A stretch of DNA of 64,000 bases from Sulfolobales archaeon (GCA_026419835.1 JAOAKQ010000002.1:1-64000), one strand, 5' to 3'. Counted from the stretch's first letter, positions 1-64,000 are shown. A program made the numbers and translations. The notes: a model not told the origin generated them from the letters alone.

Positions 1-419
1 CTTCTACATAGTCTTCCACTATGTGAAGTCTAAGGAGCTCCTCAAGTTTTTCATATAGTACTTCACCAGACTTCAAAACTATATCCCATGTCTTCTCCCC
101 TAAGACCTAGTTGACTGCTCTATATATGGAATATATAACTAGATCTAGAAACTCTTGACTAACTACTCCACACTTCTCGATAGACATATTTAACACCTAG
201 ACCCATGTTTTCGAGTTATTCAGCCAGTAATTCTTCTAGTAACGCACCTATATACAGTGAGTAGTGTTAACATGTCTTCAGATACTTAAACTACGAAGTA
301 CTGCTGATCTACCTTGAATAGAGTGTTTAAGGTCTGTAAGCCGTAGAGCAACAAGCTAGAGCTACAGCTTTGAGTGCTAGATGAACACAATCGCAACACT
401 CAAAGCTTTTAAGCTTCTA
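1..419. other. left-edge intergenic region, no firm gene
   Basis: I can support no complete gene here. The tract is AT-rich and full of stops in all frames. A strong TATA-like stretch lies near 121-137 and reads well on the minus strand. Below it, a short minus-strand frame stays open from about 100 to the window edge, with a TTG at 75-73 as its only likely start, so the 5' end of a minus-strand gene could leave the window here. That reading is weak because the piece is only about 25 codons. Confidence 0.4.
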
Positions 420-433
420 GTTAAAAAATATTC
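420..433 (+). promoter_or_regulatory. TATA-like promoter of eL38
   Basis: An A/T-only run (TTAAAAAATATT) ends about 28 nt before the ATG at 460, which is the right place for an archaeal TATA box with a short leader. An AGGTG motif lies between it and the start. Confidence 0.4.
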
Positions 434-459
434 GAAACAAAACCTCTAGGTGTAGGCAT

Positions 460-684
460 ATGCCTATCGAAATTAAGAATGCTGAAGAATTCATTAAGAT
501 ATCTGAGAGAGCTATTGAGTGTAGAGTAGTGAGAAAACCGAGAGAGAACATAGCTAAAGTTAAAGCTAGAACGAAGAGGTATCTATACACTATCAAAATC
601 CCTCTAGACCAGCTCGAAGACTTCCTCAAGAAACTCAAGTGTCAAAACATTAAGGAAATATCTAAAGAGAAAGGAGCGGGCTGA
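460..684 (+). CDS. rpl38e: large ribosomal subunit protein eL38
   Basis: This is a 74-residue basic protein of the L38e family, a small protein of the large ribosomal subunit shared by eukaryotes and crenarchaeal/korarchaeal lineages. The family pattern is clear: MPIEI at the start, a helix with EEF, and the strand motif TKRYLYTIKIP at about residues 39-49, equivalent to SRYLYTL in eukaryotic L38e. The ATG at 460 is preceded by an AGGTG ribosome-binding site and a TATA-like box about 30 nt upstream. It stands alone, and the next gene starts 59 nt downstream. Its presence argues for a Thermoproteota or related host. The function assignment is solid for such a short protein. Confidence 0.85.
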   Translation: MPIEIKNAEEFIKISERAIECRVVRKPRENIAKVKARTKRYLYTIKIPLDQLEDFLKKLKCQNIKEISKEKGAG

Positions 685-743
685 GGAAAGTCCGGTAAGC
701 TACAGGTAGTTTTACTTAAGACTTCCGAGAACTAGTTAGCTAT

Positions 744-1787
744 GTGAAGGAAGCTAGGCTTTACGAAATAGCTGGTGACGGTTTAGTTAAGTGCTTAACA
801 TGTGAGAAAACCTGCTTAATTCTCCCAGGGAGGAGGGGAAGCTGTGGTAACTACTACAATATCGATGGCAGATTAACACACCTGGGTTACGGTAAGCTTA
901 GTGCTATCGAGAGTAGGCCGATAGAGATAAAGCCCCTCTTTCACTACTGGCCTAATAGTACGGCATTAACTTACTCAACCTGGGGCTGCAACTTCTACTG
1001 CCCGTGGTGTCAGAACTACCACTTAAGTTTCACACATCCCAGCGGTAGTGAACCTGTAGTAGCACCCGAGAAACTGGTTGAGATAGCTATTCGAAGAGGT
1101 GATGAAGGACTATCCGCTAGTTTTAACGAACCTACGGTGAACTTCGACTACGTGGTGGATGCCTCCGAGCTGGCTAGAAAGCGCGGGCTCTACTCCATGG
1201 TCGTAACCAACACCTACTTCACGGAGAGAGCTCTGCGACTTCTGGTAGAGTCCGGCGTCGACGGGTTCTCAGCCGATATAAAGGGTTGCCCATCTATGAG
1301 AAGAGCTCTAGTCGGGGTAGACCACGCCAAGGTGTTTCGAAACGCCAGACTAGCTCTAGACCTGGGTGCGCACGTGGAGATGGTCTACCTAGTTGTAACC
1401 AATACCAACGACTTCGACGAGTGCTGCGAGTGGATAGTGGATAGCCACCTGAAGTACCTCGGGGGCTCTGTGCCTCTACACGTAAACAAGTACTACCCGG
1501 CGCATAGATGGCGCGAACCACCGACACCACTCGAGAAGTTACTAAAGATTAGAGATGAAGCCGCTAAGTCCGGAATTGAGTTCATCTACGTAGGAAACAC
1601 CGGCATAGCCGAGTTCGAGAGCACTAGGTGCCCTAAGTGCGGTAAGGTGCTGGTAGAGAGGTCTGAGTACAGAGTAACGTACTTCAATCTAGAGAGAAGC
1701 GGGGATAGGTGCAGATGCCCTAGATGCGGTAGGGAGATACCGCTGAGAGGTAGGTACGTTCCCAATAAGAGGTTCTGGTGGTTCTAG
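744..1787 (+). CDS. amrS: radical SAM protein, AmrS-like (PFL-activase-related)
   Basis: This 347-residue protein belongs to the radical SAM group annotated as AmmeMemoRadiSam system radical SAM enzyme or pyruvate-formate-lyase-activating-like (COG1180). It should bind a [4Fe-4S] cluster and S-adenosylmethionine through C82, C86 and C89 (GCNFYCPWC). An extra cysteine set lies at C17, C20, C24 and C34, typical of this subgroup. The C-terminus carries a zinc ribbon with two CPxCG-like knuckles at about residues 296-332. No pyruvate-formate lyase or glycyl-radical partner is visible nearby, nor are the AmmeMemoRadiSam partner genes (AMMECR1, MEMO), so the substrate is unknown. The start is GTG at 744; I see no strong ribosome-binding site. 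Confidence 0.8.
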   Translation: MKEARLYEIAGDGLVKCLTCEKTCLILPGRRGSCGNYYNIDGRLTHLGYGKLSAIESRPIEIKPLFHYWPNSTALTYSTWGCNFYCPWCQNYHLSFTHPSGSEPVVAPEKLVEIAIRRGDEGLSASFNEPTVNFDYVVDASELARKRGLYSMVVTNTYFTERALRLLVESGVDGFSADIKGCPSMRRALVGVDHAKVFRNARLALDLGAHVEMVYLVVTNTNDFDECCEWIVDSHLKYLGGSVPLHVNKYYPAHRWREPPTPLEKLLKIRDEAAKSGIEFIYVGNTGIAEFESTRCPKCGKVLVERSEYRVTYFNLERSGDRCRCPRCGREIPLRGRYVPNKRFWWF

Positions 1788-2530
1788 GAGGTACCCTCCT
1801 TACCGATGCCTCCACAGGCGGGGCAGTCGGGTCTCCTAGATATCTTAATCTTGCTGAACTCCAGGTTCTTTAAGTCGACGACTAGGAGCTGGCCGGCTAG
1901 CGACGGCCTACCCCACACTATTAGCTTGATCACTTCAGACGCTTCTATAGCCCCGAGCACGGCCGGGGTGAACCCCAGCACCGAGAAGGTCCCGGGCGTA
2001 TCGGTCGCCTTGGGCATTAGGCACCTAAGGCACGGAGTCTGCCCAGGGATTACGGTAGTTGCTTGGCCGTAGAACTCCTGAACGCCTGCGTGAACTAGCG
2101 GCTTTGAGTACTTTATAGCTAGGTCGTTAACTACGAATCTAGACCTCCAGTTATCTAGGCAGTCTACAACTACATCAGCTACTTCTACGAGTTTCTCGAA
2201 TTGAGGATCTGAGACGTCCATGGAGTACCCCGATATCTCTATAGAGCTATCGAGCTCCCTCAGTCTCTCGACAGCTCTACGAGCCTTAGCTTTCCCAACG
2301 TCTCTCTCTGAGTATAGTATCTGCCTATTTAAGTCCGGGGGGTCTACGTAACCTCTATCGATGACCATCAATCTTCCAACACCGGCGGCAGCTAGATACA
2401 GGAGAACGGAACTTCCGAGACCTCCAGCACCGACTACGAGAACCGCTGACCTCCGAAGCTTCTCCTGACCTTCTACACCAACGAGGGGAAGCTGCCTAGA
2501 GTACCTCTCGAGGATAGACTCTCTCCCCAT
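1784..2530 (-). CDS. E1-like adenylyltransferase, ThiF/MoeB/HesA family
   Basis: This 248-residue protein is of the family that adenylates the C-terminal glycine of ubiquitin-like sulfur carriers (MoaD, ThiS, SAMPs). Visible motifs are the nucleotide-binding GAGGLGS at residues 34-40, the Arg/Asn motif DLNRQI near 67-72, the acidic VVDCLDN near 121, and two zinc knuckles, CLRC near 171 and CPAC near 237. After CLRC the usual Cys-containing crossover loop of MoeB/ThiF is replaced by PGTFSVLG without cysteine, so thioester chemistry on that residue is unlikely. It overlaps the upstream amidohydrolase by 35 nt and ends convergently on the radical SAM gene (4-nt overlap). Which carrier it serves cannot be told from the window. 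Confidence 0.85.
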   Translation of the reverse strand: MGRESILERYSRQLPLVGVEGQEKLRRSAVLVVGAGGLGSSVLLYLAAAGVGRLMVIDRGYVDPPDLNRQILYSERDVGKAKARRAVERLRELDSSIEISGYSMDVSDPQFEKLVEVADVVVDCLDNWRSRFVVNDLAIKYSKPLVHAGVQEFYGQATTVIPGQTPCLRCLMPKATDTPGTFSVLGFTPAVLGAIEASEVIKLIVWGRPSLAGQLLVVDLKNLEFSKIKISRRPDCPACGGIGKEGTS

Positions 2531-4058
2531 CTACGAAGACCCCGAGGACCTTGGTCTTTCTGAGTTCTTCTACGCCTACCTCTAGAGGATTTCTATCCAG
2601 TACGGTGAAGTCTGCGCTGTATCCAGGCTCCAGTCTTCCTACCTCGTTCTCTAGTCCGAGTGCGTATGCTGAGCCGTAGGTGTAGTAGTGGAGTGCTTCA
2701 GGTACGCTCAGCTTCTGACTCTCGGAGTACCTAGCTAGCTCTATTCCCTCCGCCTCACCTCTCGACACGGCTGCGTATATGTTTTCCCAGGGGTCTATAG
2801 GCTCTACGGGGCTGTCTGTGGATAGAGCTATCTGAATGAACTTACCGAGGTCCTTGAATCTGTATACCCAGCTAGCCCTCCTAGCACCAACCCTTCTGAG
2901 CACCCACCAATCGGTAATAATGAAGTGTGGCTGAACAACACCTACAACACCGAGCTCACCCAGCTTAGCTAGCTGGTCGTCTCTAACTACCGATAGGTGC
3001 TCTACTCTACTCCTCCCACCTACTCCTCTAAGTCCTTCAATGACCTCGTCTAGAGCGGCATCTCCTATAGCGTGAATAGCTACCTGGTAGCCGAGTCTGC
3101 GTGCGAGAGAGGATAGCATAGCTATCTCTTCCCTACCGAGGAGCTTGATGCCTCTAGTATCGGCAGCATCCTCGTACGGTTCCGATAGGTAGGCAGTTCT
3201 AGCCCCCAGAGACCCGTCAGCGAACAGCTTGACACCAACGAGTCTCGCTCTACCGAAGGATGCCGGAGCTCTCAGACCCAGCTCCGCGGTAGCTTTAAAC
3301 GCTTCGAGAGTGAGGTATATAGATACCTTAGCCGGTAGCCGCTCTTCCGCGGAGAGCTTAGCTAGAGACGTTGCGACCCTGGTGGAAGCGCCGGCGAGCC
3401 CTAGCGTTGTTATACCGTAGCTAACGGCGTGCTCTACGGAATCTAGGAGGTACTTCTCCAGCGTTTCACTATCTACACCACTCCAGAACCTCCTCATAGC
3501 TACCTCAACGCCCTCCTCTACCACGAGACCGGTGAACGCGCCGGACTCATCTCTAATAACCCCTCGAGGAGCTATCTCCTCGATAGCTAGCTCTCTCGCG
3601 GCGGCAGTGTTTAGAAGAGCCATGTGACCGCACACTCTAACTAGTAGTACCGGTCTCTCCTTGGAGACCTCATCTACGTCCCAGCGAGTTGGGAACCTCT
3701 TCTCCCTAAACTTCTCCTGGTCCCAGCCGCGGCCGAATACCCAGCCAGTTTTTCTAGCTAGCTCCGCTCTCACCAGCGCTTTGAGCTCCTCAATAGAGCT
3801 AGTGCCCCTTAAGTCGAGAGAGTTTAGGGCAAGACCTAGAGACTCTAGGTGAGTGTGCGCATCCACTAACCCGGGAATGACTACTTCATCCCGGAACTCT
3901 AGGACGTCGCCACCGAGCTCCGCAGCTATCTTAACCGCTCTATCTCTACTTCCTGCGTAGATAACTCTCCCACCGTGTATCGTGATTGCCTGAACCGTCT
4001 TCAGGGGTTCGAAGCTGGTGTAGATCCTCCTAGCTACAACGGCTAGAGCTCCACTCAT
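2496..4058 (-). CDS. metal-dependent amidohydrolase, amidohydrolase_3/YtcJ family
   Basis: This 520-residue protein has the full layout of the amidohydrolase 3 (YtcJ/AepA-like) group: an N-terminal beta-sandwich, the metal motif VDAHTHLE with H68 and H70, a TIM barrel, AIHAIGDAALDE with a metal-binding His, VEHLS, and a late catalytic aspartate in STDSPVEP. The protein ends with the second half of the sandwich (GYSADFTVLDRNPL). Such enzymes hydrolyse amide bonds of cyclic or N-substituted substrates, but substrate cannot be predicted. It lies 10 nt after the DHH-like gene and overlaps the ThiF-like gene, so the three are probably co-transcribed. The ATG at 4058 fits the family N-terminus. Confidence 0.85.
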   Translation of the reverse strand: MSGALAVVARRIYTSFEPLKTVQAITIHGGRVIYAGSRDRAVKIAAELGGDVLEFRDEVVIPGLVDAHTHLESLGLALNSLDLRGTSSIEELKALVRAELARKTGWVFGRGWDQEKFREKRFPTRWDVDEVSKERPVLLVRVCGHMALLNTAAARELAIEEIAPRGVIRDESGAFTGLVVEEGVEVAMRRFWSGVDSETLEKYLLDSVEHAVSYGITTLGLAGASTRVATSLAKLSAEERLPAKVSIYLTLEAFKATAELGLRAPASFGRARLVGVKLFADGSLGARTAYLSEPYEDAADTRGIKLLGREEIAMLSSLARRLGYQVAIHAIGDAALDEVIEGLRGVGGRSRVEHLSVVRDDQLAKLGELGVVGVVQPHFIITDWWVLRRVGARRASWVYRFKDLGKFIQIALSTDSPVEPIDPWENIYAAVSRGEAEGIELARYSESQKLSVPEALHYYTYGSAYALGLENEVGRLEPGYSADFTVLDRNPLEVGVEELRKTKVLGVFVDGERVYPREVL

Positions 4059-4068
4059 AGAGAGCAGC

Positions 4069-5070
4069 TCAAGGTTTTGGTAGCCTAGATATTATCTGAG
4101 TAACTAAGTCCAGCGCGTTTTCTAGAGTAGCGTCAGCCGAATCGTTGAACTCTATAGTTACCGAGTTCGCTGTAGTCGAGATCCTCACTCTACCTAGGAA
4201 CTCCTTCGGTATCGAATCAACGATCTTAACTATGCTTATGTTGTACCTAACGCACGCTCTAACTTCGTGAACGTTCGGATGCTCTTCGTAAACTAGGAAC
4301 GCCGGGCTGCTCTGGCGGCATACGTACGTGAGAAGTTCGAATGCGAAAGGCTTCAGGTAGCTTACGTTCCGAGCTATGAACTCATCGCTATGTCTGGAAG
4401 ATATGAGAGCTACCTTGTATGGACCCATCGTAATGAACCTATCTTTTCTAATCAACTCGTCAACTAGACTGACCGACTTCGTGTACTCGTTGTAGAGTGC
4501 TAGGAGTTCCTCGGGAAGCTTCAGGTTCTTAGTCACAATAGAGTTGTAGGCGTAGTTGTAGAGCACTAGCCTAGTGTTTCTATCGTTCATTTTGAGTTTG
4601 TGAACTCCGTAGATTACTCTCCCAATCTTACTGAGCTTACTGATACCGCCGTTGTTCATAGCTATAACGTCGTCGACTAACTGCTGAGGCACCTCCACAT
4701 CGGCACTGATAGTAGCTAGGTACTCCCTAACTACTTCCGTTGCCGAACTCACGGTGCTTAGCTTCATCAAGATCTCGCTTCGCCCAGCGTCATCGTACTT
4801 AAAGACGTAGCCGACCCCCTTACTTCTACTGTATATCATCGCTATCGAGTTAACTATGCTGACACCGCCCTTCGGCTGTATTCCCACCGCGTAGGACTTC
4901 GTGATTCTCAAGTTGCTGAAGTCTTCTCTAACCGGTAGGTCTATGAACACTCTGTACCCCCTCTTACTGAGACCGGCGGAAAGTAAGGCGGCACCAACTA
5001 TATCGTCCCACGTAAGTCCCGCGTAGATCGTCGTCGTTTGTTTAGGCTTTTCCTGCGAGCTCTGCGCCAA
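4069..5070 (-). CDS. unrecognised protein, possibly degenerate DHH/RecJ-like
   Basis: This 333-residue soluble protein is not clearly recognised. Its first block (about residues 14-46: IYAGLTWDDIVGAALLSAGL, then KRGYRVFIDLP) has the rhythm of the DHH phosphoesterase N-terminus (HxDADGxxSAALLA followed by a strand), but the metal-binding His/Asp pattern is largely lost and no DHH triad is seen. It may therefore be a non-catalytic DHH/RecJ/Cdc45-like protein of the kind crenarchaea carry, but this is inference. The start is TTG at 5070, preceded by AGGTGG about 10 nt upstream and by a TATA-like TTAAATA near 5119-5125. It heads a three-gene minus-strand operon. Confidence 0.45.
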   Translation of the reverse strand: MAQSSQEKPKQTTTIYAGLTWDDIVGAALLSAGLSKRGYRVFIDLPVREDFSNLRITKSYAVGIQPKGGVSIVNSIAMIYSRSKGVGYVFKYDDAGRSEILMKLSTVSSATEVVREYLATISADVEVPQQLVDDVIAMNNGGISKLSKIGRVIYGVHKLKMNDRNTRLVLYNYAYNSIVTKNLKLPEELLALYNEYTKSVSLVDELIRKDRFITMGPYKVALISSRHSDEFIARNVSYLKPFAFELLTYVCRQSSPAFLVYEEHPNVHEVRACVRYNISIVKIVDSIPKEFLGRVRISTTANSVTIEFNDSADATLENALDLVTQIISRLPKP

Positions 5071-5112
5071 GCTATTACCACCTAATAGACGTGCGCCAGT
5101 GCCTACTCTTCT

Positions 5113-5161
5113 TGTAAATATTTAAGCATTAGCCTAGCTGCTCGGAGACAGAATATTAAGC
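5113..5161. promoter_or_regulatory. divergent promoter region
   Basis: Two TATA-like boxes face outward. TTAAATA at about 5119-5125 reads on the minus strand for the DHH-like operon, and GAATATTAAG near 5151-5160 reads on the plus strand for trxB. Each lies at a distance expected for archaeal TATA boxes with short leaders. Confidence 0.4.
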
Positions 5162-5190
5162 AGCGAGCTCTAACTACCTAGGCGATATGA

Positions 5191-6186
5191 GTGAGCTTCA
5201 GGCTGAGGCTACCTCCTAAGGTAAGGCCTGGCGAGCTATTCGACGTAGTGATCATCGGTGGAGGTCCGGCAGGTCTCTCAGCTGCGCTGTATGCCGCTAG
5301 ATTCTCTCTCAGAGCCGTACTAGTAGCGGATTCGGTAGGTGGGACGCTCAACGATGCCGGGGTTGTAGATGACTACATAGGTATCCCAGATATTCTCGGA
5401 CCGGACCTCGCTAAGAAGTTCGAGGCGCACGTGGTGAAGTACGGAGTTCCGGTAGTCGTAGATAGGGTAGTTGGAGTTGCGAAGTCGGGTGAGCACTTCG
5501 AGGTCCACCTCCAGAACTCCGGAGTTATCAGGTGTATTTCAGTTATAGTTGCGGTTGGTAGTGTTAGGAGGAAGCTGGGGGTTCCGGGAGAGGATAGGCT
5601 TAGAGGTAGGGGTGTGACCTACTGCGCACCGTGCGACGCACCGATGTTTAAAGACAGGGTCGTGGCGGTTGTTGGCGGGGGCAACGCAGCACTTCAAGGA
5701 GCTCTACTAACCGCTTCCTACGCGTCGAAAGTTTACTTAATCCATAGGAGGGACAGCTTCAGAGCTTTCCCGCAGTACGTTGATTTAGTGAAGAAGAACT
5801 CGAAGATAGAGCTAGTCCTCAACTCCGTGGTGGAGGAGATTGGTGGTGGGGAGAGGGTTGAGTGGGTCAGAGTGAGAAACGTTGTTAGTGGTGAGGAGAG
5901 GGAGCTCAGAGTATCCGGTGTAGTAGTTGAGATAGGTTCGGAACCACCTAGAGAGTTTCTGAGGAGCATGGGGTTGGAGCTAGATGAGTACGGCTACGTC
6001 GTCGTATACCCCGGTCAGAAGACGAATATCGAGGGAGTGTTCGCCGCTGGTGACTGCACTGGCGGACCGTACAAGAAGAAGTTCGATCAGATAGTGACTG
6101 CCGCCGCCGAGGGAGCTATAGCTGCTTACTCAGTTTACGAGTTCGTGATCAGTAGGCGAGGGGGTGAATACCAGCAGGCTTGGTAG
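5191..6186 (+). CDS. trxB: thioredoxin reductase-like FAD/NAD(P) disulfide oxidoreductase
   Basis: This 331-residue flavoprotein is of the TrxB family, which transfers electrons from NAD(P)H through FAD and a redox disulfide to thioredoxin or glutaredoxin-like proteins. FAD binding is shown by VVIIGGGPAGLSAALYAAR near residues 19-37. The redox pair CAPC is at about residues 147-150. The pyridine nucleotide site is GGGNAALQGALLT followed by HRRDSFRAFP, where the arginines would suit NADPH. The C-terminal FAD motif is GVFAAGDCTGG. The start is GTG at 5191 with a TATA-like box about 33 nt upstream. No thioredoxin gene lies next to it. Confidence 0.9.
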   Translation: MSFRLRLPPKVRPGELFDVVIIGGGPAGLSAALYAARFSLRAVLVADSVGGTLNDAGVVDDYIGIPDILGPDLAKKFEAHVVKYGVPVVVDRVVGVAKSGEHFEVHLQNSGVIRCISVIVAVGSVRRKLGVPGEDRLRGRGVTYCAPCDAPMFKDRVVAVVGGGNAALQGALLTASYASKVYLIHRRDSFRAFPQYVDLVKKNSKIELVLNSVVEEIGGGERVEWVRVRNVVSGEERELRVSGVVVEIGSEPPREFLRSMGLELDEYGYVVVYPGQKTNIEGVFAAGDCTGGPYKKKFDQIVTAAAEGAIAAYSVYEFVISRRGGEYQQAW

Positions 6187-6237
6187 CTCTGAGCGAGTTC
6201 AGTAAAGCTATTAAGCATAGGTTTCAGCACTACTCTG

Positions 6238-6954
6238 GTGCGTAACTTGGTAGTAGTTAGAGAGGTAGTGTATAGAGCTCTGGATGAAGGTAGGAACAAG
6301 CTACTGGAGCACGAAGCGTACGAATTTCTGAAGGTTTACGAACTACCGGTTCCTAAGTTCGGTCTAGCTACTACTAAGGAAGAAGCCGCCGAGATAGCTG
6401 AGAAGATAGGCTACCCAGTCGTTCTAAAAATCGTTAGTCCAGACATAGTTCACAAATCCGACGTCGGTGGTGTTAAGGTAAACATATCTTCAGAGCAGGA
6501 GGTACGTAAGTGGTTTGAGGTAATAATGAGCAACGTTAGGTCGAGGGCTCCAGCTGCCAGAGTCTCCGGAATACTCGTCCAGGAGATGGTGCCTCAGGAC
6601 CTGGAGGTAATTGTTGGTGCTACCAGGGACGCGGTCTTCGGTCCCGTAGTTATGTTCGGACTGGGCGGTATATTCGTCGAGGTACTTAGAGACGTCTCCA
6701 TCAGAATAACACCTATAACGGAGTACGATGCTGAAGAAATGCTTAGAGAAATTAAAGCCGCTCAAATACTTCAAGGGTATAGAGGATCACCCCCGAGAGA
6801 TAGGAAGGCAATCGTAGACATAATACTCAAAGTAGGTAGGTTGATGGAGGAGGTTCCTGAAGTAACCGATGTGGACTTAAATCCAGTAATGGTGTTTCCC
6901 GAAGGTATGGGAGCTAAAATAGCTGACGCAAGAATCCTAGTTAGGAGAGTGTGA
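6238..6954 (+). CDS. acyl-CoA synthetase (ADP-forming) beta subunit, ATP-grasp
   Basis: This 238-residue protein matches the beta (ATP-grasp) subunit of ADP-forming acetyl/acyl-CoA synthetase, which makes ATP from acetyl-CoA and other acyl-CoAs in peptide- and sugar-fermenting archaea. Signature blocks are EHEAYEFLKVYELPVPKF, GYPVVLKIVSPDIVHKSDVGGVK, VQEMVPQDLEVIVGATRD, FGPVVMFGLGGIFVEVL and DVDLNPVMVFPEG. The length is right for a stand-alone subunit. The alpha subunit, which carries the phosphorylated histidine, is not in this window. The start is GTG at 6238. It is followed after 3 nt by the coiled-coil gene, which suggests co-transcription. Confidence 0.85.
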   Translation: MRNLVVVREVVYRALDEGRNKLLEHEAYEFLKVYELPVPKFGLATTKEEAAEIAEKIGYPVVLKIVSPDIVHKSDVGGVKVNISSEQEVRKWFEVIMSNVRSRAPAARVSGILVQEMVPQDLEVIVGATRDAVFGPVVMFGLGGIFVEVLRDVSIRITPITEYDAEEMLREIKAAQILQGYRGSPPRDRKAIVDIILKVGRLMEEVPEVTDVDLNPVMVFPEGMGAKIADARILVRRV

Positions 6955-6957
6955 TTT

Positions 6958-7878
6958 TTGTCTCTAGATTCTACTGAAGAAGCACTGCTTAGGAAGATCG
7001 AGGAGACCAGGAGTAGGTTAGCGGAGCTTAAGTTCGAGAAAGATAGGTTGATAGACACGATCAGGGACTTGAAGAGTAGTATCGCATCAGCTAAGAGCAG
7101 GATCAGGGACTTGAAGAACGAGTACAACGCTATTAGAAGTACCTTGAGGTCGGTTATCGAAGAGCGTAGAAAGCTTGTTGAAGAAAGAAGAAATCTAGTA
7201 GCTGAACTCAGGAAGAAGAGAGAGAAGCTCTACGATATACTCTCGAAGATTGATGTAAGAGATGGGAGTAGGCTGAGGTCAACTATAGGAACTCTAAAAT
7301 CTCGTATAGAGAGATTAGAGTGGAGAATAATCACGGAGTCTCTGAGTCTAGAAGAAGAGAATAGGCTTGTAAGAGAAATCGCTAAACTAGAGGCTGAGCT
7401 CGAGAAGATGTATGAAAACGTTAAGAAGTCCAACGAAGTTATTGAGCTTAGAGCTGAGATTGCGAGTACTAAGATAGGTATAGGAGATCTAGGAAGAAAA
7501 ATTGAGCAGCTGACTCAGGAAGTAGCGAATCTGAGCTCTAGAGAGCAGTCCGTTAGGTCGGAGATCGACAAGAACAGGAAGAATCTTGAGGAACTAGTGA
7601 GTAGCCTGAACTCATCGGTAGGCAGACTTCTCCAAGTAAAAGAGGAGCTGAAGACTCTGAGTGAAGCACTTAGAGAGAGCTACGAAGAGCTGAGAAAGCT
7701 GAGAACGGCTAGATCGCAGCAGAAGGCGCTCGAAGTATTCAGCAGAAAGAAGAGGGAGGTGGAGGAGAAGGCTAGGAGAAGTAGGAGGCTGAACTTCATA
7801 GAAGCTCAGATATTATATAGCTCGTACGAAGATATAGTTGAAGAGGAAAATGAGAAAGGTCCTGGTTCTAGCGGTTGA
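6958..7878 (+). CDS. coiled-coil protein, archaeal COG1340-like
   Basis: This 306-residue protein is almost wholly long charged heptad-repeat helix (about residues 5-270), rich in Glu, Lys, Arg and Leu. It resembles the archaeal coiled-coil family COG1340, whose role is not established. No transmembrane segment or catalytic motif is visible. The start is TTG at 6958, immediately after the acyl-CoA synthetase subunit. Its 3' end overlaps the DUF373 gene by about 28 nt, which implies translational coupling. Coiled coils often look alike, so the family label is only moderate. Confidence 0.65.
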   Translation: MSLDSTEEALLRKIEETRSRLAELKFEKDRLIDTIRDLKSSIASAKSRIRDLKNEYNAIRSTLRSVIEERRKLVEERRNLVAELRKKREKLYDILSKIDVRDGSRLRSTIGTLKSRIERLEWRIITESLSLEEENRLVREIAKLEAELEKMYENVKKSNEVIELRAEIASTKIGIGDLGRKIEQLTQEVANLSSREQSVRSEIDKNRKNLEELVSSLNSSVGRLLQVKEELKTLSEALRESYEELRKLRTARSQQKALEVFSRKKREVEEKARRSRRLNFIEAQILYSSYEDIVEEENEKGPGSSG

Positions 7879-8929
7879 CTACGACGACGATATCTCTAAA
7901 GCAGGGGTTACAACACCGGTAGTTGGCTACTCGAATCTAGTCGACGCCGCTCTTAAATTCGGAAGTGTCTTTCCGGACGACTCAGACCTCAACGTTCTCT
8001 TCCACGCTCTCCACTTGTACAAAGAGCTTAAAGAAGGAGAATACGAACCTGAGGTAGCTCTAATCTCGGGTAGTAGTGAGAGTCATGTTGAAGCCGGTAG
8101 AAAACTCCGGGACCAGCTTTCTTTCGTACTTAAGCAAGTGAACGTAGGTGACGTAGTTCTCGTTCTAGATAGCGTTGAAGATGAGCTGGTCATTCCGGTG
8201 GTTCAGAATCAGGCTAATCTAATAGCCATTGAGAGAGTTGTAGTGGAGCAGCTTAGAGGTATTGAAGAAACCTACGTTCTCATAGGGAAGTACTTGAGGA
8301 AAGCTATCGAAGACCCGAAGTATTCGAAGATCTTCTTCGGTCTACCCGGTCTTCTCTTCCTAGTATACGCTCTAATAAGTGCTTCACCCTATGCTAAGTA
8401 TGCGTGGGAGATCACGCTGGTATTTCTCGGAATCTTCATGATATTGAAAGGATTTCACGTTCCGGAGTTCATATCGAAGAAGTGGTACTCCTCTTCTATA
8501 TATAGAGTAACCGCAGTTCTATCACTAGCATCGATATCTATCGGAACGGCCTTCCTCGTTGGAGCTCTAGTAGCTAGAAACTTCTCAGCCGACCTGAGGT
8601 CTATCAGCACTTACGTAAAGACGTTTCTACCGTTTCTAACCCTTTCACTAGTAGTACTCCACACCGGTAGGTTAACGAGTAGACTGCTTAGAAGAAGCTT
8701 GAGAGCTTGGCGTGATGTTGTTGCGGTATTGTTCATCGTAGCGGTATCTCTCTACGTAAACAATGTCGTAGATATCGTAATGAACTACCCGGAGCTAGAT
8801 ATCTTAGCGATACTCTACGACTTGAAAGTAATTAACGTAGTTGCCGTAATCTCGCTATCTCTAGTAGCTGTCTATGTTATGTTGAGCTATGTTGAAAGGT
8901 ACGTACTTGGCTACGCGAAGAGAACTTAA
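7850..8929 (+). CDS. DUF373 family membrane protein
   Basis: This protein of about 359 residues belongs to the archaeal family DUF373, whose function is unknown. The N-terminal soluble domain carries the family signature: VLAVDYDDDISKAGVTTPVVG, then a conserved PDDSDLN motif and an SGSSESHVEAGRKL block. The second half is membrane-bound, with about six to seven helices between roughly residues 165 and 355. I prefer ATG at 7850; an in-frame TTG at 7838 would add four residues. The gene starts inside the coiled-coil gene. Its 3' end overlaps the convergent COG1395 gene by 53 nt. Confidence 0.8.
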   Translation: MRKVLVLAVDYDDDISKAGVTTPVVGYSNLVDAALKFGSVFPDDSDLNVLFHALHLYKELKEGEYEPEVALISGSSESHVEAGRKLRDQLSFVLKQVNVGDVVLVLDSVEDELVIPVVQNQANLIAIERVVVEQLRGIEETYVLIGKYLRKAIEDPKYSKIFFGLPGLLFLVYALISASPYAKYAWEITLVFLGIFMILKGFHVPEFISKKWYSSSIYRVTAVLSLASISIGTAFLVGALVARNFSADLRSISTYVKTFLPFLTLSLVVLHTGRLTSRLLRRSLRAWRDVVAVLFIVAVSLYVNNVVDIVMNYPELDILAILYDLKVINVVAVISLSLVAVYVMLSYVERYVLGYAKRT

Positions 8930-9860
8930 CGTGGCGACTTACCTCTTCTCCGATATCACTTACAATTTCTTTTTTCAGTAGTTCGAGAGATGGCTGGTCT
9001 GGAACTACCACCTCCACGGAAGCACCGAATTCTCTAGCTAGACGTAGAGCGTTCTCTATTTTAGTTTTAACATACTTTATAGACCGGGTTCTACTGAAGT
9101 CTACGTAGAATCTGAGAGAGCGAACTCCTTCGAACGACGCTTCCCTTATAACCACATCTACAGCGGTCTTATTTAGACTGTAGACTAGAGTTCCTGTATC
9201 CATCTCTCTTACTAGAGACTGTGGTGGGTTCTTCCTCCTAAATATCTCTCTTAGGTGACCGTAGTTTATGGAGAGAATCATTTCGGGACCGTACTCAGAT
9301 ACGAGTCTCTCCGCTCTGTCGATACTTACGAGTCCAAGGCCCTTCAAGCAGCTCTCAACACTCTTCTTACTGAGCCCCAGCGCGTTAGATACATCCGATA
9401 CTCTCAGACTACCTTGACTAATCTCTCTCTCAATGAGCTTAGAGTTTAGAGCTACGTAAAGCTCGTTGCGTCTATAGATCGTAATGAGCTCGCGCTCCTT
9501 CACGACATTCTCCAAGGTCCTCTCGTTACTTACGAAGATCTTTCCGTAGTCGAAGACTATGTTATCATACAGCTCGTCGTCTATAGCTACCGGAACGCCG
9601 TCTACGGCATCAGCAAACTTAGCTAAGTCGTTCTCCACTTCATCACTAATACTAAAGCCCCTACTGGAACCAACTCTAACTACTAAGCTCTCTCTACTAC
9701 CGAACTGCTGCGCCTCTCTATCTCTAGTGCGCTCTCCAATAGTCGCTACGAAATCTATAGACCTCTCTCTGTAGTTAATCGGGTAGTCCAGCTCAACTAC
9801 GCTACCAGCTACTTCTCTCAGTATATCCCTCACTCTTCTAGAGACCGAACCTGCGCCCAT
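8877..9860 (-). CDS. predicted HTH transcriptional regulator, COG1395-like
   Basis: This 327-residue protein has the layout of the archaeal COG1395 family of putative HTH regulators: an N-terminal nuclease-fold-like domain (about residues 1-120, including GVPVAIDDELYDNIVFDYGKIFVS), a helix-turn-helix (about 130-180, SLRVSDVSNALGLSKKSVESC) and a C-terminal alpha/beta domain. The DNA targets are unknown. The start is ATG at 9860 from a divergent promoter shared with rpiA. The last 53 nt overlap the convergent DUF373 gene. The family call rests on domain order and the LYVALN-HTH transition rather than on catalytic residues. Confidence 0.65.
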   Translation of the reverse strand: MGAGSVSRRVRDILREVAGSVVELDYPINYRERSIDFVATIGERTRDREAQQFGSRESLVVRVGSSRGFSISDEVENDLAKFADAVDGVPVAIDDELYDNIVFDYGKIFVSNERTLENVVKERELITIYRRNELYVALNSKLIEREISQGSLRVSDVSNALGLSKKSVESCLKGLGLVSIDRAERLVSEYGPEMILSINYGHLREIFRRKNPPQSLVREMDTGTLVYSLNKTAVDVVIREASFEGVRSLRFYVDFSRTRSIKYVKTKIENALRLAREFGASVEVVVPDQPSLELLKKEIVSDIGEEVSRHVKFSSRSQVRTFQHSST

Positions 9861-9883
9861 CTAAGACGAATTCTTTTGAAGAA

Positions 9884-9895
9884 GTAATAAACGTT
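9884..9895. promoter_or_regulatory. shared divergent TATA region
   Basis: GTAATAAACGTTT sits about 25-30 nt from both the ATG at 9919 (plus strand) and the ATG at 9860 (minus strand). A/T-rich boxes on both strands could serve rpiA and the COG1395 regulator, giving near-leaderless transcripts. Confidence 0.4.
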
Positions 9896-9918
9896 TACAC
9901 ATCCAGTGTACCCCCTCA

Positions 9919-10659
9919 ATGACGTCAACTCAATTTATTCTCAGCAGATCTCCGGTTATGGGAATATGGTTGAGTGAGGAAGTTGATGTTGCTAGAAGGT
10001 CTGCGTCTACTAGAGTACTGGAGTACCTAGATGCTGCTGAAGTAGTTGGGCTGGGAACTGGCTCGACAATCGGGGTATTTCTAAAAACCGCTTACGATAA
10101 GCTAGCTAGAAAAACACTCGTCGCTTCATCAATAGACACGGTTCTAACGGCCAGGTCCCTCGGCTTAAAGCTCGTAGAACCTCTCGCAGTCGATAGTCTA
10201 GACCTGTACGTAGATTCGGCAGACGAGGTAGACCCTCTCGGAAGAATGGTGAAGGGGGGTGGGGGTGCTATGACTATGGAGAAGGTACTCGCTTCCGCAG
10301 CTAAGCTCAGGGTATTCATAGTTGACGAGCTGAAGTTAGTTCCTAGGATCCCCCATAGAAGTCCCGTACCGGTGGAGGTAGTTCCTCAAGCAATTAGCAT
10401 AGTTAGAAAGAAGATTGAGAGCGCCGGATTTATGTGCCGCCTCAGAGTTCCCGGAGGTAAGAGAACCCCGGTGATTACCGACATAGGTGGGGCTATAGTC
10501 GATGTAGAACCACCTAAACAATGGGAACCGGAAGACATTGCGAAGTTCCTGGAGAGCGTACCCGGCGTAATCGAGCACGGAATTTTCGTGAACTACGTAG
10601 ATATCCTAGTTATCGGTAGACTCAGCGGTAGAGTAGAGGTAGTATCGTACAGGAGGTAG
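9919..10659 (+). CDS. rpiA: ribose-5-phosphate isomerase A
   Basis: This enzyme interconverts ribose-5-phosphate and ribulose-5-phosphate. Diagnostic blocks are GLGTGST (about residues 40-46, phosphate binding), DLYVDSADEVDP with the catalytic acidic residues, KGGGGAMTMEKVLASAA with the active-site Lys, and HGIFV near the end. It is 246 residues, near the usual 225-235. The ATG at 9919 adds about 13 residues before a second in-frame ATG at 9958, so the start could be later, although the TATA box at 9884 favours the first. It stands alone between two minus-strand genes. Confidence 0.93.
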   Translation: MTSTQFILSRSPVMGIWLSEEVDVARRSASTRVLEYLDAAEVVGLGTGSTIGVFLKTAYDKLARKTLVASSIDTVLTARSLGLKLVEPLAVDSLDLYVDSADEVDPLGRMVKGGGGAMTMEKVLASAAKLRVFIVDELKLVPRIPHRSPVPVEVVPQAISIVRKKIESAGFMCRLRVPGGKRTPVITDIGGAIVDVEPPKQWEPEDIAKFLESVPGVIEHGIFVNYVDILVIGRLSGRVEVVSYRR

Positions 10660-10683
10660 TTAGAGCTACACAGAAACGTGGAA

Positions 10684-11493
10684 CTACTGCGCTAAACCCA
10701 TATCCAGCGGACTGTAGTAGTAGACTATCTCTCCATCCAGATAGTCTCTAATGACCTTCTTAGAAGCTTCGAATAGGTCCAGCCCCCCTCCTCTAATCCA
10801 CCCCCTCAACCTAGCAACTCCAGCTATGATTTCGTGCGGATCCTCGGACTCTACACCGTATGCTTCTAGAAACGCTCTCCTATTGTACTTCAAGACCTTT
10901 AGTATTAGGTCCACAGCCACCTTCTCCGGGTTCTCGAGCTCGTCTATAGGCTTAGACCTTATGACAGACTCCACATCGCCACCCTCGGGAGGGACTATAC
11001 CAGGAGTGTCGATTAGGTAGATCCCCTCCCCGATTTTGAATAGCTTAGCTCTAAAGGTGTAGCCGGGGGACCCTGGGTAGGGTGACGTAGGTGTGGAGTG
11101 CCTTCCCTTAAGAACGTTTACTAGAGTAGACTTACCTACCTTGGGTAGTCCGAATACGGATACTACGACCCTACTTCTCTTCTCGCCTGGCTTTCCGGCT
11201 ACTCTCTTTATAGTTTCTCTCAGGATGCGCGTACCCAGTCTACTGCGAGCTGATACGTAAACAGCTTCGTACCCGAGCACCTTCTTAAAGTACTCCTTCC
11301 ACTCTTCGCATACCTCCTTCGGAACTAGGTCGGCCTTGTTGATGACTACTACGAGAGGCTTGCCGAGACTGGAAACTATCTTCTCGAACTTCGTACTTCT
11401 AGTATTGAGAGGGTCTCGAGAATCTGTGAGCTCTAGCACTACGTGAGATAGCTCCACGAGTTCTCTAACGAGCTTCCAGCTAGCGAACCTCAT
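10684..11493 (-). CDS. circularly permuted GTPase, YlqF/YawG/MTG family
   Basis: This 269-residue GTPase shows the permuted motif order G4-G5-G1-G3. NKAD is at residues 52-55, SARSRLG near 83, the P-loop GLPKVGKST near 114, and DTPG near 155. Proteins of this group (RbgA, YawG, Lsg1-like) assist assembly of the large ribosomal subunit. The C-terminal tail carries a helical domain with RGWIRGGGLDLFEASK, common in archaeal members. The ATG at 11493 directly precedes the permuted domain. It ends 24 nt from the convergent rpiA gene. The family is certain, the exact ribosomal step inferred. Confidence 0.88.
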   Translation of the reverse strand: MRFASWKLVRELVELSHVVLELTDSRDPLNTRSTKFEKIVSSLGKPLVVVINKADLVPKEVCEEWKEYFKKVLGYEAVYVSARSRLGTRILRETIKRVAGKPGEKRSRVVVSVFGLPKVGKSTLVNVLKGRHSTPTSPYPGSPGYTFRAKLFKIGEGIYLIDTPGIVPPEGGDVESVIRSKPIDELENPEKVAVDLILKVLKYNRRAFLEAYGVESEDPHEIIAGVARLRGWIRGGGLDLFEASKKVIRDYLDGEIVYYYSPLDMGLAQ

Positions 11494-11533
11494 CTAAACT
11501 ACCCCTACATAGAGGTAGGGGCTTAAGGAAGTC

Positions 11534-11842
11534 CTACGTCTTGCTTCTATGCCTAGCGATAGTGTCCTCACTGATAATCCACACGTTACCCGGGCTACAT
11601 TTAACACTAGCGAACTCGCTCTCGAAGAACTCGCGGTTTAGTACGCACGTAAGAAATCCATGACCGAACTGGTCGAGTAGCTCTAGCTTAACCGAGCTCT
11701 CGACTTCAACAATCTTAACCTCCTTGGGAGCTCTAGCGAGTCCAGATACTATCATATAGAATCTTCTCCCACCTAGAAGAACGGATAGAAGAGCGTCGAA
11801 TCTGTTATCGCACGTCTTAAGTACTCGTTGAACTTCGCTCAC
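11534..11842 (-). CDS. small protein of unknown function
   Basis: This 102-residue protein is not recognised. It is predicted soluble, alpha/beta, without clear motifs; three cysteines are scattered (C11, C66, C81). The start is GTG at 11842, with a GTAGGTG ribosome-binding-like sequence just before it and a T-rich TATA candidate (TTTTTTAG) about 26-34 nt upstream near 11868-11876. These upstream signals and normal codon usage support a real gene. It is 40 nt upstream of the GTPase gene and may be co-transcribed with it. Confidence 0.55.
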   Translation of the reverse strand: MSEVQRVLKTCDNRFDALLSVLLGGRRFYMIVSGLARAPKEVKIVEVESSVKLELLDQFGHGFLTCVLNREFFESEFASVKCSPGNVWIISEDTIARHRSKT

Positions 11843-12001
11843 ACCTACCCTTATCTACGTTCTTACGTACACTAAAAAACTTTGGAGAAGCTCGCTCGAG
11901 AACTGCCGTATTAGAGTCACTCACGGCTTCGCGTAGGTGTACCGCGGGTATTTGATGGATCAGAGTAATATTGCTAGATAGAGCTCGTACCGTAGAGACC
12001 G

Positions 12002-13171
12002 ATGGGCTATCTCAACTACGATACTCAGCTACTCGAGTCACTGCGGAGAGTGTATGGGCAGAGCCTCGAGCTGCTTCTAGAGAGCTTGAAGTACCCCGGG
12101 AGTAGGATGTACGTTAGAGTAAACACCATGAAGACAGAGCCGGGCGCTCTCGTAGATAGACTTCGAGAAAGAGGTATCGAGGTCTTTCGGGATGAGGAAC
12201 TAGCTGAAGCCGTATACTTCAGAGTTGAAGGACCGTTCACGGTATCCACTAGAGATAGAGTCGTCGTGGCGGTGAAGGAAGCTGCCGAGTCAGTAGCTCT
12301 CGGAGCTAACCTATACGCACCGGGCGTTCTGAAGTGCTACAACGTAAAGAAGGGTGATGAGGTAACGGTAGTTACGAAATCCGGGATCCCGGTAGCTGAG
12401 GGTGTTGTTGTGAGGGACTGCCACGAAGCTAAGAGCAGCGGTCGCGGCTTAGTCGTCGAAGTGCACAGATCTCTCTACAGAGCCACTAGAATTAGGGAAC
12501 TCCCGGAGTTCGCTGAGGGGTTGATATACCCGCAGAGTCTTCCAGCTATGTACGTAGCTAGACAGCTAGAGCTGAAGCCTGGTGAAGTCGTGGTAGATCT
12601 CTGCGCATCTCCCGGCGGAAAGACCGGGCACGTGGTAGAGCTATCGCGCGGGAGGGTCGCGGTGGTAGCTTTCGATAGATCTAGGAGTAAGGTAGATAGA
12701 ATGAGGGAGGAACTCTCGAGGTTAGGTCACGCACGGTACGTACAAGCTTGGGTAGCCGACTCGAGGTACGTCCACTTAGACTACCCGTGGCTAAGGGCTG
12801 ATGAAGTAATCGTAGACCCGCCGTGCTCCGCTCTAGGAGTGAGACCCAAGCTAGAGGATAGAAAGAAGTATGAGGAGGTTCTAGCACTTAAGAAGTACCA
12901 GCTCCAGTTTCTGAAAGCGGCTTCGAGGATCGTTAAGCCCGGAGGATCTATAGTCTACTCAACCTGCACGGTCACTTTAGAGGAAAACGAGGAAGTCGTC
13001 GAGGAACTACTGAATGAGGAGCCTTGTCTAGATGTCAATGAAGTCCGCGTTGAGAGAGCCTCCAGGAGTGCCTACGGGAAGTTTAAAGATGTCTTCACCC
13101 GCTTTCACCCACACGTACACGATACCCCGGGATATTTCATAGCTAAAATCGCTAGGAAGTTGAGCTGCTGA
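12002..13171 (+). CDS. NSUN-type RNA cytosine-C5 methyltransferase with PUA domain
   Basis: This 389-residue protein transfers a methyl group from SAM to C5 of cytosine in tRNA or rRNA. The N-terminal domain is interrupted by a PUA RNA-binding domain (about residues 78-160), the layout of NSUN6-like and archaeal Trm4-like enzymes. The Rossmann domain starts at VVDLCASPGGKTGHV near 200. Both catalytic cysteines are present: DPPCSALG (motif IV) and YSTCTVT (motif VI). A NSUN6-like role on the acceptor end of tRNA is possible but inferred. The ATG is at 12002. A second NSUN-type gene lies at 42905-44077. Confidence 0.88.
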   Translation: MGYLNYDTQLLESLRRVYGQSLELLLESLKYPGSRMYVRVNTMKTEPGALVDRLRERGIEVFRDEELAEAVYFRVEGPFTVSTRDRVVVAVKEAAESVALGANLYAPGVLKCYNVKKGDEVTVVTKSGIPVAEGVVVRDCHEAKSSGRGLVVEVHRSLYRATRIRELPEFAEGLIYPQSLPAMYVARQLELKPGEVVVDLCASPGGKTGHVVELSRGRVAVVAFDRSRSKVDRMREELSRLGHARYVQAWVADSRYVHLDYPWLRADEVIVDPPCSALGVRPKLEDRKKYEEVLALKKYQLQFLKAASRIVKPGGSIVYSTCTVTLEENEEVVEELLNEEPCLDVNEVRVERASRSAYGKFKDVFTRFHPHVHDTPGYFIAKIARKLSC

Positions 13172-13300
13172 ACGAGCTACGCAGACCTCCACGCTTCGGA
13201 GATCGGTGATCTTCATGTAGGGTCAGAAACACGAGCCTACATCAACACTCAGACGGCAGACTGTCTTCATCCTAGTACTACTGTCTTTCCGAGCTATTAA

Positions 13301-13324
13301 CTACCTCGATATCTGCAGAGGTAG
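13301..13324. repeat. inverted repeat in convergent spacer
   Basis: CTACCTC at 13301-13307 pairs perfectly with GAGGTAG at 13318-13324 around a 10-nt loop. The spacer 13172-13408 lies between two converging 3' ends (the PUA-NSUN gene and UPF0282), so a 3'-end or processing role is the simplest reading. I see nothing else in the spacer. Confidence 0.35.
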
Positions 13325-13408
13325 TGGCATTCCTAGTCGATATCCCGACCGCACCACCTCGACGTCATCGAGTAAGCAAAAACTGCGAAGGGGATTGGCG
13401 CTCTGCGG

Positions 13409-14221
13409 TCACTCCTCTCTAGAAGTCCTGTAAAGCTCACCTCTCCTAGCTTCGAGTAGATTCGGTTCTAATCCCAGAAACTCAGCCGCCGATATTGGCT
13501 TCCTACTCGAGAGCTCGGAGATCTCTCTAAATAGCTTGACGTAGTTTAGATCTCTCATCAGGTGGTGGTCCACGATGAGGGTTTCAACGCATTTAGATAG
13601 CTTAGCTAAGTTTTCTCTAGCTATTCGAACCTCTCTCGGAGTGTAGGCTCTTCCAACTAGGTAAGTCGGGGGACCGTCAATTATTGATACCCTAGAACCG
13701 CACGCGAACTCAACTACGTAATCTTCCAGAGGTCCCTCTACATCAGACGAGAAACTGAGCGCATCCCCGCCGTCTTCAATTCTAGCCATAACTACGTATC
13801 CGAGTCTAGCGCTGCTTCCGTGGGGCACCGGGTTCGAGAAGACTATCCTGGTAGTACCGAGTTCAAACGTTCTGCCATCAGCTACCTGAACTCTGGCTCC
13901 AGCGCTCCTCACCATCTTCAGAAACTTGGAAGCTCTAATCCTCTGGGAGATGTTTATGTTCTCTACGGGGTCTTTGATTAGCAGGGTCTTCGAAGAATAC
14001 CTCTCAGCGGGAATTCTGTACCCGGGGTCGTGGTGGTCGTAGTGGTAGTGTGTCACTATGATCACATCTACGTCCGCCAACAAACTCTCTATCCTAGAGA
14101 CGGAGCTCTCCAACTGCCTCAGCTCTAGTTCGTGAGGTGGGAGACCGTACCTGACTGGTGCTAGAGCCGCCGAGGGGTCTATGAATATTCTCACACTTCT
14201 AGTAGACACTACCGTAGCCAT
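13409..14221 (-). CDS. UPF0282 family metallo-beta-lactamase-fold hydrolase (5' frameshift?)
   Basis: This archaeal metallo-beta-lactamase-fold protein of family UPF0282 has function unknown. The metal motif is THYHYDHHD near residues 56-64, with SSDVEGP near 155 and DHHLM near 215 as later ligands. The ATG at 14221 gives 270 residues, but the family N-terminus continues upstream: the same frame reads IEVVPVAFDSLGVRS directly before this Met, with no start codon. A GTG at 14274 would supply M-R-K in front of it if the AAAA run at 14269-14266 (minus strand) had one more A. So this is either a one-base indel, a slippery site or an unusual start. It is divergent from the M42 gene. Confidence 0.8.
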   Translation of the reverse strand: MATVVSTRSVRIFIDPSAALAPVRYGLPPHELELRQLESSVSRIESLLADVDVIIVTHYHYDHHDPGYRIPAERYSSKTLLIKDPVENINISQRIRASKFLKMVRSAGARVQVADGRTFELGTTRIVFSNPVPHGSSARLGYVVMARIEDGGDALSFSSDVEGPLEDYVVEFACGSRVSIIDGPPTYLVGRAYTPREVRIARENLAKLSKCVETLIVDHHLMRDLNYVKLFREISELSSRKPISAAEFLGLEPNLLEARRGELYRTSREE

Positions 14222-14290
14222 AGACCTAACTCCGAGACTATCGAAGGCTACCGGAACTACCTCGATTTTCTCACAGAAACTACTACGTGG

Positions 14291-14300
14291 TAAAATTATT
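14291..14300. promoter_or_regulatory. bidirectional TATA-like box
   Basis: TAAAATTATT lies about 20 nt from the GTG at 14274 on the minus strand (AATAATTTTA) and about 40 nt before the ATG at 14334 on the plus strand. It could drive a leaderless UPF0282 transcript starting near 14274 and a short-leader M42 peptidase transcript. Confidence 0.35.
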
Positions 14301-14333
14301 AACTCCGGGGTATATGTGCAGAGGGTTAAGTCT

Positions 14334-15446
14334 ATGTACGAGATAACTAAGGAAGGAGTTTTCCAGCTGCTTAAGAAGCTCTCGGAGGCTATAGGCCCCT
14401 CCGGATTCGAAGACCCGATCCGCGAGATAGTTATCGAGGAGTTGAAGCCCTACGCTGACTCTATGTGGGTCGACTCCCTAGGTAACGTGATTGCCGTTAA
14501 GAAGGGTTCTAGGGGTAGCGGTAGGTTAATGCTCGCTGGGCACATGGACGAGATAGGCCTCATAGTGAGCCACGTAGACCAGAAGGGGTTCCTGAGATTC
14601 CAGCCCATAGGCGGGATATCGGAGAGAGTTCTACTAGGTCAGAGAGTAGTCATCAGAACACGTGAAGGAAGAGTTGTGAGGGGTGTCATCGGGAGTAGGC
14701 CTCCGCACATAATGAAGCCGGAGGAACTCAAGCAAATCCCCGAAATTAAGGATATGTACGTAGATGTTGGTGCTTCGAGTAGAGAAGAAGTGGAGAAGAT
14801 GGGGGTTCTAGTCGGCTCTATAGCTGTATTTGAGAGAGACCTATCCTTCGTAGGAGGGTCCTCGGACGTAGTTACCGGGAAGGCCCTAGACGATAGAGTA
14901 GGTCTCGCAGCTATGGTTGAAGCGTTTAAAGCCGTTGACGGGAATGAAGTGGATGTCTACGCTGTAGCAACAGTTCAGGAGGAGGTAGGTCTTAAGGGCG
15001 CTAGAGTAGCTGCCTACTCGATAACTCCCGACGTAGCTCTAGCACTAGACGTTACTATAGCTAGCGACGTAGCCGGTGTCCCGGAGCAGGAGTGGATTAC
15101 TCAACTAGGGAAGGGACCGGCGATAAAGGTAGTCGACGGGAGGGCCGCCACTGGACTCATAGCCCACCCAGTAGTTCGAGATAAGCTAATAGAGATCGCT
15201 AGGCAGTACAACATACCTCACCAAGTTGAGGTAGCTCCCGGCGGTACTACGGATGCCTCAATTATAGCACTAAACAAGGAGGGGGTTCCAGCAGCGACAG
15301 TATCAATACCTTCTAGGTACATACACTCACCAGTCGAGATCGTGCACCTAGGCGACCTGGTGAACGCCTCTAAGCTAGCGGCACTCTTCTCCTCGAAGAT
15401 AACTTCGGAGTGGGCTCTATCGATATCCAGGAGGGTCATCAAGTGA
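14334..15446 (+). CDS. M42 family aminopeptidase (TET-like)
   Basis: This is a metallo-aminopeptidase of family M42 (about 370 residues), which forms tetrahedral dodecamers that trim peptides. Conserved blocks are GPSGFEDPIREIV, LAGHMDEIGLIVSHVD (first metal His), GKALDDRVG (bridging Asp), TVQEEVGLKGA (catalytic Glu) and ALDVT, then SRYIHSPVEI (last metal His). I choose ATG at 14334, after a GAGGG ribosome-binding sequence. GTG at 14315 and an ATG at 14181 are possible upstream but would put untypical residues before the first helix. The next gene overlaps its stop. It probably works with other peptidases in peptide use. Confidence 0.9.
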   Translation: MYEITKEGVFQLLKKLSEAIGPSGFEDPIREIVIEELKPYADSMWVDSLGNVIAVKKGSRGSGRLMLAGHMDEIGLIVSHVDQKGFLRFQPIGGISERVLLGQRVVIRTREGRVVRGVIGSRPPHIMKPEELKQIPEIKDMYVDVGASSREEVEKMGVLVGSIAVFERDLSFVGGSSDVVTGKALDDRVGLAAMVEAFKAVDGNEVDVYAVATVQEEVGLKGARVAAYSITPDVALALDVTIASDVAGVPEQEWITQLGKGPAIKVVDGRAATGLIAHPVVRDKLIEIARQYNIPHQVEVAPGGTTDASIIALNKEGVPAATVSIPSRYIHSPVEIVHLGDLVNASKLAALFSSKITSEWALSISRRVIK

Positions 15447-15781
15447 GTGAAAGTAGGGAGATCGGAATAGAGGAGTTCTCCAGAGTAGACCTTAGAGTAG
15501 GTGTAGTTAAGAAAGCTGAGAAGATCCCTGGCTCCAGGAAGTTACTGAAGCTCCTAGTAGACCTGGGGAGTGAGGAGAGGCAGCTACTGGCTGGAATAGC
15601 TGAGTGGTACAACCCCGACGAACTAGTAGGTAAGCAGGTTGTTGTAGTAGCTAATCTAAAACCAAAGAAGATCATGGGCTACGTATCTCATGGAATGGTT
15701 CTAGCCACCTGCGACGAGAACTCCAAACCGGTTCTAATAACTACTTCAGAACCAGTGCGCCCTGGAGCAAAAGTCTGCTGA
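15443..15781 (+). CDS. tRNA-binding (EMAPII/MetRS C-terminal-like) domain protein
   Basis: This 112-residue OB-fold protein is of the tRNA-binding domain family found at the C-terminus of methionyl-tRNA synthetase, in Trbp111, Arc1p and CsaA. The signature runs from FSRVDLRVGVVKKAEKIPGS to KQVVVVANLKPKKIMGYVSHGMVLA. In archaea the stand-alone form can assist MetRS in trans; here no metG is nearby, so the partner is inferred. I choose GTG at 15443, overlapping the M42 stop by 4 nt, because GGAGG lies 8 nt before it at 15430-15434. Confidence 0.85.
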   Translation: MSESREIGIEEFSRVDLRVGVVKKAEKIPGSRKLLKLLVDLGSEERQLLAGIAEWYNPDELVGKQVVVVANLKPKKIMGYVSHGMVLATCDENSKPVLITTSEPVRPGAKVC

Positions 15782-15825
15782 GAGTACCGGGTCTCACCTA
15801 GAAGTATAAGTCTCAGCCTGCGGGG

Positions 15826-16635
15826 GTGGTTAAGTCGGTTTTCACACATCAGCACGCGGCACTCCTAGTAGTTCTCGCAGTTGTAGCGCAGAACTTTAGT
15901 GTAGAGGCTGCGGCTACATGCTACGTTCAGGGTTCTCTAGCTACAGTATCCACTAGACTCTACGTAGAGTCCGAGTACATCACCATACCGGCTATAGGTA
16001 GGGTTCTAGCTATAGTGAACGCATCAAGGAACACCTTCGTTAGCTACCAGAGTAACTACTTAGAGGTGCTAGTACTTAATCCCCCAGCAAATATATCGGT
16101 CACGTACCTAACGGAGCTATTTGAGTATCGGGACGGTGAGTACTATACTGAGTTCTACAATCCCTACAGAACTCTCGCGGTGTACCTACCACTAAACTCC
16201 GTGGTAGTAGAAGTCTCGAATTTAACCCACTTCCGAAAAACTGGAGAGTACTACGAGCTGGTCTTTTCGGAAGGTCGCGTAAGGCTGGTTTATCTCTCAG
16301 TAGAACCGGGAGTTAGTGAGGTAGCCGGGTTTAGCTGGATTTGGATAGCTGTCGGTACTGGAGCCGCAGCTGCTGGCGGTGCTCTAGCTTACTATGTCTT
16401 AGTTAAGCGAAGAAGAGAGATCAGGAGGCTCGAAGTTCTAGACGACAGAGATAGAGCAATAATTAGCGCGCTAAAGTCGGGTCCTATGACGCCGCAGGAA
16501 CTCATAGAGCTTACGGATATATCTAAAGCAACTTTCTACAGAAGGATTAAGAGACTCATTTCTATGGGTTACGTAGAGCAGGTTAAGAAGGAAGGTAAGG
16601 TGTACTACAGACTAAGGAAGGGGAGCGGTAGCTAG
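15826..16635 (+). CDS. membrane-anchored winged-HTH protein with extracytoplasmic domain
   Basis: This 269-residue protein starts with a signal-peptide-like hydrophobic segment (about residues 8-28), followed by a roughly 150-residue beta-rich domain outside the cell with several NxS/T sites. One transmembrane helix follows (about 172-192, ending in VKRRREIRR). The cytoplasmic C-terminal winged helix (about 205-265) contains DRAIISALKSGPMTPQELIE, then SKATFYRRIKRLISMGYVEQ. The layout suggests a one-component sensor regulator tethered in the membrane; ligand and targets are unknown. It ends one base from the stop of the convergent site-2 protease gene, which may be meaningful. The start is GTG at 15826. 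Confidence 0.75.
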   Translation: MVKSVFTHQHAALLVVLAVVAQNFSVEAAATCYVQGSLATVSTRLYVESEYITIPAIGRVLAIVNASRNTFVSYQSNYLEVLVLNPPANISVTYLTELFEYRDGEYYTEFYNPYRTLAVYLPLNSVVVEVSNLTHFRKTGEYYELVFSEGRVRLVYLSVEPGVSEVAGFSWIWIAVGTGAAAAGGALAYYVLVKRRREIRRLEVLDDRDRAIISALKSGPMTPQELIELTDISKATFYRRIKRLISMGYVEQVKKEGKVYYRLRKGSGS

Positions 16636-16636
16636 C

Positions 16637-17839
16637 TTAGAGAGCTTGCGCTAGTCCTATGGAGATGGTTATAGCGGTTAGTGCCACGGTAGACCACTGA
16701 ACTACCCTATCTAGTTTCTGAGCGCCCACCTTCTTCAAGACTTCAGATAGGAGCTTACCGCCGTCGGTTATGATTAGAGGGGCTGAGTTGAAGATCGCTA
16801 GAGATATGTTAACTATGTAGAGAAGTTGGAGTTGGCAGTTCGCGTACAGTAGGTAGCTGGGGGTAGCGCTCGAGAATGTGTAGCTACTTGGAGCTACTAC
16901 GATTCCAACTCTATACCCGTACTTCTCGACGTCGCCCAGACTTCTGGTTACCAGGTACTCTTCACTGAGTTCTGAAGCTCTGTAGAAACCGCACACGCCA
17001 GTATCTACTAGAGGCCTCACTCTAAATCTAAATACAGCTACCCTATCTAGGCTCCTATTTAGAGTTTCTCTGAGCTCATCTAGAGACCTTATTGAACTTC
17101 CGTTAATTTCCTCGAGTATAGATGGGTAGACTAGGCCCGCTCTACCGGCTGGCATCGCCGGGTCTACTCCGACTATCATCAGATGGGGTCCGTCCAAGTA
17201 GGGAGCTAGGGGTTGAGCCGCTAGTCCAGCGAGAGCTAGTGATAGTAGCCCAACGACTACGTTAGCCATAATTCCAGCACACAGAACCGAGGCTTTAACC
17301 TCCAGCTTCGACCTGGAGAAGCTCTCCTCGCTAACTCTTACGTAAGCTACGGGAAATATTAGTGCGAGACCTATACCCCAGCTCTCAACGGGGACGCCGT
17401 TTACTAGAGCTACTACCATGTGGAGTACTTCGTGAGCCGCTAGTCCTATACCTATCGAGATGAGTAGTGGAAGTAAGATGTTGAGACCGAACGTTATGCC
17501 GGGAATTACGGGGACTATAGGGGATTGGGGTGCTGGCTCCCCTCTTCCGATCGAGGTAACTAGGTCGATTACGTAGTTGAGGACAATGCTGTAGAATAGG
17601 TATGCTGAAACGGCGAGACTCGTAGCCGATATAGCTAGAAGAGCGTATCTGAGCGCTCTACCAGCTCTACGCGGACTGAGTCCTCTGCCTACATCGATTA
17701 GGAGAGCGCCGGGCTCTACGAACGTCTTCAACTTAGCTAGCTTCTCTCTGAATCCTTGAGAACTTCTATAGCAGTAGTATAGGGCTAGCTCTACCGCTAC
17801 TATAGCGGCGAGAACCAGCAGTATTCCTTCTCTAGACAT
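16637..17839 (-). CDS. site-2 protease family intramembrane metalloprotease with PDZ
   Basis: This 400-residue polytopic membrane protein is of peptidase family M50. The zinc site is HEVLH near residues 138-142 inside a helix. The second metal motif is NSAPLIITDG near the C-terminus, matching NxxPxxxxDG. Between them lies a PDZ-like region (about 215-290; GVDPAMPAGRAGL). At least six membrane helices are visible, two of them before the HExxH. Such enzymes cleave membrane-tethered regulators or leftover signal peptides within the bilayer. The ATG is at 17839. It follows the HAD gene by 16 nt and is tail-to-tail with the tethered HTH gene. Confidence 0.88.
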   Translation of the reverse strand: MSREGILLVLAAIVAVELALYYCYRSSQGFREKLAKLKTFVEPGALLIDVGRGLSPRRAGRALRYALLAISATSLAVSAYLFYSIVLNYVIDLVTSIGRGEPAPQSPIVPVIPGITFGLNILLPLLISIGIGLAAHEVLHMVVALVNGVPVESWGIGLALIFPVAYVRVSEESFSRSKLEVKASVLCAGIMANVVVGLLSLALAGLAAQPLAPYLDGPHLMIVGVDPAMPAGRAGLVYPSILEEINGSSIRSLDELRETLNRSLDRVAVFRFRVRPLVDTGVCGFYRASELSEEYLVTRSLGDVEKYGYRVGIVVAPSSYTFSSATPSYLLYANCQLQLLYIVNISLAIFNSAPLIITDGGKLLSEVLKKVGAQKLDRVVQWSTVALTAITISIGLAQAL

Positions 17840-17855
17840 CTAGCTTCCCAGAGAG

Positions 17856-18497
17856 CTACAGAATTGAGGTTAAATCCTTGAGGGTTGTGATGACTACATC
17901 AGCACTTACGCTAGCTACTTTCACGATTCTATTTCTAGCAACGAGAACCGACTTCATCCCAGCAGCTTTAGCTGGTGCGGTATCGTATACCGTGTCGCCA
18001 ACAACTACTGTCTCGCAATTCTCGACACCGGCCTTTCTAGCGATCTTAACGAAGATCTCCGGGTCCGGCTTACCTCTCACGACTTCATCACCACCAACTA
18101 CGTAGTTGAAGTATTCCAGTAACTCCAGTTTCTCTAGCAGGGGTAGTAGTACGTAGTTCGGGGACGACGAGGCTAGCCCTATAGCGTATCCACGCTTCTT
18201 CAGGTAATTTAGGCAGGGTAGTACGTCCGGGAACGGCGATACTCTACCACTAGCGAGCTGCTTGAGGAAGTGCTTGTCCTTAACCCACCTAATCCTCTCG
18301 TAGTGCTTAAGTCCTTCACTACCGATAGCTGCTCTAACTATCGCGTCTCCGGGGAGTCCTATTAAGCTAGTGAACGCACTCCTATCTACTCGAGCCAGCC
18401 CGAGAAGCTCTACTGCGAAAGACCAGCCTTCGGAGTGGATATCGATAGTATCGACTAGAGTACCATCAAGATCGAAGACAACTAGCTTTACAGTCAA
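17856..18497 (-). CDS. HAD superfamily hydrolase, phosphoglycolate phosphatase-like
   Basis: This 213-residue phosphatase has all four HAD motifs: VFDLDGTLVDT (nucleophile D9 and D11), LASSSPN (motif II Ser/Thr region), GKPDPEIF with the motif III lysine, and VVVGDTVYDTAPAKAAGM (motif IV). The helical cap between motifs I and II is of the C1 type seen in phosphoglycolate phosphatase and beta-phosphoglucomutase, so substrate is uncertain. The start is TTG at 18497, giving MTVKLVVFDLDG. It sits 9 nt after the PAC2 gene and before the site-2 protease. Confidence 0.85.
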   Translation of the reverse strand: MTVKLVVFDLDGTLVDTIDIHSEGWSFAVELLGLARVDRSAFTSLIGLPGDAIVRAAIGSEGLKHYERIRWVKDKHFLKQLASGRVSPFPDVLPCLNYLKKRGYAIGLASSSPNYVLLPLLEKLELLEYFNYVVGGDEVVRGKPDPEIFVKIARKAGVENCETVVVGDTVYDTAPAKAAGMKSVLVARNRIVKVASVSADVVITTLKDLTSIL

Positions 18498-18506
18498 TAC
18501 CCTTCC

Positions 18507-19259
18507 CTACATTACCTCGCGGTCCTTATATCCAGGTCTCTCAGGAACCTCCTTCCGACTTAGAATCTTAGATAGCGCTGCTGTAACTCTCTGCTCGACG
18601 TGCTCTGCGTAGGTATCTAGTTCACTCACATCAACTTCAACATCTAGGAACCTAGCTATTACCTGAATTACGTGCTTAGCCGCTCTGAAGTCAGCTTCAT
18701 CTACTTCAACTAGCGGTGCCCAGGTCTCCCCCAGGAGAACGGCTCCGGGAATTCCGTAGTACTTGCTCCACCCAACTATGATACCGTTCATTCCACTGAT
18801 CGTACCTCCTCTAAGCTTCACAGCTCCGAGAGATGTGAAGGTCTCCACGGTTCTCGCATCGGTTCCTACTACGTACACCTTCCTAACTAACTCTACGTTA
18901 GGTACTACGTAAGCGGCAGCAGCCACTACGTACCTCACTCCTCTCTTAAATAGAGCCTCCACCACTTTCTTAGATATGGAGTTCTGACCCACGGAGTTCT
19001 GGGGCTGTACATCGGCTGTAAATACGAGTGCCTTCCCTATATCGTATATCTTACCGGTGAACAGATTGCCGAACCCACCGTCATCGACCTCGAGCTGCGA
19101 TGGGAAGTACACAGAGTAAACTTCTCCAGCTAGAGACCCACCCAGCTTGTTTACGAAGTAGTTAGCTGTTATATACCCAACCCTACCCATACCTGGAAGT
19201 CCTACAACTAGCACCTTATCCTCGAAGCCGCTCTTCCTTAGCTTAATGCTTACGCTCAT
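18507..19259 (-). CDS. PAC2 family protein (proteasome-assembly-chaperone-like)
   Basis: This 250-residue protein belongs to the PAC2 family, related to eukaryotic proteasome assembly chaperone 2, widespread in archaea with little direct functional evidence. Visible family blocks are VGLPGMGRVGYITANYFV, the VYFPSQLEVDDGG region, VFTADVQPQ, and SGMNGIIVGWSKYYGIPGAVLLGET. No catalytic motif is expected. The ATG at 19259 has a TATA-like TTTAAATTAAT about 30 nt upstream (19286-19296). It is first in a minus-strand operon with the HAD and site-2 protease genes. Confidence 0.82.
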   Translation of the reverse strand: MSVSIKLRKSGFEDKVLVVGLPGMGRVGYITANYFVNKLGGSLAGEVYSVYFPSQLEVDDGGFGNLFTGKIYDIGKALVFTADVQPQNSVGQNSISKKVVEALFKRGVRYVVAAAAYVVPNVELVRKVYVVGTDARTVETFTSLGAVKLRGGTISGMNGIIVGWSKYYGIPGAVLLGETWAPLVEVDEADFRAAKHVIQVIARFLDVEVDVSELDTYAEHVEQRVTAALSKILSRKEVPERPGYKDREVM

Positions 19260-19337
19260 GTACGACCCACAACACTAGTTGCTGTATTAATTTAAAGCCG
19301 CGATCCTGCCGGAGGACTCGCCGCTACCGAGCTACCG

Positions 19338-20147
19338 CTAACTTAGAGTAGCTGGAGTTTCTTTACTAGATTCGGCCGGTACCGGGATGGCCACTACCTG
19401 AGACCTACCTATCTGTACGGTCTCTACTTTAACACCGTAGACTCTCTCTATTGACTCAGACGTGAAGACCTCTAGAGGACTTCCGGAGGCGACAATCCTA
19501 CCTCTATATAGAAGATATACTCTATCGCAGTATAGTGAAGCTAAGTGGAGGTCGTGCAGCGCTACCACGGTGACCGCTCCGCGCTTCTCCGTGTACTTCT
19601 TAACGAGGTCCATGATCTCAAAGCGGTAGCGTATGTCTAGAAAAGCCGATGGTTCATCTAGGAGAAGCACTCTCGGTTTTTTAGCTAGTGACGCGGCTAC
19701 TACTACTCTCTGAAGCTCACCACTGCTGAGCTGCTCTAGTTTTCTGTCTAGTATGTGGACTATATCGAGCTCCTTAGCTACCTCCTCAACTACTTCAATA
19801 TCTTCTCTACTCTCGAAGTACTGGAGGGCCCTGTGGTGCGGGTACCTGGAGGTTAGTATGAAGTCTACGACCTTCATGGGCAGCGTCTTAGGTAGGTGGG
19901 GGTCCGAGTAGGAGACTAACTTAGCTATCTCACTCGCACTGTACGTTCTAACATCTTTTCCATCTATGTAGACAACCCCCTCCGACGGCTTAATTAGAGA
20001 TGCCACTAGCTTTAGGGTCGTGGTCTTACCGGATCCGTTGGGTCCTACTAGACAGGATATCCTACCGCTATCGAACTCCAGGGTTACGCTATCGACAGCT
20101 TTAACGGTATCGTAGCTGAAGACTACGTTCTTGAGCTCTACCTTCAT
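19338..20147 (-). CDS. btuD: ABC transporter ATPase, cobalamin/Fe-siderophore type
   Basis: This 269-residue ATPase is of the FecE/BtuD group. Walker A is GPNGSGKTT near residues 37-45, the signature is LSSGELQRVVVA near 135, Walker B is VLLLDEPSAFLD, and the switch His lies in VVALHDLHLA. It energises import by the permease encoded immediately upstream, which its start overlaps by 4 nt. The C-terminal tail binds the YGV-type regulatory segment common to this group. B12 is the favoured substrate because a B12-dependent mutase lies in the same window, but iron chelates are possible. Confidence 0.88.
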   Translation of the reverse strand: MKVELKNVVFSYDTVKAVDSVTLEFDSGRISCLVGPNGSGKTTTLKLVASLIKPSEGVVYIDGKDVRTYSASEIAKLVSYSDPHLPKTLPMKVVDFILTSRYPHHRALQYFESREDIEVVEEVAKELDIVHILDRKLEQLSSGELQRVVVAASLAKKPRVLLLDEPSAFLDIRYRFEIMDLVKKYTEKRGAVTVVALHDLHLASLYCDRVYLLYRGRIVASGSPLEVFTSESIERVYGVKVETVQIGRSQVVAIPVPAESSKETPATLS

Positions 20148-21178
20148 CTCCTACTACCTCTAATAACTAGGTACGCTAGAAACGGAGCACCAATAACACT
20201 AGTTACAACACCCAGCGGAATCTCACCTCTAGTGGATACTATCGAGATAGCTCTAGTAGCTACATCCGCTAGGATAGCTAGTGAGGAGCCTGTTAGTAGG
20301 GAGAGTAGTATCGTAACTCTGTGGTCTGAGGTTCCCAGTAGAATCCTAGTGATGTGCGGAGCGGCGAGCCCTATGAACCCCACTATCCCGACTACAGCAA
20401 CCGATGACCCGGCTAGGAGACTGGCTACGAAAGCTGATACCGTTGTCACCACCCTGACTCTGTACCCTAGCTGAGCTGCGTAGGAGTCTCCAAATAGGTA
20501 GGCGTTTAGAGCCTTAGGAATTCTGAACGCGAACACTATGGCTACTGAGAGAGCTAGCGTAATCACTAGGTAGACCAGGTCTTGAGATAGTACGCGGCTC
20601 GCTGAGCCCATTAGGAGGAATACGTACGGGTGCCTGAGCTTGTCCTGCACTAGAAAGAGGAGTATGTGGGAAACACCCGAGAAAAGCGCTGAAACGGCTA
20701 TTCCGGAGAGTATTAGCGAGAGACCCGTACCGCCGGCTACTAGGCTAATCGAGGTCGTTAGGAAGTATCCTAGGAGGGCTCCGGAGAAGGCTATTAAGAT
20801 GGATATCTGGCGGTAGGCTATTAGAGTAGGATCTACTAGCAGGAATACTGAGAGAACGGCTAGAGCTGTCGAGGAGACTCCTAGAATAGATGGGTCGGCT
20901 AGGGGGTTTCTAGATACGCCTTGAACTAGAACGCCCGATACAGCCAGCATGCAGCCCGTGAGTAGAGCCGCTAGCGTTCTCGTAATTCTCAGCTCTACGA
21001 TGAGTCTAGCCGGCTCACCGCACTCAATTCTCAGTAGGCACAGAAGGACCTTATCTAAGGGTATCATCGAAGCTCCGATAGATACGGAGACAGCTACGAG
21101 TGTGAGAAGAAGAAGTGCGAGTAGAGTGGATAAGGTAAAAAACCTGAGCCTAGCTACTCTAGCTATCCGGTGAGCCAT
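20144..21178 (-). CDS. btuC: FecCD/BtuC-type ABC transporter permease
   Basis: This 344-residue membrane protein has about ten predicted helices and the FecCD family landmarks: LRITRTLAALLTGCMLAVSGVLVQ, NPLADPSILG, GIVGFIGLAAPHITRILLG (the ATPase-coupling loop) and GEIPLGVVTSVIGAPFLAYLV. It forms the translocation path for cobalamin or iron-siderophore complexes. It follows the binding-protein gene by 12 nt and overlaps the ATPase gene by 4 nt, so the three form one operon. The ATG is at 21178. Confidence 0.9.
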   Translation of the reverse strand: MAHRIARVARLRFFTLSTLLALLLLTLVAVSVSIGASMIPLDKVLLCLLRIECGEPARLIVELRITRTLAALLTGCMLAVSGVLVQGVSRNPLADPSILGVSSTALAVLSVFLLVDPTLIAYRQISILIAFSGALLGYFLTTSISLVAGGTGLSLILSGIAVSALFSGVSHILLFLVQDKLRHPYVFLLMGSASRVLSQDLVYLVITLALSVAIVFAFRIPKALNAYLFGDSYAAQLGYRVRVVTTVSAFVASLLAGSSVAVVGIVGFIGLAAPHITRILLGTSDHRVTILLSLLTGSSLAILADVATRAISIVSTRGEIPLGVVTSVIGAPFLAYLVIRGSRR

Positions 21179-21190
21179 GACCTCATCCTT

Positions 21191-22372
21191 CTAGGAGGTA
21201 ACTTCAAGCTGCTGAAGAACGTTCTGCGTGATTACGACTGGTGCATCCGCAGTAGGTCTAACGATTACCGGAATATCGACCTCCCCGAAGATCTCTGGGT
21301 ATAGAATGGATGCCACAATTCTAACCGCTAAGCTCAGTCTAGGACCGGGCCTCATGAGTATGTCGTTGGCTTCCTGGTTTACTAAATATATTCTACCATT
21401 CTTAAATGCGTTAGTAGCCGCTAGAGGGCTCTCCGCAATTTCTTTCAGCACCGCCTTGGGGTCTACTCCGTGAGCGCTAACTATTATTACATCCGGGTTC
21501 TGGGAAACTATGAACTCGTAGTCTAGTTGAGGCCAACCGGAGAACCTACCAGCTATATTCACACCACCAGCCGTTCTCAGAACCCACCCTATGAAAGTGT
21601 TTCCACCGGCACTGTAGAGACCCCAGCTGGGCGGACCTAGGAGGATAAGTACCTTAGGTCTTCCAGTTTTAGGTACTTGAGCTTCTACAGCACTTACTTC
21701 TCTCTCCATTCTAGCTATCAGCTCTTCCGCGGCACTCTCAACTAGGAATATTCTAGCTACAGTTCTGATGTCCAAGTAAACTTCGTACTTATCGATAGCA
21801 CCACTCCCGCGTATGTAGAGAACCTTAATACCGGCCTGCTCCAGCTGGTCCTTGAGCCTTAGGTGGGGAGGAGTGCCGGCAGACCCAATTACGAGGTCCG
21901 GCTTTACCGCTAGTATCTTCTCTAGTTCTGGAGTCCAGAAACCTCCTATTACAGCTATCTTCCCCTCGTTAACGAGCTTGAGTACTTCCGGTGGGTAATT
22001 GCAGAAGCTGGTAACGCCGACAACCCTATTGCCGAGTCCTAGAGCGAAGAGTATCTCAGTTATTGACGGTGCTAGAGAGACTACCCTACCCGGCGGTTTA
22101 TCGAATACGAGAACTCTACCTAGTGAGTCTACTACAGATACTATCTCACGTACTACAGTAACTGGCGTTATCGTAGTTACAACTCTAGTCGTAACTTGAG
22201 TCACAGTCTCGGTCACGGGCCTAGTTACGGTCGCCGCTGACACTATGGTTACAGTCCTCTCGCTTATGAGTACCGGAGCCGTTAGTCTACCCACACCTAT
22301 ACCAGCGGCTAATACCACGACAACTAGCACGGCCAGTACGATACTTCTAGACAGAGTCTTTCCGTATATCAC
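21191..22372 (-). CDS. btuF: periplasmic-binding-protein-like substrate receptor, BtuF/FepB type
   Basis: This 393-residue receptor begins with a membrane anchor (about residues 10-30). A Thr/Val-rich stretch (about 38-80; repeated TVT, VTT, TVV) links it to the binding domain, as in many archaeal lipidless surface receptors. The domain starts with RVVSLAPSITEILFALGLG, VGVTSFCNYPPEV and KPDLVIGSAGT, typical of cobalamin and iron-siderophore receptors (class III). It should capture the ligand outside the cell for the permease encoded next to it. The start is GTG at 22372, with a TATA-like box near 22408-22416. Ligand identity is inferred. Confidence 0.87.
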   Translation of the reverse strand: MIYGKTLSRSIVLAVLVVVVLAAGIGVGRLTAPVLISERTVTIVSAATVTRPVTETVTQVTTRVVTTITPVTVVREIVSVVDSLGRVLVFDKPPGRVVSLAPSITEILFALGLGNRVVGVTSFCNYPPEVLKLVNEGKIAVIGGFWTPELEKILAVKPDLVIGSAGTPPHLRLKDQLEQAGIKVLYIRGSGAIDKYEVYLDIRTVARIFLVESAAEELIARMEREVSAVEAQVPKTGRPKVLILLGPPSWGLYSAGGNTFIGWVLRTAGGVNIAGRFSGWPQLDYEFIVSQNPDVIIVSAHGVDPKAVLKEIAESPLAATNAFKNGRIYLVNQEANDILMRPGPRLSLAVRIVASILYPEIFGEVDIPVIVRPTADAPVVITQNVLQQLEVTS

Positions 22373-22448
22373 CGTTTGGACACCCTATTCATACGTAGAG
22401 TTATCAATATAAGCTTTACAGTTGGAAGCTGTTGAGTTCTCAGCTCAA

Positions 22449-22458
22449 GCTTTTAAGT
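22449..22458 (+). promoter_or_regulatory. TATA-like promoter of eL43 operon
   Basis: CTTTTAAG near 22450-22457 lies about 33-38 nt before the GTG start of eL43 at 22489. This leaves a leader of roughly 10 nt carrying the GAGGTG ribosome-binding sequence. Confidence 0.4.
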
Positions 22459-22488
22459 AGTGTCTTCCTAGTTGTTGAGGTGCTGAGC

Positions 22489-22776
22489 GTGGGTAGAACT
22501 AAAGTAGTTGGCGTAGCCGGTAGGTTCAGCTCTAGGTATGGGTCCTCTCTTCGGAAGAGGTGGAAGGAGGTCGTTGAGCGTAGGTACACTGAGTACGTAT
22601 GCCCACTCTGCGGTACTAAAACCGTGTTTAAGAGACTGTCCGTAGGTCTGTGGAGATGCCCTAAGTGCGGGAGGGTATTTGCTGGAGGAGCTTACCAGCC
22701 CTACACTGAGATAGGTAGGGTAATAGTGGTACCTGGAGTTAGAGCGGTGGAGTCTCAGGAAAGGTCTAGTTCTTGA
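22489..22776 (+). CDS. rpl37ae: large ribosomal subunit protein eL43 (L37Ae)
   Basis: This 95-residue zinc-binding ribosomal protein is of the L37Ae family. The N-terminal GRTKVVGVAGRFSSRYGSSLRKR and the zinc finger CPLCG-x14-CPKCG are diagnostic. I choose GTG at 22489 because GAGGTG stands just upstream and the family starts with this GRTK block. An ATG at 22432 would add 19 untypical residues and would precede the TATA box. The gene overlaps the Brix-domain gene by 4 nt, a link seen in other archaea between eL43 and rRNA-processing functions. Confidence 0.92.
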   Translation: MGRTKVVGVAGRFSSRYGSSLRKRWKEVVERRYTEYVCPLCGTKTVFKRLSVGLWRCPKCGRVFAGGAYQPYTEIGRVIVVPGVRAVESQERSSS

Positions 22777-23336
22777 AGAAGCTACTGCTAATAACAACAT
22801 CTAGAGAACCTTCAAGGAGAACCCGCAGCTTCGCTAAGGACCTGAACCTAGCCATACCTTACTCACGTAGACTTAATAGAGGTAAAGCAACGTACGGTGA
22901 GCTAGCTAGTAGAGCTTCCTCTCTAGGAGCTTACGGAGTTCTCGTAGTTCTCGAGAAGAGGGGGAACCCGTCCGCACTTCTCTTTACGAAACCGGAGGGC
23001 TTGGAGCTGAGAAAGGCGTTCCTACTTAAGCTAGGTGGAGTAACTCTACTTAGAGAAATTCCAGGTTCTCAAACACCTCTAGGTCTCAGCGAGCTCGCGC
23101 TGGCCGTGAAAACCATCCCGGAGGGAGTCCCAGAACTCCTAGCTCCCTACTTAATTGAGTGCTTCAGACCGAGCTTAGTGGAGAGAGCCGAGGGGGAGCT
23201 CGTAGAGCTCAAAATCTTGGGAGGGAGTACCGGAGCTACGGTGGCCTTTATTTGCGCTACGACAGACCGCGAGTGCGGACCTAGGTTCGTAGTTGTGAAC
23301 GTGTTTGACTACTTAAAGCACTCGAGAATTCCCTAA
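22773..23336 (+). CDS. Brix-domain rRNA-processing protein (archaeal Imp4-like)
   Basis: This 187-residue protein is of the Brix/Imp4 family involved in pre-rRNA processing and ribosome assembly. The opening LLITTSREPSRRTRSFAKDL is typical of the family, as is NRGKATYGELASRASSLGA; the core continues with alternating strands and helices. Archaea carry a single short Brix protein like this, without the extra eukaryotic domains. The start is TTG at 22773, overlapping the eL43 stop, so translation is likely coupled. Confidence 0.85.
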   Translation: MKKLLLITTSREPSRRTRSFAKDLNLAIPYSRRLNRGKATYGELASRASSLGAYGVLVVLEKRGNPSALLFTKPEGLELRKAFLLKLGGVTLLREIPGSQTPLGLSELALAVKTIPEGVPELLAPYLIECFRPSLVERAEGELVELKILGGSTGATVAFICATTDRECGPRFVVVNVFDYLKHSRIP

Positions 23337-23395
23337 GTGTCCACTAGAGCCTATCTACAAGAGTACCCCGGACTAGCTCTACCAGTAAGTGAAGG

Positions 23396-23402
23396 AAAAA
23401 AA
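23396..23402 (-). terminator. T-run terminator of the nhaC gene
   Basis: The minus strand carries seven consecutive T residues about 20 nt past the stop of the NhaC gene, in the position and form of an archaeal oligo-T transcription terminator. Confidence 0.5.
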
Positions 23403-23422
23403 GGTAGCGGTTAGGTTCTTAC

Positions 23423-25156
23423 TTAAGAAGCTCTGTAGTTTGGGATCGGTCTAGTTCTTCTAGTTATCAGTAGGTGCAGTAGTAGCAGTAGAACGACCCC
23501 GAGTGGGAGGAGAACTAGCGGGTTGAGTAGTCCAGCTAGAATAAGTACGTATAGAACTACGCTAACCGCAGCCGCTAGAGTACCGTAGGGTAGCTGGGTT
23601 TTTACGTGGTCTATGTGGTCGGAGGAGCTGAACATGGACGACATTATGGTGGTATCACTTATTGGCGAGACGTGGTCTCCGTATATTCCCCCACCAAATA
23701 CAGCACCGATTGACGCGGCAGCGAGTAAGTGCGCTAGTCCAGGATCTCCTAGTTGAGTTAAGGCTAGCTTCCAAGCCAGTGGTACGGCTATGGGTATCAT
23801 GATCCCGAAGGTACCCCAGCTAGTACCGGTTGTGTAGGATACGAACATGGAGACCAGGAATATGATTAGCGGAGCGGCATACGCTGGAATACCGACCGCG
23901 ACTGCGTGATTAACGACGTAGTCAGCGGTTCCTACAGTGTCCGTGGCTGTCTTAATGCTCCACGCGTGTAGTAGTATTGCGTTAGCGTAGAGCATCGTGT
24001 ACATACCCTTAACCGTGTACTCCATCGCCTTAGTGAAGCTCAGTACTCTAAGTAGTAGAACCCCGGCTAGAGCTACTAGATAACCAGCGAAACTACCCCA
24101 GAGTAGTGCTGTAGCTGCGTCTGACTCCATTAGAGCATCTGAGAACGGCACAGTCCACCAAGGCACTTCACTCACCGACCCGCTCTCGATAATTGCTTGA
24201 GCCCCGGTGTACCACATACCTACGAGTGTGATAGCTACTAGAGTAGCGATGGAGGTAACGAATAGTGCTGGAGGAGCTCTTCTCTCCTTCACCGGCTCTC
24301 CTAGAATCGTCTCAGTAGGCATTAGAGGGACAGCCCCGTCTCTAAGAACCTTACCTTCAGCAGTGGACCTGAGCTCAGCGGCTAGCATGGGGCCGAAGTG
24401 CTTTCTAGACACTATTACGATGTAGACCATGAGGAGAGCTAGAATTGAGTAGAAGTGGTACGGGAGGGCCGACAGCCACATAGCGTATGGGCCTACCTCA
24501 GGAGCCGCTGCGATTTTCCCGGCCGCTACTTCTTCTTGAAGTGTTTCGAGTGCTGCTTTTATCTGACCTACTTCATAGCCTATCCAAGTAGATACTAAGG
24601 CTATGCCAGCTACTGGAGCCGCCGTTGAGTCCACTATGTAGCTTAGTAGCTCTCTACTGACTCTGAGTCTATCTGTGAGAGGTCTCATAGTGTTCCCTAC
24701 GATTATGGTATTCGTGTAGTCGTCGAAGAACACTATAGTTCCTAGAGCTGTAGTCGCTATACCAGCTCCGCGCGCAGTTCTAACCCTCCTAGCTAGGGAT
24801 TCAGCTAGACTGTGGAGAGAGCCGGAAACGTAGAGTAGTCCTACCAGAGCACCTATAACGAAGTCGAAGAGCAGTATAGTCGCATTCCACGAGTCGGTGG
24901 CGTTTTCAACTAACCAACTAAGTGTGAGCATTGTACCGCTCAGCGGGTTGTAGGCAGATACCATGAGCGCACCAACCCATACTCCTAGAAATAGAGATGG
25001 AAGTACCTGACCCGTTAGAATACAGAGAGTAATGGCTAGCAGCGGCGGGAGCAGTGGGAACGTGTAGTAGGGGAATCTCTTGTCTTCAGGCATGTACTCA
25101 GCGTTCGGCGGAGCCGCTAGAGCTAGAGCGATTACCAGAACTAGGATTACCACCAC
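23423..25156 (-). CDS. nhaC: NhaC-family Na+/H+ antiporter
   Basis: This 577-residue membrane protein has about twelve or more helices and resembles the NhaC superfamily of sodium/proton (or malate-lactate/Na+) antiporters. Family marks include FPLLPPLLAITLCILTG near the start, FFDDYTNTIIVGNTMRPL (about residues 145-165), DSTAAPVAG, FVSYTTGTSWGTFGIMIPIAVPLA and GDHVSPISDTTIMSS near the C-terminus. A charged cytoplasmic loop lies near 265-300. The start is GTG at 25156; no better upstream start exists before the TGA at 25190-25192. A TATA-like box lies at 25213-25223. Confidence 0.88.
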   Translation of the reverse strand: MVVILVLVIALALAAPPNAEYMPEDKRFPYYTFPLLPPLLAITLCILTGQVLPSLFLGVWVGALMVSAYNPLSGTMLTLSWLVENATDSWNATILLFDFVIGALVGLLYVSGSLHSLAESLARRVRTARGAGIATTALGTIVFFDDYTNTIIVGNTMRPLTDRLRVSRELLSYIVDSTAAPVAGIALVSTWIGYEVGQIKAALETLQEEVAAGKIAAAPEVGPYAMWLSALPYHFYSILALLMVYIVIVSRKHFGPMLAAELRSTAEGKVLRDGAVPLMPTETILGEPVKERRAPPALFVTSIATLVAITLVGMWYTGAQAIIESGSVSEVPWWTVPFSDALMESDAATALLWGSFAGYLVALAGVLLLRVLSFTKAMEYTVKGMYTMLYANAILLHAWSIKTATDTVGTADYVVNHAVAVGIPAYAAPLIIFLVSMFVSYTTGTSWGTFGIMIPIAVPLAWKLALTQLGDPGLAHLLAAASIGAVFGGGIYGDHVSPISDTTIMSSMFSSSDHIDHVKTQLPYGTLAAAVSVVLYVLILAGLLNPLVLLPLGVVLLLLLHLLITRRTRPIPNYRAS

Positions 25157-25212
25157 TATCTTAATCGAGAACTTCGAGCTCAGGAGATCTCACCTAAACA
25201 TACACGCACTTC

Positions 25213-25223
25213 AAATATAAAAA
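25213..25223 (-). promoter_or_regulatory. TATA-like promoter of nhaC
   Basis: TTTTTATATTT on the minus strand is the best TATA-like element in the 183-bp divergent spacer. It lies 57-67 nt before the GTG at 25156, which implies a leader of about 35 nt. Confidence 0.4.
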
Positions 25224-25339
25224 CTTTGCCCGCGGTTCGGAGCTTTCAGAGCTAGGAGTAAATATCCTCAGCGGAGGTCCGGAGCTCGACAGACCGCGGA
25301 ATCAGCTTAAATTGTACTGTAGTTAGGAATGAGTTAGAG

Positions 25340-25903
25340 GTGGTGCGGGTACGCACGTATGTAAAGCCCTTAATTCGAGTGCTAAGAGCTGAAGACTGGA
25401 GACTTCTTGTCGAGGACGAGAACTGCCTATCGAGCGACCTAGGTCTCGGATGGCGCGTCGAGGGAAACACGTACTTTCTCGATATGGCGGAGCTTACGTA
25501 CGTAGTCTACAAGGGTATCTGCGATGTGTACGTAGGAGATAGAGCGACCGACTTAACGCTTCTCTACTCACTATACCCCCAGATGGACTACGCCTGGTCG
25601 AAGTTCGCGGTACTACTCGACCTGAGGGAGAGGGGTAGGAAAGCTAGGTCGGGCTACTCGCCCAGAGAACTGCTCTACGCTAAGGGCAGTGAGAAGGTCC
25701 TAGTCCTAGTTCTTGAAGAAAACACGGTTATAGAGGCTTCGAAGATCGTTGAGTGGGTTAGGTCGGCTATAATGCGCGAGTGCGCTCCGGTGATTGCGGT
25801 CGTTGATGCTCACGGAGATGTAACCTACTACTCAGCGAGTTTAGCTAGAGCTGAAGATCTGGGTAGGGTGTACCTAGGTGAAGATTCCCCTGGAACCAGC
25901 TAG
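25340..25903 (+). CDS. tRNA-splicing endonuclease, structural (beta) subunit
   Basis: This 187-residue protein fits the fold of tRNA-intron endonuclease. The catalytic-domain pattern appears as YAWSKFAVLLDLRERGRKARSGY, then EASKIVEWVRSAIM, and VIAVVDAHGDVTYYSAS, which is the usual beta-strand end (DxxGDVTYY). The catalytic His and Lys are absent: the segment after RSGY lacks His, and the helix before APVIAVVD has no Lys. It is therefore most likely the non-catalytic partner in the crenarchaeal alpha2-beta2 enzyme; the catalytic subunit is not in this window. The start is GTG at 25340 or 25343 after TAGAGGTG. It overlaps hisS by 26 nt. Confidence 0.72.
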   Translation: MVRVRTYVKPLIRVLRAEDWRLLVEDENCLSSDLGLGWRVEGNTYFLDMAELTYVVYKGICDVYVGDRATDLTLLYSLYPQMDYAWSKFAVLLDLRERGRKARSGYSPRELLYAKGSEKVLVLVLEENTVIEASKIVEWVRSAIMRECAPVIAVVDAHGDVTYYSASLARAEDLGRVYLGEDSPGTS

Positions 25904-27170
25904 AGGCACTAGGGACTTACTACCACCGACATCGGAGTACCACCAGCAGCTGATAACCAGATTCTCAGAGGTCGCTGAGCTGTACGGCTACAGACTCGCA
26001 GTTATTCCGACTATAGAGCACTTCGAGATCTACGAAGCTAAGTCGGGACCCGGGATAAGTAGGAGCATGTACGTATTTCAAGATAAGGCCGGTAGGACCG
26101 TGTGCTTAAGACCTGAGTTTACGGCTAGTATTGTCAGAGCCTACTTGAAGCACCTAACGGCCAGACCGAAACCTATTAAGCTCTACTACTACGGGCAGGT
26201 CTTTAGGTACGATGAACCTCAGTTCGGTAGGTACAGAGAGTTCTACCAAGTCGGTGTTGAGTACGTCGGTGAGCCGAGGATCTACGCGGACGTAGAGCTA
26301 TTCCAGCTGATTAGAGACTTCTACAGTTCTATAGGCCTATCGAACTACAGCTTCAGAGTTAACGACATCTCCATTATAAGGGGGTTGCTGAGTAGGTGGG
26401 GTCTACCCGAGGAAGCTCAGGACGAAGTGCTTCACTTAATAGATAAGGGGGAGATTGAGAAAGCACTCAATCTAGTTGGCGGCTTCTCCGGGTCCGAGAG
26501 GGATTTACTGGAGAAGCTACTGGAGATTAGAGCTCTAAGTACGGAAGAACTGAAGTCCGAAATACGGAAGTTGGGACCTCTCCCAGAGGAAGCCATGCCC
26601 GGGTTCGGTAGGCTGCTAGAGCTCTTCGAGACTCTCCTTGGCCTAGGCTTCAGGGTGTACGTAGACTTTAAGCTAGTTAGAGGATTAGCGTACTACACCG
26701 GAGTAATCTTCGAGGTTACGGTGCCGGGGTTCAATCTAAGTATAGGTGGTGGGGGTAGGTACGATACGCTATCTAAGCTACTCGGCGGTGCTGAAACACC
26801 AGCCACGGGCTTCTCTCTAGGTGTAGAGAGGACTCTACTAGCACTCGAAGCTGAGAAAGCACTCGAGAACCTACTGAAGCCTAGGCCGAGGGTTATGCTT
26901 GTATCTCTAGTACCGGACGTAGCTTACGTAGATAGGGTATCGACTAAGATGCGGAGTAGGGGCGTTATTGTAGATGTGAGGTTCTCGCACAAGCAGAAGC
27001 TATCGGACCTACTGAGTCAAGCCGCTAGACTAGGCTTCGACTTCGTAGCGATCGTAGGTGAATCCGAACTTAGGGAGCGGAAGGTGGCTGTGAAGTACTT
27101 GAAGACCGGAATCCAGAGAGTCGTCGATGCGGATACCGCAGACCGGTTCGTATTAGAATGGCTTAGTTGA
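25878..27170 (+). CDS. hisS: histidyl-tRNA synthetase
   Basis: This 430-residue class II synthetase charges tRNA-His. Motif 1 region EPARGTRDLLPPTSEYHQQ, motif 2 FRYDEPQFGRYREFYQVGVE (residues about 112-131), the histidine-specific LVRGLAYYTG, and motif 3 TGFSLGVERTLLAL are all present. The C-terminal anticodon-binding domain (about 335-430) begins near RPRVMLVSL. The GTG at 25878 lies within the end of the endonuclease subunit gene, so the two are translationally linked. Confidence 0.95.
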   Translation: MKIPLEPARGTRDLLPPTSEYHQQLITRFSEVAELYGYRLAVIPTIEHFEIYEAKSGPGISRSMYVFQDKAGRTVCLRPEFTASIVRAYLKHLTARPKPIKLYYYGQVFRYDEPQFGRYREFYQVGVEYVGEPRIYADVELFQLIRDFYSSIGLSNYSFRVNDISIIRGLLSRWGLPEEAQDEVLHLIDKGEIEKALNLVGGFSGSERDLLEKLLEIRALSTEELKSEIRKLGPLPEEAMPGFGRLLELFETLLGLGFRVYVDFKLVRGLAYYTGVIFEVTVPGFNLSIGGGGRYDTLSKLLGGAETPATGFSLGVERTLLALEAEKALENLLKPRPRVMLVSLVPDVAYVDRVSTKMRSRGVIVDVRFSHKQKLSDLLSQAARLGFDFVAIVGESELRERKVAVKYLKTGIQRVVDADTADRFVLEWLS

Positions 27171-27222
27171 GAAAGGTAGTTGTCTTCTTTTCTACCTACA
27201 GCTACTTCCGGGGGCTGTCGGA

Positions 27223-28170
27223 GTGCTCGAAGGGCATTCTCTAGTGGAAGATGTGAAGATCAGGAGGGGGATGAGTGTGAGGGAGCTAGTAGAAACCTAC
27301 GAGAAGATCCACGGGTTCACAGCCGGGTCTCTAGCTAGAGCCGCCGAGATCCTCAGAGAAGGACTTAGAGACTCTGATGCGAGATTTCTATCGTTCACAG
27401 GTAACCTGGTGGCAACGGGTTTAAGGGGGGTTCTAGCTCAGCTCATCGAGGCCGGGTTCTTCAACGTGGTCATCACTACGTGCGGAACCGTGGACCACGA
27501 TATTGCGAGAAGTATGGGCGGTAGGTACTATAGAGGTGACTTCGACCTCAGCGACGTAGAGCTATCTGAGAGGGGAATACATAGACTTGGGAACGTACTG
27601 ATTCCTAGAGATAGCTACGGCACCGTTATTGAGTCCTACGTTAGAGAACTCGTCGGGAGGTTAGCGAGGGAGAGGTTAGTGTGGGGCGTGCGGGAAGTCC
27701 TTCAGGAGGTCGGTAGAGACCTCAGTAAGGACTCGAACTCGATCCTAGGTTCCGCGTATAGGTCTGGTGCTAGAGTCTACGTACCGGGCATCACGGACGG
27801 TGCTTTCGGAACGAGCTTATTCATATTCTCCCAGTTCGAGAAGGTGCGGCTAGACCCGTTTAGAGATATGAAGGAGCTTTCAGATATAGTCTTCTCCTCT
27901 AAGAAGAGCGCGGCTCTAGTTCTCGGGGGCGGTATAAGCAAGCACCACACTATATGGTGGAACCAGTTTAGGGGGGGTTTAGACTACGCAGTATACGTAA
28001 CCACAGCAGTAGAGTGGGACGGCTCTCTAAGTGGTGCTAGAACTAGGGAAGCTATCTCGTGGGGGAAGATTAGTTCGAGAGGTAAGCACGTAACTGTCTA
28101 CGGTGATGCGACTGTAATACTGCCAATACTAGCGGCCTATCTTATCGATGTGGCAGGTCTTGACCGCTAG
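27223..28170 (+). CDS. dys: deoxyhypusine synthase
   Basis: This enzyme of 315 residues transfers a butylamine group from spermidine to a lysine of aIF5A, using NAD. NAD-binding blocks are FTGNLVATGLRG and TTCGTVDHDIAR. The active site is in AVEWDGSLSGARTREAISWGK, where the final Lys is the catalytic residue. GGGISKHH is also typical. The GTG at 27223 gives the family-like VEDVKIRRGMSVRELV shortly after. A second option is the ATG at 27271 after AGGAGG, but that would remove conserved residues. The aIF5A gene itself is not in the window. Confidence 0.93.
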   Translation: MLEGHSLVEDVKIRRGMSVRELVETYEKIHGFTAGSLARAAEILREGLRDSDARFLSFTGNLVATGLRGVLAQLIEAGFFNVVITTCGTVDHDIARSMGGRYYRGDFDLSDVELSERGIHRLGNVLIPRDSYGTVIESYVRELVGRLARERLVWGVREVLQEVGRDLSKDSNSILGSAYRSGARVYVPGITDGAFGTSLFIFSQFEKVRLDPFRDMKELSDIVFSSKKSAALVLGGGISKHHTIWWNQFRGGLDYAVYVTTAVEWDGSLSGARTREAISWGKISSRGKHVTVYGDATVILPILAAYLIDVAGLDR

Positions 28171-28259
28171 TGGGGTAGTTAGAGAGTTCTCGTCTGGAGG
28201 TAGTTTTTAATGGCGCTACTATTAGTACGATTTGAAGAGATTGAGTAGTTGATTGAGGG

Positions 28260-31200
28260 GTGGTGGTAGTTAGAGAAGAACTAGGTGAAGCATCGCTAGC
28301 TGTATACTTCAGGTCGTGCCCTAACTGCGGAGGTCCGATTAGCGATAGGAGACTTCTAATGGGCTTACCCTGCACTAGGTGCCTACCTCAGAGAGCGGTT
28401 GAGGACTTGGAGAAGGTTTCCCTATTTAGAGTATTGAAGAAAGCCGGTACTATGAAGTACTATAAGGAACTGGAGAGAGTGCGGAGTGCGTATAGCGAGC
28501 TAGTCGAGGTCTTCACTAAGGCTCTGGGAAGCGAGCCGTGGGGTATACAGAAGCTGTGGCTCATGAGGTTAAGTAAGAGGTCTTCTTTCGCGATGCTAGC
28601 ACCGACTGGTGTTGGTAAGACGACTGTGGGTCTTCTAGCGGCTATATACTTCACTAAGAAGGGAGGTAAGAGCTACGTTTTAGTGCCGACAACCATACTG
28701 GTTAAGCAAGCTGAGAAAGTCTTGGAGAAGTTTCTCAGTAGAATAGGGTACGAAGCTATAGTTATCTCAATACACTCAAAGCTCAGTAGAGCTGAGAAGG
28801 CTAGGAGGGAGGAAGCTCTCGAGCGCGGGGATTTCGATATACTGGTCACTACATCTAGGTACTTGATGAAGAACTTCGATAAGTTTAAGAACCTCAAGTT
28901 CAGCTACATCTTCGTAGACGACGTTGACGCGATTATGCGTGGTTCTAGAGCTATAGAGATGGTACTCGCTCTAATGGGCTTCTCGGAGGAGGACGTAGCT
29001 AGAGGCATAGAGCTAGTGAAACTGAGGAGAGAGATGGCGTATAGAGGTTCGAAAGAAGACCTCCTGGAAAAAACGAGAAAGCTCGAGGAAGACCTGGAGG
29101 AAAGGTCTAAGCAAATAGACTCCGTTTTAGTGATTGCGTCAGCTACTGGTGCTCCCAGAGGTATTAGGTCTAGATTGTTTAGAGAACTCCTAGGCTTCGA
29201 TGTAGGTGCTCGCCCCGAACTAATTAGAAATGTTGTTGATGTGTGCGTAGTTCCTTCCAAGAGCATCGAAGACGAGGTCGTTGAGCTCGTGAAAAAACTG
29301 GGTAGTGGAGGACTTGTCTACGTACCGGTGGATAGGGGTGTAGAGTACGCTAACTACTTAGCGAACTATTTGAGAAGTGCCGGTGTGAGAGCTGAAGCAC
29401 TTCACAGTAAGAAAACTGAAGCACTAGACCTCTTCGCCTCGGGTGGCGATGTCGATGTTCTAGTTGGCGTAGCGACGTACTACGGAGTTCTTGTGAGAGG
29501 AATAGATATACCGGAGCGTATTAGGTACGCAGTCTTCGCCGGGGTCCCGCGGCATAAGGTAGGACTTAGAGTAGAGAGACTAGATGTTAGGGATGCTCTA
29601 AGACTACTTCCACTACTAGTGACCTCAGTGAAATCTGAAGAAGTTAGAGATAGGCTCGATACCTACTTTACTAAGCTAATTAGAGCTGTGAGAAGAGCTG
29701 GGTCCCTAGCTATAGAGAGATTTAAGGAAGTTCTTGAAGGTAGAAGAGCGCCGGAAACGAGCGTGGAGATAACGTTTATAGAAGCTTTCGAAGCAGTTAA
29801 AGAACTCTTGAAGAACCCCGACGTACTGGATTCCATGAAGAAGAACCCGGAGGTAGCCGTTGTAGAAGAAAGTGGAGAACTGTACGTACTGATACCGGAC
29901 GCTCTAACCTACATACAGGCTAGTGGAAGAACGTCGAGACTTTACGTAGGAGGTGTGAGTAGGGGTATATCTGTCGTTATCGTAGACGATAGCAGGCTCC
30001 TTAGAGGTCTCGAGAGGAGGCTTTCATTTACGATTGATGACTTCAAGTTCGCTGACTACGGCGAGATTTCGGAAAAGCTCCCCGAGATTCTGAGGGATGT
30101 AGATAGAGATAGGGAGTTTATACGAATGATTCGCGAAGGAGTCGTACCAGTGGAAGAACTCACGAAACTTCGAGGTCTTGAGTTCAAGACTTCACTACTG
30201 ATCGTCGAGTCCCCCAACAAAGCTAGGACCATAGCTAGGTTCTTCGGAAAACCGAGTGCTAAGGAGTACGGAAGACTTAGAGCTTACGAAGTGAGCTTAG
30301 GTAACCAGACCATACTCATAACCTCGTCGGGAGGGCACGTCTACGAGCTCGTTACGAATATCGGGGACTTACTTAAGAATACTGGTGATTGGACGGAGCT
30401 TCACGGAGTTATGGTTAGGAACGGTAGGTACGTACCCATCTACACTACGATAAAGAAGTGCCAGTCTTGCGGTAGGCAGTTTACGGATGAGGGAGTTCAA
30501 GCTGGTGTGTGCCCCTACTGTGGTTCTACGCGGGTCGCCGACTCTATAGACGTTGTGCTAGCTATAAGAGATGTCGCAATGGAGGTAGATGAAGTACTCG
30601 TTGGTACGGACCCCGATACTGAGGGTGAGAAGATAGCTTACGACTTGATCTGTGCCGTTACTCCTCTAAACGGCAGTGTTAAGAGGATAGAGTTTCACGA
30701 AGTTACTAGAAGAGCTCTGGCCGAGTCTATAAGAAATCCTAGAGATGTAGATGTAAACCTAGTTAAGGCCCAGCTGGTTAGACGCATAGAAGATAGGTGG
30801 ATAGGCTTCTCTCTATCGAAGCTACTTCAGGAGGACTTCTGGCCGATGTTCTGCCGCGAGATAGTTCCTCAGCTACCGAATACCGCTAGAAAGAAGTACC
30901 AGAGGCTGTGCGATGAAAATCCCACGGTGTATAGAAACCTATCAGCCGGCAGGGTTCAAACACCGGTTCTAGGCTGGGTAATCAGGAATGCGGAAGACTA
31001 CAAGAAGTCGAGGAGGGAGGCTATTGCGGTATCTATAGAGGAGCTCAACCTAGAGTTCACTGCGGACCTACGGGATGAGTTTAGGAGAATTGATGTCAGC
31101 GATGTGGAGTTTGTTGATGTAGTTATTGAAGGTGTTGAGGAGCAGGTAGTTACGTTAAAGCCCGAACCACCGTTCACCACGGACTCCATACTCTCAGAGC

Positions 31201-32108
31201 TCAGCTCGAGGTACGGTATCTCCGTAGTTAAGTCTATGGAGATCCTCCAGGAACTGTTTGAAGCTGGCTTCATAACCTACCACAGAACTGATAGCACTAG
31301 GGTCTCCGATGTGGGTATTAGAGTAGCTGAAGAGTACTTGAAGCACGTTGAGGGAGAGAACTACAGAGAGCTATTCAAGCCTAGAACCTGGGGTGAGGGC
31401 GGTGCTCACGAAGCCATCCGCCCGACCAGACCTATAGATGCGGAAACACTTAGAAGACTGATCGACGAGGGGGTCATGGAGCCAGCGATCAAGCTACAGA
31501 AGAAGCACTTCATCGTGTACGATACCATATTCAGAAGGTTCGTAGCATCTCAACTACGTGAAGCTGATGTAGTAGCTGCTAGAGTCAAGTACAGACTGCT
31601 CCTAAAGCTCAAGAACGGTCAAATAGCTGAGTTAGGACCTAGCTACGTCAACATCTACACGTCTGTAGCTAGAGAAGGCTTCCTCAAGTACGACCGGAGG
31701 ATTAAGATTAGAAAACCGGTAGCTCCAGGTACCTACAGAGCTGCGAACGTCAGATTATTCTATAGAAGTGACGTTCAGCAACACACAGAGTCGTCTCTAG
31801 TTAGAAAAATGAAGGAAGCTGGTATAGGTAGACCCAGCACGTACTCGAAGATAGTGGAGACGATATTGAAGAGAGGATATGCGAGACCTGTCGTAATGTT
31901 CGGTAAGAAAATCAACTACCTAGCACCGACGAAACTCGGTGCGGAAGTGTACAGGTACCTTATCGGTAGATTTGAGAAACTCGTTAGTGAAGAGAGAACT
32001 AGGGAACTAGAGAGAAAGATGGACCTAGTTGAGCAGGGTTTAGACGACTACAGTAGAGTTATATCGATACTCTACAACGACTTAGTTGATATGGGGTTAG
32101 TGAAGTGA
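28260..32108 (+). CDS. rgy: reverse gyrase
   Basis: This 1282-residue fusion of a superfamily 2 helicase-like domain and a type IA topoisomerase introduces positive supercoils and marks hyperthermophiles. In order it has an N-terminal zinc finger (CPNCG-x14-CTRC, about residues 19-40), Walker A APTGVGKTT near 114, VDDVDAI motif II near 219, motif III SATGAP near 293, a TOPRIM domain starting LLIVESPNKARTIARFFG near 650, a second zinc finger CQSCG-x14-CPYCG near 735, and the cleavage tyrosine in FITYHRTDSTRVSD near 1007. Length and domains look intact. The next gene starts inside its stop codon. Confidence 0.96.
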   Translation: MVVVREELGEASLAVYFRSCPNCGGPISDRRLLMGLPCTRCLPQRAVEDLEKVSLFRVLKKAGTMKYYKELERVRSAYSELVEVFTKALGSEPWGIQKLWLMRLSKRSSFAMLAPTGVGKTTVGLLAAIYFTKKGGKSYVLVPTTILVKQAEKVLEKFLSRIGYEAIVISIHSKLSRAEKARREEALERGDFDILVTTSRYLMKNFDKFKNLKFSYIFVDDVDAIMRGSRAIEMVLALMGFSEEDVARGIELVKLRREMAYRGSKEDLLEKTRKLEEDLEERSKQIDSVLVIASATGAPRGIRSRLFRELLGFDVGARPELIRNVVDVCVVPSKSIEDEVVELVKKLGSGGLVYVPVDRGVEYANYLANYLRSAGVRAEALHSKKTEALDLFASGGDVDVLVGVATYYGVLVRGIDIPERIRYAVFAGVPRHKVGLRVERLDVRDALRLLPLLVTSVKSEEVRDRLDTYFTKLIRAVRRAGSLAIERFKEVLEGRRAPETSVEITFIEAFEAVKELLKNPDVLDSMKKNPEVAVVEESGELYVLIPDALTYIQASGRTSRLYVGGVSRGISVVIVDDSRLLRGLERRLSFTIDDFKFADYGEISEKLPEILRDVDRDREFIRMIREGVVPVEELTKLRGLEFKTSLLIVESPNKARTIARFFGKPSAKEYGRLRAYEVSLGNQTILITSSGGHVYELVTNIGDLLKNTGDWTELHGVMVRNGRYVPIYTTIKKCQSCGRQFTDEGVQAGVCPYCGSTRVADSIDVVLAIRDVAMEVDEVLVGTDPDTEGEKIAYDLICAVTPLNGSVKRIEFHEVTRRALAESIRNPRDVDVNLVKAQLVRRIEDRWIGFSLSKLLQEDFWPMFCREIVPQLPNTARKKYQRLCDENPTVYRNLSAGRVQTPVLGWVIRNAEDYKKSRREAIAVSIEELNLEFTADLRDEFRRIDVSDVEFVDVVIEGVEEQVVTLKPEPPFTTDSILSELSSRYGISVVKSMEILQELFEAGFITYHRTDSTRVSDVGIRVAEEYLKHVEGENYRELFKPRTWGEGGAHEAIRPTRPIDAETLRRLIDEGVMEPAIKLQKKHFIVYDTIFRRFVASQLREADVVAARVKYRLLLKLKNGQIAELGPSYVNIYTSVAREGFLKYDRRIKIRKPVAPGTYRAANVRLFYRSDVQQHTESSLVRKMKEAGIGRPSTYSKIVETILKRGYARPVVMFGKKINYLAPTKLGAEVYRYLIGRFEKLVSEERTRELERKMDLVEQGLDDYSRVISILYNDLVDMGLVK

Positions 32109-32884
32109 AGACCCGGGACTTGGTGGCGATAGCGGTCTATAGACTCAATCTTGGCGTTGGAACTAAGGAGTTCGTCAGGGAAATTTACGATCTCGCGGTT
32201 GAGTCCAGCCCGGTTAGTGCTTCAATACTGCCACTACCTCTAAAACCTCTGAGAGACTTCATGTCCGGTAGGAAGAGCTACGGATCTTATAGAAGAGCGG
32301 TTAGAAATCTCACCACTAAAATCTCAGCGGTAGTTAATTCAGAGAGAGCGTACGTAGGTCCGGTAGTAGTACGCTACGGAGGAAACACTTTTCTCTCAGT
32401 AGTTGAAGCCGCATCGGGTTCCGAGATTTCGAGAAAGTTCATTAGGTACGGTGGTGAGTTTAGAGGACACGTACCTAGACTACCGAACGTAATCATCGGC
32501 AACGTCAGCGTATGTTTTCTAATTCTCGACGACGTGTTCTATCCGGAAACGGCTAGGTACTGTGCTGAATCCGGTTCTTCGCTCCTAGTCAGCGTTCTCC
32601 CCCCTATAGCAGACCTAGACCCGGAACTAGCGGTTGCAGCCGCTCGCGTAAGAGCGTATGAAAACGGAGTAAACGTCGTACTGCTGGGTGGGTACGTTAA
32701 AGACCGCTCCATTCCCACGGCAATCGTAAGGAGAGACGGTTCTGTAGTAGATATCGTTAACGAGGCTCGCTCGGAGGTAATAGAGATTCAGCTAGCTGGA
32801 GAAAGTACCGCTAGACCGTGCTGCGAGTCTATGCGTAGGTACTTCGTTAAAGCAATAAAGATGTTGAATAGCTCTAGCGTGTAG
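32105..32884 (+). CDS. nitrilase-superfamily-like protein lacking catalytic Cys
   Basis: This 259-residue protein shows the layout of a carbon-nitrogen hydrolase but not its chemistry. The block VCFLILDDVFYPETARYCAESGSSLL matches the family pattern where the nucleophile stands in ICYDxxFPExxR, with Leu in place of Cys. The following AAARVRAYENGVNVVLLGG matches the usual ARAxENxxYVV segment. The catalytic lysine and glutamate are also not evident. So it is probably a pseudoenzyme with a structural or regulatory role, or a highly diverged member. The GTG at 32105 overlaps the reverse gyrase stop by 4 nt, so it is co-translated with it. Confidence 0.55.
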   Translation: MKTRDLVAIAVYRLNLGVGTKEFVREIYDLAVESSPVSASILPLPLKPLRDFMSGRKSYGSYRRAVRNLTTKISAVVNSERAYVGPVVVRYGGNTFLSVVEAASGSEISRKFIRYGGEFRGHVPRLPNVIIGNVSVCFLILDDVFYPETARYCAESGSSLLVSVLPPIADLDPELAVAAARVRAYENGVNVVLLGGYVKDRSIPTAIVRRDGSVVDIVNEARSEVIEIQLAGESTARPCCESMRRYFVKAIKMLNSSSV

Positions 32885-32889
32885 GTACT

Positions 32890-33834
32890 CTACTTTCTCT
32901 CCACAGGACCTACTACAACCGACCCAGCTAGTTTGTTTATGTAGTCTACGTCTTCATCTACTAGCTTCTGGATGAGCTCTACCTCCTCTTTCATTAGGTG
33001 AGCGAATCTTCCCTGAGTCTTTAGGTACTCCTCGACTGGGAGGCGCTTAGGTACTGGTGTAGTAACTCTGAAGGAACCTCTATCGATCTCGTAGTTTACC
33101 CATATACCTGTCTGAACCGCTAGCTTAGCAATCTTAACCGTTAGATGGGGCTCGTACCTCCACCCCGGAACGCAGGGTGCGTATGCGTGTATGAAGGTAG
33201 GTCCCTCGATTTCAGATGCCTTCCTCAGCTTCACGTAGAAGTCGGAGATGTACGCAAAATTGACCGTTGCTACGTACGGTATTCCGTGAGCTCTTACAAT
33301 TCCAACGATATCTTTCTTCCTCCTCCACTCACCCCGCCAGACCTTACCTGCTGGCGTAGTCGTCGTCCAGGCGTAGAGCGGGGTTGCGCCACTTCTCTGA
33401 ATACCCGTGTTCATGTAGGCTTCGTTATCGTAGAGTACGTACAGAACGTTATGACCTCTCTCAAGCATTCCTGAGAGTGCCTGTAGTCCTATGTCTACGG
33501 TACCCCCATCACCACCTATAGCCACCACCTTCACCTTCTTCTCGGGGTTCATCAACCCCTTCCTCTTCAGAGCCTTCACAGCGGCCTCTATACCGGAGGC
33601 AACTGCGGCGGCGTTTTCAAATGCTACGTGAATCCAGGGAACTCTCCAAGCAGTTTCTGGATATAGGGATGTCGTAACCTCAACACAGCCCGTTGCGTGG
33701 GCTATGATGATGTCCTTACCGAGAGCCTTGAGTAGGTGCCTCATTACTATTGCCGCTCCACATCCTTGACACATTCTGTGTCCTGGAGCTAGGAGCTCTT
33801 CTCTAGGTATTGAAGCTATTGTAAACGCACTCAC
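32890..33834 (-). CDS. porB: pyruvate:ferredoxin oxidoreductase beta subunit
   Basis: The 314-residue beta subunit binds thiamine pyrophosphate and a [4Fe-4S] cluster. Visible motifs are HRMCQGCGAAIVMRHL (first cluster cysteines), GCVEVTTSLYP, the TPP motif GGDGGTVDIGLQALSGMLERGHNVLYVLYDNEAYMNTGIQ in pieces, and a late Cys in APCVPGW. It acts with the alpha, gamma and delta subunits to turn pyruvate into acetyl-CoA and CO2 and reduce ferredoxin. The GTG at 33834 overlaps the porA stop by 4 nt. It is last in the porGDAB operon. Confidence 0.93.
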   Translation of the reverse strand: MSAFTIASIPREELLAPGHRMCQGCGAAIVMRHLLKALGKDIIIAHATGCVEVTTSLYPETAWRVPWIHVAFENAAAVASGIEAAVKALKRKGLMNPEKKVKVVAIGGDGGTVDIGLQALSGMLERGHNVLYVLYDNEAYMNTGIQRSGATPLYAWTTTTPAGKVWRGEWRRKKDIVGIVRAHGIPYVATVNFAYISDFYVKLRKASEIEGPTFIHAYAPCVPGWRYEPHLTVKIAKLAVQTGIWVNYEIDRGSFRVTTPVPKRLPVEEYLKTQGRFAHLMKEEVELIQKLVDEDVDYINKLAGSVVVGPVERK

Positions 33835-35018
33835 TCTCTCACCCCGATGAAGCTGTAGTGCTTCTTCACTTCCCTCATCTTCTTACCTACTAGGCTGTAC
33901 GCGTGCTTAGCTATAAACTCTATGTGGCTCTTCACCACGGCCCTACCACCTAGACCCGTTACGTAGTTAACGATAGGAATATCAAGACTCTTCTTAAAAG
34001 CGGATACAACTACGTCTGAGTACAGAGGCCCAACGAAGGACGACCCGGCGTTCACAGCTCTATCGATTACGGCAACGGCTTTAGCGTTCTCTAAGTACTT
34101 AACTACCTCTACCTCTGGGAAAGGTCTGAACAACCTGATATTCAGTAGCCCTAGCTTCATGCCGGACCTCCTAGCTTCCTCAATAAAAACTAGGGCTGTA
34201 CCCGTAGTGCTGCCCATTGAGACGATCACTACATCCGCGTCGTCTGTGTAGAAATCATCTACTTCCCTATACTCCCTCCCGAAGCGACGCTTGAACTCTC
34301 TGAGAGCTTCAGATATAGTTTCTCTAGAGTTTTCAATAGCGTCCTGTAGCTGAACTCTGAACTCAAAGTACCAGTCTGGTGATGCTAGAGAACCCATAGT
34401 TACCGGCCTATCTGGGTCGAGCGTAGGTCGACTAACTCTCTTCGGAGCGTACTCGAGAGCCTCCTCCTTCTCGATCACGTCAACTGGTTCCAGAGTGTGG
34501 GATACTACGAAACCATCGTATCCAATAGCAACCGGTATGCTTACTCTAGGGTCTTCAGCTATCCTGTAGGCTGCGATGATTAGGTCGTGAGCTTCTTGAG
34601 CGTTTAGAGCCATGAACATTATCCAGCCGGTGTCCGAGGCCGCCATGAAGTCGCTGTGGTCGCACCATATGTTTATTGGAGCTGATATAGCCCTGGTAGC
34701 TATACCCATAACTATCGGTAGTCTGGAGGAGGAAGCTATGTGCATTATCTCGTACATTAGTAGAAGTCCCTGAGCTGACGTAGCTGTAAAGACTCTAGCG
34801 CCAGCGGCGGAGGCTCCGACCACCGCTGATAGTGCTGAGTGCTCCGACTCTACGTGCAGAAATTCGGCGTCTAGCTCCCCGTTAGCAACGAACTCAGCGA
34901 GCTTCTCTACGACGGCCGTCTGAGGAGTTATTGGGTAGGCGGCGACTACGTCTACGTCTACAGCTTTAACAGCGTAGGCAACTGCGTAGTTTCCTGAGAG
35001 AGGCATCACCTTACCCAC
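33831..35018 (-). CDS. porA: pyruvate:ferredoxin oxidoreductase alpha subunit
   Basis: The 395-residue alpha subunit carries the pyrimidine-binding and transketolase C-terminal domains. Typical blocks are the opening GNYAVAYAVKAVDVDVVAAYPITPQT, EFLHVESEHSALSAVVGASAAGARVFTATSAQGL, and late VIVSMGSTTGTA followed by LRLFRPFP-like residues. Specificity for pyruvate versus other 2-oxoacids cannot be decided strictly from sequence, but separate gamma, delta, alpha and beta genes are typical of POR. The start is GTG at 35018, one nucleotide after the porD stop. Confidence 0.92.
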   Translation of the reverse strand: MGKVMPLSGNYAVAYAVKAVDVDVVAAYPITPQTAVVEKLAEFVANGELDAEFLHVESEHSALSAVVGASAAGARVFTATSAQGLLLMYEIMHIASSSRLPIVMGIATRAISAPINIWCDHSDFMAASDTGWIMFMALNAQEAHDLIIAAYRIAEDPRVSIPVAIGYDGFVVSHTLEPVDVIEKEEALEYAPKRVSRPTLDPDRPVTMGSLASPDWYFEFRVQLQDAIENSRETISEALREFKRRFGREYREVDDFYTDDADVVIVSMGSTTGTALVFIEEARRSGMKLGLLNIRLFRPFPEVEVVKYLENAKAVAVIDRAVNAGSSFVGPLYSDVVVSAFKKSLDIPIVNYVTGLGGRAVVKSHIEFIAKHAYSLVGKKMREVKKHYSFIGVRE

Positions 35019-35019
35019 A

Positions 35020-35337
35020 CTACCTCACCTCCTCCACCATAGCTATAGCCTTAACTGGGCACTCCTCAGCACAGATACCGCAGCCCTTGCAGTAGTCGTA
35101 ATCGATAGCGTACATTACCTTATATGCTTTACCGGACCTGGAGGTATACGGCTGGTCTAGCTCAACAATAGCCGGCTCCGGGCAGTAGGTCCAGCAAATC
35201 CTACACCTAACGCACTTATCCTGGTCTATAACGGGTTTCAGAACCCTCCAGCTAGCGGTTTTGTACCTAACTGAAGACCCGGGTTCGAGTATGACGGCAC
35301 CTCTAGGTAGCTCCCTCCAGCCTGGTAGCGCAGACAT
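35020..35337 (-). CDS. porD: pyruvate:ferredoxin oxidoreductase delta subunit (2x[4Fe-4S])
   Basis: This 105-residue polyferredoxin has two complete cluster motifs: CVRCRICWTYCPEP near residues 42-55 and CKGCGICAEECPVKA near 84-98. It links the catalytic subunits to the external ferredoxin. It directly abuts the gamma gene on one side and porA on the other. Length and order match other archaeal POR delta subunits. The ATG is at 35337. Confidence 0.93.
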   Translation of the reverse strand: MSALPGWRELPRGAVILEPGSSVRYKTASWRVLKPVIDQDKCVRCRICWTYCPEPAIVELDQPYTSRSGKAYKVMYAIDYDYCKGCGICAEECPVKAIAMVEEVR

Positions 35338-35886
35338 CTACCCCACCTCCGTTAACTCGAAAGCTTTCCTCAGAACCAGCTCGTTGAGTGACGCTAGTCT
35401 AGCACCAAACCTAGACCTAACAGCATCGACCAAGTGCTCGAGGTCCACCAACCTAGAGGCGGCTGCGAGAGCTGCCGTCATCGCCGTATTCACAATCGGT
35501 AGCCTAAAGACGTCTAGAGCGATCTTAGTAGCGTTGATAGCTGCGTACATGTAGTCCCGGCCTAGGATTTCGGCTAGTTCGCTCGGCTTTCTGACGGTGT
35601 TAGCTACGACTAGCCCCCCCTTCTTCAACCCGTATAGTACTTCACGACCTACCATACTCGAGTCTAAGACGACTACGATATCTGGGTTTAGAACCGGTGA
35701 CCTATCGTATACGACCTTCTCAGCTATTCTATTGTAAGCGGTTACCGGGGCTCCTCTTCTCTCAGCACCGAACTCTGGGAAGGCTAGTGCGTAGTATCCT
35801 TTAAGTATAGAGGCGTGTGCTACTAGTTCAGCAGCCGTTACAGCTCCCTGCCCCCCTCTTCCATGCCACCTAACCTCCACCAACAC
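35338..35886 (-). CDS. porG: pyruvate:ferredoxin oxidoreductase gamma subunit
   Basis: This 182-residue subunit opens with EVRWHGRGGQGAVTAAELVA and continues with FPEFGAERRGAPVTAYNRI, both hallmarks of the POR/VOR gamma domain. It is first in the operon porG-porD-porA-porB. The start is GTG at 35886, with a GGAG sequence a few bases upstream and a TATA-like TATTTTAG near 35917-35924. The unusually structured spacer upstream (35887-36129) may contain regulatory elements for it. Confidence 0.93.
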   Translation of the reverse strand: MLVEVRWHGRGGQGAVTAAELVAHASILKGYYALAFPEFGAERRGAPVTAYNRIAEKVVYDRSPVLNPDIVVVLDSSMVGREVLYGLKKGGLVVANTVRKPSELAEILGRDYMYAAINATKIALDVFRLPIVNTAMTAALAAASRLVDLEHLVDAVRSRFGARLASLNELVLRKAFELTEVG

Positions 35887-35964
35887 CGCACGATCTCCAA
35901 GACATCTACTGCGATAGCTAAAATACTCGAAACCTGAACGTACTCCCAGGAACTGTGCTGAGGT

Positions 35965-35988
35965 AGTGCTTCGCCTACTTCAAGCACT
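35965..35988. repeat. inverted repeat, stem-loop 1 of the por/uS7 spacer
   Basis: AGTGCTT at 35965-35971 pairs perfectly with AAGCACT at 35982-35988 around a 10-nt loop. It lies upstream of the por operon promoter region, on either strand. Confidence 0.45.
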
Positions 35989-36012
35989 ATATACTTACGT
36001 ACTGAAGGCCAT

Positions 36013-36038
36013 ACTACGCAGGTGAGTGGCTGCGTAGT
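36013..36038. repeat. inverted repeat, stem-loop 2 of the por/uS7 spacer
   Basis: ACTACGCAG at 36013-36021 and CTGCGTAGT at 36030-36038 form a perfect 9-bp stem with an 8-nt loop. It could be part of a small RNA, a processing signal or an operator. It lies between uS7 (ending at 36130) and porG. Confidence 0.5.
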
Positions 36039-36084
36039 TGCGGGGACTATATTTCGTGGAGAGCTCTGGGTGTAGAAGAATGCT

Positions 36085-36116
36085 TACCTAGGTAGCTCAT
36101 CCAGGGTAGCGCTACC
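36085..36116. repeat. palindrome pair just past the uS7 stop
   Basis: TACCTAGGTA at 36085-36094 is a perfect 10-bp palindrome, and GGTAGCGCTACC at 36105-36116 a perfect 12-bp one. The second is 14 nt past the uS7 stop on the minus strand. They also share GGTAGC as a direct repeat (36091-36096 and 36105-36110). A protein-binding site or RNA hairpin is possible. Confidence 0.45.
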
Positions 36117-36129
36117 GGAGGGTCTTCGG

Positions 36130-36717
36130 CTATCTAGAGCTTAGAGCTATTCTCTCTATTTCCTCCTTCCTAGAGATCGAGTAGCTTCTGGAGTCGTTGT
36201 TAGCCGCTAGAATTATCTCGTCTGCGAGGCACTCAGCTATGTGCTTAGTAGATTTAAAGGAGGCTATTCTAGCACCCTCCGTTAGGAACCTCAGTGCTAG
36301 GTCTACTCTCCTTAGGGGAGACACGTCTACAGCAACGTGGTATATTATGCCTCCGTACATTATTCTCGTAGTTTCCTCCCTGGGCGCGCTGTTCTCTATA
36401 GCTCTTACGAGAACCTGCAGAGGGTTCTGACCGGTCTTCTCATTTATTATATCGAAAGCTACCTTAACGATGTTGTACGCTAGGTGCTTCTTACCGGTAC
36501 TTCTACCGGGCCTCATGAGCTTATTCATCAGCCTCTCGACTACCGGGACCTCCGACTTAGCGAATCTTCGGTGCTCGTGTCTTCCACCGGTGTGCGGTAC
36601 GTAGTGCGGCTTTAGACATATGTACTTCTTTAAGCTCGGGTCTCTCGTCTGGACGTTCACGTAGTCCCACTTACCGAATAGTTTTATCTCCGAGGGAGTG
36701 ATCGCCGTACCGCTCAT
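36130..36717 (-). CDS. rps7: small ribosomal subunit protein uS7
   Basis: This 195-residue protein is archaeal S7, which organises the 3' major domain of 16S rRNA. Diagnostic segments are the [21 protein letters not shown] block (in pieces), [55 protein letters not shown] and [24 protein letters not shown] near the C-terminus. The ATG at 36717 has a clear TATA box 32-42 nt upstream. It is not near S12 or elongation factor genes in this window. Confidence 0.95.
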
Positions 36718-36748
36718 ATAGACGCCTCAACCTCTAGTGCCCCGGAGC

Positions 36749-36758
36749 TTTTAAAATT
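36749..36758 (-). promoter_or_regulatory. TATA box of uS7
   Basis: AATTTTAAAA on the minus strand lies 32-42 nt before the ATG at 36717, which would give a leader of about 10 nt. It also overlaps the start of the spacer after the upstream gene's stop at 36758. Confidence 0.45.
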
Positions 36759-37315
36759 CACAACCTCACACCAATAGCTTTAGCGCAGGAAGAGATCGTT
36801 CGAGAGAGTTCGTCCGGTACGGACATGACCTTGCTCAGAGTTAAACTGTAGATCGCTGCGCTACTCGCTATTTCACCAGGGTTTGCGTAGCGGAGGATTT
36901 GAGTACTCTTTCCTAGAGATACCGCAATGGAGTCCCCCGCTACCTCGATGGATAAACCTCCGTAGGATATCTTAACTGAGTCATCGCTCGCTGAGTAGGA
37001 GACAATTCTGAGAGGTTTGAACTTAATGAATGTAGAGCTACTCCGAGTTTTAATAAGAATGCTCTCACCGCAGACCTTCCTGTAGCCTAGCTCCAGACCT
37101 ACGGAAGCTTCTAGAGCGGATAGACTTCTCACGGTAGCCGCTACCTTGTTCAGCAACTCGTAGAGAGCGTCGAATGCGGCAGTTCTAGATTTCGGAAGCT
37201 CTCTCATAGACCTACTTCTCAAATCATCGAACTGCGCTATGCGCCCCTCCAGTACGCTCAGGGCGTTTCTAAAGCTCACGCGCTTCACCTCGCACCTAGA
37301 ACCAGATGCTGGCAA
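36758..37315 (-). CDS. protein of unknown function
   Basis: This protein of up to 185 residues is not recognised. Residues about 10-75 form two long helices, followed by a beta-rich part (about 85-140), then a helical tail. The TTG at 37315 is only a few bases from the TATA-like CTTAAAAAC (37319-37326), so GTG at 37288 (MKRVSFRNAL) is the likelier start. That would give 176 residues. It is divergent from pyrG and upstream of uS7. A role in translation is only guessed from the neighbour. Confidence 0.55.
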   Translation of the reverse strand: MPASGSRCEVKRVSFRNALSVLEGRIAQFDDLRSRSMRELPKSRTAAFDALYELLNKVAATVRSLSALEASVGLELGYRKVCGESILIKTRSSSTFIKFKPLRIVSYSASDDSVKISYGGLSIEVAGDSIAVSLGKSTQILRYANPGEIASSAAIYSLTLSKVMSVPDELSRTISSCAKAIGVRL

Positions 37316-37318
37316 GTG

Positions 37319-37326
37319 TTTTTAAG
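37319..37326. promoter_or_regulatory. TATA-like box between pyrG and an unknown gene
   Basis: TTTTTAAG lies 31-38 nt before the pyrG GTG at 37357 on the plus strand. Its complement is about the same distance from the GTG at 37288 on the minus strand. Confidence 0.4.
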
Positions 37327-37356
37327 TGTACGTACTCCAGATAGTAGTGCGGGCTA

Positions 37357-38949
37357 GTGGCTAAGTACGTATTCGTAACCGGGGGCGTTCTATCCGGTCT
37401 CGGAAAGGGAATTATCACAGCATCGATAGGGCTACTACTGAAGAGCATGGGCTACTCGGTAACCGCCATTAAGATAGACCCCTACGTTAACGTAGACGCG
37501 GGGACCATGAATCCGTACATGCACGGCGAGGTTTTCGTTACGGACGACGGGGGTGAAACGGACCTAGACCTAGGGCACTACGAGAGATTTCTAGATGTGA
37601 ACTTGAGTAGGGACCACAACATAACCACCGGTAAGGTGTACATGGAGGTAATAACCAGGGAGAGGAGAGGCGACTACCTAGGTCAGACCGTGCAGATAAT
37701 TCCCCACGTAACGGACGAGATTAAGCAGAAGATTAGGGATGTAGCTAGGAAGACCTCGGCCGACGTAGTTCTCGTCGAGGTAGGGGGTACTGTCGGGGAT
37801 ATTGAGGGTCTTCCTTTTCTAGAAGCGGCTAGGCAGATGAGGCTGGAGGAGGGGTCTGCGAACGCACTATTCGTTCACGTAGTTCTAGTACCTAAGTTAT
37901 CGACTACCGGGGAGTTTAAGACTAAGCCAGCTCAGCACAGCTTCCAGGAGCTTAGGAGGATAGGTATACAGCCGGATGTAATAGTAGCTAGGTCTGAGAG
38001 TCCTCTAGCTCCGAGTGTTGTAGGTAAGCTAGCTCTCTTCGGTAACGTCGGCATGGACGAGGTTGTGAACAGCTACGACGTCGACCCCGTCTACGATGTT
38101 CCGATAGTACTTAGAGAGCAGGGACTCGATAGAATTCTCGCGCGCAAGCTATTTCTCGAGTACAGAACTCCAGACTTAGGTAAGTGGATCGAGTTCGTTG
38201 AGAAGTACGGGAGTGCTTCTAAGACAGTGAACGTCGCAATGGTCGGTAAGTACACAGCACTTCACGATAGCTACCTATCCATAGTAGAGGCGTTGAAGCA
38301 CGCCGGAGCTCACCTGGGGGTTAGACCGAGACTGGTGTGGGTTGAGTCTACGGACGTAGAGAGGGGTAGGGTGGACGTCGAGAGCGTTGTGGGGAGTGTC
38401 GATGGAGCGGTAGTACTTCCGGGCTTCGGGTCTAGGGGTGTTGAAGGTAAGATAGCGGTAATTAGAGCGCTTAGAGAAGCGGAGAAGCCCGTGCTGGGCA
38501 TATGCTACGGCCTGCAGCTCATGGTTGTTGAGTTCGCTAGGAACGTCCTAGGTCTTGAGAAAGCTAACACTACCGAGGTAGACCCGAGCACACCGCACCC
38601 CGTGGTTGACCTGCTGGAGATCCAGAAGTCCGTGGTGGTTAAGGGTGGGTCTATGAGGCTGGGGGCTCTCCCCATTAAGATAGCTGCCGGAACTCTAGCG
38701 TACAGAATCTACGGTGCGGACCTCGTCTACGAGCGCCATAGGCATAGGTACCACATAAATCCGCACTACCTAGATAAGTTCGAATCATCGGGCTACGTAG
38801 TTAGTGGTGAGAGCCCAGAGGGCTACCCGGAGATCATGGAGCTCTCGAACCACAGATTCTACTTCGGAACTCAAGCGCACCCGGAGTTTAAGAGCAGGCC
38901 CCTCCGCCCATCACCAGTGTTCGTCGAGTTCGTGAAGTCCTTAATCTAG
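37357..38949 (+). CDS. pyrG: CTP synthase (glutamine-hydrolysing)
   Basis: This 530-residue enzyme makes CTP from UTP, ATP and glutamine. The synthetase domain opens with [16 protein letters not shown] and includes [13 protein letters not shown] and [23 protein letters not shown]. The C-terminal class I glutamine amidotransferase has the nucleophile in [12 protein letters not shown] (Cys near residue 384) and the His/Glu pair in [13 protein letters not shown]. The start is GTG at 37357. It precedes the TatD-like gene by 12 nt. Confidence 0.96.
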
Positions 38950-38961
38950 GTCGGGGCTCGG

Positions 38962-39819
38962 GTGCTTTCCTTGGTTGAGTGGTTCGTGGATTCGCACGCT
39001 CACGCATCACCACTAGGTCTAGGGTATGAGGAGGTCGTTAGGAGATTTAAGCAAGCTGGTGGAAAGCTCATAGTGCTAGTTCAGCTTACCCCGGGTAGCT
39101 ACGGATTTGAAAGCAATCTCGAGGGAGTAGTTAGGTCTCTCGAAGTTCACGTAGGTCTCTGCGGTAGAGTTAGGAGCGAGTACGGCAGTGTACTCTGCTT
39201 CGGGGGTCTGCATCCTGCGGTAGCTGATAGACTCGCTAGAAGCTCCAAGAGCGTGGACTGGGTGCTCGCTGAAATAGAGAGGAACTACATGAGGAAGCTC
39301 AGGGACATACTCATCGGCGGACTCCTGGATGGTTTGGGGGAGTTCGGTAGACCGCACTACCCCGCGCCACCGGAGTCTTGGGCTCTCAACGAGCTCCTCC
39401 TAGTTAAGAGCTTAGAGCTAGCTAGAGACCTAGATAAACCTGTTCACGTACATAGCGAAAACTCCGGGTTGGTAACTCTCGAGAGTCTGAAGTTCTTCGT
39501 AGACAAGGTCGGCGTACCACGCAGAAGGGTCCTCGTACACCACGTACCTCCATCCCAAGTACCTATCTACTCTAGAGAAGGTTTCTACGTAAGCGTAGTT
39601 GGGAAGCTGGAGGTCGCTAGATCTGTAGGCTCCGAGTGCTCCAACGTACTAGTAGAGAGTGACTACCTGGACGACCCTAGAAGACCCGGGGCCGTTGCGT
39701 ATCCTTGGGAAATCAGGCGCGAGGTTCTTAAGGCCGTAGAGGAGGGCTCTATTTCTGAACATTGCGGTTCGAGAATACTCGCACTGAATCCGGCCGAGTT
39801 CTACGGCACTACCGGCTAG
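38962..39819 (+). CDS. TatD-fold metal-dependent hydrolase (archaeal COG1099-like)
   Basis: This 285-residue TIM-barrel hydrolase has the opening metal motif FVDSHAHASP (residues about 8-17), a Glu in GLGEFGRPH, KPVHVHSENSG with a metal His, RVLVHHVPP, and the final catalytic Asp in LVESDYLDDPRRPG. These match the archaeal TatD-related group; proteins of this fold are DNases or other phosphoesterases, so the substrate is uncertain. The start is GTG at 38962, 12 nt after pyrG, so the two are likely co-transcribed. Confidence 0.75.
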   Translation: MLSLVEWFVDSHAHASPLGLGYEEVVRRFKQAGGKLIVLVQLTPGSYGFESNLEGVVRSLEVHVGLCGRVRSEYGSVLCFGGLHPAVADRLARSSKSVDWVLAEIERNYMRKLRDILIGGLLDGLGEFGRPHYPAPPESWALNELLLVKSLELARDLDKPVHVHSENSGLVTLESLKFFVDKVGVPRRRVLVHHVPPSQVPIYSREGFYVSVVGKLEVARSVGSECSNVLVESDYLDDPRRPGAVAYPWEIRREVLKAVEEGSISEHCGSRILALNPAEFYGTTG

Positions 39820-39853
39820 TGCTTATATATCCATAGCTACCTCAGCTAGGGGA

Positions 39854-40069
39854 TTGAAGATAGGGGTAGTCTCCGAGAGAACGCCAGCGGTAGTAGACTC
39901 GTGCCACCCTCCGATATGTAGTAGCTGCGGTAGGTTGGTAGAGCCCTACGCTAGAGCCGTTAGATTCAACTGCCCGAACTGCGGTAAGTCCACTATATGG
40001 CGCTGCGAGAAGTGCAGAAAGCTAGCTCTCCACTACAAGTGCCCGTCCTGCGGGTTCGAAGGACCGTAG
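39854..40069 (+). CDS. Zn-ribbon RNA-binding protein (COG2888-like)
   Basis: This 71-residue protein has four CxxC knuckles: CSSCGR, CPNCG, CEKC and CPSCG. The central ARAVRFNCPNCGKSTIWRCEKC and final YKCPSCGFEGP are nearly the consensus of the archaeal Zn-ribbon family COG2888, proposed to be RNA-binding and translation-linked. The start is TTG at 39854; the first about 18 residues are unlike the family and might not be translated. It directly precedes aEF1-beta with no spacer, a linkage that fits a translation role. Confidence 0.82.
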   Translation: MKIGVVSERTPAVVDSCHPPICSSCGRLVEPYARAVRFNCPNCGKSTIWRCEKCRKLALHYKCPSCGFEGP

Positions 40070-40357
40070 GTGGTTGCCGTGGGTAGGGTGGTAGTAGCCG
40101 TTAGAGTTAACCCTCTGAGCGATGAGGTAGACCTGGAGGAGCTCACCACTAGAATAAGACGTTCTCTACCACCTCAGTACGAGTTCCTGAAGTCCGAGAA
40201 GTTCTACATAGCATTCGGACTCTACGGTTTGAGAGTGTACGTAGCAATGCCTGAGGAATACGAGGGCGGGACCTACGAACTGGAGAATGTCTTGAGTGGA
40301 GTTGAGGGAGTTGCTTCAGTAGACATAGAGTACGTTACGAGACTATTCACCGAGTAG
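40070..40357 (+). CDS. ef1b: translation elongation factor 1-beta (aEF1B)
   Basis: This 95-residue protein has the size and pattern of archaeal EF1-beta, the guanine nucleotide exchange factor of aEF1A: VAVRVNPLSDEVDLEELTTRI, FIAFGLYGL-like strand (YIAFGLYGLRVYVAMPEE) and a final VEGVASVDIEYVTRLF. The GTG at 40070 comes right after the stop of the Zn-ribbon gene; an in-frame GTG at 40079 is another possibility. Confidence 0.9.
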   Translation: MVAVGRVVVAVRVNPLSDEVDLEELTTRIRRSLPPQYEFLKSEKFYIAFGLYGLRVYVAMPEEYEGGTYELENVLSGVEGVASVDIEYVTRLFTE

Positions 40358-40439
40358 TGTAGTTTTGCGCGATGCGTTAAGTAGCACTAGCGTGAACCCC
40401 GCCTTTCTTAAGGTAGTGATGCAACTCTATAGGTGGTTG

Positions 40440-40447
40440 TTTTATAT
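40440..40447 (+). promoter_or_regulatory. TATA box of valS
   Basis: TTTTATAT lies 30-37 nt before the GTG at 40477. An AAGGAG sequence sits almost directly at the start codon (40470-40475), unusually close for a ribosome-binding site. Confidence 0.45.
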
Positions 40448-40476
40448 GCCTCAACTTATTGAATTAGGGAAGGAGT

Positions 40477-42903
40477 GTGGGTAGAGTTGGAGTAATTAGG
40501 TGGAGACCTGAGGAAGAACTGAAGCTTCTAGACCTGTGGGAGAAGGAGGGGCTCTACGGAGAGGAGGTGGACCTAGCTCAAGACGAGAACTACGTTGTTA
40601 TAGATACCCCGCCACCCTACCCATCGGGACCTTGGGGGGTTGCTCAAGCTGCGCACTACGCTCAGATAGATATGGTCGCTAGAGCTCTGAGACTACTGGG
40701 CTACAAGGTTCTAGTGCCTTTCTATGCAGATAGAAACGGCCTACCGACGGAGGTAGCGGCTGAGAAAACCTATGGGGTGGTAGCTCACGAACTCGTTAAG
40801 ACCGCCGAAGGTAGGGAGAGGTTCCTGAAGATGGTTTCGGATCTTCTAGATAAGAATGAGGCGGCCCTGGTATCTATATGGAGAAGACTCGGGTGCCTAT
40901 TCCACTACTGGCGCGACGGTACTGACTCCCCTAGGTATAGAGCTGTAACTCAAGCAACTTTCATAGAGCTCTGGAGGAGGGGGCTGATATACAGAGATAC
41001 GAAGCCGGTTCAGTGGTGTCCTAGGTGTAGAACTTCCCTCGCAGAAGCGGAGATCGATTCCGTAGAAGAGAGGGGGGAGATGTACTACATAAAGTTCGGA
41101 GTTCTCGAAACCGGCGAGAGCATCGTTATAGCTACTACGAGACCGGAGCTTCTAGCGGCGTGCGGTGCCGTTATCTACAACCCTAGAGACGGTCGGTACA
41201 CACACCTCGGTGGAAAGCACGCGGTAGTACCGCTGTACGGGCACTCAGTACCTATAGTACCTCACGAAATGGCTAGAGTTGAGTACGGTACTGGCTTAGC
41301 TATGATGTGCTCGTACGGAGATGTAAGGGACTTGATGTTCTTCAGGGAAACCGGAATCAAGCCTAGAGTAGTCGTAGAGAAGGACGGCACCATGGGCCCC
41401 GGCGCTGGGCCGGTGGCCGGTCTGAAGATTGCTGAGGCTAGGAGGAGGATCGCTGAGCTACTCGAGGAGAGAGGTCTCCTAGCGAAGAGAGAGGAGATCG
41501 TTCACGAAGTCCCGGCGTGCTGGAGGTGCAAGACCCCCGTTGAGATCGTGCACGTGGAGGAGTTCTTCCTAAACCAGCTCGACTTCAAGGACAAGGTGCT
41601 GGAGGTATCTGACCTAATGGAGTTCTACCCGGAGGAGCATAAGGAGAGGCTTGTTCAGTGGGTTAGATCCCTGTCCATGGACTGGCCTATTTCTAGAACT
41701 AGGTACTACGGAACTGAGGTCCCTATGTGGACTTGCTCTAAGTGCGGCTACGTAGTACTCCCAGAGCCCGGGAGCTACGTAAGACCTTGGAAAGACCCGC
41801 CGCCGGTGGAGAAGTGCCCGGCTTGCGGAGCTCCCAGGGGGAGCATCGTCGGCGAGAGCAGGGTTCTCGATACCTGGTTCGACTCCTCGATAACCGTTCT
41901 CTACGTAACTAACTGGCTTAAAGACCCCGAGGCGGCTTCTAGAGCTCTATCCAGAGCTCTAAGACCCCAGGGCTACGACATAATTAGGACGTGGCTCTAC
42001 TACACGATTCTGAGAGTCTGGATGCTCACTGGTAGACCCCCGTTCAGGTGGGTTAGGATAACCGGCATGGGCTTAGACGAGAAGGGTAGAGCTATGCACA
42101 AGTCTCTGGGGAACGTAATATACCCGGAGCCCTTCCTGGAGAGGTACGGAGCCGACGCCTTCAGATTCTGGTCTGCCGTCGCTAGTAAGCTGGGTAGTGA
42201 CTACAGGTGGTCTGAAGCTACTGTTAGGTCCGGCCTCCTCTTCTCCACCAAGATACTCAACATAGCTAGGTTCGTGACGTCCTTCGAAGAGCCCACTCAG
42301 CGGGTGGATCTGAGGGCTTTAGATAGAGCTATGATAGCCTACGCGGTCAAGGTGGCTAGGGAGGTCTTGGATAGCTACCGGAAGCAGGACGTCTACGAGC
42401 CGACCCTCAAGCTCTACCACCTAATATGGGATGTCTTCGCCTCCAACTACATCGAGATGGTGAAGCCCAGAGTGTACAGGAAGTTTGCCTATAGCGATAG
42501 CGAGGTCGGTGGAGCTATCTTCACTCTCCACAGAGTTCTGAGGCTATCGCTCAAGCTGCTATCTCCAGTAATGCCGTTTACCACTGACTACGTGTGGAGA
42601 GCTCTCGAAAACCGCTCGATAGCTAGGGAGAGAGTGAGTGAGGGGGATCTCGAAGACTTCGGAGGTAGTGCCGAGCTCATGGAGAGAGTCACCGAGGTTA
42701 ACTCAGCCGTTTGGAAGTGGAAGAAGGAGAGGGGTATGAGGTTAAGCGAGAGAGTTAATGGAGTACTATACGTTCCGGAGGAGCTTCGGAGCGTACTGGA
42801 GGACTTGAAGAACTTCCACGGATTTAGAGATGTCTCAGTAGGTAAGCCGGAGAGCTGGGACTTCGACCTAGGTGGAGGTGTTTACGTAAAGCTAGGTTGG
42901 TGA
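40477..42903 (+). CDS. valS: valyl-tRNA synthetase, archaeal type
   Basis: This 808-residue class I synthetase matches archaeal ValRS. Blocks seen are DTPPPYPSG near 51, ADRNGLPTEV, the editing domain TTRPELLAACGAV, two Cys-rich zinc sites (CPRC near 184 and CSKCG/CPACG near 430-465), SRTRYYGTEVPMW, VLDTWFDSSIT, and the KMSKS-equivalent MHKSLGN. The HIGH-equivalent reads GVAQ (after PSGPW), lacking the first His and the Gly expected there, which is odd for an active enzyme. The anticodon-binding domain follows. IleRS or LeuRS are less likely given the spacing. The start is GTG at 40477. The next gene follows after 1 nt. Confidence 0.87.
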   Translation: MGRVGVIRWRPEEELKLLDLWEKEGLYGEEVDLAQDENYVVIDTPPPYPSGPWGVAQAAHYAQIDMVARALRLLGYKVLVPFYADRNGLPTEVAAEKTYGVVAHELVKTAEGRERFLKMVSDLLDKNEAALVSIWRRLGCLFHYWRDGTDSPRYRAVTQATFIELWRRGLIYRDTKPVQWCPRCRTSLAEAEIDSVEERGEMYYIKFGVLETGESIVIATTRPELLAACGAVIYNPRDGRYTHLGGKHAVVPLYGHSVPIVPHEMARVEYGTGLAMMCSYGDVRDLMFFRETGIKPRVVVEKDGTMGPGAGPVAGLKIAEARRRIAELLEERGLLAKREEIVHEVPACWRCKTPVEIVHVEEFFLNQLDFKDKVLEVSDLMEFYPEEHKERLVQWVRSLSMDWPISRTRYYGTEVPMWTCSKCGYVVLPEPGSYVRPWKDPPPVEKCPACGAPRGSIVGESRVLDTWFDSSITVLYVTNWLKDPEAASRALSRALRPQGYDIIRTWLYYTILRVWMLTGRPPFRWVRITGMGLDEKGRAMHKSLGNVIYPEPFLERYGADAFRFWSAVASKLGSDYRWSEATVRSGLLFSTKILNIARFVTSFEEPTQRVDLRALDRAMIAYAVKVAREVLDSYRKQDVYEPTLKLYHLIWDVFASNYIEMVKPRVYRKFAYSDSEVGGAIFTLHRVLRLSLKLLSPVMPFTTDYVWRALENRSIARERVSEGDLEDFGGSAELMERVTEVNSAVWKWKKERGMRLSERVNGVLYVPEELRSVLEDLKNFHGFRDVSVGKPESWDFDLGGGVYVKLGW

Positions 42904-42904
42904 G

Positions 42905-44077
42905 TTGAAGAAGAGTTTTAGAGAAGTCGACCTACTAGCCCAGGTTCTATACGAGGTTGTAGAGAGGAGGAGGTCTCTAGACGCAACCTTCAAGAATGTC
43001 TGTAGAAGAATGCGAGTAGGTTCTCTAGAAGAACGCGAGGAGCTCTACGCAAAGTGCAGAAAGCTGGTCTCAGACTACGTGAAGCTTAGGTGCGTAGCTG
43101 GGAGGGGGAGACTCAGCTACAGGCGATTAGCGAGAATGTGGCTAGCGGGTGTCGGCGAGCTACCTGCGGAACCCTACTGCAGGCTCTCTGTGAGTAGGTG
43201 GCTCTACGATAGGCTGGTGAACTTGCTGAGTGCTGGTGAAGTCGAGGAGCTCCTCAGGTCCTTCGAGGAGAGACTTCTCTGGTTGAGGTTGAACTGGCTT
43301 AGAGCTCCTGAGGAGAGAGTACTTAGAGAACTGGAGACCGAGGGATTGGAGTTCGAGGTCCACCCGAAGATTCCGTACATGGTCAGAGTCCTTAGGTCTC
43401 CGAAGCCCTTGAGATTCCTGAGGTCCGTGAAGGAGTTCAGGGTCATCCCCCAGGACCTAGCTTCAGCCGTCTGCGTGGAGTTCATGGATCTAGGTCCCGG
43501 CGATGTTGTCGTGGATATGTGCGCCGCTCCGGGGCTCAAGACCTCCCTCATAGCTATGCTTGAAGATAGTGCGAAGGTGATGGCTTTCGATGTATCTGCG
43601 GAGAGAGTTAGGAGAATGAAGTACCTGCTGAGGAAGGCGGGGGTTCAGGATCACAGAGTCCAGCTAATTGTTGCCGACTCCAGGTGGGTCAACCTATTTC
43701 ACCGAGTAGATAGGGTTCTCCTAGACGCACCCTGCAGTAACTCGGGGTCTATAGGTAAGAACCCGGCTATAAAGGCTACCCTGGAAGCTGGTGATGTAGC
43801 TAGCTACAGCAAGCAGCAGCTAGAGCTCCTGCTGAAGTCTGTTGAGCTATCTGAGAGCATTGTTTACTCGACATGCTCACTACTTCCTGAGGAAGGTGAG
43901 GAGGTAGTGGAGAGAGCGCTAGGAGTAGCTTCACTAGGGGTGAGCATCCCACCTAGATTCAGGGGGTTCTGCCGCTCGGGATACCCTCAGTACGGCGTTA
44001 GCGGTAGTGTGTGCAGGCTCTTTCCACATACCCATAGCTCGGAGGGCTTCTTCATAGCTAAGCTCGAGGTGAAGTAG
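42905..44077 (+). CDS. NSUN/RsmB-type RNA cytosine-C5 methyltransferase
   Basis: This 390-residue enzyme has an N-terminal helical NusB-like domain (about residues 1-135) and a Rossmann methyltransferase with DVVVDMCAAPGLKTSLIA near 205. Both catalytic cysteines are seen: LLDAPCSNSG and YSTCSLLPEEGE. The final HTHSSEGFFIAKL is typical. It differs from the 12002-13171 paralogue in having no PUA domain; an rRNA target is inferred from similarity to RsmB. The start is TTG at 42905, just after valS, so co-transcription is likely. Confidence 0.87.
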   Translation: MKKSFREVDLLAQVLYEVVERRRSLDATFKNVCRRMRVGSLEEREELYAKCRKLVSDYVKLRCVAGRGRLSYRRLARMWLAGVGELPAEPYCRLSVSRWLYDRLVNLLSAGEVEELLRSFEERLLWLRLNWLRAPEERVLRELETEGLEFEVHPKIPYMVRVLRSPKPLRFLRSVKEFRVIPQDLASAVCVEFMDLGPGDVVVDMCAAPGLKTSLIAMLEDSAKVMAFDVSAERVRRMKYLLRKAGVQDHRVQLIVADSRWVNLFHRVDRVLLDAPCSNSGSIGKNPAIKATLEAGDVASYSKQQLELLLKSVELSESIVYSTCSLLPEEGEEVVERALGVASLGVSIPPRFRGFCRSGYPQYGVSGSVCRLFPHTHSSEGFFIAKLEVK

Positions 44078-44151
44078 TTAGAAGATGACGCGTAATACGG
44101 TAGATGCGGGGTCTTTGAACTAGCTGAGCGCGTGTTTTCGCTAGTAAGGGA

Positions 44152-44159
44152 TTTTATAT
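44152..44159 (+). promoter_or_regulatory. TATA box of the methylmalonyl-CoA mutase operon
   Basis: TTTTATAT sits 28-35 nt before the TTG at 44187. GGTGATC (44178-44184) follows as a good Shine-Dalgarno sequence a few bases before the start. Confidence 0.5.
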
Positions 44160-44186
44160 CTGTAGATACGTAGTCTTGGTGATCAG

Positions 44187-44597
44187 TTGAGTCAGGAGAA
44201 GCCGGTTAGAAAGAAGATCCTGATAGCTAAGCTCGGACTAGATGGGCACGATAGGGGTGCTAAGGTAATAACTATGGCTCTTCGAGATGCCGGTTTTAGA
44301 GTTGTTTACCTAGGCGTTCACCAATCCCCCGAGAGCTTGGTGAGGGTAGCCCTCGAGGAGGATGTTGAAGCTATAGGTGTCTCAATTCTCTCAGGTAGTC
44401 ACGAAGAGCTGGTATCGGACCTCATAAAGCTAGCTAGAGAAAGGGGTGTGAACGTTCCCATAGTCGTCGGAGGTATCATCCCCCCGGAGGACGTGCTGAA
44501 GCTGAAGGAACTTGGTGTTTTCGAGGTGCTACCCCCGGGAACTCCTCTAGCTAAGGTGGTCGAGGTATTCAGCAGGGCTATAGGTGAGAGAAGGTGA
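44187..44597 (+). CDS. mcmB: methylmalonyl-CoA mutase, B12-binding small subunit
   Basis: This 136-residue subunit binds adenosylcobalamin. The base-off/His-on motif is present as LDGHDRGAKVI (DxHxxG), followed by the Ser-containing GVSILSGSHEEL and the GGIIPPED segment. It needs the large subunit at 44998 to form the active mutase that interconverts (R)-methylmalonyl-CoA and succinyl-CoA. The start is TTG at 44187. The epimerase start overlaps its stop by 4 nt. Confidence 0.93.
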   Translation: MSQEKPVRKKILIAKLGLDGHDRGAKVITMALRDAGFRVVYLGVHQSPESLVRVALEEDVEAIGVSILSGSHEELVSDLIKLARERGVNVPIVVGGIIPPEDVLKLKELGVFEVLPPGTPLAKVVEVFSRAIGERR

Positions 44598-45001
44598 GGG
44601 TAGACCACATCGGTATAGCCGTTAAGAACCTGGACGAGGCCGTTAAGTTCTACAGAGACATCCTGGGGTTGGAGTTGGTGAAGATCGAGGAGGTGCCTGA
44701 GGAGAGAGTTAGGGTGGCTATGTTTAGAGCTGGCGGCACCTACGTAGAGCTCCTCCAGGGTACGGACCCCGATTCAGCTATCACTAAGTTCGTAGAGAGG
44801 AGGGGTGAGGGAATACACCACATCTCAATACACGTTGAGGATGTGGATGCGAAAACCGAGGAGCTCAAGGCTAGGGGGGTGGCGCTGGTCTACGACAAAC
44901 CTAGGGAGGTAGCTCACGGTGAGAGGAAGATAAACTTCATACACCCCAGGAGTGCTTTCGGAGTGCTGATCGAGATAATGACTAGGAGGGGTGAGTATTG
45001 A
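44594..45001 (+). CDS. mce: methylmalonyl-CoA epimerase
   Basis: This 135-residue vicinal-oxygen-chelate enzyme converts (S)- to (R)-methylmalonyl-CoA. Metal ligands are in VDHIGIAVKNLDEAVKFYRDILGLEL (His near residue 4), GEGIHHISIHVEDVD and the last Glu in GVLIEIM. Length is standard. GTG start at 44594, overlaps on both sides by 4 nt, so the three genes act as one translation unit and supply the correct epimer to the mutase. Confidence 0.92.
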   Translation: MRVDHIGIAVKNLDEAVKFYRDILGLELVKIEEVPEERVRVAMFRAGGTYVELLQGTDPDSAITKFVERRGEGIHHISIHVEDVDAKTEELKARGVALVYDKPREVAHGERKINFIHPRSAFGVLIEIMTRRGEY

Positions 45002-46674
45002 CGGACTTGGAGAAGCTGAGGCGGAAGATCTCGGAGTGGGAGAGCGAGGTAGTCCTCCCCCTAGTTAAGAAGGTCCCGGAGAGGAAGAAGGTCTTCACCA
45101 CCGAGGAGGGTCTCGAGGTTAAGAGGGTCTACACACCTCTAGACGTAGAGAAGTGGGACTACCTAGAGAAGTTGGGACTGCCGGGGACCTACCCGTTTAC
45201 CAGAGGAATATATCCTACGATGTATAGAGGGAGGCCGTGGACCATCAGGCAGTACGCCGGGTACGGCTCAGCTGAAGATACTAACGAGAGGTACAGGTAC
45301 CTACTGAGCATAGGTCAGACGGGCCTTAGCATAGCTTTCGACCTACCCACGCAGCTAGGCTACGACCCGGACCACCCCCTCGCTTGGTACGAGGTCGGTA
45401 AGGTGGGTGTCTCGGTTCCGGCCGTCACCGAGATGGACATAGTGTTCAGGGACATACCGATGGAGAAGATCTCCACCTCCATGACCATCAACGCGACGGC
45501 CATCGAGATACTGGCTATGTACGTTGCTGTAGCTGAGAGCAGGGGGGTCCCCAGGGCGGTTCTGGATGGAACTACTCAGAACGACATCTTGAAGGAGTAC
45601 ATCGCTAGGAACAACTACATCTACCCTCCGGAGCCCTCCATGAGGTACTCGGTCGACCTAATACTCTACACAGCTAAGGAGATGCCCAAGTGGAACCCTA
45701 TAAGCATCAGCGGGTACCACATGGAGGAAGCGGGCGCCACGCCGGCTATGGAGATAGCCTTCACATTCGCCGACGCAGTTGAGTACATTAGGTGGGCGAA
45801 GGAGAGGGGTAGGGTCGATGTAGATGCCTTCGCTCCGAAGCTGACGTTCTTCTTCGCGGCGAGAACGAACTTGTTCGAGCAGGTCGCTAAGTTCAGAGCC
45901 GCTAGGAGGATGTGGGCTAGGATAATGAAGGAGTGGTTCGGGGCTAAGGACTCCAGGTCCATGGTTCTCAGATTCCACACTCAGACAGCCGGCGTCACTC
46001 TAACGGCTCAGCAGCCGATGGTGAACATCATAAGAACGACTCTCCAGGCACTAGCGGCTGTACTGGGAGGTACTCAGTCACTCCACGTAAACTCCTACGA
46101 CGAGGCGCTATCCCTACCCACGGAGGAGTCGGTCAAGCTATCCGTTAGAGTTCAGCAAGTACTTCTCTACGAGTCCGGAGTAGTCGACACGATAGACCCC
46201 CTCGGAGGCTCCTACTACGTCGAGTGGCTGACGGACCAGATCGAGGAGAGGGCCTGGAAGTACCTAGAGGAGATCGAGAAGATGGGCGGTATGCTGAGAG
46301 CCGTTAAGCTGGGGTACCCGCAGCGTGAGATAGCCAGAGCGGCTTACGAGTGGCAGCTGAAGGTCGAGAATGGTGAGGTACCGATAGTAGGTGTGAACAC
46401 GTTCGCAGAGCCCGAGGTACCCAAGGTCAAGATACTCAAGGTAGACCCCGTAGCCAGGGAAAGGGTCGTGAGCAGGTTGAGGAAGCTGAGGGGGAGCAGG
46501 GACGGCATCAAGGTGAGGGACGCTCTCGACGGAGTTAGGAGAGCCGCCGAGAGGGAGGAGGTCAACATGTTCACACCGATATACGAAGCCGTTAAGGTTG
46601 GTGCTACTATTGGTGAGATAAGTGAGGTTCTCAGGGAGGTCTGGGGTGAGTGGAGAGCTCCGGAGGTCTTCTAA
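44998..46674 (+). CDS. mcmA: methylmalonyl-CoA mutase, large (catalytic) subunit
   Basis: This 558-residue TIM-barrel subunit binds the CoA ester. Key blocks are PLDVEKWDYLEKLGLPGTYPFTRGIYPTMYRGRPWTIRQY in pieces, GLSIAFDLPTQLGYD, TTQNDILKEYIARNNYIYPPEPSMR, ISISGYHMEEAGATPAME, GTQSLHVNSYDEALSLPTEE and GGSYYVEWLTD. These are characteristic of archaeal MCM alpha subunits. The start is TTG at 44998. It overlaps the convergent DUF371 gene at its 3' end. Acyl-CoA variants (for example isobutyryl-CoA mutase) are possible but the neighbouring epimerase favours methylmalonyl-CoA. Confidence 0.94.
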   Translation: MTDLEKLRRKISEWESEVVLPLVKKVPERKKVFTTEEGLEVKRVYTPLDVEKWDYLEKLGLPGTYPFTRGIYPTMYRGRPWTIRQYAGYGSAEDTNERYRYLLSIGQTGLSIAFDLPTQLGYDPDHPLAWYEVGKVGVSVPAVTEMDIVFRDIPMEKISTSMTINATAIEILAMYVAVAESRGVPRAVLDGTTQNDILKEYIARNNYIYPPEPSMRYSVDLILYTAKEMPKWNPISISGYHMEEAGATPAMEIAFTFADAVEYIRWAKERGRVDVDAFAPKLTFFFAARTNLFEQVAKFRAARRMWARIMKEWFGAKDSRSMVLRFHTQTAGVTLTAQQPMVNIIRTTLQALAAVLGGTQSLHVNSYDEALSLPTEESVKLSVRVQQVLLYESGVVDTIDPLGGSYYVEWLTDQIEERAWKYLEEIEKMGGMLRAVKLGYPQREIARAAYEWQLKVENGEVPIVGVNTFAEPEVPKVKILKVDPVARERVVSRLRKLRGSRDGIKVRDALDGVRRAAEREEVNMFTPIYEAVKVGATIGEISEVLREVWGEWRAPEVF

Positions 46675-47164
46675 TAGCTACCAACACCAAGAAGCCTCTC
46701 TCACTGCGCTTAAGAGCTTCAACTAGAGACCTATCTAGGTCTCCGGCCGCTTTACTAGATCTAAGCCCTATCGTTGAGTCATCTACGTAGTCAGACCTTC
46801 TGATTACCATCTTTCTACTATCTTTAAAGGTGAGTTTCTCAGAGCCCGACGCGTAGAGGTAGTCGAAGAATCCGCTACTAGTTACTATAATTGCGAGTAG
46901 AGAGCCCCCTCTCCTCAAGACTTCTTTAACACAGTGACTCAGATCTAGAGCGCTCTTACTACTCTTAACTCCAATAATGCAGTCACCTCTGGGTGTTAAG
47001 TACTCGTCCTTAGTTACTTCGAGAGTTGTCCTGTGAGACGCTCTGACGTTTTCATGTCCTGAGAAGACCACTACGTCTACGCAGTAATCTAGCTCGCCGG
47101 CTACGCTCTCTAGGTGCGCGACTACCACCCCAAGCGCAGTACTACTCTCCTCAACAAAAACCAT
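46631..47164 (-). CDS. DUF371 family protein
   Basis: This protein of up to 177 residues matches the archaeal family DUF371, whose function is unknown. The diagnostic stretch is FSGHENVRASHRTTLEVTKDE followed by LTPRGDCIIGVKSSKS near residues 34-70. The first about 25 residues are not part of the usual domain, so the start could be later than ATG 47164. The 3' end overlaps the mutase large subunit by 44 nt in opposite orientation, so both must be coded in the same DNA. Confidence 0.8.
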   Translation of the reverse strand: MVFVEESSTALGVVVAHLESVAGELDYCVDVVVFSGHENVRASHRTTLEVTKDEYLTPRGDCIIGVKSSKSALDLSHCVKEVLRRGGSLLAIIVTSSGFFDYLYASGSEKLTFKDSRKMVIRRSDYVDDSTIGLRSSKAAGDLDRSLVEALKRSERGFLVLVAIRRPPELSTHPRPP

Positions 47165-47435
47165 TTTCAGCTGATTTCAACTTCACAGCATATTCCCGCT
47201 AGTCTCGAACTAAGAGTTCCCTTTTCAAAACTGTACCTACTGTAGCGCACTAATTACTCAAGTCTTGGTACACACTCAGCTCCGATAATAGTAGTCTTGA
47301 GACTCCGACTTGAGCGATTTCTACGCATCGAGATAGATCTAGGAGAGCCTCCGGAAAGCGCACTCCAATGGATATCGGCCGCGGATGTCATTACCTACTC
47401 GCTATACTCGAAGAAATGCGATGTTTGTAGACGGG
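47165..47435. other. gene-poor spacer before vapBC
   Basis: I see no gene in this tract. It contains several short imperfect inverted repeats (for example AGTCTTGAGACT near 47290-47305) and stops in all frames. Together with 48098-48320 and 49041-49331 it forms a low-density zone around vapBC and the tRNA. Confidence 0.5.
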
Positions 47436-47447
47436 ATATTTAATTTA
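47436..47447 (+). promoter_or_regulatory. TATA-like promoter of vapBC
   Basis: ATATTTAATTTA lies 32-43 nt before the ATG of vapB at 47479. In VapBC systems the antitoxin usually represses from sites around this promoter, but I see no obvious operator palindrome. Confidence 0.4.
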
Positions 47448-47478
47448 GGTGTGTACTTAGTATAAGTGGTGGTAGACT

Positions 47479-47703
47479 ATGAGTGATGTTTTAAGTATAC
47501 GTATACCGAGGGAGTTAAAGGCTAAGATGAGAGAACTAGATGTAAACTGGAAAGACGAGATAGTGAAGTTTCTAGCTGAGAGGGTGGAGTATTACCGTAG
47601 GTTGAAGGTAGTTAAGGAAGTCCGCAAGATCGTTGAGAACATACCCAGAAGCGAGCCGGGGACAGCCGCGAGGTATGTGAGGGAAGATCGTGATAGTAAT
47701 TGA
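47479..47703 (+). CDS. vapB: VapB-like antitoxin (ribbon-helix-helix)
   Basis: This 74-residue protein opens with LSIRIPRELKAKMRELDVNW, a ribbon-helix-helix type DNA-binding start typical of archaeal VapB antitoxins, followed by a helix (EIVKFLAERVEYYRR) and a C-terminal toxin-binding tail. It overlaps vapC by 14 nt. Antitoxins of this type neutralise the cognate PIN-domain RNase and autoregulate the operon. The assignment depends on the partner next door as much as on the sequence. Confidence 0.8.
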   Translation: MSDVLSIRIPRELKAKMRELDVNWKDEIVKFLAERVEYYRRLKVVKEVRKIVENIPRSEPGTAARYVREDRDSN

Positions 47704-48097
47704 TGCTTCTGCGCTAGCTAAGTACCTACTTAGGGAACCTGATTATGATAGAGTTGAGCAGTACTTAGTTACTGGCGTTCACTCCGTAGACCACCTAGTC
47801 AAGGAGGTAGCTAGTGCCATTCGTAAGCACGCAGTTGTATATAGAAAGATCAGCGTTCAAGATGCGAGGGAACTCTATAGAGCGCTACTCATGCTTCTCG
47901 AAGGCGGGGTCGTAGTGCTGGAAGCTCAAGAAAAGTACATGCGCCAAGCATTTGATATGGCGTTGAACTACGAAATCACAGTATACGACGCATTGTATAT
48001 AGCGCAGGCAAAAGCTAGAAGTTCGAAGTTACTGACATCAGATAGAGTGCAGGCGGTAGTAGCGGAAAAACTCGGAGTAGAGGTTCTACATGTATAA
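47690..48097 (+). CDS. vapC: VapC-like PIN-domain toxin ribonuclease
   Basis: This 135-residue PIN domain has the acidic residues expected: D5 in IVIDASALAKYLL, a central Glu in LVKEVASAI, D98 in VYDALYIAQA, and D118 in LLTSDRVQA. PIN toxins cleave RNA, often tRNA or rRNA, with Mg2+. The start is GTG at 47690 within the end of vapB. Both genes lie in an otherwise gene-poor stretch, as is common for mobile toxin-antitoxin modules. Confidence 0.85.
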   Translation: MIVIDASALAKYLLREPDYDRVEQYLVTGVHSVDHLVKEVASAIRKHAVVYRKISVQDARELYRALLMLLEGGVVVLEAQEKYMRQAFDMALNYEITVYDALYIAQAKARSSKLLTSDRVQAVVAEKLGVEVLHV

Positions 48098-48320
48098 GTA
48101 GACAGCTCCGTTCCTGAGTGGTGGCGTTACCCGTGGGCGCGGTTCGGCGTGCTTACGTGGACTACACCTCTAAAAACATCTGTACCGCTAGTTCAGGTGT
48201 TTAACGCGCACAGGCCTTCTCACATCCAAAATGAATTCGTACAACTTCAATCCGCTCTACTCTATCTTCGCTGGTTGAAGTCGGCTCTAGCTTCGTGCAG
48301 CCGCACACGTATGCCTTCAG

Positions 48321-49040
48321 ATGGTTTATCACTTCGATCACCTATCTAGTGTGGGTGGAAGGATCTTCGAAGAGGAGAGGAGGAGGGTCGTTAGGTCCTT
48401 GATTGCCGAGGGTTACCTACGCACCCAGGCAGTCGTAGACGCCATGCTCAGAGTGCCGAGAGAGGAGTTCGTACTACCCGAGTACAGGAGGTTCAGCTAC
48501 TACGACACACCGCTACCGATAGGCTGCGGGCAGACGATAAGCGCTCCCCACATGGTCGCCATCATGACTGAGAAGCTGGAGCCTAGACCCGGCCAGAGGG
48601 TTCTCGAGGTGGGGACTGGGAGTGGTTACCAGGCGGCAATTCTAGCTGAGGTAGTGGGTCCCAGAGGGCATGTGTGGACCATAGAGAGAATTCCGCAGCT
48701 AGCTGAGTACGCGCTCAACAACTTAAGGAGGACTAAGTACTTAGATAGAGTGACAGTAGTTGTTGGCGACGGTAGTGAGGGCTACCCGCCGGCGGCGCCG
48801 TACGACAGGGTAATAGTCACGGCTGCGGCGCCGGATATACCAAAACCACTAGTAGACCAGCTCGAAGACGGGGGCAGGCTGGTGATCCCGGTAGGTAGTA
48901 GGTGGATCCAGGTACTCAAGGTAGTGGTGAAGGAAGGCGGTAGAGTGAGAGTGGAGAGAGACATCCCATGCGTCTTCGTACCGCTAGTAGGAAAGTACGG
49001 ATTTAAAGAAGTAGAGAACCGAGATAGAGATATTTGGTGA
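48321..49040 (+). CDS. pcm: protein-L-isoaspartate O-methyltransferase
   Basis: This enzyme of up to 239 residues methylates L-isoaspartyl residues in damaged proteins so that they can be repaired, which matters at high temperature. Diagnostic blocks are VPREEFVLPEYR, YYDTPLPIGCGQTISAPHMVAIMTE and the SAM motif RVLEVGTGSGYQAAILAE, then DRVIVTAAAPDIPKPLVDQL and GGRLVIPVG. The start could be ATG at 48321 or GTG at 48351, since the first about 10 residues are not conserved. It stands alone. Confidence 0.92.
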   Translation: MVYHFDHLSSVGGRIFEEERRRVVRSLIAEGYLRTQAVVDAMLRVPREEFVLPEYRRFSYYDTPLPIGCGQTISAPHMVAIMTEKLEPRPGQRVLEVGTGSGYQAAILAEVVGPRGHVWTIERIPQLAEYALNNLRRTKYLDRVTVVVGDGSEGYPPAAPYDRVIVTAAAPDIPKPLVDQLEDGGRLVIPVGSRWIQVLKVVVKEGGRVRVERDIPCVFVPLVGKYGFKEVENRDRDIW

Positions 49041-49331
49041 TTTCAATCTTTTCTACCGATTTAAACGCTATCTCCACTACGCACATCTCTGCGCTATTTA
49101 AGTTTTAAAGTCTTAGCGTGAATTAGTTCTTTCAGCCTTTTCCGCACATGATAACTTCCGAATTCTAGGTACATGGAAAAGGGTTTAGCGTATTCTTCAA
49201 ATACTTCGCTACCTACATTCAGGAAGCTCGTAATCGCATTAGGTGAACGTGACGTCCTACATTCACGTTCTCCATAAGCGACGTTGTGGAGTTCAGGCTG
49301 GTGCGGCCACCAGTCTTGGACTTAGATGTAG
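49041..49331. other. spacer between pcm and tRNA-Arg
   Basis: I see no gene or clear RNA in this 291-bp tract. It is richer in A/T than its neighbours and has short repeats of TTTAAG/TTTAAA type. A remnant of a mobile element next to the tRNA gene is possible but no integrase or att repeat is visible. Confidence 0.4.
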
Positions 49332-49406
49332 CGGGCCCGCCGGGATTTGAACCCGGGACCTCCGGCTCCGAAGGCCGGCACCCTATCCTGGCTAGGCTAC
49401 GGGCCC
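49332..49406 (-). tRNA. trnR-UCG: tRNA-Arg (anticodon UCG)
   Basis: On the minus strand a complete 75-nt cloverleaf can be drawn. The acceptor stem pairs GGGCCCG with CGGGCCC, followed by discriminator G. The D arm is GCCTAGCCAGGATAGGGT-like, the anticodon arm CCGGC-CTTCGGA-GCCGG, and the T arm CCGGG-TTCAAAT-CCCGG. Anticodon positions 34-36 read TCG (Arg, codon CGA). There is no intron and CCA is not encoded. A TATA-like AACTATAAGCT lies about 25 nt upstream (49426-49436). Confidence 0.93.
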
Positions 49407-49425
49407 CCTACATAGCTTGCTTGAG

Positions 49426-49436
49426 AGCTTATAGTT
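49426..49436 (-). promoter_or_regulatory. TATA box of tRNA-Arg
   Basis: AACTATAAGCT on the minus strand is centred about 25 nt before the tRNA 5' end at 49406, the usual distance of an archaeal TATA box to a transcription start. Confidence 0.5.
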
Positions 49437-49508
49437 GTGGACTAGCGTGGTGACCAGCTCTCTCTAGTTTTTAGCTCCAGGTCTACCTAACCTGGTGTAG
49501 AGATGTAG

Positions 49509-51080
49509 ATGAGGAGAATACTGCTGGTGACTACACAGTCAGCTCAGAACATCGTGAGAGAGGTGTCTCTAGCTCTTCAGAAGAGCTACCAGGTAGATAT
49601 CTACGTTTCTAAAGCTGTCGTAGCTCAGTTCACTAACTGCGAAGAGCTCTCGGTGGAGCTCCGAGAGCGTATAGGTAGGTGCGAATACGACCTAGTCCTT
49701 ATTCCGGGATTAGTTCACGGTTCTACTGAAGTTATTGAGAGAGCTACAGGTTGCGAAGTATATAAGGGCCCTAGGTACGCTGGTGACATACCCCTAGCTC
49801 TAGAGCTGGTTGAGGGGGGGTTTAAGCTGAGTAGAGAGGTTCCAGCAGACGTACTCTACTCAGAGTACTTCTCTTCCCGCGCAATGTCTCTGTATAGCCG
49901 GGAGGTTTCATCTAAGAAACCTCTGTTTGAACTAGGTGGTGCTGGGGTATTTCTAGATCCACCACCGATAAGACTCCTACTGGAAGTCGTAGTACCGAAT
50001 GAGGAGGTACTTAGCGAGAAGATCGAGAGAGCCGCCGAGTCCGGTTTCGATGGTGTTGTTGTTGGATGCGGTAGTAGCTGCGCGTACGCTAAGTTGGAGA
50101 AGTACGTAGATAGAGTTAGAGAGCGTGGAGTTAGGGTAGTAGGTGTTGACGCCCCCAGAGTTCTAGAAGTACCTAGAGACCTTCTAAAGAAGGTAGACCT
50201 AGTCTTCAACGTAACCCAGGCGGATGCCGAGAAAGTTACCGACCTACTGAACCGCGGGACTGCCGTTGTTGTAATACCTTCAACGCTAGAGAGCCTGGAG
50301 ATGGCTATTCAGAGTATTGAGAAAGCTGTGTCTACGCTGAGAGAAGCCGGCTTGGAGAAGATTTTCGTAGATCCTCTCGTAAAACCTCCCGGCACGGGAT
50401 TCGCAGAATCGATAATCAGGTTCAGCTACTCGAGAAGAAGAGTGAGCTACCCACATCTCCTCAGTACTGCGAACGTCTACGAACTTATTGATGCCGATAG
50501 CCACGGAGTAGTCGCTCTACTTCTAACACTAGCTATGGAACTAGGAGCTTCAGTAGTTCTAGCCACGGAGGAGAGCGCTAAGTCCTTCGGAGCTATAGAA
50601 GAGCACTCAGTAGCTAGGTACATGGCCTACACCTCCTACCTCAAGAAGTCCCCGCCTAAGGACGTACCGGGAGGAGTGAACCTACTGATAGTTAAGGAGA
50701 AGAAGTTAAAGAACTTCGCACCACCAGACTTCAGCGGGCCCACCGAGTACGTCGGTACGGTGGAGCTCAGAGAAGATCCGAACTACTTCGTAAAGATATA
50801 CGTAGACTTCGCTAGGAACGCCGTGGTTGTAGATGTTCACAGTGCTAGGAGCGGGGCAGTACTGGGGAGGTTCGTGGGGACCCACTCAGCGTCCCTAGCG
50901 CGGGCAGTTCTCAGAAAATTCGAGTTGACTTCAGAGCACGCTGCCTACCTAGGGTACGAGCTCTGTAAGGCTGAGCTAGCCCTCAAGTTCAGGAAGAACT
51001 ACGAGCAGGACCGCGATATATTTACGTCACCTACGGAGAGAGTTAGGGAGCTCAGGGAGCTCCTGAGTTCTCTCTCGTAG
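49509..51080 (+). CDS. dihydropteroate-synthase-like protein (archaeal)
   Basis: This 523-residue protein fits the archaeal dihydropteroate synthase-related family. The middle region looks like the DHPS TIM barrel: EKIERAAESGFDGVVVGCGSS, VVGVDAPRVLEV, FNVTQADAEK, and EKIFVDPLVKPPGTGFAESI. The N-terminal about 130 residues form an extra domain (RRILLVTTQSAQNIVREV) and the C-terminal about 120 another. Such proteins may serve pterin-cofactor biosynthesis, but the reaction in archaea is unsettled. The ATG is at 49509. Confidence 0.75.
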   Translation: MRRILLVTTQSAQNIVREVSLALQKSYQVDIYVSKAVVAQFTNCEELSVELRERIGRCEYDLVLIPGLVHGSTEVIERATGCEVYKGPRYAGDIPLALELVEGGFKLSREVPADVLYSEYFSSRAMSLYSREVSSKKPLFELGGAGVFLDPPPIRLLLEVVVPNEEVLSEKIERAAESGFDGVVVGCGSSCAYAKLEKYVDRVRERGVRVVGVDAPRVLEVPRDLLKKVDLVFNVTQADAEKVTDLLNRGTAVVVIPSTLESLEMAIQSIEKAVSTLREAGLEKIFVDPLVKPPGTGFAESIIRFSYSRRRVSYPHLLSTANVYELIDADSHGVVALLLTLAMELGASVVLATEESAKSFGAIEEHSVARYMAYTSYLKKSPPKDVPGGVNLLIVKEKKLKNFAPPDFSGPTEYVGTVELREDPNYFVKIYVDFARNAVVVDVHSARSGAVLGRFVGTHSASLARAVLRKFELTSEHAAYLGYELCKAELALKFRKNYEQDRDIFTSPTERVRELRELLSSLS

Positions 51081-51123
51081 AAAAGCTTAATAATTCCCTG
51101 GACAGGAAACTACGGGACGTAGA

Positions 51124-51336
51124 ATGTCTATGAGAAGAAGGGAGGCGAGAATTAAGAAGATCTCCGGGAGGAAGGTAGTTAGAGGTAAGACCTACACCTA
51201 CGAGTACTACACTCTTCCCCTCAATCTCTACATACCTAAGTTAATGGTGGAGAAGTGGGGGGAGGAGTACATCGTTGAGAGAGATATCGAGAAGGGAGTC
51301 ATATTAATCAAGTCGAAGAAGTTGGAGTCCGGCTGA
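51124..51336 (+). CDS. small basic protein, AbrB-like fold possible
   Basis: This 70-residue protein is highly basic at its N-terminus (MSMRRREARIKK). The core YYTLPLNLYIPKLMVEKWGEE followed by IVERDIEKGVILIKSK has the rhythm of swapped-hairpin AbrB/SpoVT-type DNA-binding proteins (xxVxIPKxxxEKxG), but the match is loose. I do not know its function. It precedes the MGMT gene by 3 nt, so they are probably co-transcribed. The ATG at 51124 follows the DHPS-like gene by 43 nt. Confidence 0.6.
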   Translation: MSMRRREARIKKISGRKVVRGKTYTYEYYTLPLNLYIPKLMVEKWGEEYIVERDIEKGVILIKSKKLESG

Positions 51337-51339
51337 GTC

Positions 51340-51699
51340 TTGAAGAGATCCGCTAAGAGAGAAATACTGCTTATTTTACTTCAACTCATTCCCCCGGGGA
51401 AGGTCACGACGTACGGTTCTCTAGCTAGAATTCTGAAGACCTCTCCGAGAGTTGTTGGGATGATGCTCAAGCGAAATGAGAGGCTTATCACCATACCCTG
51501 CCATAGGGTTGTGGAGAGCTCTAGGCGTTTAGGAGGGTACAGTGTGAGCGGTAAGAGTAGGCGTGACTTCAAGCTAAAGCTTCTGAAGCTGGAGGGAGTT
51601 TGCTTCAATAAGTCCAGGGTTAGCTCAGATAGCGTTATCCTACTCGACTCACTGCTGCTTCTGGAGAACCGTAGAAGTGAGTGCGAGGTTCTTCTTTAG
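51340..51699 (+). CDS. ogt: O6-methylguanine-DNA methyltransferase (short)
   Basis: This 119-residue protein contains the C-terminal active domain of MGMT only. Seen are IPPGKVTTYGSLARIL (helix-turn-helix start), RVVGMMLKRNE and the active motif IPCHRVV with acceptor Cys, then GGYSVSGKSRRDFKLKLLKLEG. The usual N-terminal RNase H-like domain (about 70-80 residues) is missing, so it is a minimal repair protein or an alkyltransferase-like relative that still keeps Cys. The start is TTG at 51340. Its 3' end overlaps the convergent gene by 51 nt. Confidence 0.85.
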   Translation: MKRSAKREILLILLQLIPPGKVTTYGSLARILKTSPRVVGMMLKRNERLITIPCHRVVESSRRLGGYSVSGKSRRDFKLKLLKLEGVCFNKSRVSSDSVILLDSLLLLENRRSECEVLL

Positions 51700-52500
51700 T
51701 TCTTCGAGTAGCTTATCAATAAATTCCTCAGAACTGTGTGTAGAAAATAGTAAAGCCTCAAGATTCCTAGTATCTCCTATACTGAATACCTTGGAGAACC
51801 TCTTGAGAGCCGCTGCTAGTAGTGGATTAACGGCCTCTTTTTCAGGTAGTGGCGTATCGAGGTATCTAATAACTGAATTTAGTGCTGAAGCTAGGACTAA
51901 GTCGAGAAGTACTTCAGAAGATGAGCCCGGTAGTACTCTAGCTAAGTTTAGCTTAGTAGACTCGTATAGTGATACTACAGCGTTCTTTAAGTTCCTGACT
52001 AGCCCCCCGGTATCTCTATGAGAAACTGATTCGAGAACTCGCTCTATTTCTTCTCTAGCAGCGCTAGTCCACGGACCTCTACCTAACTTAACTACATCAG
52101 CTAGTTCTTTAGATACTTCAGAGAGCTTCCTCCAGTTAATGAAGATACTACTAGAGAGAACTAGGAACAGCTTTATAATGGCGACCGCGGCTCTATAGAA
52201 TGCCTTAAGCACGTCACTAACGCTGTCAAAGATAGCTTGGTTTGATGCTACTGTCAGTAGTACGAGTAAACAGGAGATAGTGTCCCTATCACCTACAGTC
52301 TGAGGCTGTATTTCAACCACTTCCTTATTTATTAACCTGATAGTTAGCTTTCCAGATATCTCATCCAGCACTAAGTCCTCGATAGACTCGATTCTAAAGT
52401 ACCTCCAAGCTCTCGAAGTCTTCACAACTATGCGGTTATTCTCGATCTCTACTTGACAGCTGTAGATAGCTTTCCTATCTTTACACAGCACTTTCCTCAC
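51649..52500 (-). CDS. unknown protein of a membrane-associated operon (gene 3)
   Basis: This 283-residue protein is not recognised. Residues about 10-70 look like an all-beta module of alternating strands (YSCQVEIENNRIVVKTS, FRIESIEDLVLDE, GKLTIRLINKEVVEIQP), which could be a PH-like or GRAM-like fold. Two hydrophobic stretches follow (about 78-95 and 104-121, ending AAVAIIKLFLVLSSSIFIN), and the remainder (about 125-275) is helical. The GTG at 52500 lies inside the end of the 689-residue gene, so translation is coupled. The order, tight packing and membrane features suggest one complex with the two genes upstream. Confidence 0.6.
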   Translation of the reverse strand: MRKVLCKDRKAIYSCQVEIENNRIVVKTSRAWRYFRIESIEDLVLDEISGKLTIRLINKEVVEIQPQTVGDRDTISCLLVLLTVASNQAIFDSVSDVLKAFYRAAVAIIKLFLVLSSSIFINWRKLSEVSKELADVVKLGRGPWTSAAREEIERVLESVSHRDTGGLVRNLKNAVVSLYESTKLNLARVLPGSSSEVLLDLVLASALNSVIRYLDTPLPEKEAVNPLLAAALKRFSKVFSIGDTRNLEALLFSTHSSEEFIDKLLEELKKNLALTSTVLQKQQ

Positions 52501-54550
52501 CTCTACCGTGAATTAGAGTCCACAGAGAGCGCAGACTATCTTTAAGTGGAAATAGTTCTTCGAATTTAAAGCCCTGCTCTAATCCCTCTTTAACGTACTC
52601 CTCTATAAGAGGAACTATCTTCTCGAGTTTACGAAGATTCGATACTATGGTGCTTATGCCAGAGAAGGGCCCCATAGAATCAAAGAACACCTTCAACAAC
52701 AAGCCGAGGTCGCTCACTAAGTCAACTAGAGGAGTATCCGGATCTTCAAGTCTTGCTAGTGGTTCTCTCAGAGGTTCTAGGGAGTTTGCGAGAGCTTCAT
52801 CTACTTCCTTAACACCAAACTTCATAGTCAACACTCTACTAGTGACTGTACTTATGCTAGGTACGGCGGTCTTCTTTAAGTTTGCAACCCAGCTCAGCTT
52901 ACTCATTAAGTCGGAGCTAGCTACTGTACGTACCTGCGAAAAGTGGTCTTGGTATATTCCTAGAAGTTCTACCAGATACGGGGCTTCAACTCCGTACGCT
53001 TCAGCTATCTCCACGAACTTAGTAGCTTTAGCTACCAGGTTCTCGAAAGCTCTAGCCACTCCATCTATCTGGCGCTCTACACTGAGGAGGAGTGCCATTA
53101 TATGTGTGTAGTGCTGTCTTATGGCTCTAGCTCCAACCTCCGAGCACTTCTCTACATCTCTCAGAGCTAGCTTAAAGCCAAAAACATCGTAGTAAGCAAC
53201 TGGAATTGTAGACAGGAGGGTTCTCTCCAAGGTATCGCATTGAGTTCTGAGGGACTCCGAGATCTTCGAAATAGAGCTGTGGATTATTCCCCACATAGCT
53301 ACGTCAGACTTCGAAACCGTTACTTCATCGAGTAGCGAGAGGACGTAGGCTACCGCAGAAGTTGTGCTTAAACTAAATGATACTCTAGCTAGGTCCTGCA
53401 GTTCATTGACTATAGACCTGAGTTTCTGGTCGAGATTGGAGTTAAGAGAACTTAGTTCTCCGTGCGCACCAACTACTCTCAGGTAGTTGGGTATAGTTGA
53501 AGAGATAGCCTCACTAGATCTCTGAACGACTAGCTTGCTGTACTCAATAAACTCTCTTAAGTCCTTTAACGACTCTAGTTCGCCCTCTCTAAAGTAACTC
53601 GCAACTTCTTCGAGATGGGAAATCTTACGCTTTAAGATCTCAATGAGCTCTCTCGAATCTAGAACGTAGCTATGGGCTTCTGCGATATTCTCTGCGTAGT
53701 TCCTAACCACGCTCAGAGATAGTACGAAAAGTGGCACCAGCACGGAGGTTTGTACTAGGACGGGCACCTCCGCCTTAAATACGTACGCAGACACCAAAGC
53801 TATCGGAACGGCTATGGCAAGTCTCCTTAAAGCATCTAATAGCACTCCTCTAGCGGTTCTTTTATCTTGTAGTGGGCGTACCCTATACGCAGACCTAGTA
53901 ACTAGAAAACCGAGGAAATACGCTAGCAAAGCCACCGAGTACTTTAAGAAGACTTCGTATGCGAGAGAGTCCCTACCTACCTCCAGGAACTCGATCGGTA
54001 TAGCTCTCAGACTACTCAATTCGGTAGCTGAGAACTGTGCTGCGTATGTTGTAAGTAGTAGAAGGAGGGAGTACGTTGTTAATGACGCAGCGGCTACTAC
54101 ACTAGAAAAAAGCGTCGATAGACCGGTAAGTAGTGCTAGGGAAGTACTTAGGGAGCTGACCCACGATATAGATAGCATGTAGGTAATTAAGTAGTAGCAC
54201 GCAGTTATAGCATCATCTAGCTTCCTCAGCTTCGTTACTAGTACGTATAGAGGAACTACGAGTGTAAGAGTAAGCGATAGCATAGCTATCTCTGCGTAGA
54301 GCAGTACGTACACGACACCTCTCAGCACGTACACTACGTAGAGATAGACCACAACGAGAATAACTGAAAAAGCCGGTATTAGTCCTGGGTATTTGTGTCC
54401 AAATAGCGCGATGAGCGCTGTAGATACTAGTAGAGCTACTTGCACCTCTAAGTACACTTCAGGATACACTAGCAGAGCTACTACTCCAGCAATTACAACG
54501 TAAATAGCTACCGCGATCAGTCTTCTAACTAACAGCTCTCGAGAAGACAT
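52481..54550 (-). CDS. large unknown membrane protein (gene 2 of operon)
   Basis: This 689-residue protein is not recognised. Residues about 8-285 contain eight or nine membrane helices. The other 400 residues form a soluble, largely helical domain with coiled-coil-like stretches (about 300-360, 375-400, 560-680). No Walker, protease, glycosyltransferase or kinase motif is visible. The ATG at 54550 is 3 nt after the stop of the 330-residue gene, and its end overlaps the 283-residue gene by 20 nt. It could be a scaffold, channel or sensor; I would not name it further. Confidence 0.65.
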   Translation of the reverse strand: MSSRELLVRRLIAVAIYVVIAGVVALLVYPEVYLEVQVALLVSTALIALFGHKYPGLIPAFSVILVVVYLYVVYVLRGVVYVLLYAEIAMLSLTLTLVVPLYVLVTKLRKLDDAITACYYLITYMLSISWVSSLSTSLALLTGLSTLFSSVVAAASLTTYSLLLLLTTYAAQFSATELSSLRAIPIEFLEVGRDSLAYEVFLKYSVALLAYFLGFLVTRSAYRVRPLQDKRTARGVLLDALRRLAIAVPIALVSAYVFKAEVPVLVQTSVLVPLFVLSLSVVRNYAENIAEAHSYVLDSRELIEILKRKISHLEEVASYFREGELESLKDLREFIEYSKLVVQRSSEAISSTIPNYLRVVGAHGELSSLNSNLDQKLRSIVNELQDLARVSFSLSTTSAVAYVLSLLDEVTVSKSDVAMWGIIHSSISKISESLRTQCDTLERTLLSTIPVAYYDVFGFKLALRDVEKCSEVGARAIRQHYTHIMALLLSVERQIDGVARAFENLVAKATKFVEIAEAYGVEAPYLVELLGIYQDHFSQVRTVASSDLMSKLSWVANLKKTAVPSISTVTSRVLTMKFGVKEVDEALANSLEPLREPLARLEDPDTPLVDLVSDLGLLLKVFFDSMGPFSGISTIVSNLRKLEKIVPLIEEYVKEGLEQGFKFEELFPLKDSLRSLWTLIHGRGEESAV

Positions 54551-54553
54551 GAA

Positions 54554-55546
54554 CTACACCCTAATCACGCTTAGATGTCTCAAGTTCGTCAGTACCTCAA
54601 TAGCCTTATCTAGAGGGGCTGCCCTAGCTATAGCATCAACTCCTTCAGCAATAACGTCCCGCAAACTAAACTCTACTAGGATCCTAACGTCTAGCCTATC
54701 GTCGTTTATGAAGTTCACATTTACCTTACTTAAACTCTTCTCCACTCTCAGAACTTCCTCTTTAAAACCACTCCACACGTCTATGCTTCCTAGGATGAAG
54801 CCTTCAGCGAATAGCTTTACACGCCCGGTGTATATGAAGAACAGTAGGTCTAGAGCGTGAGTTAGGTCCCGAAATAGTGATATGGGCTCGAGTTTAAAGC
54901 AGAGAGGTACGAATGTCCCTATAGGAGCTTTTTCGTGAAGTCGAGTAATGAGTTCAGCTACACACTTCTCTACGTGGTCAGCTATCCCTACTCTAAGCGA
55001 GTTCCTCACTACTCTCTCGAAAGATAGTGGGAGAATTGTATATCTTCCTTGAGAAACTAGTTCGCTTACTAGAAAAGCCAGGTTCACCTTATCGGCGACA
55101 TCTATAGTAGTGTAATCGAAGTCTAGAAGCAGTAAGACGTGCGGCACTATTTCGTAGTTCTTCATCAACTTCAGTAATCTATGCGCTACTAGTAGAGACT
55201 CGTCTCGAGTACTAGCAATTATGCTCACGAAAGACGTTATCTTAGGACTTACGTGAGAAGCAATCAGTTCCGCCAGCGCATCGTACTCTAAGATTTCAGA
55301 TTGAGGAATTTGCGGTATCTGCTCTTTTTTCTCTAATGGCTTGCAGTTAACGTACATTAAGTTATCGAAAGTTCTTGACCTACCCTCAGGGTCGAGCACG
55401 AAGACCATCGGATATAGGGCTAAAGTTTTAGAGAATACCTGAAGGTACTTTCTATGAACTACGAGTATCTTCTCCTGACTCGTTAAGCTAACTCTATTGA
55501 GTATGTTGAGGATAAAGTTAAGTACCTCGCTCGTAGCCTTTCCCAA
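54554..55546 (-). CDS. unknown soluble protein (gene 1 of operon)
   Basis: This 330-residue protein is not recognised. It has no membrane segment of note. From about 25 to 240 it alternates hydrophobic strands and helices (KILVVHRKYLQVF, YPMVFVLDPEG, SFVSIIASTRDESLLVAHRLL, PHVLLLLDFDY), which suggests an alpha/beta fold, but no nucleotide-binding motif is clear. The start is TTG at 55546 with GGAG about 12 nt upstream and TATA-like sequences at 55562-55570 or 55585-55592. It is the first gene of a three-gene operon with the membrane protein and the PH-like protein. Confidence 0.6.
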   Translation of the reverse strand: MGKATSEVLNFILNILNRVSLTSQEKILVVHRKYLQVFSKTLALYPMVFVLDPEGRSRTFDNLMYVNCKPLEKKEQIPQIPQSEILEYDALAELIASHVSPKITSFVSIIASTRDESLLVAHRLLKLMKNYEIVPHVLLLLDFDYTTIDVADKVNLAFLVSELVSQGRYTILPLSFERVVRNSLRVGIADHVEKCVAELITRLHEKAPIGTFVPLCFKLEPISLFRDLTHALDLLFFIYTGRVKLFAEGFILGSIDVWSGFKEEVLRVEKSLSKVNVNFINDDRLDVRILVEFSLRDVIAEGVDAIARAAPLDKAIEVLTNLRHLSVIRV

Positions 55547-55629
55547 GTCTTTAAGTCTCCAGGTAAATAAAAGACTTACCGATTTAGATAAAATCGGTTG
55601 CTCTAGTTACCGGTCTCTAGTTCTCTTGA

Positions 55630-55995
55630 CTAGATCGTGCGCGTTCTCCTCTGAACGTATTTCATTAAGCATAGCTCGTTGAGGCTCTTACTGACCTGAA
55701 CTCTCCACATATGCGTCCACGTGTGCGTAGGTGCGGATGCTTGTACAGTAGTGGTCGGTGGACCGACTCTATGTAGAGATAGGTGAGCGGCTACCGCTGC
55801 TACAGCTGCTGCCACTAAGTTGCTCTCCGCTACCGCCGGTCTAGGTGCTTCTCTAACTTCAGGCCTTGGAGTGAGTACCTCCGCAGGCATGGGTGGCGGA
55901 GTAGCTTCCTTTCTCGCTGGTAAGCGCATGAAGACCTTAACTAGAGCTACTATTAGAGCTAGTATTACGAACGCTAGGAAGTAGGCGTACAGCAC
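55630..55995 (-). CDS. OadG-like decarboxylase gamma-type membrane protein
   Basis: This 121-residue protein has one N-terminal membrane helix (about residues 2-24), a Pro/Ala/Glu-rich linker (30-58) and a short Ala-rich module LVAAAVAAVAAHLSLHR (about 60-76), then a His/Trp-rich tail (THTWTHMW). This pattern is that of gamma (OadG-like) subunits that hold sodium-pumping biotin decarboxylases together, or of similar acyl-CoA carboxylase-associated proteins. The alpha and beta subunits are not in the window, and it is 84 nt upstream of the unknown operon. GTG start at 55995. The family call is moderate. Confidence 0.5.
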   Translation of the reverse strand: MLYAYFLAFVILALIVALVKVFMRLPARKEATPPPMPAEVLTPRPEVREAPRPAVAESNLVAAAVAAVAAHLSLHRVGPPTTTVQASAPTHTWTHMWRVQVSKSLNELCLMKYVQRRTRTI

Positions 55996-56104
55996 TGCTA
56001 GGATATCGGGACCGCTCAGCTTAAACCCTAGAGAACGGAGCCGCAGCTCTTAAAAACATTTCAATAACCACATCCCGCCGGTGAACGTACTTATCAGCTC
56101 GAAC

Positions 56105-57646
56105 TCAGTGTTGAACAGCTAGAGCTACTCCCTCACTTCTAGGATCTGACGCTACCTGCGCTATGTGCTTAGACCTATCTACGAGCGCAGCGTGAACTAA
56201 GCCTGTCGAGCCGTAGGCTTCCACTAGCTCCACTAAGAAGCTAGCTGATTGAGGAGTTCTCAGTCTGGACTCCACCACAACTCTCCTCCCAGCGAGCTCT
56301 GTGAATATAAATCGAGGGGAGTCTAAAGCTTGAGGTAGGCTCATTCCGTACACGAACAGGTTTTCGTATATTCTCGCATGGATCTGGGGTCTCCAATCAC
56401 CACCAGCACACCCTATGACGTAGGTGCGGTCCCCCTCCTCTACTCCGAGAATCGATAGAGTGTGCAGGGGCCTTTTTCTAGGTGCTGGGCTATTGGGTAG
56501 ACCGGCTCTCTTAGCAAAGCCGTACCCCCTATTCTGCAGTGGGAAACCCAGTGCCACTAGCCCGGAGCCGAATGGGTGGAAGAGGCTCTGTACGACCCCT
56601 ACCGCAGCCTCACCGTTCGTAACTACGAGAAACGTGGTATCGATATCTCCACGAACCTCACCGCCCCCGACCCGCTTACTCAGTAGAAGCTGTCGTGCTT
56701 TTCCGTACTCTAGGTACTGAGCTACATCTATCTCCATGTAGTCCGGGTCCCCCATGAAGAAGTCGCGGAAGCCGTAGGCCACTCTAACTACCTCAGCCCA
56801 CTTCTCAATTCTAGCTGGGTCGTTGAACGGTAGCTCATCTAGACCTAGTTCGTGCACCGCAGTTATCATGTGGAGTGTCGTAGCTCCCTGAGTATTCGGA
56901 GGTAGCTCGTACAGTACTCTCCCACCTACATCCAGCTTTAGAGGTCTCACCTCGTAGCCTTCGTGCTCCATCAAGTCCTCCAGCCCTATGTCGACTCCCT
57001 GAACCCGCAGTTCATCTACTAACTTCTCGGCCAACTTACCGTAGTAGAACTCGTCCCACCCCCTCGTAGCTATGGTTCTGAGAGTTCTAGCCGCCTCCTT
57101 GTTAGACACCAGGGAGCCCGGCTCTATACCCTTGTAGTACTTCGACCAGCTGAACTTCTCGAGCTCCCCCTCAGCTTGCTTTGAAGCTCTAGCTAGGTAG
57201 TAGCTCGCGTAGAAGCCGCTGTACGCGAGCGATATTGCTGGGCGGAGGAGTCTTTCGAGAGGTAGCTTACAGAACTCCTCGCTAATGAATCCCCACAGGT
57301 AGCTTAAGCCTGGCACAGTTACGGTGAGAGGTCCTCTCCTAGGTGCTTGCTTTAGATACTCTTCAGTACTGAAGCCGGATGGGGACCTACCGCTAGACAT
57401 GATGGCAACGACGTTGCCATCTAGGAACGCGAGCATGAACCCATCCCCTCCGAGACCGCCGGTGTGAGGGAGTACTACGGATAGAACCGCGCTAGCGGCT
57501 ATTGCGGCATCGAACGCGTTGCCTCCGTCCTGCAGTACCTCGATAGCGGCTTTAGTAGCGAGTGGTGAGTCTGTGGAAGCTCCCTTTACACCAAAGAGGG
57601 ACTTCACGACCAATACCGACACCAAGTAGATGTAGACCTCCAGCAT
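56105..57646 (-). CDS. ggt: gamma-glutamyltransferase family protein
   Basis: This 513-residue Ntn-hydrolase is related to GGT. Blocks seen are ASTDSPLATKAAIEVLQDGGNAFDAAIAA, HTGGLGGDGFMLAF, TVTVPGLSYLWGF, and the autoprocessing nucleophile Thr in GDIDTTFLVVTNG (near residue 345), followed by VGVVQSLFHPFGSGLV. Cleavage before the second Thr would give large and small subunits. The N-terminal 20 residues are hydrophobic and could be a signal or anchor, so the enzyme may act outside the cell on gamma-glutamyl peptides. The ATG is at 57646. It is divergent from the DUF354 operon. Confidence 0.88.
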   Translation of the reverse strand: MLEVYIYLVSVLVVKSLFGVKGASTDSPLATKAAIEVLQDGGNAFDAAIAASAVLSVVLPHTGGLGGDGFMLAFLDGNVVAIMSSGRSPSGFSTEEYLKQAPRRGPLTVTVPGLSYLWGFISEEFCKLPLERLLRPAISLAYSGFYASYYLARASKQAEGELEKFSWSKYYKGIEPGSLVSNKEAARTLRTIATRGWDEFYYGKLAEKLVDELRVQGVDIGLEDLMEHEGYEVRPLKLDVGGRVLYELPPNTQGATTLHMITAVHELGLDELPFNDPARIEKWAEVVRVAYGFRDFFMGDPDYMEIDVAQYLEYGKARQLLLSKRVGGGEVRGDIDTTFLVVTNGEAAVGVVQSLFHPFGSGLVALGFPLQNRGYGFAKRAGLPNSPAPRKRPLHTLSILGVEEGDRTYVIGCAGGDWRPQIHARIYENLFVYGMSLPQALDSPRFIFTELAGRRVVVESRLRTPQSASFLVELVEAYGSTGLVHAALVDRSKHIAQVASDPRSEGVALAVQH

Positions 57647-57697
57647 ATAACCTCCAGCACACCCCGAGTTTAGCTCAAAATCTCCAGAGCGTCAGCA

Positions 57698-57703
57698 TTA
57701 TAT
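57698..57703 (+). promoter_or_regulatory. TATA box of the DUF354 operon
   Basis: TTATAT at 57698-57703 overlaps an ATG at 57702 and lies about 32-37 nt before ATG 57735. This argues that the later ATG is the true start of the DUF354 gene. Confidence 0.4.
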
Positions 57704-57734
57704 GAGAAGATGTGAGTACGTACTGGTACTCGGC

Positions 57735-58796
57735 ATGGTTAGAGTGTGGATCGACGTGCTGACGTCTAAGCAGGGGACCCTCCTCGGGACTCTCGCTAGA
57801 GAACTTGAGGACTCGGGCTTCGAGGTCCTGGTGACGTGCCGCGACTACGAGTACACCTGCGGAGTTCTGGAAGCTCTAGGAGTTCGCTACGTATCAGTCG
57901 GTAGGTACTCGGAGGGAGGCCCCTACTCCAAGGTCTACGAAGACGGGCTCAGAATCTCCGCTCTGGCGGAACTAGTTCAAAAGTTCTCGCCGAACTACCT
58001 AGTGGCCTACCCAAACCCACCGGCCGCCAGGGTAGCGTATGGCGTGGGCATTAAGTACGTAGCTCTAACCGACTCACCGCACTCAGTCATTCCCAGTAGG
58101 CTCTCGCTACCCCTAGCCGACTTCGTGATATTCTCTGAGTGCATCCCGGTCGACGAGGTGAGGGTTTACGTAAGCGAGAAGTTCACCAAGCTGCTCACGT
58201 ATAGAGGTGTAGATGAGGTTGGGTGGATTAAGAGGCTTAAACCTAGGGAAGAAGACATTAGGGAGCTGGGGCTCAAACCGTGGAGCTACGTAGTCTTTAG
58301 ACCGGCCGAGGAGCTAGCTACCTACTACAGAAACGTAGTGCTTCCGCGAACTGAGGATGTTCTGAGAGTACTACTCGAGTTCGGGTACGACATCGTTCTA
58401 CTTCCACGCTACTCTAGTCACAGAGAATTTAGGAGTGAGAGAGTTGTTATTCCTGAGAGAGGCTTCGTAGGTCCTTCGCTAACACACTACGCGAAGCTCG
58501 TTGTTACTGGTGGTGCTTCAATAGCTAGAGAAGCGGCTCTCCTCGGAACGCCCTCGATAACCTACACGCCCCTAGAGTTGAGAGTAAACTCCTGCGTAGA
58601 GAGCTGGGGCTTTCCGCTCAGGAAGGCTAGGTCCCTACTAGAACTAGAGGAGCTATCCGCTCAGCTGCTCGAGGAGCCGGTAGGCTTCAGGAAGCTCTAC
58701 GTAGATAGAGCTACCTCACTCGAAGACCCTCTGACAATAGCTAAGGAGGTACTCACAAGCGAGGAAAGCTCGAAGTCTCGAGGGCTGGGTAGATGA
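57735..58796 (+). CDS. DUF354 family protein (glycosyltransferase-B-like)
   Basis: This protein of about 353 residues fits the archaeal DUF354 family, which has a GT-B (glycosyltransferase-like) two-domain fold and no settled function. The opening MVRVWIDVLTSKQGTLLGTLARELEDSGFEV matches the family N-terminus. Other blocks are YPNPPAARVAYGVGIKYVALTDSP and LVVTGGASIAREAALLGTPSITY near the C-terminal donor-site region. I choose ATG at 57735 because the TATA box overlaps the upstream ATG at 57702. Its end overlaps the TIM-barrel gene by 4 nt. Confidence 0.8.
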   Translation: MVRVWIDVLTSKQGTLLGTLARELEDSGFEVLVTCRDYEYTCGVLEALGVRYVSVGRYSEGGPYSKVYEDGLRISALAELVQKFSPNYLVAYPNPPAARVAYGVGIKYVALTDSPHSVIPSRLSLPLADFVIFSECIPVDEVRVYVSEKFTKLLTYRGVDEVGWIKRLKPREEDIRELGLKPWSYVVFRPAEELATYYRNVVLPRTEDVLRVLLEFGYDIVLLPRYSSHREFRSERVVIPERGFVGPSLTHYAKLVVTGGASIAREAALLGTPSITYTPLELRVNSCVESWGFPLRKARSLLELEELSAQLLEEPVGFRKLYVDRATSLEDPLTIAKEVLTSEESSKSRGLGR

Positions 58797-59635
58797 AGGT
58801 ATATGTAACTCTGTGGTACAAGGACTTCAGGAGGAGGAGTGTAGTAGAGGAAGTTCTAGACGGGGGGTTCGATGGGTTTGAGCTGAGCTTAGACTACCCA
58901 CTCTGCGGTACCTTAAGGTTAGAGCGAATTCCGCAGATCAAGGACCTTTCGAAGGCTGGGCTCGGCACCGGCATCCACCTACCGTGGCGGGAGGTCTACC
59001 TAGCCTCACCTATTGAGGAAATTAGGAGAACTTCGCTGAACTACGTAGTTAAGTGCCTCGCAGAAGCTATGCCGCTGAATCCTACGTACGCCGTACTCCA
59101 CCTAGTCACGGACCAGGCCACCTGCTCTAACGGTGAGGAGCTCTGCCTATCTGCCGCTGTGAGTTCTCTGGAGGTACTGGTTGGTGTTGCTGAAGAGTAC
59201 GGAGTAAGGCTGTACGTAGAGACGACGAGGAACTACTGCTGCGGGAGCTTAGAGCACTCAGTTAGGTACCCGAGGAGGGGGCTGGGGGTCTGCCTAGACA
59301 TCCCGCACGTCGTTGAGAGGTACAGCAGGCTGCTCAGAAGACCCGTAGGTCTTAGCGAAATAGTGGCTAGCGCACCGCCGGCATCTCTTGAAGTGGTTGA
59401 GTGCGTACACCTCCACGGGTACTCCATGAGTGGTTACCACGTAGTGGAATCCCACATAGAGCCATCTAGAGAGGTGCTCGGCGAGTACCTCGAGGTCTTG
59501 AAGAGCGGTAGGCTGAAGCCCAGGTACACAGTGCTGGAGTCCTTCTTCTCCTCATTTACCGCGAAGCAGATCAGGTTCAGCGAGCTTAGGTGGTGCGTCG
59601 ATGAGCTCAAGAAGAATTACGCTAGGTATCGATGA
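58793..59635 (+). CDS. AP-endonuclease-2-like TIM-barrel (sugar isomerase/epimerase family)
   Basis: This 280-residue protein resembles the xylose isomerase-like TIM barrel family. Seen are GFDGFELSLDYPL near residue 29, GTGIHLPW, YAVLHLVTD, YVETTRNYC (metal Glu), VCLDIPHVVERY (metal Asp-His), CVHLHGYS, and a last Glu in YTVLESF. The metal ligands expected for such isomerases or AP endonucleases are mostly there. Whether it acts on sugars or DNA is undecided. The ATG at 58793 overlaps the DUF354 gene by 4 nt, and its end overlaps rnhB by 35 nt. Confidence 0.75.
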   Translation: MKVYVTLWYKDFRRRSVVEEVLDGGFDGFELSLDYPLCGTLRLERIPQIKDLSKAGLGTGIHLPWREVYLASPIEEIRRTSLNYVVKCLAEAMPLNPTYAVLHLVTDQATCSNGEELCLSAAVSSLEVLVGVAEEYGVRLYVETTRNYCCGSLEHSVRYPRRGLGVCLDIPHVVERYSRLLRRPVGLSEIVASAPPASLEVVECVHLHGYSMSGYHVVESHIEPSREVLGEYLEVLKSGRLKPRYTVLESFFSSFTAKQIRFSELRWCVDELKKNYARYR

Positions 59636-60257
59636 AGCCGGTAGAGGCTCTCTCGTGGGGGACATGTTCGTGGTAGGTATCGGGGTTGCTGACGAGCGTG
59701 TTGAGCTACTGAGGAAGTCCGGTGTGAGAGATAGTAAAACCCTCAGCAAAACCAGGAGGCTGAGGCTGCTCCCGGACGTGGTGGCACACTCCGATATCAT
59801 AGTGGTCTGCCGAGTGGGACCTGACGAGATAGATAGGGATAACATCAACGACCTAGAGGTCCGCGCTGTGGAGAGAATACTGAAGCACGTTAAGTCCAGG
59901 GGTAGGTACTTATCTAAGGTATTAGTGGACGAGATAGCCGGGCGGAGGAAGGTCATCGAGAGCGTAGCCAGGGAGCTGTACCCGGGCGTGGAGGCGGTCG
60001 TGAAGCCCGATGCTGATAGGGACTTCGCGCAGGTATCGGCGGCCTCCATAGTAGCTAAGTGCCTTAGGGATGAGCTTGTTAAGATGCTTGGATCCACCTA
60101 CGGGGATTTCGGGAGCGGGTATCCATCAGATCCGCGCACAATAAAGTGGCTGAAGTCCGCGGTGCGGAGTGGTTCAGTACCCGGCTGCGTTAGGAAGTCT
60201 TGGAAGACCCTGCGAAGAGCTCTCGCTGAGACCTCGAGCCAGTACGCTGAGAAGTAG
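59601..60257 (+). CDS. rnhB: ribonuclease HII
   Basis: This 218-residue nuclease removes RNA from RNA-DNA hybrids, including single ribonucleotides in DNA. The catalytic set is clear: GIDEAGRGSLVGDM (D10 and E11), RDSKTLSKTRR, a central LVDEIAG with Asp, and the fourth acid in VVKPDADRDFAQVSAASIVAK (in pieces). FGSGYPSDPRT is the usual C-terminal motif. The ATG at 59601 sits within the end of the previous gene. It may be in an operon with DUF354 and the TIM-barrel gene. Confidence 0.95.
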   Translation: MSSRRITLGIDEAGRGSLVGDMFVVGIGVADERVELLRKSGVRDSKTLSKTRRLRLLPDVVAHSDIIVVCRVGPDEIDRDNINDLEVRAVERILKHVKSRGRYLSKVLVDEIAGRRKVIESVARELYPGVEAVVKPDADRDFAQVSAASIVAKCLRDELVKMLGSTYGDFGSGYPSDPRTIKWLKSAVRSGSVPGCVRKSWKTLRRALAETSSQYAEK

Positions 60258-60324
60258 CCCTATGTCTTCCGGTGGTGCTTACTTCTTTATATCGGTTAGA
60301 CGGATTCCGTATCGGTAGTTTGAG

Positions 60325-61185
60325 TTGATTTCTAGAAGCTATGCTAGGAGAATGTGTCAATCCGAGTACGTAGCCCACAGAGCGTACCTCTATGTCGGTA
60401 GGTACCTAGTTAGAGGAGGTCTCCGAGAAGCACTACTAAGTGCCTCTCTGAACGAGCTAGGGCACTACAACTTCTGGAAGAAGTTCGGTGATTGCCGCGG
60501 TCCCCTAGTTTTCTTGAAGATATTCTCGTTCATAGCGTTTACGGCACTCTTCGGTGTTACGGCCCTAGTTAAGCTCCTGGAGAGGATCGAGGGAGATACC
60601 GGCAGAGTGTACGAGGAGCTGGCTAGAAGCAGCCCGGAGCTCTCCGAGGAACTCCTAGCTCTATCGAGAGATGAGAGCGAGCACGAAGCGAAGTTCGCCA
60701 ATAGCATAGACGAGACCAGAGTCCGGTACCTGAGCTCCATAACCCTCGGGGTGGCTGACGCTATCATTGAGCTAACGGGTATATACGCTGGAGCCATAGG
60801 CGTGCTCGAATCAGCTAGAACCGTTGGAGTAATTGGCCTAATAGCTGGCGTGTCGGCGTCAGTATCTATGGCTGTAGCATCGTACACTCAGGCGAAGCAC
60901 GAGGTGGGAAAGAAGCCCCACCTGGCGGCTGCGTACACCGGCATATCGTACCTAGCCGCGGCGTCGGTGCTAGCGGCTCCGTACTTCCTAGTAGAGGCCG
61001 CGCTAGCGGCGTTCATCTTCATGGTGCTTAACGCCGTTCTAGTGATCGCTTACGTCTCGGTGTACGGCTCCGTACTGCTAGGTAGGAGCTACGCTGGGGA
61101 GTTCCTATCTAACGTAGCCCTCCTGCTAGGCGTTTCGGCAGCTCTATACGCTATAGGTAGAGCTGTGGGAGCTCTCGCACACTAG
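60325..61185 (+). CDS. VIT1/CCC1 family transporter with ferritin-like N-terminal domain
   Basis: This 286-residue protein has an N-terminal ferritin-like helical domain (about residues 14-125, with ELGHYNFW and RDESEHEAKF as metal-binding-like motifs) joined to a VIT1-type membrane domain (about 130-286). The membrane part opens with LGVADAIIELTGIYAGAIGV and has AGVSASVSMAVASYTQAKHE, typical of iron/manganese transporters of this group. About five helices are seen. The start is TTG at 60325 with a TATA-like box at 60286-60293; an in-frame ATG at 60352 is an alternative. It likely exports or stores Fe2+/Mn2+. Confidence 0.83.
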   Translation: MISRSYARRMCQSEYVAHRAYLYVGRYLVRGGLREALLSASLNELGHYNFWKKFGDCRGPLVFLKIFSFIAFTALFGVTALVKLLERIEGDTGRVYEELARSSPELSEELLALSRDESEHEAKFANSIDETRVRYLSSITLGVADAIIELTGIYAGAIGVLESARTVGVIGLIAGVSASVSMAVASYTQAKHEVGKKPHLAAAYTGISYLAAASVLAAPYFLVEAALAAFIFMVLNAVLVIAYVSVYGSVLLGRSYAGEFLSNVALLLGVSAALYAIGRAVGALAH

Positions 61186-61267
61186 CTTCAGCCATCTTTC
61201 ACAATAGCAGCTTAAGCGAGGTCGAGCTAGAGAAGAACGAGCTAGAAGGAAAAGTGAGTAAGCTCGG

Positions 61268-62749
61268 TTATCGAGATTGTGCGAGTAACGTAGCTGCGAG
61301 GCCCGCTACGAGACTTACTACGGGTGCTCCCAAGCTAGCTACCCACCACTCAACTATTACCCCGGCTATGAGGGCCCACTCCAGTACAATCCTCGATGCG
61401 GCACCCAATACTATCGATGCGGCCGCTCCCTGCCAGTTGAACCTACTCCAGAAGAGCCCCAGAGTAAGGGGCACGAAGAGGCTCGCGAACAGTACGTCGA
61501 ACGCTAGAGTTAGCCAGTAGAGGACGTCGGCTCTAGCTAGGCCGGCCCCTATGGCTAGCACTCCCAGCACTACGATAGCGTACCTAGTTATCTTCAGTAG
61601 CTCCGCTTCACTCATATCTCTCCTAATCAGGTCCTTGATTATGTTCTTCGCCAAGACTATCGATGGCGCTAGAAGCATGCTGTCGGCGTTGCTCATTATT
61701 GCCGCCATCAGTCCCGATAGGACCAGTCCCGAGATGCCCACCGGCAGGAAGTACTTAACCATCGTTGGGTACGCTAGATTCGGGTCCGGTAGGTCCGGCT
61801 CCAGGTACTTCATAACCACGCCGACGACTACCGACGTTAAGCCAGCTAGGTAGTAGGATATGCCGGCCAGGATGGATGAGTACCCAGCGGTTCTATCGTC
61901 TTTAGACGCGTAGACTCTCTGAACTAAGTCCGGAGCCGGTATGTCTCCTAGCGATAGGACTAGGAAGAGCGCCCAGAAGTTTATGGAGAGCAGGATCCTC
62001 GGGTCGAACGCTCCAGCTTCTCCGAGGAGGACTGAGAGTCTACCCAGACCAACGTAGCCTACTCCTATAGCAATAGCCGCTAGGATACCTGCGAATATCA
62101 GTATCAGCTGAACGAAGTCCGTCAACGCCACCGCCCACAGACCGCCCATTACCGTGTAGGCTACTACAACACCACCGCTAACAATGGTCGAGGTGGCGTA
62201 GTCCCACTCGAAGACCGTTGAGAGCAGTACGGCGCCGGCAACTACCTGAGCCGTAACCGCGAATACGTACGCGACGTACATTATTAACCCCGAGAGCCCC
62301 CCTAGCCAAGGCCTTCCGAACCTCTCCGAGTAGTAGTCTGCTAGAGTGTGGAGCCTCAGCCTCCTAAGGGGACCGGCGTAGAAGAGCCCTAGGAGCACCA
62401 GCGTCGACCCGAACCCTATGGTAGTGCCCCACGCACCGATCATCCTACCGGCGTACGCTCTAGCGGCAACACCTATCGTTATGCCGCCGCCGATCCAGGT
62501 AGCGGCTACCGTGGAGAAGGCTAGCCAGAGCTTGAGTCTTCTACCAGCTACAGAGAAGTCCTCGAAGCCCCTAGCCATCTTCGTAGTGATGTAGCCTATT
62601 GCTACGAGCGCGACCAGGTAGGCTACGAAAATAGCTGCGTCGACTGTGGCTGGCATAACTAACGCCGACCCTAGTTGCAGAGAAAGGCTAATAAGCACTA
62701 GAATTAGTAGAACTCCACCGCATGGCACTAGCCGGTCCCTTAATTCCAC
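61268..62749 (-). CDS. sodium:solute symporter (SSS) family transporter
   Basis: This 493-residue transporter has about thirteen helices and the SSS (PutP-like) marks: GYITTKMARGFEDFSVAGRRL, TWIGGGITIGVAARAYAGRMIG, LADYYSERFGRPWLGGL, GLWAVALTDFVQLILIF, and IMSNADSMLLAPSIVLAKNI. Na+-coupled uptake of amino acids or other solutes is expected; proline or hydroxyproline is suggested by the proline racemase family gene next door (62943), but this is inference. The start is GTG at 62749. Confidence 0.88.
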   Translation of the reverse strand: MELRDRLVPCGGVLLILVLISLSLQLGSALVMPATVDAAIFVAYLVALVAIGYITTKMARGFEDFSVAGRRLKLWLAFSTVAATWIGGGITIGVAARAYAGRMIGAWGTTIGFGSTLVLLGLFYAGPLRRLRLHTLADYYSERFGRPWLGGLSGLIMYVAYVFAVTAQVVAGAVLLSTVFEWDYATSTIVSGGVVVAYTVMGGLWAVALTDFVQLILIFAGILAAIAIGVGYVGLGRLSVLLGEAGAFDPRILLSINFWALFLVLSLGDIPAPDLVQRVYASKDDRTAGYSSILAGISYYLAGLTSVVVGVVMKYLEPDLPDPNLAYPTMVKYFLPVGISGLVLSGLMAAIMSNADSMLLAPSIVLAKNIIKDLIRRDMSEAELLKITRYAIVVLGVLAIGAGLARADVLYWLTLAFDVLFASLFVPLTLGLFWSRFNWQGAAASIVLGAASRIVLEWALIAGVIVEWWVASLGAPVVSLVAGLAATLLAQSR

Positions 62750-62942
62750 CGCTCAGATTCCGCGCCCGGTCCCCCATTCCCTATTGCTCAGACCCTTCCG
62801 TACCCCAATTGCTTGTGGGTCTACAGGTCTTGTTTCGAGAGTACGTAGGTTCTTAACCCCTACGCCGCACACTCGAGGAGACCGTTGGGAATGGCATTTG
62901 GCGCTGCCACAGTCCCCGCGGTGCTGCCGCCGAGGCTGGCAC

Positions 62943-63929
62943 TTATATCGGTAGAGGTGGGAAGCCCTCGCCTAGGGGATCGTCCGGCTCTAGTACTACC
63001 GTTGAGTAGCTAGTTAAGTAGCACCCCCTCGCGGCAGTGGATATCTCGGGGATTACGGCATCGCGCCCGCCCACGGTCACTGTACCCACGATTCTCCCCG
63101 TGAACACGGTGTTCACGGCGCTAACGAACTCCACAGACTCGCGGACTTTCACTGCGTTGATGTGGTGTAGGTAGGCTAGGTGCGCGGAGGAGCCCGTGCC
63201 GGAAGGCGATCTATCGAGTAGAGGCCTCTCGGGACTTCCGAAGATTAGTATTCCGTAGTACTTCGGGGGTCTGCGCGTAACTACCTTCGAGAACCTGAAT
63301 CCGTAGAGCTCGTGCGGGGAAGCGGACCTAGCCTTCTCGCCGACTTCTCTCCAGATCTCCTTCGATAGCTCGACTAGATCAAGTAGAGAGCTCGGGTTCC
63401 AATCGACCCCCAGCTCGTCGAGGTCTACGACTCCGTACAGGTTGCCGCCGTAGGCTAGGTGAACGGGGACTCTACCGAACCTAGGTGAAGAGACCTCGGT
63501 AGATCCCAGGACGTACGACGGTACGTTCACTAACCTAACACTACCGCCCCGGTCTACGAAGAGCCTTACGAGACCGGCAGCGGTATCTAGAGATACTTCG
63601 GCAACTCCGTCGGGGAAGTCTATTGCGCCACTCCTAGCTAGATAGCACACCAACCCCATGGATGCGTGACCGCACATATCGTGCCACCCGCTGGAATCGA
63701 AGAAGAGAGCCCCGTACTGTGCTTCACCGCTGGCGGGACTCGTTACGAGAACTCCGTAGGAGCTTCCAGAACCCCTGGGCTCGTAGGTCAGTAGCTTGCG
63801 GATCCAGTCCAGGTTTCTCTCGCAGAACTTCTTCTTATCCACCATGCCAGAGCCCGGGACGCTCGGGGCGAAGACGATCCTAACTGGCATCCCGGCATTG
63901 TGAACCTCGATGAAGCTGAGAACCCTCAT
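62943..63929 (-). CDS. proline racemase/hydroxyproline epimerase family protein
   Basis: This 328-residue protein is of the PrdF/hydroxyproline epimerase family. The first catalytic block is intact, DMCGHASMG near residues 83-91 with Cys. The second block is DRSPSGTGSSAHLA, where the Cys of racemases is Ser. Such replacement is more typical of dehydratase-like members (trans-3-hydroxyproline dehydratase has Thr there), so racemase activity is uncertain. The start is ATG at 63929, with a TATA-like box at 63957-63970. The gene lies 194 nt from the SSS transporter and points the same way. Confidence 0.87.
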   Translation of the reverse strand: MRVLSFIEVHNAGMPVRIVFAPSVPGSGMVDKKKFCERNLDWIRKLLTYEPRGSGSSYGVLVTSPASGEAQYGALFFDSSGWHDMCGHASMGLVCYLARSGAIDFPDGVAEVSLDTAAGLVRLFVDRGGSVRLVNVPSYVLGSTEVSSPRFGRVPVHLAYGGNLYGVVDLDELGVDWNPSSLLDLVELSKEIWREVGEKARSASPHELYGFRFSKVVTRRPPKYYGILIFGSPERPLLDRSPSGTGSSAHLAYLHHINAVKVRESVEFVSAVNTVFTGRIVGTVTVGGRDAVIPEISTAARGCYLTSYSTVVLEPDDPLGEGFPPLPI

Positions 63930-63956
63930 ATCAGCTCCGAACGGGTAACCGCTTTC

Positions 63957-63970
63957 AAATATTAAATACC
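63957..63970 (-). promoter_or_regulatory. TATA-like promoter of the proline racemase gene
   Basis: GGTATTTAATATTTG on the minus strand lies about 28-40 nt before the ATG at 63929. It is the strongest A/T stretch at the right edge of the window. Confidence 0.45.
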
Positions 63971-64000
63971 GAGCGGTTTTGAGTTAAATAAGAGTCGGGA

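Follow-up and report, generated by a model that had tools for sequence, protein, structure and literature searches.

A 64,000-nucleotide stretch from a hot-spring Sulfolobales archaeon (GCA_026419835.1, JAOAKQ010000002.1:1-64000), which we call the window, carries three adjacent genes, P1, P2, and P3. Profile comparisons and gene order show that they very probably correspond to C, D, and E in an A-B-C-D-E locus of five genes found elsewhere in Thermoproteota. We favor, with moderate confidence, the view that the trio is a membrane-anchored cytosolic scaffold from a five-gene, tubulin-based membrane machine that lost its GTPase. The gene identity and ancestry of the trio are supported by homology, while we infer complex formation, topology, and the scaffold role. 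Any part in membrane shaping, surface-layer linkage, or division would be a guess.

Gene layout and conservation of the trio

P1 (54554-55546, 330 aa), P2 (52481-54550, 689 aa), and P3 (51649-52500, 283 aa) are open reading frames on the minus strand; P1 and P2 lie 3 nt apart, and P2 and P3 overlap by 20 nt, exactly as a sequence-only reading of the window had described them. They are real genes, because four other species of the genus and eight additional genera carry homologs of similar length in the same order. That reading recognized none of the three proteins, and in our scans all of them likewise fell below the family cutoffs: Pfam returned nothing above cutoff, and the NCBIfam matches all lie far under theirs. 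Their codon usage, said to resemble that of the neighbors, does not quite do so, with a GC3 of 0.41 to 0.46 for the trio versus 0.46 to 0.73 for the neighbors and a codon-usage correlation of 0.67 for P3 against a minimum of 0.82 in the comparison. This AT-shifted usage fits fast evolution or low expression, and conservation of the trio across the whole family argues against recent transfer. In the window, an OadG-like gene (PF04277) shares the strand of the trio and lies 83 nt upstream of it, a proximity that had also drawn attention. It turns out to be incidental: in G004 the OadG-like gene lies beyond a GGT gene on the opposite strand (L013), and inspection of the loci in other genera revealed none beside the trio. 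Synteny in G004 and the other genera thus rules it out as a fourth subunit.

Single-sequence searches recovered P1 and P2 in five of the seven genomes of the genus, always adjacent and with P3 next to them. The trio proteins are 51 to 61% identical to those of G001, compared with 68 to 85% for most flanking genes, and all three appear to evolve fast. A first scan of genome contigs with P2 gave no match, and P2-search matches in coiled-coil proteins (e.g., L168) are false positives of composition. Profiles combined with synteny extend the trio to further genera, where identity falls to 15 to 20%. The P2 profile matches 24 of the 31 genomes of the family, representing nine of its 11 genera, and in a 25th genome (G029) P3 is present at the edge of a contig. 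Many of these genomes are incomplete metagenome-assembled genomes, and several are 98 to 99% complete. Weak P1 matches also appear in other families of the order, of which the one in G007 is real.

All 21 family loci that span the three genes have P1, P2, and P3 adjacent, co-oriented, and in one order, with intergenic gaps mostly between -32 and +7 nt (the exception, 234 nt, is in G007). The surroundings vary by genus and include radical SAM, HAD, aminopeptidase, or metalloprotease genes. Since the flanking genes differ between genera, the trio travels as a unit. The three genes therefore do stay together across related genomes, in one order and amid changing genomic surroundings. The earlier suggestion that their products make one complex is borne out as far as the operon is conserved as a unit; the physical complex itself is what we infer.

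A five-gene locus in Thermoproteota

The P2 profile gave a weak match in G138, from another family of the order, where the matching gene shares its operon with one for a Tubulin_2 protein (PF13809, E 1e-16). Searching the order with PF13809 identified 14 genomes, all of which lie outside the window's family. A comparison of the neighborhoods of those Tubulin_2 genes revealed a recurrent locus of five genes. A (about 310 to 325 aa) has a signal and one C-terminal membrane anchor; B (about 880 aa) is an FtsZl1/Tubulin_2 protein with the loops GLGGTGTN and GGGTGSG intact; C has 325 to 345 aa; D (690 to 870 aa) combines membrane helices with a helical tail; and E has 235 to 296 aa. The gene order in G211 is A-B-C-D-E, in which C-D-E follow one another as in the window. 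The D profile found full-length D in nine genomes of the order outside the family, all nine of which have B, and also retrieved P2 from seven genomes of the family (E 1e-12 to 1e-5), where it matched mostly the C-terminal region. Across the phylum (398 genomes), a full-length B profile detected about 20 close relatives. Most of the 18 B neighborhoods examined contain A and C, and 12 contain a recognized D. B is strongly conserved between families, with a mean column identity of 58%.

Adjacent homologs of C, D, and E are what the trio comprises, as profile-profile comparisons indicate: P1 pairs with C (92.8%, E 4e-7, 194 columns), P2 with D (99.8%, E 7e-28, 662 columns), and P3 with E (93.8%, E 1.8e-7). 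No mismatched pair exceeds 1.2% except P2-P3 at 8.7%, and the reversed decoys of P1-C and P3-E range from 0.2 to 0.3%. The P1-C and P3-E matches were nonsignificant with few sequences and became significant once sampling was widened; the P3-E match is weak for some groups. The P2 coiled region gives an inflated score against D (reversed decoy, 64%), and the membrane region alone matches weakly (11.8%), though collinearly. It is the last ~60 residues of P2 that carry the signal (98%, E 3e-13; reversed decoy, 0.3%). The P2-D homology thus appears sound, with its strength to be judged from the C-terminal domain. P1 was also considered as a remnant of B, which the absence of profile similarity rules out.

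A was looked for in the family loci, and B was looked for by profile in both the family loci and genomes. Within the loci nothing above noise corresponded to A or B. PF13809 was absent from the family genomes, including those that are 98 to 99% complete, and the full-length B profile had no match in four sampled family members.

Features of the three proteins

A C profile built without sequences from the window's family retrieves only the FtsZ/tubulin superfamily among its best five matches in the PDB: CetZ (3zid, E 7.5e-6), CetZ2 (4b45, E 1.6e-5), FtsZ (9v7v and 2r6r, E about 0.001; FtsZ 0.0011), and an Asgard tubulin (9f6v, E 0.0014). The alignments run from the T4 loop through the following strands, and Pfam Tubulin weakly matches one C protein in the same place (E 0.0055). 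The C family is in all likelihood a divergent relative of tubulin and FtsZ. The P1 profile has no significant match when compared directly with tubulins, and CetZ is still the best PDB match of a combined P1 and C profile (E 0.0063). P1 is accordingly assigned as a putative homolog of the tubulin/FtsZ superfamily through the C family only. The GTP-binding T4 loop, GGGTGSG, becomes SLWDGVGSAL-like in C and STRDESLLVA in the window P1, and its intact form is absent from the aligned P1 sequences. The loop is, on these alignments, apparently partly degraded in C and gone in P1. Because the T4 loop is lost, tubulin-like GTP binding is not expected of P1, which is predicted not to be a tubulin GTPase. 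N155 of P1 is conserved in 20 of 21 sequences, which places it among the top two positions, and it aligns with the Asn of an FNA stretch in C.

Structure models were made from shallow alignments (3 and 4 rows) of window and related-locus sequences. For P1, the AF2 model is based on three family sequences and has low confidence (pLDDT 50.6, pTM 0.51). When this weak model was compared with the PDB using Foldseek, the best four matches were CetZ, PhuZ, TubZ, and FtsZ (best E 3.8e-3), and 34 of the best 50 belonged to the tubulin superfamily, with TM scores mostly between 0.28 and 0.44 and at most 0.44.

P2 has about nine family-averaged hydrophobic peaks (residues ~11 to 280), six and then three, much like D. 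They are followed by a helical tail (~281 to 640) and a conserved C-terminal domain (~640 to 689) with a motif around P668. The eight or nine membrane helices and 400-residue helical tail read from the sequence earlier are therefore matched approximately, by about nine peaks and a tail of roughly 400 residues. The charge pattern suggests that the tail may lie in the cytosol. C438 and C469 are invariant in 24 sequences, and the C-terminal domain, not the membrane part, is the best-conserved portion. There are few charged residues between the membrane peaks, and neither P2 nor any scanned D protein matches a transporter family.

The AF2 model of P3 (pLDDT 73.3, pTM 0.64) contains seven strands within residues ~4 to 70 (strands 4 to 65), a capping helix (69 to 116), and then a helical domain. 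Foldseek matches the model to PH domains with a probability of 1.00 and a TM score of up to 0.67 on the target, and the modeled N terminus is thus a probable seven-stranded PH-like domain capped by a helix. The possible beta-module noticed earlier in P3 corresponds to these modeled strands and is real in that sense. The two hydrophobic stretches noticed with it are probably not membrane segments: in a simple hydropathy scan the relatives mostly have none and some have one or two, and the model has helices at both. C6 and C15 are conserved in 22 of 24 sequences, with two sequences cut or late-starting at that end, and W123 is invariant. bPH_3 (PF14470) weakly matches one E protein (E 0.06); the E profile retrieves mostly designed helical proteins from the PDB and is uninformative. 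A below-cutoff Pfam SopA_C match to P3 (E 1.6e-4) was dismissed as chance, its region being the PH-like domain and the next helix.

A proposed scaffold and its alternatives

In the full locus, the surface protein A has one membrane anchor plus a short coiled coil in the cytosol and would link the machine to the cell surface. B would form GTP-dependent filaments at the membrane, and C, a degenerate, non-hydrolyzing tubulin-like protein, would co-assemble with these filaments or cap them. D, a nine-helix protein with a long cytosolic helical tail, would anchor the filaments, and E, a PH-like adaptor, would dock on D or on the membrane. The window's family would have lost both A and B, and P1 would have lost the remaining GTP-loop residues. 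Only C-D-E are kept there, and the complex is therefore most likely a scaffold that no longer uses GTP. In this nucleotide-independent scaffold, P2 would serve as both anchor and hub, P1 as a tubulin-derived interaction module, and P3 as a PH-like adaptor.

A different account of P1 would make it an ordinary Rossmann-like protein outside the tubulins, with the C genes beside Tubulin_2 being unrelated to it. The lack of a significant tubulin match for P1 alone and the low confidence of its model speak for this account. We nevertheless regard it as quite improbable, given that P1 matches C at E 4e-7 over 194 columns against a reversed decoy of 0.2%, that a C profile free of P1 retrieves CetZ, FtsZ, and tubulin, that the combined profile again has CetZ (E 0.0063) as its best PDB match, and that P1's own model indicates the same superfamily. 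Tubulin ancestry could also be purely historical and the present job transport, with P2 acting as a channel or transporter under the control of soluble regulators, P1 and P3. Nine membrane helices and a ~400-residue tail able to gate or couple would suit such a protein, but transporter families go unmatched by P2 and the scanned D proteins, conservation peaks in the cytosolic C-terminal domain rather than the membrane part, and charged residues between the membrane peaks are few, which makes transport a rather unlikely function.

The direction of change can also be reversed, with C-D-E as the older core, A and B added later elsewhere, and the window representing the ancestral rather than the reduced state. 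One whole family does maintain the trio with no detectable B. However, distant families of the phylum have A-B-C-D-E loci too, full or partial, the window's family lies inside an order that has them, and P1 lacks loop residues that C partly keeps, which suggests loss; we think an ancestral trio very unlikely. Alternatively, the trio may still serve a nucleotide-driven filament, formed by a B diverged beyond detection or by an ESCRT-III/Cdv or actin partner instead. Retention across nine genera with a few invariant residues accords with a hidden filament of this kind, as does the fact that B was sought in the family by profile only. Yet B, despite 58% mean column identity between families, went undetected even in genomes that are 98 to 99% complete, and we judge this alternative unlikely.

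We thus retain the reading of the trio as a scaffold that has dispensed with its GTPase. A broader proposition, for and against which we are evenly balanced, is that Thermoproteota have a hitherto undescribed membrane cytoskeletal machine of active B and degenerate C tubulins with dedicated surface, membrane, and PH-like partners, and that one lineage dropped the GTPase and runs the rest free of nucleotide. To our knowledge, Crenarchaea are usually described as devoid of tubulin-type cytoskeletons, rare FtsZl1 proteins excepted. The sequence-only reading had singled out the trio as a candidate undescribed membrane system, and this is supported in that no named family is matched directly, yet the trio appears to be the remnant of a larger, tubulin-containing locus. 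If true, a phylum-wide five-gene tubulin locus with a degenerate second tubulin and membrane partners would offer a testable FtsZl1 anchoring system. Its reduced three-gene form would be a natural experiment in which parts are still useful without the GTPase, comparable to pseudo-enzymes elsewhere. Several otherwise unannotated archaeal protein families would also be given a place.

Comparison with known systems

FtsZl1 has been described, and membrane remodeling systems with vWA, GTPase, and OmpA partners have been proposed for it (Makarova and Koonin 2010, PMC2875224). Only one crenarchaeal member is named in that paper, SSO1376, with membrane helices at its N terminus (PMC2875224); it resembles a second type of Sulfolobales locus (L164 and L173), not the A-E locus. 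A paper on Culexarchaeia reports FtsZL1 from two Sulfolobales, as well as FtsZ-like proteins of a non-canonical kind from Bathyarchaeia (PMC9723716). Neither the A-E locus nor the trio was found described in the literature searched, most subscription-journal papers and supplementary files being outside that search.

Like the FtsZl1 systems (PMC2875224), the sister loci encode a B protein with an N-terminal FtsZ-like domain, a coiled coil, and a C-terminal domain, beside membrane proteins. Unlike in those systems, vWA, P-loop GTPase, and OmpA partners were not recognized at the trio or sister loci in a Pfam scan, the surface, pseudo-tubulin, nine-helix, and PH-like partners are absent from the main text of PMC2875224, and the window's family is without the FtsZl1 protein itself. 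CetZ and FtsZ are the best superfamily match of both the C profile and the weak P1 model, but the T4 loop is altered in C and P1, and P1 is not predicted to be a GTPase. P3 differs from PH-like proteins (PF14470 bPH_3 and eukaryotic PH folds) in its fusion to a helical domain and in having no significant sequence membership, whereas its modeled N-terminal seven strands and capping helix resemble theirs.

Codon usage, possible promoter and neighbor of the trio

The minus-strand trio P1-P2-P3 (window 51649-55546), the local members of C, D and E of the A-E locus, has a GC3 of 0.41 to 0.46, below most window genes, and codon usage deviates most in P3. A TATA-like CTTTTATTTA stretch at 55560-55600 precedes the P1 start codon by about 20 nt, which suggests that a dedicated promoter may serve the trio. 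The gene for an OadG-like small membrane protein (55630-55995) adjoins the trio in four of five species; this protein is conserved within the genus and has a conserved C-terminal motif, W..QWR.QV..N.L.

Variation in the C and B genes

In several lineages, C lies between B and D but on the opposite strand (neighborhoods L159, 8759-9766; L171, 14620-15618; L231, 9086-10261), so gene order is retained while co-transcription is not. In families f11 and f4, the N terminus of the C protein has a zinc-ribbon-like motif, CxxGH...CxxCG (genes at L163 11976-13007, L161 7015-8088 and L140 6383-7393), which is absent from other C proteins and from P1. The Tubulin_2 gene B of G138, a genome from another family of the order, is in two pieces (L140 1514-4170): the tubulin-like half has 417 aa and the C-terminal half 454 aa. 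Either the gene is genuinely split or a frameshift interrupts it.

A second Tubulin_2 locus

Sulfolobales also have a second type of Tubulin_2 locus, seen in L164 (3130-8277), L173 (2422-8707) and L165 (6307-11460). Its tubulin-like protein, in some cases with N-terminal membrane helices, spans 880 to 1050 aa, and the adjoining gene encodes a 695- to 830-aa membrane protein; L164 and L173 have an extra protein of 262 to 264 aa. This second type resembles the described SSO1376 and not the A-E locus.
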